From a virus: a stretch of DNA of 24,666 nucleotides. Below the pieces are notes generated by a model. The model was not told the DNA's origin. It made no database searches and was given only the letters and a program-made list of their open reading frames with translations. Made by a program: the position numbers and the translations under genes. Location: the IMG/VR virus record IMGVR_UViG_3300044623_000458, positions 1-24,666 of that record, one strand, 5' to 3'. Position 1 is the first letter of the stretch, and each line of letters opens with the position of its first letter. Positions 1 through 24,666 of this stretch are shown piece after piece.

Positions 1-39
1 TCTCCAAGAAAAGAATTGTTGCAAACTTCAATTTTTCTG

Positions 40-68
40 TTGACTTTTATTAGAATTTGTAGTATAAT
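40..68 (+). promoter_or_regulatory. Sigma-70-type promoter upstream of the first gene
   Basis: TTGACT at 40-45 and TATAAT at 63-68 are separated by 17 nt, the ideal sigma-70 geometry. The start of transcription should fall near 75. The hexamers belong to a recurring set in this window in which a G precedes TATAAT. The 39 nt upstream show no gene. Confidence 0.85.
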
Positions 69-97
69 AGATATTATATTATGGAGGTTACAAACCT

Positions 98-1210
98 ATG
101 GCTGTGAATACTGCAAAGCGTCGTGCAAAGAATAATGCAATTCTGTTGTCACAAAAGAAGTTCGAACCATCACTCGACCAACTGGACTTTACGACCAGTC
201 TGAGTCGAGCGTTGACATACTACTCTGTCAACACTGGTGCAAAAGAACAGAAGATGTTTGCGATTGATTTCTTTCTAAAGAAAGAACCCAAGATTGCTAA
301 ACAACTCAAGAAACTCCCCGACTACAAATTTACCACATTTGGTTCACTATGTCGTCTCATGTCAAATGAGCAGACTGACTTGAAGCAACTGAGTAATGTC
401 AGTCCATTCTACACTAACACATTGAAAGTGTTGTTAGAGGATGCAAAGAAAATTGTTGAACAGATTGAAGTCGAAAAACTACCTACCAATGTCATTTCCA
501 TTCAACAGCGAATGGAAGAGAAAGCACATGACCTTGCTGCAGAAATAGATGGAGCAATAGATGAGTTTACCCAAACGAAGAGTTCTAACTTCTCGACAAA
601 GAATTATCTACTATCAAACGAAGTGGCAGCACCAATTGCAAAGCGAATTGGAGAGTTCTATGTTGGACAGTTGGAAGAGATTCGTGAAGCCATCCAAGGT
701 GACGATGACCAACTTACCGAAGGATACTCGCATTTTACAAAACGAGAGCTAAAGAAGTTTGCTGAGTTCTTGGAAGGTATTATTACTGATTGCAGTCAGC
801 AAGTACAGACTGCCAAAGCGAATCGTGCCCCACGAAAGCGTAAAGCACAACCACCAAGTAAAGTGGTTGCCAAGATGAAGTACATGAAAGAATTTACTGA
901 CTTGAATCTTAAGTCAATCAAACCAGAGACGATTGTTGGATCGTCTGAAGTATGGGTATACAACACGAAATATCGTAAGGTAACTGTTTACAAAGCAATC
1001 AATGATGTGCTCACAGTTAAGGGTACTACAATTATCGGATTCGATGTTAAAGAATCCAAAACACAGATGTTACGCAAGCCAGATGTATTCTTTAAGGGAT
1101 TAGTACTGGGTAAGCGACCATTGAATGGTGCAATGAAACCATTAACCACTACGGTAACTGTACCGAATGGTCGTGTCAATGAAGAATGTATTTTGCTGGG
1201 AGCATTTTAA
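98..1210 (+). CDS. Conserved phage protein of unknown function (370 aa)
   Basis: I do not recognise a characterised domain in this 370-residue protein. It begins with a basic stretch, is rich in charged helices through about residue 230, has a very basic linker (RAPRKRKAQ near residues 245-253) and ends in a probably beta-rich domain. The start is fixed by a strong GGAGG at 83-87, 10 nt before the ATG, downstream of a consensus promoter. It is the first gene of an operon followed one base later by RNase H, so a role in phage DNA replication or processing is plausible but only inferred. The basic linker could bind nucleic acid. Confidence 0.85.
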   Translation: MAVNTAKRRAKNNAILLSQKKFEPSLDQLDFTTSLSRALTYYSVNTGAKEQKMFAIDFFLKKEPKIAKQLKKLPDYKFTTFGSLCRLMSNEQTDLKQLSNVSPFYTNTLKVLLEDAKKIVEQIEVEKLPTNVISIQQRMEEKAHDLAAEIDGAIDEFTQTKSSNFSTKNYLLSNEVAAPIAKRIGEFYVGQLEEIREAIQGDDDQLTEGYSHFTKRELKKFAEFLEGIITDCSQQVQTAKANRAPRKRKAQPPSKVVAKMKYMKEFTDLNLKSIKPETIVGSSEVWVYNTKYRKVTVYKAINDVLTVKGTTIIGFDVKESKTQMLRKPDVFFKGLVLGKRPLNGAMKPLTTTVTVPNGRVNEECILLGAF

Positions 1211-1211
1211 T

Positions 1212-2105
1212 ATGATATTAGTTGATTATAGTCAGGTGGCACTTGCAGCCATCCTAACCTTCCAGCGTGAGTTGAAGGGTAGTGAAGCAGAGGTGAAGAA
1301 TCTTATTCGTCATGTGACTCTGTCCACTCTCAAGTCATACAAGAAGAAGTATGGTAAAGATTACGGAGAGTTAGTCATCTGTTGCGATGGTCGTAAGTAC
1401 TGGCGCAAGGAATACTTTGAGTTCTATAAAGGTATGCGTAAGAGCAATCGAGATAAATCAGATCTGGATTGGAAGTTGATCTTTGATACACTATCAGAGA
1501 TGCGTACTGACCTTGCAACACACTTTCCTTATCGTGTATTGCATGTGGATCGTGCAGAAGCAGACGACATCATTGCAGTACTGGTAAAGTATATGCAAGA
1601 GAATCTCCTAGTAGTACAAGGATTGGTTGAAGAGCCACAGAAGGTATTGATTCTGTCCTCTGATAAAGACTTCAAGCAGTTGCAGTTGTTCAACAATGTG
1701 AAGCAGTGGTCTCCGATGCAGAAGAAATACATTACTGCAACTCAGAAAGAAATCATTGAGCATAAGATTGAGCATATCGTTAAGGGTGATACAGGTGACG
1801 GAGTTCCAAACATCCTGAGTAAAGACGATGTATTCATGAAGGGTGAACGACAAAAGCCAATGAGTGCCAAACGACTGCAAGAGTTCTTTGACAATGGATT
1901 CATTGCGTGTAAAACTGATGAAGAACGACGCAATTGGCAACGCAATAGTGTACTGGTTGACTTTGATCACATTCCGCCTGATGTTTCTGAAGACATTATT
2001 AAAGCATACATAAATACACAACCGAGTGGTGATAAGATGACTATCATGAATTATTTGATTGAGCATCGTTGCCGTTTACTATTAGACGAACTAGAGGATT
2101 TTTAA
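1212..2105 (+). CDS. rnh: T4-type RNase H, 5'-3' exonuclease (FEN-1 family)
   Basis: This 297-residue protein is the phage RNase H that removes RNA primers and flaps from lagging-strand fragments. The metal-binding acidic residues of the T4 enzyme are recognisable: D5 in ILVDYSQ, D59 in ICCDGRKYWR, E116/D118 in EADDI, D151 and D153 in SSDKDF, and D193/D196 in KGDTGDGVPN, which is the helix-hairpin-helix-side site of the FEN fold. Its length is close to T4 RNase H (305 aa). The ATG at 1212 gives the MILVDYSQ start expected for the family; an upstream in-frame extension would run into the previous gene. The stop overlaps the next start by one base (TAATG), indicating coupled translation. Confidence 0.95.
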   Translation: MILVDYSQVALAAILTFQRELKGSEAEVKNLIRHVTLSTLKSYKKKYGKDYGELVICCDGRKYWRKEYFEFYKGMRKSNRDKSDLDWKLIFDTLSEMRTDLATHFPYRVLHVDRAEADDIIAVLVKYMQENLLVVQGLVEEPQKVLILSSDKDFKQLQLFNNVKQWSPMQKKYITATQKEIIEHKIEHIVKGDTGDGVPNILSKDDVFMKGERQKPMSAKRLQEFFDNGFIACKTDEERRNWQRNSVLVDFDHIPPDVSEDIIKAYINTQPSGDKMTIMNYLIEHRCRLLLDELEDF

Positions 2106-2536
2106 TGAAACAATATGTGACCGAAATGCTTAAAGAGATCAATGACGATCCAAAGACACTTGAGAAGCACAAGAATGAATTTCTGCTAAAGGTATTGTTT
2201 GCTCACAACTTCTTGCCATCGCACAAGATGCTATTACCTGAAGGTGAGCCACCATTTAAACCTGCTGATCAACCAGTTGGAATGTGCGACACAAACTTAT
2301 TTCTTGAAGCAAAGAAAATGTATGTGTTTATCCGTCAGGATTTGAAGCCAGTTAAACGAGAAGGATTGTTTATTGGTCTGTTGGAAGGTATCCATCCTAC
2401 TGAAGCTGCAATTCTTATTGCAGTTAAAGATCAGAAGTTGCAGAAACTGTATCCAAAGATTACATGGAAACTTGTATCAGATGCAGGTATCATTCCTGCA
2501 ATTGCTCAATGGAAAGAAAAGACTGCAACAAAATAA
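2105..2536 (+). CDS. DUF6433-like phage protein
   Basis: This 143-residue protein resembles a family of unknown function that in T4-like phages, especially marine ones, sits directly beside RNase H. Visible landmarks are an N-terminal helix beginning MKQYVTEML, a central segment with LFAHNFLP, and a C-terminal helical region with LLEGIHPTEAAILIAVKDQKL. There are no obvious catalytic motifs or membrane segments. It overlaps the RNase H stop by one base and ends just before the next promoter, so it closes the first operon. The family assignment is from memory of its pattern and neighbourhood; function is unknown. Confidence 0.75.
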   Translation: MKQYVTEMLKEINDDPKTLEKHKNEFLLKVLFAHNFLPSHKMLLPEGEPPFKPADQPVGMCDTNLFLEAKKMYVFIRQDLKPVKREGLFIGLLEGIHPTEAAILIAVKDQKLQKLYPKITWKLVSDAGIIPAIAQWKEKTATK

Positions 2537-2539
2537 CGC

Positions 2540-2568
2540 TTGACATGCAAGACTGTTTGTAGTATAAT
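2540..2568 (+). promoter_or_regulatory. Sigma-70-type promoter before the Api92-like gene
   Basis: TTGACA at 2540-2545 and TATAAT at 2563-2568 have a 17-nt spacer. The spacer carries TGCAAGAxTGTTTG, an element shared with promoters at 6524 and 15543. Transcription should start near 2575 and give a short leader with GGAG before the ATG at 2604. Confidence 0.9.
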
Positions 2569-2603
2569 TATATTAACTGAACACATTATGAATGGAGTGA
2601 ATT

Positions 2604-3317
2604 ATGCCGAATTGGTGTTATAACAGTGCAACATTGCACCACGATAGTAAAGAAGTGATTGATGGTCTTGAGCAAGAACTTTTAAAGGAAGATGCTCAAC
2701 CATTTAACTATTTGCGACCAAGTCCTACTGGTGAGTGGGACTATGGTTGGTCTTGTGAGAATTGGGGTTGTAAGTGGGATGTTTCCATGATGGATTGGGA
2801 ACGAGATGGTGATAACACCATCCTCATGCACTTTGATTCTGCTTGGTCTCCTCCAATTGCTTTGTATGAACACTTAGAGACAGAAGGTTGGTCTGTTCGT
2901 GCATTGTATCATGAACCTGGAATGGGATTTGCAGGTCGTTTCGAAGATGGCTTTAACGAAGACTTTGAAATGGATTGGACAGATCGTGCTTCGATTGAAG
3001 AATTACCTGAGGACATTCTTGACTTTACCAATGCTATTGAAGAGTTAGAACGATACGAAGAGGAAGAGTTCGAACAAGAACTCAATGCCTTGGAACGAAC
3101 AGACTGGTATGGTGTTGCAACTAATCCAGACAAAGTTGGTCGCTATGAAGTAACAACTACGCAGTACGAACATCCACAGTATTGTAATTGGGATGGTACG
3201 ACTTGGAGTCGTTGGGATGGTGACGAAGTTGAAGTGGTTAAGTGGCGAGGTCTCATTGAAGAGCACTGGGATGCAGCTGCAGCATTAGATAAAATCATCG
3301 AGGATTCAAAGGCATAA
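2604..3317 (+). CDS. Api92-like ferredoxin-fold phage protein (MPNWC family)
   Basis: The protein starts MPNWCYNSATLHH, the signature N-terminus of a phage and plasmid protein family annotated as Api92-like with a ferredoxin-like domain. The first 110 residues contain the family's pattern, including PSPTGEWDYGWSCENWGCKWD and an aromatic-rich FDSAWSPP segment around residues 75-83. The C-terminal half is strongly acidic (runs of E and D around residues 125-165) and Trp-rich, longer than the minimal family. The ATG follows GGAG at good distance and a dedicated promoter. Its cellular role is unknown. The acidic tail might mimic nucleic acid or mask a basic partner, but this is speculation. Confidence 0.8.
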   Translation: MPNWCYNSATLHHDSKEVIDGLEQELLKEDAQPFNYLRPSPTGEWDYGWSCENWGCKWDVSMMDWERDGDNTILMHFDSAWSPPIALYEHLETEGWSVRALYHEPGMGFAGRFEDGFNEDFEMDWTDRASIEELPEDILDFTNAIEELERYEEEEFEQELNALERTDWYGVATNPDKVGRYEVTTTQYEHPQYCNWDGTTWSRWDGDEVEVVKWRGLIEEHWDAAAALDKIIEDSKA

Positions 3318-3318
3318 T

Positions 3319-4038
3319 GTGAAGAAGTTTGCTATATTATGGTTGGTGCTTTGTGCCAATGCCTACGCAGATGTTTCGTTTGGAACTGGTGAAGCACCTG
3401 ACTGTGAGTTAGCAAAAGCATTTGCAGTCAGTGATGCGATCGAACGATACGCTGAGAAAGAGTTTGAAGTAAAGAAGCAACAGATTTGCAGAGAAAGAAA
3501 TGCAGAAGGTGTTGACTGCGAATATATTAAGAAGACTGAGGTTGAATCTGCTGGTACTCTGAAGAGAGTTATAACAGAAAAGATTAAACCGAAGAAAAGT
3601 AAATTTGTAGATACATGTGTTGTTGAAGTTAAGGTTGAGATTGAACCAAGCAGACAACTGGCAGGAGACATTGAGAATGCCAGTAACATTGCAGTCAATG
3701 GAGAACGATACAAGTTTGATGTTATTACTAAAGAGCCATTGTATGTATACTTGTTCAGTGTTTACGGAGACAAGATGCATCAAATGTATCCTTATGATGG
3801 AATTAAGAGCAATCTTATTGATGGGAAGTTAGTATTACCAAATGGTATCTGGTGGAACGCAGACATTATGTCTAATGATCCACAAAGCAAAGATACACTG
3901 ATGGCAATATTTTCCAAAGTTAAGATTACTTTTAGAAGCAGTATGACGAGAGATGAGATTTATCGACAGATTTCGTCATTGCCTATCAATGCTAGGCGAG
4001 TAGTGTACCACAATTTTGTGATTAAACGGAGAATTTGA
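3319..4038 (+). CDS. Secreted DUF4384-like protein
   Basis: This 239-residue protein begins with a signal peptide (KK at residues 2-3, hydrophobic core to about residue 15, predicted cleavage after ANAYA at residue 17), so it should reach the periplasm. The first half is a helical domain with charged repeats and four cysteines. Residues about 135-235 (from YKFDVITKEPLYVYLFSVYG to the SSLPINAR region) resemble the DUF4384 fold often found in bacterial LPP20-associated envelope proteins. The start is GTG at 3319 with AAAGG 6 nt upstream; the overlapping ATG leads at once to a stop. It is followed within 2 nt by a lipoprotein gene, suggesting the two act together at the envelope. The domain call is by eye. 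Confidence 0.7.
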   Translation: MKKFAILWLVLCANAYADVSFGTGEAPDCELAKAFAVSDAIERYAEKEFEVKKQQICRERNAEGVDCEYIKKTEVESAGTLKRVITEKIKPKKSKFVDTCVVEVKVEIEPSRQLAGDIENASNIAVNGERYKFDVITKEPLYVYLFSVYGDKMHQMYPYDGIKSNLIDGKLVLPNGIWWNADIMSNDPQSKDTLMAIFSKVKITFRSSMTRDEIYRQISSLPINARRVVYHNFVIKRRI

Positions 4039-4039
4039 A

Positions 4040-4693
4040 ATGAAATATATTATGATTTGTACAATGGCATCTGTGATAGCCTTATCAGGATGTTCAACCT
4101 TTAAGGCAGACCCCAACAAAACAGTTGAGATTCCAGCCAACAAACTCGATAACATTCCTCAATGGTATCTTGCAAAAGATCCAGATGACACGAAGTTTAT
4201 CGTGGTCACTGCGACTGATGTATCGAAAGATATGCAGTTTGCAATTGACAAGGCAACACTCAATGCCAAGATTCAACTTGCAGCACGACTAAAGACCGAT
4301 GTTGATTCTGTTACTCGTGAGTCCACAATTGAAACTGCTGGATCTGGTTCTGCTGTTGAACGAGAGATCGATCGTGTATCAAAGGTTCGTGTGAAGCAAG
4401 CACTTGGCATGTTCAAACGAGAGAACATCGCTGTGTTCAAAGAGGGTGATGTGTATCGTGCATATGTGCAGTTTAAGATTGCAACAGAAGATGCTAAACG
4501 ATTGACACAACCAGCTAACGCTAACAAGAATCGTGAAGACAAGTTCAAAGAGTTGGAAGATGAACCAAAGGTATCTGCAGTTGCGCCAAATACAATGCAG
4601 TTGATGCAAGTGGACAATGAAGAATATAAACGCAAGCGTGATGAAGCATTACAGAAACCTGGAGCAGTCGTAGGACAAGCAGTAGTACGATGA
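4040..4693 (+). CDS. LPP20-like outer-membrane lipoprotein
   Basis: The 217-residue protein has a type II signal peptide with lipobox ALSGC; C18 would be lipidated and the adjacent S19 favours outer-membrane sorting. The mature part contains IPQWYLAKDPDDTKFIVV followed by a long amphipathic helix with AIDKATLNAKIQLAARL, the layout of LPP20-family lipoproteins. The last 60 residues are low-complexity and charged. GGAG lies 8 nt before the ATG. It is paired with the secreted DUF4384-like protein, a combination known from bacterial envelopes. In a phage it may alter the host surface, for example in superinfection exclusion, but the sequence gives no direct proof. Confidence 0.8.
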   Translation: MKYIMICTMASVIALSGCSTFKADPNKTVEIPANKLDNIPQWYLAKDPDDTKFIVVTATDVSKDMQFAIDKATLNAKIQLAARLKTDVDSVTRESTIETAGSGSAVEREIDRVSKVRVKQALGMFKRENIAVFKEGDVYRAYVQFKIATEDAKRLTQPANANKNREDKFKELEDEPKVSAVAPNTMQLMQVDNEEYKRKRDEALQKPGAVVGQAVVR

Positions 4694-5139
4694 AACAAAA
4701 ATGGATTGATGCATTCATGGACACTGCGGAGAGATTCGCCCAGTTGTCCAGTGCAAAGCGATTGCAGGTTGGTGCGGTTGTCGTAAAAGACAATCGTATC
4801 ATTTCAATCGGATACAATGGTATGCCAGCTGGATGGACAAACGAATGTGAGAACATCGTGCAACATTCAGATGACACAATTACAACAGTAACAAAAGATG
4901 AGGTTATACATGCAGAGGCAAACGCAATTATCAAATTGGCTCGTGATGGTGAATCAGGCAATGGCTCCAGTTTATTCTGCACTCATGCTCCTTGCATTCA
5001 TTGTGCTAAGTTAATTCATGGTGCAGGTATAGATAAAGTTTACTATCGTCACTCTTACAGAGACGAGGATGGTGTATCTTTCTTGCAAAAATGTAAAATA
5101 AATGTTGAAAAAGTTGACTTTAATTCAATAGTGAACTAA
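4690..5139 (+). CDS. cd: Deoxycytidylate (dCMP) deaminase
   Basis: This 149-residue enzyme converts dCMP to dUMP, feeding dTMP synthesis. The zinc site of the cytidine deaminase fold is intact: H74 with catalytic E76 in HAEAN and C102/C105 in PCIHC. The N-terminal SSAKRLQVGAVVV strand and SIGYNGMPAG loop are typical of dCMP deaminases rather than CMP or tRNA deaminases. The length is shorter than T4 Cd (193 aa) but normal for bacterial and cyanophage forms. The ATG overlaps the lipoprotein stop (ATGA), so it is translated by coupling. It is the last gene before the tRNA region and fits with the MazG-like and nucleotidase genes further on. Confidence 0.95.
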   Translation: MKQKWIDAFMDTAERFAQLSSAKRLQVGAVVVKDNRIISIGYNGMPAGWTNECENIVQHSDDTITTVTKDEVIHAEANAIIKLARDGESGNGSSLFCTHAPCIHCAKLIHGAGIDKVYYRHSYRDEDGVSFLQKCKINVEKVDFNSIVN

Positions 5140-5158
5140 AATAGTGACTAAATAGATT

Positions 5159-5205
5159 ACTGTCTGAAAGAAAACCCTACAAGATGTAAGGTTATTTCAG
5201 ATAGT
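5159..5205 (+). other. Strong RNA hairpin after the dCMP deaminase gene
   Basis: ACTGTCTGAAA (5159-5169) pairs with TTTCAGATAGT (5195-5205) over 11 bp with one G-U pair. Inside, AACC and TAC can pair with GTA and GGTT. No T-run follows, so it is not a standard intrinsic terminator. It may be a 3'-end stabilising or processing hairpin. Confidence 0.65.
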
Positions 5206-5207
5206 GC

Positions 5208-5236
5208 TTGACAAATAATCAAAGGTGTAGTATAAT
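5208..5236 (+). promoter_or_regulatory. Perfect-consensus promoter of the tRNA-array leader
   Basis: TTGACA (5208-5213), a 17-nt spacer and TATAAT (5231-5236) match the sigma-70 consensus at all twelve positions. Transcription should begin around 5243, which is also the A of the leader ORF's ATG. It drives the attenuator-like leader and, on read-through, the tRNA array. Confidence 0.93.
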
Positions 5237-5242
5237 TCAATC

Positions 5243-5368
5243 ATGAAATCGAAAATGATATCCAAACAAATGCAAAGACATCTCCCGCTATTAAGTGGCT
5301 GGACATGCTCACGCACATCATTTGGATATAATGCGATTGAGGATGCCGAGGGTTTGGATAAGAAGTAA
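5243..5368 (+). CDS. Putative leader ORF (41 aa), possibly leaderless
   Basis: ATG at 5243 lies 6 nt after the -10 hexamer, so the start codon would sit at or next to +1. The 41-codon frame begins MKSKMISKQMQ and ends EGLDKK. It has no recognisable domain. No ribosome-binding site can be in the transcript. The stop TAA (5366-5368) falls inside the 5' side of the antiterminator hairpin, as expected if translation controls folding. Two other promoters in the window use the same -10-to-ATG distance ahead of clear genes, which supports translation here. It could equally be a chance ORF in a structured RNA. Confidence 0.45.
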   Translation: MKSKMISKQMQRHLPLLSGWTCSRTSFGYNAIEDAEGLDKK

Positions 5369-5423
5369 CTGACACCAGTCTACTTACCCAAACCCTCTGA
5401 GATGAAAGTCCAGAGGGTTTTTT
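5258..5423 (+). promoter_or_regulatory. Attenuator-like structured leader of the tRNA array
   Basis: Three strong pairings are visible. ATATCCAAA (5258-5266) pairs with TTTGGATAT (5321-5329). GAGGGTTTGG (5348-5357) pairs perfectly with CCAAACCCTC (5388-5397), extended inside by AAGTA/TACTT and ACTG/CAGT. The 3' arm of the latter overlaps the 5' arm of the terminator (5391-5399), so the two cannot form together. In addition the first arm at 5259-5266 can pair with TTTGGATA at 5353-5360, giving a further alternative. This is the logic of a transcription attenuator. I recognise no known riboswitch family. Confidence 0.65.
5391..5423 (+). terminator. Intrinsic terminator ahead of the tRNA array
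   Basis: AACCCTCTG (5391-5399) pairs with CAGAGGGTT (5411-5419) over 9 bp, and a run of six T starts at 5418, followed by GTTTT. It ends the leader transcript before tRNA-Gln unless the competing upstream hairpin forms. Confidence 0.88.
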
Positions 5424-5476
5424 GTTTTATAGCCATCGTGCTAGTAATATTGTTCTTTTACAATTCGGGATTCTGT

Positions 5477-5550
5477 TGGGGATTAGTTAAGTGGTATAAC
5501 ATCGGATTTTGATTCCGAGATTACAAGTTCGATTCTTGTATCCCCTGCCA
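5477..5550 (+). tRNA. tRNA-Gln (TTG)
   Basis: Loop TTTTGAT on a TCGGA/TCCGA stem gives anticodon TTG, reading CAA and CAG. The first acceptor pair is an open T1-T72; a weak 1-72 pair is a known glutamine identity feature. Discriminator G, encoded CCA. It is the first tRNA after the terminator. Confidence 0.95.
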
Positions 5551-5616
5551 AACAAATGCGCACTCTAACTCAAAAGGTGACTAGTGGGCTCATGTCCATG
5601 TAGTGCGCATCTGTTT
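5551..5616 (+). ncRNA. Structured element between tRNA-Gln and tRNA-Lys
   Basis: The 66 nt fill exactly the space between two tRNAs. ATGCGCACT (5556-5564) pairs perfectly with AGTGCGCAT (5602-5610), and AACA (5551-5554) with TGTT (5612-5615) after one mismatch, so the ends are clamped. No T-loop or anticodon arm is seen, so it is not a tRNA. tRNA processing at both sides would release it as a discrete hairpin RNA. Function unknown. Confidence 0.55.
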
Positions 5617-5690
5617 GGGAGTATAACTTAGTGGTAAAGTAGTAGGCTTTTAACCTATTAACCAGAGTTCAATTCTCTGTGCTCCTACCA
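5617..5690 (+). tRNA. tRNA-Lys (TTT)
   Basis: Loop CTTTTAA on a GTAGG/CCTAT stem gives anticodon TTT for AAA and AAG. Acceptor GGGAGTA pairs with TGCTCCT, including a G1-T72 wobble seen in several tRNAs of this array. Discriminator A, encoded CCA. Confidence 0.95.
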
Positions 5691-5695
5691 ATTAT

Positions 5696-5770
5696 GGTGT
5701 TGTTAGTTTAGTGGTAAAACTACGGATTGTGATTCCGTCATCATGAGTTCAATTCTCATACGACACCCCA
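5696..5770 (+). tRNA. tRNA-His (GTG)
   Basis: Loop TTGTGAT gives anticodon GTG. The acceptor has eight pairs because of the extra G at -1 facing C73, the histidine identity element, so the gene starts at the G of 5696. Encoded CCA. Confidence 0.96.
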
Positions 5771-5780
5771 AAGAATACTT

Positions 5781-5856
5781 GCTGCTTTAGCTGATGTGGT
5801 CATAGCAGGGGATTGAAGATCCTCGGAAAGTAGTTCGATTCTACTAGGCAGCACCA
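5781..5856 (+). tRNA. tRNA-Phe (GAA)
   Basis: Acceptor GCTGCTT pairs with AGGCAGC. Loop TTGAAGA on GGGGA/TCCTC gives anticodon GAA for UUU and UUC. The T arm is AGTAG-TTCGATT-CTACT. Discriminator A, encoded CCA. Confidence 0.96.
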
Positions 5857-5863
5857 AGATTAT

Positions 5864-5938
5864 TGCCAATTAGCTCAGAGGTAGAGCAATCGCTTGATAA
5901 GCGATAGGTGAGTGGATCGTTACCACTATTGGCAACCA
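5864..5938 (+). tRNA. tRNA-Ile (GAT)
   Basis: Acceptor TGCCAAT pairs with ATTGGCA. Loop TTGATAA on ATCGC/GCGAT gives anticodon GAT for AUU and AUC. The T loop reads ATCGTTA, not TTCGATT, a departure from the rest of the array. Discriminator A, encoded CCA. Confidence 0.94.
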
Positions 5939-5945
5939 AAGTTAT

Positions 5946-6037
5946 GGAAGATAATGCAGCGGGGTTGGTCCTGCGACCAGCCTTGAAAACTGGGTTCTGA
6001 GAAATCGGATGGGGTTCGACTCCTCTGTCTTCCGCCA
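5946..6037 (+). tRNA. tRNA-Ser (TGA)
   Basis: This 92-nt class II tRNA has a long variable arm. Acceptor GGAAGAT pairs with GTCTTCC. Loop CTTGAAA gives anticodon TGA, reading the UCN box. Discriminator G is normal for serine. Encoded CCA. Confidence 0.95.
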
Positions 6038-6045
6038 TATTATGT

Positions 6046-6120
6046 GCCTCGTTATTTCAGTGGTAGAATGTCTCCTTTACACGGAGAAGGTCGGCAGTTC
6101 GAATCTGTCACGAGGTACCA
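6046..6120 (+). tRNA. tRNA-Val (TAC)
   Basis: Loop TTTACAC on TCTCC/GGAGA gives anticodon TAC for the GUN box. Acceptor GCCTCGT pairs with ACGAGGT with a G1-T72 wobble. Discriminator A, encoded CCA. Confidence 0.95.
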
Positions 6121-6126
6121 AGTTTT

Positions 6127-6201
6127 GCGTCATTAGTTCAACGGATAGAATTAGAGTCTTCGAAACTCAGGATGGTGGTTCGATTCCATCATGGCGCACC
6201 A
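6127..6201 (+). tRNA. tRNA-Arg (TCG)
   Basis: Loop CTTCGAA gives anticodon TCG for the CGN box. The anticodon stem AGAGT/ACTCA has one outer A-A mismatch. Acceptor GCGTCAT pairs with ATGGCGC. Discriminator A, encoded CCA. The next coding gene starts 19 nt later. Confidence 0.94.
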
Positions 6202-6219
6202 AAATATAAGGAGAATGTT

Positions 6220-6393
6220 ATGGATGATTTAGTTTATCGTTTACAAAAGCGTGCTGAAATTCGTAGACAAATACAAAGTAGAAAATCTGTTCAAGAAGGT
6301 AAGCCTGATAGAATATCGGATTTGCTAGAAGAAGCAGCAAATAGGATTAAAGAATTGGAAGATGCGTTGCAAGGTGCGACAGAAGTTTGCTAA
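6220..6393 (+). CDS. Small coiled-coil protein (57 aa) overlapping tRNA-Ser(GCT)
   Basis: The ATG at 6220 follows AAGGAG with good spacing. The 57-residue product is highly charged and probably helical: RLQKRAEIRRQIQSRK near the start and DLLEEAANRIKELEDAL near residues 35-51, a pattern common in small phage proteins of unknown function. Its last 37 nt are also the 5' half of tRNA-Ser(GCT), and the TAA stop lies in the anticodon loop of that tRNA. The good ribosome-binding site argues that it is real; the dual use of its 3' end is unusual. No function is inferred. Confidence 0.7.
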   Translation: MDDLVYRLQKRAEIRRQIQSRKSVQEGKPDRISDLLEEAANRIKELEDALQGATEVC

Positions 6394-6443
6394 ACTTCCG
6401 TTCAGAAATGGGCTGACAGGTTCGATTCCTGTATCTTCCGCCA
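6357..6443 (+). tRNA. tRNA-Ser (GCT) overlapping a CDS
   Basis: Acceptor GGAAGAT pairs with ATCTTCC. Loop TTGCTAA on a GAAGT/ACTTC stem gives anticodon GCT for AGU and AGC. A long variable arm makes it class II (87 nt). Discriminator G, encoded CCA. Its 5' half is embedded in the 3' end of the 57-aa gene. Confidence 0.93.
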
Positions 6444-6448
6444 AACAT

Positions 6449-6523
6449 GGGCTGGTAGCTTAATGGTAAAGCAGTGAACTCATAATTCATTGAGTCTGTG
6501 TTCAATTCACAGTCAGCCCACCA
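6449..6523 (+). tRNA. tRNA with CAT anticodon (elongator Met or Ile2)
   Basis: Acceptor GGGCTGG pairs with TCAGCCC, so it is an elongator type. Loop CTCATAA on GTGAA/TTCAT gives anticodon CAT. It could be elongator methionine, or isoleucine-2 if a host TilS converts C34 to lysidine; sequence alone does not settle this. A second elongator CAT tRNA lies at 7862. Discriminator A, encoded CCA. Confidence 0.92.
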
Positions 6524-6552
6524 TTGACTTGCAAGATTGTTTGATGTATAAT
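6524..6552 (+). promoter_or_regulatory. Internal promoter of the tRNA array
   Basis: TTGACT (6524-6529), 17-nt spacer, TATAAT (6547-6552). It begins at the base after tRNA CCA. The spacer holds CTTGCAAG, a palindrome also present in the promoter at 15543. Transcription should start just before tRNA-Leu at 6562. Confidence 0.9.
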
Positions 6553-6561
6553 AGAGTTATT

Positions 6562-6645
6562 GCGAGTGTGGTGGAATGGTATACACATCAGACTTAAAAT
6601 CTGACGCTTAATTGATTGAGGGTTCAAGTCCCTCCACTCGTACCA
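6562..6645 (+). tRNA. tRNA-Leu (TAA)
   Basis: This 84-nt class II tRNA has loop CTTAAAA on TCAGA/TCTGA, anticodon TAA for UUA and UUG. Acceptor GCGAGTG pairs with CACTCGT with a G1-T72 wobble. Discriminator A is a leucine identity base. Encoded CCA. Confidence 0.95.
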
Positions 6646-6647
6646 AT

Positions 6648-6722
6648 ACGGCATTCGTTCAACGGATAGGACATGGTTCTTCTAAAGCCAGAATGGTGGT
6701 TCGATTCCTCCATGCCGTGCCA
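6648..6722 (+). tRNA. tRNA-Arg (TCT)
   Basis: Loop CTTCTAA on TGGTT/AGCCA gives anticodon TCT for AGA and AGG. Acceptor ACGGCAT pairs perfectly with ATGCCGT. Discriminator G, encoded CCA. Confidence 0.95.
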
Positions 6723-6731
6723 GAGATAAAT

Positions 6732-6805
6732 GTAGGTGGAGCCAGTTGGACAGGCACTGGATTGCAACCCCATGGAAGTGAGTTCGATTCTCACCACCTA
6801 CTCCA
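6732..6805 (+). tRNA. tRNA-Cys (GCA)
   Basis: Acceptor GTAGGTG pairs perfectly with CACCTAC, and discriminator T73 is the cysteine identity base. The loop TTGCAAC gives anticodon GCA. The anticodon stem is poor (CTGGA against CCCAT, three pairs), so activity may be reduced. Encoded CCA. Confidence 0.88.
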
Positions 6806-6813
6806 GATAGTTG

Positions 6814-6842
6814 TTGACTTGTAAGAAGTTTTGATGTATAAT
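6814..6842 (+). promoter_or_regulatory. Second internal promoter of the tRNA array
   Basis: TTGACT (6814-6819), 17-nt spacer, TATAAT (6837-6842). The sequence from -35 to -10 closely copies the promoter at 6524. It lies just ahead of a non-tRNA structured stretch. Confidence 0.9.
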
Positions 6843-6848
6843 AGTTGT

Positions 6849-6976
6849 TCTTCAAAAGTCCACTCTAAATCTGCGGTAAATACGCAGTGTGTGGCAGGGA
6901 TGGCTTGATTGTTGCAACTCGCCTACAATCTCCCATGCAAGCAAGTTTGGTAGTTCTTGATAAAAACTACCACTAT
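6849..6976 (+). ncRNA. Structured element between the 6814 promoter and tRNA-Glu
   Basis: About 128 nt without a tRNA or convincing ORF. Visible hairpins are CTGCG/CGCAG (6871-6875 with 6883-6887, 7-nt loop), GCTT plus GATTGT (6903-6912) with ACAATC (6925-6930) and AAGC (6939-6942), and TGGTAGTT/AACTACCA (6948-6955 with 6965-6972). It would be the 5' end of the transcript from the 6814 promoter. Function unknown. Confidence 0.5.
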
Positions 6977-7051
6977 GCACTGTTCGTCTATCGGTTAGGA
7001 CATGCGGTTTTCATCCGCATAAGAGGAGTTCGATTCTCCTACAGTGTACCA
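6977..7051 (+). tRNA. tRNA-Glu (TTC)
   Basis: Loop TTTTCAT on TGCGG/CCGCA gives anticodon TTC for GAA and GAG. Acceptor GCACTGT pairs with ACAGTGT with a G1-T72 wobble. Discriminator A, encoded CCA. Confidence 0.95.
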
Positions 7052-7052
7052 G

Positions 7053-7279
7053 ATTTAATTACATTGGTTACCAAGCCAGTAGGTAATTCAGATAGTGAGT
7101 AACCAGTTGACGGACTGGCACTTCTGAGTTACACGAAAGATGGAAATCAGCATAGGCTTCGATCAGTAGTCACGCTGGAACAACTTGGAATGTAATGTGT
7201 GCGACAGACAAGTCCATGGACGGCATGGTAGGGCAGGTTCAAAACTGTTTATTCTGTCAAACACCCAGTGTAATTAAAT
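7053..7279 (+). ncRNA. 227-nt structured RNA closed by a 14-bp stem
   Basis: ATTTAATTACATTG (7053-7066) pairs with CAGTGTAATTAAAT (7266-7279) over 14 bp with one T-G wobble. The element begins two bases after tRNA-Glu. Inside are GGTTAC (7066-7071) with GTAACC (7099-7104), GCCAGT (7075-7080) with ACTGGC (7114-7119), which crosses the former as a possible pseudoknot, GACAGA/TCTGTC (7203-7208 with 7253-7258) and CCATG/CATGG (7214-7218 with 7224-7228). No tRNA, tmRNA, RNase P or group I intron core could be recognised. Confidence 0.55.
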
Positions 7280-7280
7280 G

Positions 7281-7433
7281 TGGTATTAGTTTAGTGTTAT
7301 CAAGGTATGTGGTCTGATCAATCACTACTCGACAGTAAGGGTGCGACCGACACTGTCTGATATAACTGTTATTCGCTTGTCAGTGCTAGCTACATTGTTG
7401 ACAAATTGGCACGATAACACTAAACTAATATCA
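7281..7433 (+). ncRNA. 153-nt cloverleaf-like RNA closed by a 21-bp stem
   Basis: Bases 7281-7301 pair with 7413-7433 over 21 consecutive pairs with one G-T wobble. Three hairpins lie inside: GTGGT/ATCAC (7309-7313 with 7321-7325, 7-nt loop), GACAGT/ACTGTC (7331-7336 with 7352-7357) and TTGTCA/TGACAA (7377-7382 with 7399-7404). This is a four-way-junction layout. The 5' arm contains TTAGTTTAGTG, identical to the D-arm region of tRNA-His at 5696, so it may derive from a tRNA. The element ends two bases before tRNA-Tyr. Function unknown; the long duplex is a likely RNase III substrate. Confidence 0.6.
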
Positions 7434-7435
7434 TT

Positions 7436-7528
7436 GGAGCAATTGATGCTATGGCGTGTGCATCCTCAGACTGTAAATCTGATCCCTCTGGGTAAACAAT
7501 CTTGGTTCGACTCCAAGTTGCTCCACCA
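7436..7528 (+). tRNA. tRNA-Tyr (GTA)
   Basis: This 93-nt class II tRNA has acceptor GGAGCAA pairing perfectly with TTGCTCC. Loop CTGTAAA on TCAGA/TCTGA gives anticodon GTA. Discriminator A, encoded CCA. Confidence 0.95.
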
Positions 7529-7535
7529 GTTTTTA

Positions 7536-7610
7536 GGCTCGTTAGTATAATGGTCATTACAGCGGATTGTCTATCCGCTTATGGGAGTTCGATTCTCCCA
7601 CGAGTCGCCA
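7536..7610 (+). tRNA. tRNA-Asp (GTC)
   Basis: Loop TTGTCTA on a GCGGA/TCCGC stem gives anticodon GTC. Acceptor GGCTCGT pairs with ACGAGTC with one wobble. Discriminator G is the aspartate identity base. Encoded CCA. Confidence 0.95.
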
Positions 7611-7613
7611 AGT

Positions 7614-7687
7614 TTTGTGGTAAGGAAAGCAAAAGGAGAATGGGCAAGTTGGGGTGCATCCTGACTAGATACCTCACCTGCCACAAA
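7614..7687 (+). ncRNA. Structured element between tRNA-Asp and the initiator tRNA
   Basis: TTTGTGG (7614-7620) pairs with CCACAAA (7681-7687). AGG at 7623-7625 can continue the stem with CCT at 7677-7679. Inside, TGGGGTG (7650-7656) pairs with TACCTCA (7670-7676) with two wobbles. No tRNA features are present. It starts four bases after tRNA-Asp and ends eight bases before the next tRNA. Confidence 0.45.
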
Positions 7688-7695
7688 TTTATTAT

Positions 7696-7772
7696 CGCAG
7701 TGTATGGAAGTGGTCATCCGTCTGGTCTCATAAGCCATGAAATCGTTGGTTCGAATCCAACCACTGCAACCA
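7696..7772 (+). tRNA. Initiator-type tRNA-fMet (CAT)
   Basis: Acceptor CGCAGTG faces CACTGCA, leaving the C1-A72 mismatch that marks bacterial initiator tRNAs and allows formylation. The D stem has G11-C24, the purine-pyrimidine orientation of initiators. Loop CTCATAA gives anticodon CAT, and the length is 77 nt as in E. coli. The three G-C pairs below the anticodon are only partly kept: G29-C41 and G30-C40, then T31-G39. Discriminator A, encoded CCA. Confidence 0.9.
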
Positions 7773-7775
7773 AAT

Positions 7776-7859
7776 GCGCAAGTGGTGGAATGGTATACAT
7801 GCGAGTCTTAGAAACTCGTGCCGAAAGGATTGAGAGTTCGAGTCTCTCCTTGCGCACCA
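7776..7859 (+). tRNA. tRNA-Leu (TAG)
   Basis: This 84-nt class II tRNA has acceptor GCGCAAG pairing perfectly with CTTGCGC. Loop CTTAGAA on CGAGT/ACTCG gives anticodon TAG for the CUN box. Discriminator A, encoded CCA. Confidence 0.95.
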
Positions 7860-7861
7860 AT

Positions 7862-7936
7862 GGTGATGTAGCACAACGGTAGTGCAACTCCTTCATACGG
7901 AGTAGGTTAGTGGCTCGATTCCACTCATCACCACCA
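7862..7936 (+). tRNA. tRNA with CAT anticodon (elongator Met or Ile2)
   Basis: Acceptor GGTGATG pairs perfectly with CATCACC. Loop TTCATAC on ACTCC/GGAGT gives anticodon CAT. With the CAT tRNA at 6449 it probably makes a pair, one reading AUG and the other AUA after lysidine modification; which is which is undecided. T loop CTCGATT is atypical at its first base. Encoded CCA. Confidence 0.92.
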
Positions 7937-7943
7937 AAGTTTT

Positions 7944-8017
7944 CTCGGGTTAGTTTAATGGTAAAATTCGTGCTTTGGGAGCATGTGTCGGAAGTTCGAT
8001 TCTTCCACTCGAGACCA
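7944..8017 (+). tRNA. tRNA-Pro (TGG)
   Basis: Loop TTTGGGA on CGTGC/GCATG gives anticodon TGG for the CCN box. Acceptor CTCGGGT pairs with ACTCGAG; C1-G72 with discriminator A fits bacterial proline tRNAs. Encoded CCA. Confidence 0.95.
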
Positions 8018-8033
8018 AGATAAGTAGAAATGT

Positions 8034-8687
8034 ATGAAACGAATGGCATTATACTTGCATCATCCTGAGTGCTCAGAAGACTGTGCATTTGCGATGGTAC
8101 ATTCGTTATCGTCAGAGTATCAGATAAGAATTTTTACTGAGAAGGAATTAGATGATGATAATTTCTTTGACAATATTGACATTATTGCTTTTCCTGGTGG
8201 TATTGGTGATAGCGACAGTTATCCTAATTTCTTCACTAGAACAAGAGCGAATCGAATCGCCAGATTCTTGGATGGTGGTGGTCACTATCTTGGCATCTGC
8301 ATGGGTGCTTATTGGGCTGGAAGCAGGTATTTCGATATACTTACTGATGTCAGTCCAGTTCAGTACATAAAGAGACCAAATGCCACTGTTCGTAGAAGTT
8401 ATGGAACAGTGACTGAGATAGAATGGAATGACACAAAAGAACAAATGTACTTTTATGATGGTTGTGCACTAATTGGTGAAGAAGATAAATTCAAAACAAT
8501 CGCACGATATGCCAATGGTGATCCAATGGCAATCATACAAGGAAGAATAGGATTGATAGGTTGCCATCCAGAAGCACCTTTGTATTGGTATGAGAAACCA
8601 TGGCAATACATAAACAAACATTGGAATGATGGAAGACATCATACATTGTTATTAGATTTTGTAAATGAGTTATGCCCTATTAGTTAA
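8034..8687 (+). CDS. Class I glutamine-amidotransferase-like protein (BPL_N type)
   Basis: This 217-residue protein has the flavodoxin-like GATase1 fold as found in the biotin-protein-ligase N-terminal family. The first strand MALYLHH is followed by IIAFPGGIGDSD (residues 50-61), the nucleophile elbow YLGICMGAYWAG with C89, and GCHPE with H178 and E180, completing a Cys-His-Glu triad. The substrate is unknown. It stands alone without an obvious synthetase partner. The ATG at 8034 has only a weak ribosome-binding site; the ATG at 8043 is an alternative. Its last 14 nt overlap tRNA-Thr. Lying inside the tRNA array, it might act on translation or amide chemistry, but this is only context. Confidence 0.8.
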   Translation: MKRMALYLHHPECSEDCAFAMVHSLSSEYQIRIFTEKELDDDNFFDNIDIIAFPGGIGDSDSYPNFFTRTRANRIARFLDGGGHYLGICMGAYWAGSRYFDILTDVSPVQYIKRPNATVRRSYGTVTEIEWNDTKEQMYFYDGCALIGEEDKFKTIARYANGDPMAIIQGRIGLIGCHPEAPLYWYEKPWQYINKHWNDGRHHTLLLDFVNELCPIS

Positions 8688-8747
8688 ATGGTAGAACACC
8701 TGTTTTGTAATCAGGTAATGGCAGTTCGATTCTGTCATGGGGCACCA
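8674..8747 (+). tRNA. tRNA-Thr (TGT)
   Basis: Acceptor GCCCTAT pairs with ATGGGGC with one wobble; G1-C72 and C2-G71 are threonine identity pairs. Loop TTTGTAA gives anticodon TGT for the ACN box; the anticodon stem has a T31-T39 mismatch. Discriminator A, encoded CCA. The first 14 nt overlap the upstream CDS end. Confidence 0.93.
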
Positions 8748-8780
8748 GATAAAATAACTAGGAGACAACTGTTGAGAAAC

Positions 8781-9017
8781 ATGAAAGGTAAGAAAGTTAA
8801 AGAATTTGGTAGTGTTGTTGTGGTTGAAGAAGGTAAGTTTGAGAAAGCATTCAGACAATTCAAAAAGAACATAGAAGAAAGTGGATTGTTAATGGATATC
8901 AGAGAAAGACAAGCATACATTAAACCAACCACGAAAAGAAAAATGGCAAAGAGTGCTGCAAAGAAACGCTGGAAGAAGAAACTAGCACAGCAGTCAATGC
9001 CTGATAGATTGTATTAA
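8781..9017 (+). CDS. rpsU: Ribosomal protein bS21 homologue
   Basis: The 78-residue basic protein matches bS21 across its length: VVVVEEGKFEKAFRQFKKNIEESG (first part at residues 12-20), then the helix with RERQAYIKPTTKRKMAK and a Lys/Arg-rich tail ending RLY as in the bacterial protein. bS21 sits on the 30S platform near the 3' end of 16S rRNA and helps mRNA selection at initiation. Phage-encoded bS21 genes are known from aquatic phages and can exchange with the host copy. GGAG at 8761-8764 is 16 nt before this ATG but 7 nt before an in-frame TTG at 8772, so the real start may be TTG, giving 81 aa. About 10 residues precede the usual bS21 N-terminus. Confidence 0.9.
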   Translation: MKGKKVKEFGSVVVVEEGKFEKAFRQFKKNIEESGLLMDIRERQAYIKPTTKRKMAKSAAKKRWKKKLAQQSMPDRLY

Positions 9018-9023
9018 GATTAT

Positions 9024-9099
9024 TCCGCAGTAGCTCAGTCGGTAGAGTAGATGACTGTTAATCATTTGGTCGGTGGTTCGAGCCCACCCTGTGGAGCCA
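9024..9099 (+). tRNA. tRNA-Asn (GTT)
   Basis: Loop CTGTTAA on GATGA/TCATT gives anticodon GTT. Acceptor TCCGCAG pairs with CTGTGGA with one wobble, and discriminator G fits asparagine. It starts 7 nt after the bS21 stop. Encoded CCA. Confidence 0.95.
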
Positions 9100-9104
9100 G
9101 TATT

Positions 9105-9179
9105 GGGGGATTAGTGATAATGGGAGCACATGTGCTTTGCAAGCATGAAGTGGGAGTTCGATCCTCCCATCCTCCACCA
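9105..9179 (+). tRNA. tRNA-Ala (TGC)
   Basis: Loop TTTGCAA on TGTGC/GCATG gives anticodon TGC for the GCN box. Acceptor GGGGGAT pairs with ATCCTCC; G3 faces T70, the G3-U70 wobble that defines alanine identity. Discriminator A, encoded CCA. Confidence 0.96.
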
Positions 9180-9181
9180 AT

Positions 9182-9255
9182 GCTCTGTTAGTTAAATGGT
9201 ATAACAGTTGATTAGTAATCATCAATTGGGAGTTCGATTCTCTCACGGAGCACCA
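9182..9255 (+). tRNA. tRNA-Thr (AGT), unusual anticodon
   Basis: Acceptor GCTCTGT pairs with ACGGAGC with one wobble; G1-C72 and C2-G71 fit threonine. The 7-nt loop TTAGTAA gives anticodon AGT, with a T28-T42 mismatch in the stem. A34 in a threonine tRNA is rare in bacteria. It resembles tRNA-Thr(TGT) at 8674 and may be a diverged copy. Discriminator A, encoded CCA. Confidence 0.85.
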
Positions 9256-9270
9256 AATTAGGAGTTAGTA

Positions 9271-9477
9271 ATGGCAATGAGTGATGGTGGTAAAGGTAGT
9301 AGTCCTAGACCATTCGCTATACCAAAGAATGAATTCGATGATAAGTTTGATACAATCTTTGGAGAGAAGCGAACATTCTGTGATGTATGTGGTAGAAAAT
9401 TCAGTTGGTGTTCGTGTAGAGCAGCACCAAAGGAAATGTGTGACGCTATTGATAAAGCGTTGGGTATAGAAAGATAA
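9271..9477 (+). CDS. Small zinc-ribbon-like phage protein (68 aa)
   Basis: The 68-residue protein starts MAMSDGGKGSSPRPF, a beginning seen in a widespread family of small phage proteins of unknown function. The C-terminal half holds FCDVCGRKFSWCSC with C37, C40, C47 and C49, spaced like a small zinc knuckle or ribbon. AGGAG precedes the ATG at 9271 at good distance. It lies between tRNA-Thr(AGT) and tRNA-Trp and must be made from the same transcript; tRNA-Trp begins one base after its stop codon. A nucleic-acid-binding role is possible but not shown. Confidence 0.8.
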   Translation: MAMSDGGKGSSPRPFAIPKNEFDDKFDTIFGEKRTFCDVCGRKFSWCSCRAAPKEMCDAIDKALGIER

Positions 9478-9478
9478 T

Positions 9479-9552
9479 GTCTCGATGGTGTAATGGCAGC
9501 ATAATGGTCTCCAAAACCATTGGTTGGGGTTCGAGTCCCTATCGGGACGCCA
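9479..9552 (+). tRNA. tRNA-Trp (CCA)
   Basis: Loop CTCCAAA on ATGGT/ACCAT gives anticodon CCA. Acceptor GTCTCGA pairs with TCGGGAC with one wobble, and discriminator G is the tryptophan identity base. Encoded CCA. Confidence 0.95.
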
Positions 9553-9555
9553 AGT

Positions 9556-9629
9556 GCGGGGTTAGTTTAATGGTAAAACTGTAGATTTCCAATCTTCCGT
9601 TGAGAGTTCGATTCTCTCACTCCGCTCCA
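9556..9629 (+). tRNA. tRNA-Gly (TCC)
   Basis: Loop TTTCCAA gives anticodon TCC, able to read GGN. Acceptor GCGGGGT pairs with ACTCCGC, and discriminator T is the bacterial glycine identity base. The anticodon stem has one T-T mismatch. Encoded CCA. Confidence 0.94.
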
Positions 9630-9648
9630 TTTAAGATAGAGGTGTATA

Positions 9649-10125
9649 ATGCGTAAAGATATTGACATTGATGAAGTGAAAGACTTTATCATGGCACAGA
9701 GTCCTGAATCAAAGATTTATATCGGTGGTGACTCTGAACGATTTAATATCGGAAATGAATTCTACGCTGATTACATCTTAGTGATTGTTGTTCATATCAA
9801 TGGTAATAATGGTTGTAAAATCTTCGGTGAAGTCTCTCGTGAGAGATGCTACGACCAGAAGAAAGATAAGCCAAGAATGCGATTGATGAATGAGGTTTAT
9901 AAGATTGCAGACCTATACCTAAAACTGCATGATGTGTTAGAGGACAGAGAAGTCCAAGTGCATCTGGATATTAACCCAGACGAAATGCATGGTTCATCTT
10001 GCGTAATCAACGAAGCAGTTGGTTACATTAAAGGTATGTGCAATGTAGTTCCATTCGTAAAGCCAAACGCATTTGCAGCATCCTACGCTGCAGACAGATA
10101 CAAGTCTTACATGCGTGCAGCATAA
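9649..10125 (+). CDS. YkuK-like RNase H-fold protein
   Basis: This 158-residue protein resembles the YkuK/DUF458 family, predicted to adopt the RNase H fold. The first strand KIYIGGDSE carries D28, the usual first acidic residue, and further conserved-looking acids are in VHLDINPDEMHGSS (D107, D111) and near the end in AADRY (D149). The family's biochemical activity is not established; a nuclease acting on RNA is a reasonable guess. GAGGT lies upstream of the ATG at 9649. It sits inside the tRNA array between the two tRNA-Gly genes, which would suit a role in RNA processing, but only by association. Confidence 0.8.
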   Translation: MRKDIDIDEVKDFIMAQSPESKIYIGGDSERFNIGNEFYADYILVIVVHINGNNGCKIFGEVSRERCYDQKKDKPRMRLMNEVYKIADLYLKLHDVLEDREVQVHLDINPDEMHGSSCVINEAVGYIKGMCNVVPFVKPNAFAASYAADRYKSYMRAA

Positions 10126-10126
10126 T

Positions 10127-10155
10127 TTGACATGCAGGGTTTATTATTGTATAAT
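10127..10155 (+). promoter_or_regulatory. Promoter of the last tRNA gene
   Basis: TTGACA (10127-10132), 17-nt spacer, TATAAT (10150-10155). Transcription should start near 10162, just before tRNA-Gly(GCC), and continue through the small basic protein to the terminator at 10469. Confidence 0.9.
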
Positions 10156-10168
10156 AAGTAGTAAGAGT

Positions 10169-10244
10169 GCGGGATTAGCTCAGTTGGTAGAGCGTAACTT
10201 TGCCAAAGTTAAGGTCGTCAGTTCGAACCTGATATCCCGCTCCA
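10169..10244 (+). tRNA. tRNA-Gly (GCC)
   Basis: Acceptor GCGGGAT pairs perfectly with ATCCCGC. Loop TTGCCAA on TAACT/AGTTA gives anticodon GCC for GGU and GGC. Discriminator T, encoded CCA. It is the best-paired tRNA of the set, with a classical D arm (AGCTCAGTTGGTAGAGC). Confidence 0.97.
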
Positions 10245-10260
10245 ACAATATGGAGATATT

Positions 10261-10464
10261 ATGACAGAACAAATTACACCAGTACCACTAACCTTTAAAG
10301 AGCAGTGGGAACAAAAGAAACTACTTAAACGAGCCAAGAAGAAAGCCAAGCATACTCTGCAAAGCCAAGGATTTGGTCGTAGAGAAGCTGGTAAGGCAGT
10401 CAATAAGGCAGTGACTAATCTGGCACAGAAGCCCATGAAAAAGTCTGCTGGTCGAGGTAGATAA
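10261..10464 (+). CDS. Small basic protein (67 aa), unknown function
   Basis: The 67-residue product is very rich in Lys and Arg, with LLKRAKKKAKHTLQ (residues 21-34) and a C-terminal PMKKSAGRGR tail. It should be helical and could bind RNA or DNA. GGAG lies 8 nt before the ATG. It shares a transcript with tRNA-Gly(GCC) and ends at an intrinsic terminator, so it closes the tRNA region. I recognise no family. Confidence 0.75.
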   Translation: MTEQITPVPLTFKEQWEQKKLLKRAKKKAKHTLQSQGFGRREAGKAVNKAVTNLAQKPMKKSAGRGR

Positions 10465-10468
10465 ACTC

Positions 10469-10491
10469 AATCCCACTTATGTGGGATTTTT
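10469..10491 (+). terminator. Intrinsic terminator closing the tRNA region
   Basis: AATCCCAC (10469-10476) pairs with GTGGGATT (10481-10488) around a TTAT loop, followed by five T. It ends the transcript of tRNA-Gly(GCC) and the 67-aa gene. Confidence 0.92.
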
Positions 10492-10506
10492 CACATTAAG
10501 GATAAT

Positions 10507-10908
10507 ATGTTTGAATGTATCATAGCAGGTGATTCAATTGGAGTGGGAATCGCCAATGTAAGAAAAGAATGCGTTGCCTTCGTTAAGGGTGGAATTAACT
10601 CGCACCAGTGGATAAACAAAAACATTCAGAATACACCACTCATTGCGGATCATGTCATCATCTCTCTTGGTTCAAACGATGCGTTCGTCAAGGACACTGA
10701 GGAAGAACTACGAACTATTCGTAAACTAACCAGTGCACAACGAGTCTATTGGATCATGCCAAGCGATAAGTTTCCAAAGGCACAGTCAGCAGTCTGGCAT
10801 GTGGCGAATGAGCATAATGATATTATCCTAAGAACAGATCGTATGCAGAAAGATAATATCCACCCATCATGGGCAGGATATAAAGAACTAGGGGAGAGAG
10901 CACGATGA
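10507..10908 (+). CDS. SGNH/GDSL-type hydrolase
   Basis: The 133-residue protein carries the diagnostic blocks of SGNH hydrolases: GDS with S10 as nucleophile, a block-II glycine in KGGINS (residues 28-33), GSND (55-58) supplying the oxyanion Asn, and DNIH (116-119) supplying Asp and His. It is short for the family (about 180-200 aa is common) but all catalytic parts are there. Such enzymes cleave ester bonds, for example acetyl groups on surface sugars or lipids; the substrate here is unknown. A weak AGGA precedes the ATG. It starts a chain of overlapping small genes directly after the terminator. Confidence 0.85.
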   Translation: MFECIIAGDSIGVGIANVRKECVAFVKGGINSHQWINKNIQNTPLIADHVIISLGSNDAFVKDTEEELRTIRKLTSAQRVYWIMPSDKFPKAQSAVWHVANEHNDIILRTDRMQKDNIHPSWAGYKELGERAR

Positions 10909-11114
10909 ACATTAAAGACTATCAGATGGAGCCAAAGAAACCACTATCATTCGAGGAATGGAAGGGTAATATTGCTCCACAATATCAGGGAGAAAAACTA
11001 AAGGCATTCGATCGTCTGCATAATGTAGACTATAAGAAAGAATTCGATGAGATGCTCCAAAGGGAATATGCGGAGTACTGTGACAATCTTAACGGAAACT
11101 GGCTACTACGATGA
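10905..11114 (+). CDS. Hypothetical protein (69 aa)
   Basis: The ATG overlaps the hydrolase stop in an ATGA, so translation is coupled. The product is charged and probably helical, with LSFEEWKGNIAP early and an aromatic YKKEFDEMLQREYAEYCDNL stretch at residues 43-62. No family is recognised and no cysteines beyond one are present. The continuous chain of overlaps supports it as a real gene. Confidence 0.7.
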   Translation: MNIKDYQMEPKKPLSFEEWKGNIAPQYQGEKLKAFDRLHNVDYKKEFDEMLQREYAEYCDNLNGNWLLR

Positions 11115-11299
11115 TTACAAAAGAGAAACTAGAAAACCATATCAAACATCTCCAAGAGAAACACGATATATTGGATAAGGAAATCTGGGAACTCGACTGT
11201 CTCTATGATGAATCAATCGAGTGTCATAATCTAAAGAAAAAGAAGCTGAAACTAAAGGATGAGATAGAAGAATGCAAGAGAAAACTGGCAGTGCTATAA
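11111..11299 (+). CDS. YdcH-like (DUF465) coiled-coil protein
   Basis: The 62-residue protein has the shape of the DUF465/YdcH family: HIKHLQEKHDILDKEIWELD in the first helix, then a turn and LKKKKLKLKDEIEECKRKL in the second. Together they form a helical hairpin. The function of the family is unknown. It overlaps its neighbours at both ends (ATGA at the start, TAATG at the stop), as do the other genes of this chain. Confidence 0.72.
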   Translation: MITKEKLENHIKHLQEKHDILDKEIWELDCLYDESIECHNLKKKKLKLKDEIEECKRKLAVL

Positions 11300-11430
11300 T
11301 GCAGTGGTTATCGGGGATATTTACTATATTCATAGTGCTTCCGATTAGTATAATTGTTCAATTCTTCAAGTTCGTATTGATCGATATTCCCATGGCTGCA
11401 GGTGAGAAAGATGACAAAGACTCCAAGTGA
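11299..11430 (+). CDS. Single-membrane-segment peptide (43 aa)
   Basis: The ATG overlaps the previous stop by one base. Residues 3-28 are hydrophobic (LSGIFTIFIVLPISIIVQFF and following), enough for one transmembrane helix, and the tail GEKDDKDSK is charged and probably cytoplasmic. Function unknown. It overlaps the next gene by 20 nt. Confidence 0.6.
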   Translation: MQWLSGIFTIFIVLPISIIVQFFKFVLIDIPMAAGEKDDKDSK

Positions 11431-11563
11431 ACCTAAACTCATTCGCTACAGAGATGCAGGAATGAATACCTATACATACTTCTGGACTATCGATGGTCGA
11501 GTTGTATCACCTTATTTTGACGATGAAACCACAGCAAAGGAATGGAAATATGGAAACAAATGA
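11411..11563 (+). CDS. Hypothetical protein (50 aa)
   Basis: The ATG at 11411 follows a GGTGAG-type ribosome-binding site located in the previous gene. The product contains YTYFWTIDGRVVSPYFDDETTA, broadly beta-rich with aromatic residues, and ends in AKEWKYGNK. No family is recognised. The 20-nt overlap in another frame with the membrane peptide is typical of this compact stretch. Confidence 0.6.
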   Translation: MTKTPSEPKLIRYRDAGMNTYTYFWTIDGRVVSPYFDDETTAKEWKYGNK

Positions 11564-11705
11564 AGCCAAAGAAACAAAAGCAATCCTAGCAATGGGAGAG
11601 AAACTAGCAACCTATGAGACAGAAATCGCTCGACTAACTAAACGAGTCACTGAACTAGAGACAGTAATCGCCAATCAACGAGCAATGATAAACGAACTAC
11701 AATGA
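11550..11705 (+). CDS. Coiled-coil protein (51 aa)
   Basis: AAGGA lies 8 nt before the ATG at 11550, which is preferred over an upstream start at 11493 that would lie fully in the previous gene. The 51 residues form one long predicted coiled coil with heptad-like leucines and isoleucines (EIARLTKRVTELETVIANQ). It probably oligomerises; function unknown. Confidence 0.65.
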   Translation: METNEAKETKAILAMGEKLATYETEIARLTKRVTELETVIANQRAMINELQ

Positions 11706-11905
11706 CACAAGAAGTAATCCTCCATAAAGACGACCTCAACGCAATTCTTGAGTTCGCAAACAAATATCCCGACTCCGACTATATTACTGTCTCTTGTGAT
11801 TCTTCCTCGGGAATCGGAATTTTAGTCTCAGCATCAATCCGCACTGTGATCAACGAAGATCCAGTAATCATAATCAAACAAATCGTGGACGAATCATCAT
11901 GGTAA
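11702..11905 (+). CDS. Hypothetical protein (67 aa)
   Basis: The start overlaps the previous stop (ATGA). The product has an N-terminal helix (HKDDLNAILEFANKYP) followed by strands (YITVSCDSSSGIGILVSASI), suggesting a small alpha/beta fold. No motif or family is recognised. The next gene starts inside its last codons. Confidence 0.68.
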   Translation: MTQEVILHKDDLNAILEFANKYPDSDYITVSCDSSSGIGILVSASIRTVINEDPVIIIKQIVDESSW

Positions 11906-12114
11906 CCCATCACTACGCAATACTCACTAAATCACCTCACTTTGGCTCTGTGATCAACTATATCAAAGAGAATAATCTAACCTTTGAGCCACATCTAAAT
12001 CGTACTCGTTTTTGGCTTCCAGAGGAATTACACGATGACTTCATCAATAAACTTGGTGGGCACTGTGACTTTGTTCCTAGTGACCAAGATCTAATTACTG
12101 GTAATCGTGGATGA
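11899..12114 (+). CDS. Hypothetical protein (71 aa)
   Basis: The 71-residue product begins MVTHHYAILTKSPHFGSVIN and contains a Trp/Leu-rich turn (RFWLPEELHDDFINKLGG). It may be a small alpha/beta protein. It overlaps the preceding gene by 7 nt. No family is recognised and no catalytic motif is seen. Confidence 0.68.
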   Translation: MVTHHYAILTKSPHFGSVINYIKENNLTFEPHLNRTRFWLPEELHDDFINKLGGHCDFVPSDQDLITGNRG

Positions 12115-12120
12115 GTCGTC

Positions 12121-12345
12121 ATGGTAGAGAAAGAATGTAATCCTCATCCAATGGCTCCACATGGCTTTCTAAGAAATGCCTCTCATAATGCAGGTCGTTA
12201 TGTATGTGAGTGTGAGTATTGGGATGAAAAGGGCTATGAACTCGCTACACTGGAAGAAGCAGAGGAATTCGATAAGAAACGAAACTATGAGTATACAGAG
12301 AGATGCCCATGGGATGAATGGAAGCCAACTAAGGATATTGTATGA
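12121..12345 (+). CDS. Hypothetical protein (74 aa) with paired cysteines
   Basis: The product has three early cysteines or histidine/cysteine clusters (ECNPHPMAPHGF and YVCECEYW) and a later RCPWDEW. Metal binding is possible but the spacing does not match a standard zinc ribbon. The middle is an acidic helix (LATLEEAEEFDKKRNYEY). It lies 6 nt after the preceding gene and overlaps the next start by four bases. No family is recognised. Confidence 0.68.
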   Translation: MVEKECNPHPMAPHGFLRNASHNAGRYVCECEYWDEKGYELATLEEAEEFDKKRNYEYTERCPWDEWKPTKDIV

Positions 12346-12461
12346 ACCAAGAAGAATACATTAAGTTTCTAGAAGAGAGACTGAAACACTCGGATGACCA
12401 GTTAGAGAAAGCCATGGAGATGCTGGCTACACTAATGAGTAAGATGCCAGTGAGTGAATGA
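12342..12461 (+). CDS. Small helical protein (39 aa)
   Basis: The start overlaps the previous stop (ATGA). The 39 residues form one predicted coiled-coil helix (EEYIKFLEERLKHSDDQLEK and on to a Met-rich end). Comparable tiny coiled-coil proteins occur throughout this operon. Function unknown. Confidence 0.58.
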   Translation: MNQEEYIKFLEERLKHSDDQLEKAMEMLATLMSKMPVSE

Positions 12462-12519
12462 TGCATGGTGGACAGATATTCCAGAAATACACAGTTTCAG
12501 TGAATACAAAGGCGAGTGA
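12454..12519 (+). CDS. Possible 21-aa peptide with GTG start
   Basis: A GTG-started frame of 21 codons (MNDAWWTDIPEIHSFSEYKG and one more residue) fills the gap between two small genes, and its TGA overlaps the next ATG in the coupled manner used throughout this operon. Length alone is not evidence, so this is offered only as a candidate. Confidence 0.3.
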   Translation: MNDAWWTDIPEIHSFSEYKGE

Positions 12520-12809
12520 TGGGATACAAATCAAAAACATGTCCTAAGTGTAACGCTGTGCACAACAAGCGTGGTGAGTTCTGTAGTCGCTCGTGTGGCA
12601 ACCAGAAGAAACATACTCCAGAAACCAAGAAGAAAATCGGTGATGCTAAGTCGGCATGGCTCACTAGTGGTGATGAGAAAGCAGAAGCACAAGTCCATTC
12701 CTTCACTAGTCTCGGTGCTAATAAGACACCTGACCCTGTCGCACCTATTAGGGATAATATGGGTACTGGTCGGTTTGTTCAGGATGGCGACCTGTGGGAA
12801 GAAGTCTAG
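12519..12809 (+). CDS. Zinc-finger protein with NUMOD3-like motif
   Basis: The 96-residue protein starts with a zinc-finger-like region: C8 and C11 in TCPKC, C22 and C26 in FCSRSC. Directly after comes KKHTPETKKKIGDAKSAW (residues 30-47), similar to NUMOD3 DNA-binding motifs that accompany GIY-YIG and HNH homing endonucleases. No nuclease domain follows; the last 40 residues look disordered. It may be a stand-alone DNA-binding protein or the remnant of a homing endonuclease. The ATG overlaps the TGA of the preceding possible peptide. It is the last gene of the chain. Confidence 0.7.
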   Translation: MGYKSKTCPKCNAVHNKRGEFCSRSCGNQKKHTPETKKKIGDAKSAWLTSGDEKAEAQVHSFTSLGANKTPDPVAPIRDNMGTGRFVQDGDLWEEV

Positions 12810-12830
12810 TTTGCAACTTGCAATTTAGAT

Positions 12831-12859
12831 TTGATTTATACTTGACGATGCGGTATACT
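12831..12859 (+). promoter_or_regulatory. Probable distal promoter of the AAA+ gene
   Basis: TTGATT (12831-12836), 17-nt spacer, TATACT (12854-12859). It would give a leader of nearly 190 nt before the AAA+ ATG. TTGCAA occurs twice just upstream (12811-12825 region), echoing the element in other promoters. Confidence 0.6.
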
Positions 12860-12923
12860 TACGGTGTTAGGGTTGATCGAGAGTAGAGATAGAGACAGAG
12901 AGACAAGTAAGTAAACACTAACT

Positions 12924-12964
12924 AAGGGTTATTCGAGAGACGACGAGTCTGGGTAATAACCCTT
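12924..12964 (+). other. Long hairpin in the AAA+ leader
   Basis: AAGGGTTATT (12924-12933) pairs perfectly with AATAACCCTT (12955-12964), with AGAC/GTCT inside. No T-run follows, so it is not a clear terminator. The stretch 12810-13052 holds no gene; apart from this hairpin and two promoters I see nothing else in it. Confidence 0.6.
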
Positions 12965-12992
12965 TAGTCTGTAAGGGTATTCCATAAAGTTG

Positions 12993-13021
12993 TTGTCGTT
13001 AATTCCGATTTAGGGGATAAT
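12993..13021 (+). promoter_or_regulatory. Proximal promoter of the AAA+ gene
   Basis: TTGTCG (12993-12998), 17-nt spacer, GATAAT (13016-13021). The 30-bp region closely resembles the promoter at 14485, both with TTAATTC and TTAGGG between the hexamers. The AAA+ start codon lies 32 nt downstream. Confidence 0.7.
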
Positions 13022-13052
13022 TCTCTTATTGAATCGAGAAAAGGACTTAATT

Positions 13053-13943
13053 ATGACTACAGCAAATATCACCTTCGACGGAACCAACTACATCGCTAAA
13101 GTGGGTTCTAAGACTATCAAATCTTACTCTAAGAAATATGTGGAGCGCAAGGTGCAAGCAATGGTGGGTGACATGGAAGTCCATATCGCTGCTGTTGCTG
13201 AAAAACAATCCAAATATGACATTAACACTCGTTTCGGTTTCGTTGAGAAATTGGTCACGATGGTTGCTACTGGTGTTCAGCCTAGTGCTGTTATTACTGG
13301 TGAAGGTGGTTTGGGCAAGACTTATACAGTCACTAAGACGCTGGAAGCGCATGGCTACAAAGACATTTCTGATTTGGCTGAATTCCAAGTTGGTTCGGTG
13401 ATTAATACACGCAAGTGTTTCACCATGGTTAAGGGTTACTCTACTGCCAAGGGTTTGTATCGTACTCTCTTCGAAAACAACAAATCCATCATCGTGTTTG
13501 ATGACTGTGATGCTGTTCTTCGTGACCCTGTTGCATTAAACTTGCTTAAAGGTGCTTTGGACTCTTACGGTAAAAGAATCATTAGCTGGAATGCTGACAT
13601 GAAGGATGATGACCTTCCACGCAGTTTCGACTTTACTGGTCGTGTGATTTTCATCTCTAACATGGTACAGGACAAGATCGACCAAGCCATCCGTAGTCGC
13701 TCTATGATGATCGATCTAAGCATGTCTCTAGACCAGAAGATCGACCGCATGGAGTTTATTGCAAAGAGTGATGAGTTCCTCCCAGAGTACGATGCTACTA
13801 TTAAGAGTGATGCTCTTGGTCTGATTCGTACCATCAAGAACGAGTGTTCCGAGATCTCCCTCCGTACCCTTATTGCTGTTGCAAAGATTCGTGCCAGCAA
13901 CAAAGAGTGGAAAGACCTTGCTACTTACATGTTGACTGCTTAA
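13053..13943 (+). CDS. AAA+ family ATPase
   Basis: The 296-residue protein has Walker A GEGGLGKT (residues 83-90), Walker B IIVFDDCD (146-153), a sensor-1-like FISN (200-203) and arginines at 214 and 216 in RSRS that may serve as fingers in an oligomer. The first 60 residues form a separate basic domain. AAA+ proteins of this sort remodel DNA or protein complexes; the precise partner is not evident. The ATG at 13053 has AAGGA 8 nt upstream and is preferred to an upstream in-frame TTG at 13029. Two promoters and a hairpin precede it, so it seems separately controlled. Pyrimidine-rich wobble positions here differ somewhat from neighbours. Confidence 0.88.
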   Translation: MTTANITFDGTNYIAKVGSKTIKSYSKKYVERKVQAMVGDMEVHIAAVAEKQSKYDINTRFGFVEKLVTMVATGVQPSAVITGEGGLGKTYTVTKTLEAHGYKDISDLAEFQVGSVINTRKCFTMVKGYSTAKGLYRTLFENNKSIIVFDDCDAVLRDPVALNLLKGALDSYGKRIISWNADMKDDDLPRSFDFTGRVIFISNMVQDKIDQAIRSRSMMIDLSMSLDQKIDRMEFIAKSDEFLPEYDATIKSDALGLIRTIKNECSEISLRTLIAVAKIRASNKEWKDLATYMLTA

Positions 13944-13944
13944 T

Positions 13945-14082
13945 ATGTTAAAGTGGATACTCGTGGCAGTAATAGTAGTAGCATTCCCTACTGAGGTGGG
14001 GCATCTACTGGCAGAGTTAGTAGTAATAGTAAAAGAATCGTTGACAACAATGATTGCAGCTTACAACAATAAAGGGATATAA
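13945..14082 (+). CDS. Small membrane protein (45 aa)
   Basis: ATG one base after the AAA+ stop. Residues 4-14 (WILVAVIVVAF) and 21-30 (LLAELVVIVK) are hydrophobic, so one or two short membrane segments are possible. Function unknown. It is followed one base later by the next small gene. Confidence 0.6.
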   Translation: MLKWILVAVIVVAFPTEVGHLLAELVVIVKESLTTMIAAYNNKGI

Positions 14083-14083
14083 A

Positions 14084-14227
14084 ATGTTCGCTATTGACAA
14101 AATAACTGGTAATCGTGTTAAAATCCTTCGCAATGGTGCTGCTGGTGCCGAACGATGTGTAGTCATTCGCCATCCAGACGGCAGCGAGCAACTTCAATTC
14201 AAAACTCTGTTAATTTCTTGCAAATAA
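14084..14227 (+). CDS. Hypothetical protein (47 aa)
   Basis: AAAGG precedes the ATG at 14084 by 7 nt. The product appears beta-rich (KITGNRVKILRNGAAGAERC, then VVIRHPDGSEQLQFKTLL), with two cysteines. It could be a small beta-barrel. No family is recognised. Confidence 0.62.
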   Translation: MFAIDKITGNRVKILRNGAAGAERCVVIRHPDGSEQLQFKTLLISCK

Positions 14228-14243
14228 TTTAAAGGACTTGAAA

Positions 14244-14393
14244 ATGATTAGATTTATCGTGGGACTAGTAATAGTAATGGGTGCAGTTGGTGGTATGGAA
14301 GAGCCAGAGAATTCACTGTTGGCACTAATGGGTATAGCAGCAGTAGGACTGGCACTGATGTACTTTGGATCTGAGAAGATGAAACAGTTGTAA
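14244..14393 (+). CDS. Two-helix membrane protein (49 aa)
   Basis: AAAGGA lies 8 nt before the ATG. Two hydrophobic segments (IRFIVGLVIVMGAVGG and LLALMGIAAVGLALMYFG) are joined by a short acidic loop (MEEPEN), so it should form a membrane hairpin. I recall similar small proteins in T4-like aquatic phages, without known function. A role in membrane alteration or lysis is conceivable. Confidence 0.68.
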   Translation: MIRFIVGLVIVMGAVGGMEEPENSLLALMGIAAVGLALMYFGSEKMKQL

Positions 14394-14484
14394 TCTGTAG
14401 AGGGATTAGGGGACATAAAATATAACACAGGGACTCCTACCCGATGGGCTATGCGGAGGGTTTAGGCACATCATAATTACATCC

Positions 14485-14513
14485 TTGTCTTTAATTCGAT
14501 ATTAGGGTATAAT
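14485..14513 (+). promoter_or_regulatory. Promoter before the 14655 operon
   Basis: TTGTCT (14485-14490), 17-nt spacer, TATAAT (14508-14513). It is a near copy of the promoter at 12993. The 90 nt before it (14394-14484) hold no gene, only a CTCC...CCC/GGG...GGAG hairpin around 14428-14452. Confidence 0.78.
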
Positions 14514-14654
14514 CTCTATAGGGTTGCAGTGTTGGAAATCAGATTGCTGCAAAAAAATTCCCGAGAAAAATTTCACTATGAAAGGTTGCATATGAACGGC
14601 ATGTGTATTGGACAAGAATTGATTGTTATGGCTAGTGGTAGCAAAGGAAAATCT

Positions 14655-14807
14655 ATGAACGAATATTATCAGTATCTAGACGCACTTAGAGAATCAGGTG
14701 TGACTAACATGTATGGGGCTGGTGCTTATCTGCAGGATCGATTTGATCTCTCTAAGGTAGAAGCCAGAGATATACTAACAGCATGGATGAAACAATTCAC
14801 AAAATGA
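14655..14807 (+). CDS. Small conserved phage protein (50 aa)
   Basis: The core YLDALRESGVTNMYGAGAYL (residues 5-24) followed by VEARDILTAWMKQF is a recurrent pattern in short phage and bacterial proteins of unknown function. AAGGA lies 7 nt before ATG 14655, which starts the conserved part. A longer form from ATG 14592, also with a good AAAGG, would add 21 residues. The ORF can be read still further upstream, but that would reach into the promoter. Confidence 0.72.
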   Translation: MNEYYQYLDALRESGVTNMYGAGAYLQDRFDLSKVEARDILTAWMKQFTK

Positions 14808-14971
14808 TTAAATCAAACGAAATGGCTACAACTGTTGGTCACTGCGAGAACTGTCTATACGACATTAAGGAAGCCATTGAAACGAATGGATCCGAAGACC
14901 AGCGACACTATCTAGAGAAAGCACTCATGTATTTGGAATGGTTGTACTCTGACCTACAGGAAGAAGAATGA
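14804..14971 (+). CDS. Hypothetical protein (55 aa)
   Basis: The ATG at 14804 overlaps the previous stop (ATGA). The product has CENC at residues 14-17 and is otherwise an acidic two-helix protein (LEKALMYLEWLYSDLQEEE). No family is recognised. An earlier start at 14783 is possible but breaks the overlap pattern of this operon. Confidence 0.62.
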   Translation: MIKSNEMATTVGHCENCLYDIKEAIETNGSEDQRHYLEKALMYLEWLYSDLQEEE

Positions 14972-15027
14972 CTAGTCTAATTGCAATGGCAATAATTATT
15001 ATCATGGAGTTAGTATGGCCAATGTAA
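14968..15027 (+). CDS. Possible 19-aa hydrophobic peptide
   Basis: An ATGA overlap with the previous gene opens a 19-codon frame that is nearly all hydrophobic (TSLIAMAIIIIMELVWPM). It could be a one-helix membrane peptide. It is very short and overlaps the next gene, so the call is tentative. Confidence 0.4.
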   Translation: MTSLIAMAIIIIMELVWPM

Positions 15028-15143
15028 AGAAGGGTAATCTTACATCTCCTCCCCAATGGTGGAAACATCTAAGAGATTGGAAGAGAGTGTTTTGGAAGTC
15101 TGAACGACAGGCACAGAAGAAAGATATTAAAAATGAGTCTTGA
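15015..15143 (+). CDS. Small basic conserved phage protein (42 aa)
   Basis: ATGGAG upstream supplies the ribosome-binding site for ATG 15015. The product MANVKKGNLTSPPQWWKHLR followed by a basic RVFWKSERQAQKK segment matches a short phage protein type found in many genomes, of unknown function. It is probably helical and could bind nucleic acid. Confidence 0.65.
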   Translation: MANVKKGNLTSPPQWWKHLRDWKRVFWKSERQAQKKDIKNES

Positions 15144-15474
15144 TGTTGATTTAATGGTTATACAACCCACGAGTATCTTCTCTATGAATATCACTCACAA
15201 TCTTGGGAAGATGGCTGGAGCAGTTAAACTAGAGAATGGTAAGACTCTCTATGAGGTTCTATGGCGACCAGACGAGCATGGTTATTACACTGCCAGCGAT
15301 ATTGCTTCGTTACTGCATGAAGGGATGGTTAAGTTAATTTGCTCTCCCGAGGAATATAAGAGATATAATCCAGAGAACGGATGGGGTGAATATGATGGTC
15401 TCGTGGAATTTGTGAAACAATACTATAATGCTTGTCTAACGAATCCAGAAGCAGAACTGAGGGTAAGTCGATGA
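15133..15474 (+). CDS. Conserved phage protein (113 aa), unknown function
   Basis: The 113-residue protein begins MSLDVDLMV and includes NITHNLGKMAGAV, VLWRPDEHGYYTASDI and YNPENGWGEYDGLVEFVKQY, a pattern widely seen in phages and plasmids without assigned activity. The family seems well conserved over its entire length, and this copy looks complete. It overlaps the previous gene by 11 nt. No membrane segment or catalytic motif stands out. Confidence 0.78.
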   Translation: MSLDVDLMVIQPTSIFSMNITHNLGKMAGAVKLENGKTLYEVLWRPDEHGYYTASDIASLLHEGMVKLICSPEEYKRYNPENGWGEYDGLVEFVKQYYNACLTNPEAELRVSR

Positions 15475-15539
15475 GAACTGCAGATGCAATTGTAATAGTG
15501 TTATTGATTGTTTTAGTGTTTATACATCTTGCATATTAA
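15471..15539 (+). CDS. One-helix membrane peptide (22 aa)
   Basis: An ATGA overlap opens a 22-codon frame MRTADAIVIVLLIVLVFIHL plus two residues: a short polar start and one transmembrane helix. The overlap matches the operon's habit, but the length keeps confidence modest. Confidence 0.42.
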   Translation: MRTADAIVIVLLIVLVFIHLAY

Positions 15540-15542
15540 TGC

Positions 15543-15571
15543 TTGTCTTGCAAGATTGATTGGAGTATAAT
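15543..15571 (+). promoter_or_regulatory. Promoter giving a predicted leaderless mRNA
   Basis: TTGTCT (15543-15548), 17-nt spacer containing CTTGCAAG, TATAAT (15566-15571). The next gene's ATG begins 6 nt after the -10, at the expected +1. Confidence 0.85.
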
Positions 15572-15577
15572 AGTATT

Positions 15578-15829
15578 ATGATAAAAACTGAAAATGAACA
15601 TTTGTATCCTACTGGTGGATTGACTATTCCCTATGAAGTTGGGCATGGCATTACACTGGCATCTTTAATTGACTCTAGAGATTATCTCCAGAGCGAGTTG
15701 GACCAGTGGAATGAGAATCCCAAGGATGAGTTGAATCCAGATGGTTATTGGATGCATCCTGATGATGTCGTGAATAACGGAACACTAATCCGTGCAATGA
15801 ATTTATTGATTGGATATTACGGTGGCTAA
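15578..15829 (+). CDS. Hypothetical protein (83 aa)
   Basis: The 83-residue protein starts MIKTENEHLYPTGG and contains a helix (LASLIDSRDYLQSELDQW) and GYWMHPDDVVNNGTLIRAMNLL. No family is recognised. The ATG lies 6 nt after a -10 hexamer, so its own transcript should be leaderless; a GGAG 12 nt upstream overlaps the promoter and would serve only in read-through RNA. An upstream in-frame start at 15560 would lie inside the promoter. Confidence 0.72.
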   Translation: MIKTENEHLYPTGGLTIPYEVGHGITLASLIDSRDYLQSELDQWNENPKDELNPDGYWMHPDDVVNNGTLIRAMNLLIGYYGG

Positions 15830-16046
15830 ATTTTGGATCCCCATAATAGTGGGACTAAGCATAACAGGGTGTGGACACTTCACGAAGGTTGAGAATGTCT
15901 ACATTGATAATAGTGCTTCCAATAATCTTATCGGTAATCCCTGTAAGTTCTATATTGGTCTACGAGGTGAGCAGTACTGTATGACTGAGATTCCAAAGTT
16001 TCAAGCAAGGAATCCAGACAATCCCTATAAAAAGGAAAACCAATGA
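15822..16046 (+). CDS. Small lipoprotein (74 aa)
   Basis: The GTG start at 15822 overlaps the previous gene and gives a neat lipoprotein signal: K3, a hydrophobic core WIPIIVGLSI and lipobox ITGC with C17. The mature part has two further cysteines (NPCKFYIG and QYCMTE), which may form a disulfide in the periplasm. It could be a spanin-like or surface-modifying lipoprotein; nothing in the sequence decides. The following oxygenase starts inside its last codons (ATGA). Confidence 0.68.
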   Translation: MAKFWIPIIVGLSITGCGHFTKVENVYIDNSASNNLIGNPCKFYIGLRGEQYCMTEIPKFQARNPDNPYKKENQ

Positions 16047-16633
16047 ACGAAGAATTTAGTTCATCTTGGGCATTACAAACAGACCATGTAAACAGATATG
16101 CCTTTATTGAAAATGCATTTAGTGTATCCGAGTGTGATTACATCATAAAGAACATTACAGAAAAACATAGGGATGAATTTTTCAGTGGAACTGTAAATAC
16201 TTTGGATAAAGAATATAGAAATTCAAATATTTTCTTTATGAAACCAAATGACTCAATGAGATGGGTATACCAGAAACTAACTGACTATGTTAATAATGTA
16301 AATGCCGAATTCTTTAAATTTGATTTGTTTGCTTTTGGAGAATCTTTACAGTTCACAGAATACAAAGCACCAAGTGGAAAATACAATGCACACATTGATC
16401 AGATTAGCGGTGGAGTGATTCGTAAGTTATCCATTGTTGTTCAGTTAAGCGATCCATCTTCTTATGAAGGTGGAGACTTTGAAATTATTGATAGTGAATT
16501 CCCAACAAAGTTATCTAGAACACAAGGTACATTGCTGGTATTTCCAAGTTATACATTACACAGAGTAACAGAAGTTACCAAAGGAACTCGCCACTCATTG
16601 GTGGGCTGGATTAACGGAACACCATTTAAGTGA
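16043..16633 (+). CDS. PKHD-type 2-oxoglutarate/Fe(II) oxygenase
   Basis: The 196-residue protein has the double-stranded beta-helix fold of prolyl-hydroxylase-like oxygenases. The iron ligands are H117 and D119 in YNAHID and H173 in TLHRVTEV; R183 in KGTRHSLVGW would bind 2-oxoglutarate. Phages commonly carry such enzymes, with proteins or modified DNA bases as suggested substrates; which applies here is unknown. The gene begins by overlapping the lipoprotein stop. Two other candidates of the superfamily follow at 19899 and 21253. Confidence 0.9.
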   Translation: MNEEFSSSWALQTDHVNRYAFIENAFSVSECDYIIKNITEKHRDEFFSGTVNTLDKEYRNSNIFFMKPNDSMRWVYQKLTDYVNNVNAEFFKFDLFAFGESLQFTEYKAPSGKYNAHIDQISGGVIRKLSIVVQLSDPSSYEGGDFEIIDSEFPTKLSRTQGTLLVFPSYTLHRVTEVTKGTRHSLVGWINGTPFK

Positions 16634-16641
16634 GAAAATAA

Positions 16642-16860
16642 ATGACAGATGAAAACCTAATTGAAATATCACGAGGTGTTGACAGCTACATAACAACACT
16701 CTTATCAAGATACGAAATAACTCCATTATCTCTTGCTGCAATTTTGATGGCTCGAGCAATGGTTCTAAACAAAGAAGCAGGATCCACTGAAGACTTTTTA
16801 AAACTACTCAGTAGTATTAGTCGAGATCCTCCGATGCAGAAAAATGAAAAGGTACACTAA
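16642..16860 (+). CDS. Hypothetical helical protein (72 aa)
   Basis: The 72 residues look all-helical (LIEISRGVDSYITTLLSRYE, LSLAAILMARAMVL, TEDFLKLLSSI) and resemble small phage proteins that precede metallophosphoesterase genes. Its stop overlaps the next start by one base. No function is assigned. Confidence 0.7.
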   Translation: MTDENLIEISRGVDSYITTLLSRYEITPLSLAAILMARAMVLNKEAGSTEDFLKLLSSISRDPPMQKNEKVH

Positions 16861-17768
16861 TGAAAATCGCAATATGCTCAGATGTCCATCTAGAATTCGG
16901 ACAACTGGATCTACAGAACACACAGAATGCTGAAGTCCTTATTTTATCTGGTGATATTTGTACTGCTGTTGACCTTCGTGTTACCGACAGTATTTTATCT
17001 TCTGCTAAAACTGATAGGTATCTTGAGTTTTTTACTGCTTGCTCTCGTAACTTTCCTCATGTGGTTTATGTTATGGGTAATCACGAGCATTACCATGGTG
17101 ACTATGCTACTTCTATCGGCTATCTGAAAGATGCACTAAAGCACCTAGAGAACATTCATGTTCTTGACAAGGAAGTTTGGGATCATGGTGATCATCGTTT
17201 TATCGGTGGCACTCTTTGGACTGATATGAATGGTGAAGATGAGATGACCATGAATCATGTTTCTCGTCGGATGAATGACTTTCAGATCTGCAAGAATAGT
17301 CTACGGACTGTAAACTTCAGAACAGAGGAACCAACTCTTGATGAGAATGGTGAACATAAGAAACATGAAAATGGTGCTGGTATGTATCATGCCGTCTTCA
17401 AGACTCGTGAAGCATATTTGTCTCCGCAGGATGCAGTGGAAGACCACAAAGCAATGTTAAAGTTTATCGAGGATACCTATGAAGCTACTCCTCCATGGAT
17501 GACGACTGTTGTTGTTGGACATCATGCTCCAAGCAAGAATTCCGAGCATCCTCGTTACAAGCATGATCAACTGATGAATGGTGCATACAATTCTCGTTTG
17601 GATCAATTCATTATGGATCGTCCAGGAATTAAACTCTGGACTCATGGTCACACTCATGAAGACTTCGACTACATGCTTGTTAGTTGTCGTGTTGTTTGTA
17701 ATCCTCGTGGCTACATCAACTACGAAGATCGAGCAGATCGTTTCGAACTTAAATTCGTAGAGGTTTAG
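16860..17768 (+). CDS. Calcineurin-like metallophosphoesterase
   Basis: The 302-residue protein has all metal-binding blocks of the family: D8 and H10 in SDVHLE, D32 in LSGDI, N74 and H75 in GNHEHYHG, H221 in VVGHHAPS, and H262/H264 in THGHTHED. Such enzymes cleave phosphomono- or diester bonds; possible substrates are cyclic nucleotides, nucleic acid ends or phosphoproteins. The substrate is not predictable here. It is full length for the family. It sits between small conserved phage genes in one operon. Confidence 0.92.
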   Translation: MKIAICSDVHLEFGQLDLQNTQNAEVLILSGDICTAVDLRVTDSILSSAKTDRYLEFFTACSRNFPHVVYVMGNHEHYHGDYATSIGYLKDALKHLENIHVLDKEVWDHGDHRFIGGTLWTDMNGEDEMTMNHVSRRMNDFQICKNSLRTVNFRTEEPTLDENGEHKKHENGAGMYHAVFKTREAYLSPQDAVEDHKAMLKFIEDTYEATPPWMTTVVVGHHAPSKNSEHPRYKHDQLMNGAYNSRLDQFIMDRPGIKLWTHGHTHEDFDYMLVSCRVVCNPRGYINYEDRADRFELKFVEV

Positions 17769-17769
17769 T

Positions 17770-18105
17770 ATGAGTGATTACAATCCAGACAAATGGTTGA
17801 TTGTTAAGATCACTGGACCAGATACTCCACCAGTCCATAAAGTGTTTGCTTGTTGGTATGGTGGTTATCTTGGTTCAGATTCTTGGAAACTCAATAGTGG
17901 CATTACAAGAGCATATGAAGAGAGTCATTGCTTCATGTTTGACGGAAGCAGTGGCTCTACCTATGCTTGTCATAAAGCATCTTATGGTGCAAGCAGTTAT
18001 GGTTATGGTGTTCTTGAGAATATGGTAACCAAAGCACTTGCCAATAATATTACAATTGAAGTATTACCAGAAGAAACTAACTGGTTGGAGATTAACTATG
18101 AGTAA
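17770..18105 (+). CDS. Conserved phage protein (111 aa), unknown function
   Basis: The product contains PDKWLIVKITGPDTPPVHKV, then GGYLGSDSWKLNSGITRAYE and a Ser/Gly/Tyr-rich loop, and is probably an all-beta domain. Similar proteins occur in many phages; no function is known to me. It follows the phosphoesterase by one base and overlaps the next gene by 8 nt. Confidence 0.75.
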   Translation: MSDYNPDKWLIVKITGPDTPPVHKVFACWYGGYLGSDSWKLNSGITRAYEESHCFMFDGSSGSTYACHKASYGASSYGYGVLENMVTKALANNITIEVLPEETNWLEINYE

Positions 18106-18298
18106 ACCCACACACTGGACAATTACAGTTGAAACAGCAGATGATGGGAGTGGAGATTTAGTTCTTCCTCTTACAGATGAAATCATGGAGAGTGCTGGTT
18201 GGAAGATTGGCGATACACTCGAGTGGATAGATAATAAAAATGGCACTTGGTCAATAAAGAAAAAAGAAAATGAACCATCAACTAATCCCACTGAATGA
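18098..18298 (+). CDS. AbrB/MazE-like small protein (66 aa)
   Basis: GGAG lies 8 nt before ATG 18098. The product reads WTITVETADDGSGDLVLPL, then EIMESAGWKIGDTLEW and NGTWSIKK, which matches the swapped-hairpin AbrB/SpoVT fold (strand, LP-x-helix, GW-x-x-GD turn, strand). Such proteins bind DNA as dimers or act as antitoxins; no toxin gene lies beside it. A transcription-regulating role is a fair inference. Confidence 0.75.
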   Translation: MSKPTHWTITVETADDGSGDLVLPLTDEIMESAGWKIGDTLEWIDNKNGTWSIKKKENEPSTNPTE

Positions 18299-18413
18299 TA
18301 AGGAAGAAGCAATTCTTACCTTAATTCAAAGAGTCAACGATCTTGAGTATGAAAACTCAAATTTAAAAGAAGAAATTAAACAATTAAAATGGTCAATACA
18401 GGAGCAAGACTAA
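18270..18413 (+). CDS. Small coiled-coil protein (47 aa)
   Basis: The ATG at 18270 lies in the end of the preceding gene (29-nt overlap, another frame). The product LIQRVNDLEYENSNLKEEIK is followed by QLKWSIQEQD, a strong leucine-zipper-like helix. Its TAA overlaps the next ATG. The ribosome-binding site is weak, so the start is uncertain. Confidence 0.58.
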   Translation: MNHQLIPLNDKEEAILTLIQRVNDLEYENSNLKEEIKQLKWSIQEQD

Positions 18414-18706
18414 TGCCAAAATTTACCTTTATTGGAGAACACACGAATCTTTACGGAAAACCAGATGGTACTAAAGTAACATATGAGTTTCAAGTTGATA
18501 GTATGAACGATATTCTGGAACACGCTGACTTGTTTATTCGTGGTTGTGGTTACATGCCACCTCCAGGGACATTAGATTATGTTGTTGAAGAATATTCTGA
18601 CCATGGTGGTGGTTCTACTATGGAAGATTATCCAGAGTTATATGAAGCACAAGATTTACCCATTGGTAAATCACACCACTACTTCGACACCGAAAGGAAC
18701 AAATAA
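18413..18706 (+). CDS. Hypothetical protein (97 aa)
   Basis: GGAG at 18401-18404 precedes ATG 18413, and TAATG overlap couples it to the previous gene. The 97-residue product is acidic (KVTYEFQVDSMNDILEHADL; CGYMPPPGTLDYVVEEYSD) and has no recognised domain. A start at 18389 would ignore the ribosome-binding site. Confidence 0.72.
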   Translation: MPKFTFIGEHTNLYGKPDGTKVTYEFQVDSMNDILEHADLFIRGCGYMPPPGTLDYVVEEYSDHGGGSTMEDYPELYEAQDLPIGKSHHYFDTERNK

Positions 18707-19071
18707 TGGGAATGCCACTTGATGTTTTAATGTTTCAACAAGCATGTGATCAGAAACCATCACCTGAAAATGCTGCATTATACAAATCTCTCATGGAAGA
18801 AGAGTTCAAAGAGTTCATTGATGCTCATTGGAATCGTGATGAGACCGAAATGCTTGATGGATGCATGGATTTAATCTGGGTTACGCTTGGGTTTTGTCAC
18901 ATGAAGGGTTATGATGTGCAAGGTGCATGGGATGAAGTGCTTCGAAGCAACATGGCGAAGGTTGATCCAGTTACTCGCAAGGTTACAAGACGAGAAGATG
19001 GCAAGATTTTGAAGCCTGAAGGTTGGAAAGAGCCTGATTTATCCAAATTTACAAAAAAGAAGTTGCCTTAA
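18706..19071 (+). CDS. MazG-like nucleotide pyrophosphohydrolase
   Basis: The 121-residue protein is an all-alpha NTP pyrophosphatase of the MazG/PRA-PH superfamily. LYKSLMEEEFKEFIDAHW (residues 26-43) supplies the EExxE metal site, and DGCMDLIWVTLGFC (residues 51-64) the ExxD-like second half. The C-terminal SNMAKVDPVTRKVTRREDGK region is characteristic of phage members. It would hydrolyse a (d)NTP to the monophosphate and pyrophosphate, either for nucleotide salvage or to reset alarmone signalling. AAAGGAAC lies before the ATG. A promoter overlaps its stop region. Confidence 0.85.
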   Translation: MGMPLDVLMFQQACDQKPSPENAALYKSLMEEEFKEFIDAHWNRDETEMLDGCMDLIWVTLGFCHMKGYDVQGAWDEVLRSNMAKVDPVTRKVTRREDGKILKPEGWKEPDLSKFTKKKLP

Positions 19072-19091
19072 ATTGAGTTTTGAGGTATAAT
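19063..19091 (+). promoter_or_regulatory. Promoter giving a predicted leaderless nucleotidase mRNA
   Basis: TTGCCT (19063-19068), 17-nt spacer, TATAAT (19086-19091). The -35 lies in the end of the MazG-like gene. The next ATG starts 6 nt after the -10. Confidence 0.75.
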
Positions 19092-19097
19092 TACATT

Positions 19098-19622
19098 ATG
19101 ATTACATTATACTTAGATATGGATGGTGTGCTTTGCAATTTTGACAAGGCATATCGCTCTTTACGCACACATGCAACTGACGGAAAACGATTCCGTGCAG
19201 CTGTTATGGACTATCACATCTTCGAAGATCTGGAATTTATGCCAGATACGCAAGAATTGTTGACTTATGTCAGTAAACTTGATAAAATCAACATTGAAAT
19301 TCTGACTTCAATGGGTACTTTTGATGTTCAGCAAGGAAATGCAGCAAAATCACAAAAACAAAAGTGGTTAGACAAGTGGAACATTCCATACAAAGCCAAT
19401 TTTGTTCGTTCCAAAGAAGAAAAATCAAAATTTGCTCATGATAGAGCAATTTTAGTTGATGATTCTCCAGGATGCATCAACCCATTCAATGTTAAAGGTG
19501 GACATGGTATCCTTCACACAAAATCTACTGAGTCTATCCAACAAATTCATGATACCATTCGTGGTATCAATGGATTGCACGCATTAAAATTTGGATGGGA
19601 TTCTATGGGTTCTTATGCTTGA
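19098..19622 (+). CDS. HAD-fold 5'(3')-deoxyribonucleotidase
   Basis: The 174-residue protein is a small HAD phosphatase of the NT5C type. Motif I is LDMDGVL with nucleophile D7 and acid D9, motif II is LTSMG (T70), motif III K111 in EEKSKFAHDR, and motif IV LVDDSPG with D121/D122. It would dephosphorylate nucleoside monophosphates and complements dCMP deaminase and the MazG-like enzyme in nucleotide turnover. The ATG at 19098 is 6 nt from the -10 hexamer, so its own transcript should be leaderless. GAGG 12 nt upstream overlaps the promoter. The longer start at 19080 would lie inside the promoter. Confidence 0.88.
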   Translation: MITLYLDMDGVLCNFDKAYRSLRTHATDGKRFRAAVMDYHIFEDLEFMPDTQELLTYVSKLDKINIEILTSMGTFDVQQGNAAKSQKQKWLDKWNIPYKANFVRSKEEKSKFAHDRAILVDDSPGCINPFNVKGGHGILHTKSTESIQQIHDTIRGINGLHALKFGWDSMGSYA

Positions 19623-19902
19623 CATTTTTGGACCAACATTACAATGGATAAAAGATGACTGGAATTCTAATCCCTTTAGGTTTGCTATTGAGTTGCTCGC
19701 TTGGGCTATTTCTATTGGTTGTAGTATTACGATGGCAGTCACAGTTCCCAATCCTCCTCTACTTCTACTATATCCTGTCTGGATTAGTGGCTGTGCTCTT
19801 TATGCTTGGGCTAGTTATACTCGGAAATCATTTGGCATGTTGGCTAACTACATCTTGCTCACTGCTATAGACACCTTTGGATTGATAAGGATGATTATAT
19901 GA
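19615..19902 (+). CDS. Integral membrane protein (95 aa)
   Basis: The ATG lies 5 nt inside the nucleotidase end. After an amphipathic start (GPTLQWIKDDWNSNPFRF) come three hydrophobic segments: AIELLAWAISIGCSITMAV, PLLLLYPVWISGCALYAW and MLANYILLTAIDTFGL. Similar small membrane proteins occur in T4-like aquatic phages. The last segment vaguely recalls PnuC-type transporters but the protein is too short for one. Function unknown. Confidence 0.75.
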   Translation: MLDIFGPTLQWIKDDWNSNPFRFAIELLAWAISIGCSITMAVTVPNPPLLLLYPVWISGCALYAWASYTRKSFGMLANYILLTAIDTFGLIRMII

Positions 19903-20645
19903 TAGTTAAATTATTCCCAACGATAGTAGTTGATAATTTTCTGGAAAGTCCAGATTATGTTCGTAATAGAGCACTAAAGTTAGACTTTCATCCAACCGAT
20001 GGCACATGGCCAGGAAAAAGAACATTGTCATTGAATCAATGTGATCCAGAGTTATTTGAATATTTGTGTAAAAAGTTTTTCTCTTTACACTATGATTTTT
20101 TAAATAGAGTTGACTGGAAACTAACTGCGCATTTTCAGTTAATAGAACCATTTGATGACGATAAACAACACACTTTTAATCGTGGATGGATTCACACAGA
20201 CCATAATAAACTTTTAGCTGGAATTCTTTATCTAACACCCGATGCAGATCCTGATACTGGAACATCTTTGTTTAAACCAAAAACAGCAGAAATTGAAACT
20301 GCACTACTACTAGATGAACAATCTGAAAGAATTGACTTTTATAAAAACGACAAGAAAACATATTCGTCTAATAAACAAGATGCCAAAGAAGATTTATATA
20401 ATGATAAACAAATTGATTTAGAATATTATAGCAAAAGATTAAATGAATTTAATTCTCAGTTTGATGAAACTGTTCATGTTAAAAACATTTATAATAGATT
20501 AATTTCTTTTGACGCTAATGAATGGCATGCTGCAAATAATTTCCAAACTGGAACAGGTTCTCGACTCACATTAGTATATTTTGTAGATAGTGTTGATTCT
20601 GTATCCATTCCTGCTCTTGAAAGAGTTAGACAATATAAAATATGA
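19899..20645 (+). CDS. DUF6445-like, putative 2OG/Fe(II) oxygenase
   Basis: The 248-residue protein starts with a short domain typical of phage DUF6445 proteins (KLFPTIVVDNFLESPDYVRN). A jelly-roll pattern follows: WIHTDHN with H99 and D101 as candidate iron ligands, AGILYLTPDADPDTGTSLF, and FDANEWHAANNF with H210; R222 in TGSRLTLVYF could bind 2-oxoglutarate. A charged insert (residues 135-190) separates the two halves. It overlaps both neighbours by 4 nt (ATGA). Substrate unknown; the catalytic assignment is by pattern. Confidence 0.78.
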   Translation: MIVKLFPTIVVDNFLESPDYVRNRALKLDFHPTDGTWPGKRTLSLNQCDPELFEYLCKKFFSLHYDFLNRVDWKLTAHFQLIEPFDDDKQHTFNRGWIHTDHNKLLAGILYLTPDADPDTGTSLFKPKTAEIETALLLDEQSERIDFYKNDKKTYSSNKQDAKEDLYNDKQIDLEYYSKRLNEFNSQFDETVHVKNIYNRLISFDANEWHAANNFQTGTGSRLTLVYFVDSVDSVSIPALERVRQYKI

Positions 20646-21253
20646 ATATCTTTTATCTTCACGAAAATACTACAGAATGTGCAAGGCAACATCTTGACAA
20701 ACATGTCGTTAAGATGATTCTAGAATATGCACAACTTCTTTCCACTGCTCATCGTTTACTCGATGGCTATGAGTATGAAGGTAAGTCTATTTCAGGTCGC
20801 AAAGCCATGAGATGGAAATTAGATGATGATCGTGAAGATAATTTGTATCTTGCATCACACATGAAACATCCATCTGGTATCTGGTGTCGTGAGACATCTG
20901 CCAACTACATGTGGTTATATTCTCTCTGGCGAGATCTCATGCAAGAATATACTTTTCGTTATGGTAAGCATCATGTTGCGGAAAGATTAATTCCTTTCCT
21001 TGATATTTTACCAACTAATATAAAAAATGGAGATATGACTCCAATGCCACAGTGTATGCCTGAAGATTATAAAGTTCCAACGAATTCTATTCAAGCATAT
21101 CACAATTATTACATTAATGATAAGCAACCATTTGCTGTTTGGACGAATAGACCAATTCCAGAGTGGTATGTTTGTGAGTGGAAAGATAGAAACCACAAAG
21201 CAGTGTATCAAAAACAAAACGATAGAATAAAATTTAGGATGGTTCCAGCATAA
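20642..21253 (+). CDS. Conserved T4-like phage protein (203 aa)
   Basis: The protein reads MNIFYLHENTTECARQHLDK followed by HVVKMILEYAQLLSTAHRLL, then HPSGIWCRETSANYMWLYSLW, a PMPQCMPEDYK turn and an end with AYHNYYINDK...RPIPEWY. This family is common in T4-like phages. The ARQHLDKH helix and the C-terminal aromatic RP-x-W region distantly recall T4 endonuclease V (pyrimidine-dimer glycosylase), but the catalytic N-terminal Thr is not apparent, so I leave function open. It overlaps its neighbours at both ends. Confidence 0.78.
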   Translation: MNIFYLHENTTECARQHLDKHVVKMILEYAQLLSTAHRLLDGYEYEGKSISGRKAMRWKLDDDREDNLYLASHMKHPSGIWCRETSANYMWLYSLWRDLMQEYTFRYGKHHVAERLIPFLDILPTNIKNGDMTPMPQCMPEDYKVPTNSIQAYHNYYINDKQPFAVWTNRPIPEWYVCEWKDRNHKAVYQKQNDRIKFRMVPA

Positions 21254-21900
21254 TGAGTTTAAATACATTTAATAACTACGGATTTATCGAGCATGTCTTT
21301 ACGAACAAAGAATTACAACCAATTCGTGATGAGATTGATGAAATTCAAGCAGATTTTGACATGCATCAACCACAACAGTGGAATACTCGTCTCAGTGGCA
21401 ATCTAAAAAGAGAATTTGCACTGCCAAAATCAATGGCACACGCAGAAAAGCTGATTTTACCACATGTTGAAGATTATGTTGAGTTTTTTAACTTCCTTAA
21501 AGACTCATTTCTTACAAGAGAAGAAGTAGATTTCAGTTTAAACTCTCTCTGGGTCAATTTTCAAGCAAAGAATGAATTTAATCCACTACATAACCATGAT
21601 GGGTTCATGTCTTTTGTTATTTACACGAAAGTTCCATTTAAAATGAGAGATGAGTTGGCTGCATCTCCAGGAATCAACTCAAATAACAATGTTCCAGGTC
21701 ATTTCCAGTTTTCTTACACTGGAATTCTTGGTGGCATCAGTAATCACTATGTTCCAGTTGACGAAAGTTACGAAAACACATTAATGTTGTTCCCATCCAA
21801 GTTAATGCACTGTGTTTATCCATTTTTTACATCTGACGAATACAGAATCTCCGTTGCAGGCAATATTTACTGTAATAGAAAGAAATCTGCCACTAAATAG
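21253..21900 (+). CDS. Putative 2OG/Fe(II) oxygenase (2OG-FeII_Oxy_5 type)
   Basis: The 215-residue protein has the pattern of phage oxygenases of this subfamily: SLWVNFQAKNEFNPLHNHDG (residues 98-117) with candidate ligands at H113, H115 and D116, then ENTLMLFPSKLMHCVYPF with H186, and EYRISVAGN with R198 for 2-oxoglutarate. In related phages such proteins lie near structural and PhoH genes. The substrate is not known; a tail or capsid protein residue is one idea. The start overlaps the previous stop by one base. Confidence 0.82.
   Translation: MSLNTFNNYGFIEHVFTNKELQPIRDEIDEIQADFDMHQPQQWNTRLSGNLKREFALPKSMAHAEKLILPHVEDYVEFFNFLKDSFLTREEVDFSLNSLWVNFQAKNEFNPLHNHDGFMSFVIYTKVPFKMRDELAASPGINSNNNVPGHFQFSYTGILGGISNHYVPVDESYENTLMLFPSKLMHCVYPFFTSDEYRISVAGNIYCNRKKSATK
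21893..21899 (+). promoter_or_regulatory. Possible phage late promoter element
   Basis: CTAAATA at 21893-21899 resembles the T4-type late promoter core TATAAATA. It overlaps the oxygenase stop and lies about 19 nt before the ATG at 21918. One short match only, so weak. Confidence 0.3.
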
Positions 21901-21917
21901 AGTTGTGAGGAGAAATT

Positions 21918-22160
21918 ATGCCAACATATAGTTTTAGAAATAGAGAAACAGGCGAAATACACGATGAGATCATGCGCATTGCTGCTCGAGAGCAATATCT
22001 ACTAGACAATCCCCAATTAGAATCTATTATCACAAGTGCACCTGCATTTGCTGGGGATCATATCACTCTTAAAAAAGATACAGGTTTTAAGGAGGTACTA
22101 CAAAGAATTCATTCTCTAACTCCAGGAAGTCAATTAGATAAAACATCATCCCAAATTTAA
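21918..22160 (+). CDS. Small conserved T4-like phage protein (80 aa)
   Basis: The protein begins MPTYSFRNRETGEIHDEIM and continues AAREQYLLDNPQLESIITSA, a pattern of short T4-like phage proteins whose start resembles FmdB-type zinc ribbons. The cysteines that bind zinc in FmdB are absent here, so the fold may be kept without metal. A GFKEVLQRIH helix follows. GGAG lies before the ATG. The neighbouring PhoH gene is its usual partner in related phages, from memory. Function unknown. Confidence 0.72.
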   Translation: MPTYSFRNRETGEIHDEIMRIAAREQYLLDNPQLESIITSAPAFAGDHITLKKDTGFKEVLQRIHSLTPGSQLDKTSSQI

Positions 22161-22170
22161 GGAATCATCA

Positions 22171-22938
22171 ATGGCTCGCACATCAGCTGCTAAAAAAGTA
22201 ATAGACATTAATCATAATGAAGAGCGTGACACGAAACCCATTGCCAGTAATCAATTAAGAATTAGACTAGATAACTTAAAGACATTCCAGCCACTAACAG
22301 ACAATCAGAAGAAATTCTTTGACGCATACAAGCGTGGTGATTATTTTGTGGCACTTCATGGTGTCGCTGGAACAGGTAAGACATTCATTGCTCTCTATAA
22401 AGCAATTGAAGAAGTGCTTGATAAAAATAATCCATTCAGCAAGATTATTGTAGTTCGCTCTGCAGTTCAATCTCGTGAAATTGGTCATCTTCCAGGAGAT
22501 GTAAATGAGAAGATGGAAATCTATCAGCAACCATATCGTCAAATCTGCGAGACTTTGTTTGGTCGCAAAGACGCATGGGATAGATTAGCAGAACAGCACC
22601 ACATTGAGTTTATCTCTACTTCGTTTATTCGTGGTATGTCTTTTGATAATGCAATCATCCTCGTTGATGAAATGCAGAATTTAACATTCGAAGAAATTGA
22701 CACAGTTATGACTCGTGTTGGTCATATGTCAAAGATCATCTGGTGCGGAGATTACCGTCAGACTGATCTAAATAAGAAAAGAAACGATATGTCTGGCATT
22801 CTGAAATTCTTTGATATTGCTATGCATATGGGTGCTTTCACTAAGATTGAATTCACTCCTGACGATATCGTTCGATCATCTTTGGTTAAGGATTATATTC
22901 TTGCCAAATTAAAGATAGAAGATATGGAGAACAAATGA
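22171..22938 (+). CDS. phoH: PhoH-family ATPase
   Basis: The 255-residue protein has Walker A GVAGTGKT (residues 64-71), VVRSAVQSREIGHLPGD (residues 95-111), which is a PhoH signature, and Walker B ILVDEMQN (164-171), followed by MSKIIWCGDYRQTD. PhoH proteins are ATPases related to superfamily I helicases and are common in marine phages; some are linked to phosphate stress and some are thought to act on RNA. The first 35 residues are a basic, probably flexible extension. The stop overlaps the endolysin start (ATGA). Confidence 0.93.
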   Translation: MARTSAAKKVIDINHNEERDTKPIASNQLRIRLDNLKTFQPLTDNQKKFFDAYKRGDYFVALHGVAGTGKTFIALYKAIEEVLDKNNPFSKIIVVRSAVQSREIGHLPGDVNEKMEIYQQPYRQICETLFGRKDAWDRLAEQHHIEFISTSFIRGMSFDNAIILVDEMQNLTFEEIDTVMTRVGHMSKIIWCGDYRQTDLNKKRNDMSGILKFFDIAMHMGAFTKIEFTPDDIVRSSLVKDYILAKLKIEDMENK

Positions 22939-23555
22939 TTACAGCAGAACAATTTAAACATTTATTTCCTCGTGCGCAAGATCCAGCATCTTGGGTAGAG
23001 TCGATGAATAATGTATTCCCAACATATGATATCAACACACCACATCGTATTGCAGCATTCCTTGCTCAATGTGGTCATGAGTCTGGTGGTTGGACAGTAT
23101 TCGAAGAAAACCTAAACTATTCCGCACAGGGATTAAATGGTATCTTCAAGAAGTATTTCCCTACACTTGAATCAGCACAACCTTACGCACGCAAGCCAGA
23201 GATGATTGCCAATAAAGTGTATGGTGGTCGCATGGGTAATGGACCAGAATCATCAGGTGACGGATATAAGTATCGTGGTCGTGGACCAATCCAGTTGACT
23301 GGAAAAGATAATTACAGAGCATTTGCGAAAGACATGTTTGAAGACTGGGAAAATCTATTTGATAATCCAGATTGGGTTACGAGCGATCGTGACTTCGCAT
23401 TGATGTCAGCAATTTGGTTCTGGAATAAAAACAAGTTAAATGTTCAAGCAGACGCTGGTGACATTAAACTAATGACCAAGAAAATCAATGGTGGTTATAT
23501 TGGTCTTGAAGACAGAATTAAACATTATAATGAAGCAATACATTTACTCACATAA
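22935..23555 (+). CDS. GH19 chitinase-like endolysin
   Basis: The 206-residue protein is a glycoside hydrolase family 19 lysozyme-type endolysin. AAFLAQCGHESGGW (residues 40-53) holds catalytic E49, and the second acid is likely E58 in FEENLNYSA; the YKYRGRGPIQLTGKDNY motif and a substrate-cleft NKNKLN follow. It should cleave peptidoglycan glycan strands at lysis. No signal peptide is present, so a holin or other membrane factor is needed. The following 38-aa membrane peptide is a candidate partner. The start overlaps the PhoH stop. Confidence 0.93.
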   Translation: MITAEQFKHLFPRAQDPASWVESMNNVFPTYDINTPHRIAAFLAQCGHESGGWTVFEENLNYSAQGLNGIFKKYFPTLESAQPYARKPEMIANKVYGGRMGNGPESSGDGYKYRGRGPIQLTGKDNYRAFAKDMFEDWENLFDNPDWVTSDRDFALMSAIWFWNKNKLNVQADAGDIKLMTKKINGGYIGLEDRIKHYNEAIHLLT

Positions 23556-23570
23556 CTAGGAGAAATTAAA

Positions 23571-23687
23571 ATGTTAGATACTCTATTTTGGGTGGCACTT
23601 GGTGCATTTGTTGGATGGAATTTTCCACAACCTTTCTGGGCTAAGATTATACAAGAAAAAATTCAAACACTGATCGCTAAAAAGTAA
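23571..23687 (+). CDS. Small membrane protein after the endolysin (38 aa)
   Basis: AGGAG lies 9 nt before the ATG. Residues 4-17 (TLFWVALGAFVGWN) form one membrane segment, followed by an aromatic turn (FPQPFW) and a basic helix (IIQEKIQTLIAKK). The position after an endolysin and the size suggest a holin-like or lysis accessory role, but similar peptides are found in other contexts. Its stop overlaps the iscU start. Confidence 0.65.
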   Translation: MLDTLFWVALGAFVGWNFPQPFWAKIIQEKIQTLIAKK

Positions 23688-24070
23688 TGGCTTACTCCGA
23701 CAAAGTTCTTGATCACTACGAGAATCCAAGAAATGTGGGTTCTTTAGATAAAAACGATCTAACAGTCGGTACTGGAATGGTTGGTGCACCTGCATGCGGT
23801 GATGTGATGAAACTTCAAATTAAAGTTGAAGATGGAATAATCACCGATGCAAAATTTAAAACATACGGATGTGGCTCAGCAATTGCTTCTAGTTCACTTG
23901 TCACTGAATGGGTCAAAGGTAAAACTTTGGATCAAGCAATGGAGATTAAAAATTCTGCCATTGCAGAAGAACTTGCTCTACCACCAGTTAAAATTCACTG
24001 CTCCATACTTGCAGAAGATGCAATTCGTGCAGCAATCCACGACTATCAACTAAAGTGTTCATGCTCATGA
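23687..24070 (+). CDS. iscU: IscU-type Fe-S cluster scaffold protein
   Basis: The 127-residue protein is a complete IscU. The three cluster-ligand cysteines are C37 in APACGDV (with D39), C62 in YGCGSA and C105 in KIHCSILAED, with H104 beside the last. LPPVK (residues 98-102), the motif bound by the HscA chaperone, is intact, so it could work with host IscS and HscA/HscB. It would hold nascent [2Fe-2S] clusters for transfer to acceptors. The TAATG overlap couples it to the previous gene, and its stop overlaps the IscA-like start, making an Fe-S pair. Confidence 0.95.
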   Translation: MAYSDKVLDHYENPRNVGSLDKNDLTVGTGMVGAPACGDVMKLQIKVEDGIITDAKFKTYGCGSAIASSSLVTEWVKGKTLDQAMEIKNSAIAEELALPPVKIHCSILAEDAIRAAIHDYQLKCSCS

Positions 24071-24378
24071 TTACCGTAACAGAAACAGCAAAGAAACAAC
24101 TCGATGAGATCCTAATGGATGAACCGAATGGAAAATATGTAAGAGCATTTATCTCTGGAGGTGGATGCTCTGGTTTTAATTATGGATTTACTATTGAAGA
24201 GAACAAAGAAGAAGATGACTTCGTTATTGACAATCTTGTAGTGGATGTAATGAGTATGCAGTATTTTGAAAACGCTACTATAGATTTTACTAGTGATAAA
24301 TTAAAAGGATCTCAATTTGTTATATCAAACCCAAATGCCAAATCAACCTGCGGATGTGGAAGCAGTTTCTCAGTCTAA
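24067..24378 (+). CDS. iscA: IscA/HesB A-type Fe-S carrier
   Basis: The 103-residue protein carries the three invariant cysteines of A-type carriers: C34 in GGGCSGF and C95/C97 in STCGCGSSFSV. The ITVTETAKKQLDEIL start and SMQYFENATIDF core are typical. It accepts clusters from IscU and passes them to apo-proteins. The ATG at 24067 is chosen because it overlaps the iscU stop (ATGA); two more ATG/GTG codons lie a few codons upstream. The length is normal for the family. Confidence 0.94.
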   Translation: MITVTETAKKQLDEILMDEPNGKYVRAFISGGGCSGFNYGFTIEENKEEDDFVIDNLVVDVMSMQYFENATIDFTSDKLKGSQFVISNPNAKSTCGCGSSFSV

Positions 24379-24666
24379 AGTAAGAAACTTTATTCGCCAT
24401 GATTTCGGTAAACTTGAACGAGACACGAAACCTGATGGTACAAGGTTATACAAAACCCCATCGGGTAAATCCTATCCCTCCGTTACGACAGTTACAGGAT
24501 TGCACTCAGCGAAGGGAATCATGGAATGGCGAAAAAGAGTCGGAGAAGCAGAAGCCAACCGAATCTCTGGAAGAGCCAGTGCAAGAGGCACAAGAATTCA
24601 CCAACACTGCGAAGACTTTCTCCTTGGAGAGCATGTTGAGCCAGATATGTTTGATGCAGAGATGTT
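24335..24666 (+). CDS. MGME1-like PD-(D/E)XK exonuclease, cut by the window end
   Basis: The frame opens at ATG 24335, inside the end of iscA in another frame, and runs off the window after 110 codons. GKSYPSVTTVTGLHSAKGIM, then WRKRVGEAEANRISGRASAR and GTRIHQHCEDFLLGE match the N-terminal part of the RecB/MGME1-like exonucleases of T4-like aquatic phages. The catalytic D-EXK residues would lie beyond the edge. It probably trims single-stranded DNA ends during replication or recombination. The 44-nt overlap makes the exact start uncertain. Confidence 0.82.
   Translation, partial: MPNQPADVEAVSQSKVRNFIRHDFGKLERDTKPDGTRLYKTPSGKSYPSVTTVTGLHSAKGIMEWRKRVGEAEANRISGRASARGTRIHQHCEDFLLGEHVEPDMFDAEM

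What the first reader, a model, noticed from the sequence alone, without database searches (positions are those of the whole stretch)
8772..9017. bS21 ribosomal protein inside the tRNA array
The basic 78- to 81-residue protein matches bS21 and sits between tRNA-Thr and tRNA-Asn. bS21 contacts the region near the anti-Shine-Dalgarno end of 16S rRNA, and phage copies are proposed to bias ribosomes towards phage mRNAs. Here it is co-located with an initiator tRNA and near predicted leaderless genes. The N-terminus carries an extra basic stretch, and the start may be TTG.
Basis: partly seen in the sequence, partly recalled or inferred. Interest (0 to 1): 0.78.

Follow-up and report, generated by a model that had tools for sequence, protein, structure and literature searches.

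The report
Phage ribosomal protein among tRNA genes
A bacterial virus carries its own copy of a small, exchangeable ribosome protein (bS21) wedged between transfer-RNA genes; such viral copies are already known and common, but here the gene is a fixed part of a nearly complete viral tRNA set that includes an initiator-like tRNA, which suggests a viral kit for taking over the host's protein factory.

Summary
Window 8772-9017 encodes an 81-aa bS21 (Pfam PF01165 E=1.2e-14; TIGR00030 above its cutoff) between tRNA-Thr and tRNA-Asn of a T4-like phage contig. The TTG start is supported: TTG and its AGGAG are conserved in relatives, the internal ATG is not. dN/dS (0.06-0.28) shows purifying selection. 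Viral bS21 is common (571 confirmed IMG/VR contigs in one capped scan), the proposed role is published (Mizuno 2019, Al-Shayeb 2020, Chen 2022), and tRNA-adjacent bS21 is published for phage Melnitz. Specific here: all 14 contigs of one clade have bS21 beside a tRNA, usually 15-24 nt after one and 4-9 nt before the next, against 2 of 78 other viral bS21 loci. The array (27 tRNAs, all 20 amino acids) includes an initiator-like tRNA (C1:A72) and sits behind consensus sigma-70 promoters with no T4-type late promoter, suggesting early expression. The 'leaderless genes' remark is not supported: nearly all array genes have Shine-Dalgarno sequences. Best reading: phage bS21 replaces host bS21 on 30S subunits; preference for phage mRNA is untested. 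New member of a known kind, in an unusual setting.

The parts
8772..9017 (+). bS21 (rpsU-like) coding sequence, 81 aa, TTG start, ends in RLY motif
8748..8771 (+). 24-nt leader between tRNA-Thr CCA and TTG, containing AGGAG (8760-8764)
8674..8747 (+). tRNA-Thr(TGT) directly upstream
9024..9099 (+). tRNA-Asn(GTT), begins 6 nt after the bS21 stop codon
7696..7772 (+). initiator-like tRNA-Met(CAT): C1:A72 mismatch, G11:C24
   Evidence: 11:24 pair read by eye from the sequence
5477..10244 (+). tRNA array: 26 tRNAs by ARAGORN plus one missed tRNA-Ser; all 20 amino acids
5946..6037 (+). tRNA-Ser(TGA) missed by ARAGORN
   Evidence: anticodon read by eye
5208..5236 (+). perfect sigma-70 promoter consensus (12/12, 17-nt spacer) before the array
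6524..6552 (+). sigma-70 promoter-like site inside the array (11/12)
6814..6842 (+). sigma-70 promoter-like site inside the array (11/12), nearest strong one upstream of bS21

Best explanation
A functional phage bS21 that joins host 30S subunits in place of host bS21. Shown by sequence: family membership, the C-terminal rRNA-contact motif (RLY), purifying selection, and fixed placement beside tRNA genes in one phage clade. Inferred: it is transcribed early by host sigma-70 polymerase as part of the tRNA transcript; tRNA processing would release a short mRNA with a 24-nt SD leader; the protein would exchange onto ribosomes and act with the phage's initiator-like tRNA and near-complete tRNA set to keep or favour phage translation. 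Incorporation into ribosomes is known for another phage's bS21; I found no demonstration of preference for phage mRNA in the papers read.
For: Family. Selection: dN/dS 0.06-0.28 in pairs with measurable non-zero values; no amino-acid changes but 2-7 silent ones among window, L001 and L002. tRNA-adjacent in 14/14 clade contigs vs 2/78 other viral loci (gaps). One supported clade, 99/87, inside a virus-only bS21 group, 100/97, relative to the bacterial sample used. RLY/KLY C-terminus in 8/13 clade members with a complete end; Watson 2020 (PMC7550191) shows RLY contacting 16S h37 and A1167 and finds RLY/KLY only in gamma-/betaproteobacteria among bacteria. Initiator-like tRNA C1:A72 in the window plus six relatives, directly after bS21 in L005, L011 and L015. 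Promoters: 3 perfect consensus sites vs 0.01 expected; no TATAAATA site in the window vs 1.7 expected. Mizuno 2019 (PMC6375957): phage HTVC008M bS21 incorporates into E. coli 70S ribosomes.
Against: No expression, proteomic or ribosome data for this phage. No promoter directly before bS21; the nearest strong one is about 1.9 kb upstream. In the Bacteroidetes phages bS21 is expressed late (Chen 2022, PMC9723584). E. coli ribosomes carrying viral bS21 were only about 5% active in vitro (Mizuno 2019), which could mean inhibition rather than help. Host unknown: best bacterial matches are only 41-50% identical. The model's fold gave no PDB hit, uninformative for so small a helical protein.
Confidence: 0.7

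Rival explanations
1. Host shut-off factor: phage bS21 enters ribosomes and lowers host translation rather than selecting phage mRNA.
For: E. coli ribosomes carrying HTVC008M bS21 were about 5% active in vitro (PMC6375957); sigma-70-type promoters suggest early expression, suited to shut-off.
Against: That test used a mismatched host; the phage must translate on the same ribosomes; its genes use ordinary SD sequences.
Confidence: 0.12
2. Simple back-up supply: phage bS21 and tRNAs replace host parts that run down or are attacked after host DNA breakdown, with no mRNA preference.
For: Near-complete tRNA set and initiator-like tRNA look like self-sufficiency; bS21 is a loosely bound, exchangeable protein (PMC6375957).
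Against: Ribosomal proteins are usually stable; why only bS21 would need replacing is unexplained. This is a variant of the best explanation (replacement without selectivity) and sequence alone cannot separate the two.
Confidence: 0.3
3. Passenger gene: bS21 was carried into the tRNA array by recombination and has no translation role there.
For: tRNA arrays collect small genes (several small ORFs in this array).
Against: Purifying selection, conserved TTG/SD and retention across the whole clade while neighbouring tRNAs are reshuffled.
Confidence: 0.04

Closest known systems
Methylophilales phage Melnitz EXVC044M rpsU (PMC9004378)
   Same: T4-like myovirus; bS21 starts 13 nt after a tRNA-Arg gene; the paper notes the adjacency and suggests a translation role
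   Different: Only 4 tRNAs in the genome; bS21 36% identical and lacking the KPT motif; followed by a protein gene, not a tRNA
Pelagibacter phage HTVC008M bS21 (PMC6375957)
   Same: T4-like phage bS21; shown to enter E. coli ribosomes
   Different: No tRNA annotated within 3 kb; SAR11 host
bS21 of freshwater Bacteroidetes phages (PMC9723584)
   Same: Phage bS21 proposed to redirect initiation
   Different: Beside structural genes on the opposite strand and expressed late; Bacteroidetes hosts mostly lack SD use
Huge-phage rpS21 with basic N-terminal extensions (PMC7162821)
   Same: Same proposed role; basic N-terminal extension
   Different: No tRNA-array setting described in the passages read
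Pseudomonas phage PA5oct group
   Same: Cultured phages with both bS21 and an initiator-like C1:A72 tRNA-Met
   Different: The two genes are 99 kb apart; bS21 sits by Clp genes

Membership tests
bS21 (PF01165 / TIGR00030) | profile score above curated cutoff | tested here: met
   54.2 vs 27 bits; 53.6 vs 28.95
bS21 (PF01165 / TIGR00030) | helical fold | tested here: inconclusive
   AlphaFold2 model: helices 23-37, 39-47 and 52-74, pLDDT 83, pTM 0.48; Foldseek gave no hits
bS21 (PF01165 / TIGR00030) | RLY/KLY C-terminal contact motif (gamma-/betaproteobacterial bS21) | tested here: met
   ends PDRLY; motif from PMC7550191
bS21 (PF01165 / TIGR00030) | incorporation into the 30S subunit | not testable with these tools
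   needs ribosome mass spectrometry
bacterial initiator tRNA | unpaired 1:72 position | tested here: met
   C1:A72
bacterial initiator tRNA | three G-C pairs in the anticodon stem (29-31:39-41) | tested here: not met
   two G-C plus U31:G39; hence called initiator-like only
bacterial initiator tRNA | purine 11 : pyrimidine 24 | tested here: met
   G11:C24, read by eye from the sequence

The most novel reading that the evidence does not exclude
This phage clade carries one early-expressed translation kit: a tRNA set able to read all sense codons, an initiator-like tRNA, and bS21 whose mRNA is cut out of the tRNA transcript by tRNA processing and held at a set level by a conserved weak TTG start, together switching ribosomes to phage initiation.
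Probability: 0.25. Interest if true: 0.65.

Novelty: new member of a known kind. Interest (0 to 1): 0.42.

Why it matters
Phage bS21 is common in aquatic viruses, yet its benefit is unproven. A clade in which bS21, an initiator-like tRNA and a near-complete tRNA set share one conserved locus gives a sharper hypothesis (takeover of initiation plus decoding) that can be tested. It also differs from the late-expressed Bacteroidetes phage bS21 in predicted timing.

Tried and rejected
ATG 8781 as the start: rejected, not conserved and 16 nt from the SD. Leaderless translation in the array: not supported. RNA structure in the bS21 leader: none beyond chance, z=0.37. T4-type late promoter TATAAATA: none in the window. 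Fold search in PDB: no hit, uninformative. Host by bS21 similarity: unresolved; the first genome scan found nothing, the second gave 41-50% matches to Burkholderiales and Gammaproteobacteria from a capped, pattern-limited sample. Stop-codon recoding in relative L013, prompted by its CTA-anticodon tRNA: no sign in the stretches read.

Full report
Observation. The ORF 8772-9017 (+) encodes 81 aa and matches bS21 in Pfam, NCBIfam, PHROGs and PDB sequences, well above curated cutoffs. It lies between tRNA-Thr(TGT) and tRNA-Asn(GTT). The window is a 24.7-kb IMG/VR virus record with T4-like genes (T4 RNase H, PhoH).

Start codon. AGGAG at 8760-8764 is 7 nt from TTG 8772 and 16 nt from ATG 8781. In L003, L004 and L009 the TTG and SD are kept while the ATG is lost. 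Across the clade TTG is the likely start in 8 of 14 bS21 genes, GTG in L005, ATG in four, and ATG or TTG in L002. Other strong-SD genes in these loci nearly all use ATG (101 ATG, 9 GTG and 15 TTG candidates, most of the non-bS21 TTGs apparently spurious). This choice of start rests on a simple SD scan and conservation, not on protein data.

Selection. Pairwise dN/dS is 0.06-0.28 where measurable and non-zero, so the protein is maintained.

Genomic setting. IMG/VR scans gave 13 close relatives and 78 other viral bS21 loci. All 14 clade members (window included) have a tRNA next to bS21: leaders of 15-24 nt after the upstream tRNA in 13 (L005 has a longer gap), and 4-9 nt from stop to the next tRNA in most. 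L001 appears to have an Asn tRNA there that ARAGORN did not call, L002 has a longer gap, and L006 ends at the contig edge. Of the other 78 loci only L168 and L169 have a tRNA within 300 nt, though some have short flanks. The tRNA-array bS21s form one clade (99/87) nested in a virus-only group (100/97); the bacterial comparison set was limited to proteobacterial hits and the tree rests on 74 columns. The association apparently arose once in this clade and persisted while the neighbouring tRNAs changed (Thr, Leu or Thr-AGT upstream; Asn or initiator-like Met downstream).

The tRNA array. ARAGORN finds 26 tRNAs; cmscan adds a tRNA-Ser(TGA) at 5946-6037. Together they cover all 20 amino acids; with U34 reading of four-codon boxes every sense codon can be read (plus the added Ser tRNA; inference). 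tRNA-Met 7696-7772 has the C1:A72 mismatch of bacterial initiators but only two of the three anticodon-stem G-C pairs. A C1:A72 tRNA-Met follows bS21 by 4-5 nt in L005, L011 and L015.

Expression. Three perfect TTGACA-17-TATAAT sites occur in the window against 0.01 expected, one just before the array (5208), and 11/12 sites lie within it (6524, 6814). No T4-type late promoter TATAAATA is found. This argues for early transcription by host polymerase, unlike the late expression reported for Bacteroidetes phage bS21 (PMC9723584). These are consensus matches only. The tight tRNA-bS21-tRNA spacing would let tRNA processing cut out a mini-mRNA of about 276 nt that keeps its SD (inference).

Mechanism. 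Most likely the protein replaces host bS21 on 30S subunits: bS21 is loosely bound and exchangeable, and HTVC008M bS21 entered E. coli ribosomes (PMC6375957). The RLY end matches the motif that touches 16S h37/A1167 and that among bacteria is confined to gamma-/betaproteobacterial bS21 (PMC7550191), which hints at such a host. Whether the result is phage mRNA preference, shut-off or back-up supply is open.

Comparison and novelty. Viral bS21, its N-terminal extensions and the hijack model are published (PMC6375957; PMC7162821; PMC9723584). bS21 beside a tRNA is published for Melnitz (PMC9004378). Within the papers searched I found no report of bS21 inside a large phage tRNA array with an initiator-like tRNA; that search was limited to open-access text. 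I therefore file it as a new member of a known kind in an unusual setting.

Noticed in passing
window 5946-6037: tRNA-Ser(TGA) missed by ARAGORN; with it the array holds 27 tRNAs for all 20 amino acids.
   Followed up: partly
window 9182-9255; same gene in most clade loci: tRNA-Thr with AGT anticodon (A34), unusual in bacteria outside tRNA-Arg; L010, L013 and L014 also have tRNA-Ser(AGA).
   Followed up: no
L013 8963-9038: tRNA with CTA anticodon (amber-suppressor type) on a 160-kb relative; no sign of TAG recoding in the stretches read.
   Followed up: partly
window 6449-6523: tRNA(CAT) at the array position held by tRNA-Ile(TAT) in L003/L004, so probably a lysidine-type tRNA-Ile2.
   Followed up: no
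window 8034-8687: BPL_N / class-I glutamine-amidotransferase-like gene just upstream of tRNA-Thr and bS21; a matching stretch lies upstream of bS21 in L003.
   Followed up: no
window 23687-24378: NifU-like and A-type Fe-S assembly genes side by side in a phage.
   Followed up: no
L008 5406-6637 (Vibrio phage 2.275.O): IF-3, bS21 and an L7/L12-like gene in a row, another kind of phage translation cluster.
   Followed up: no
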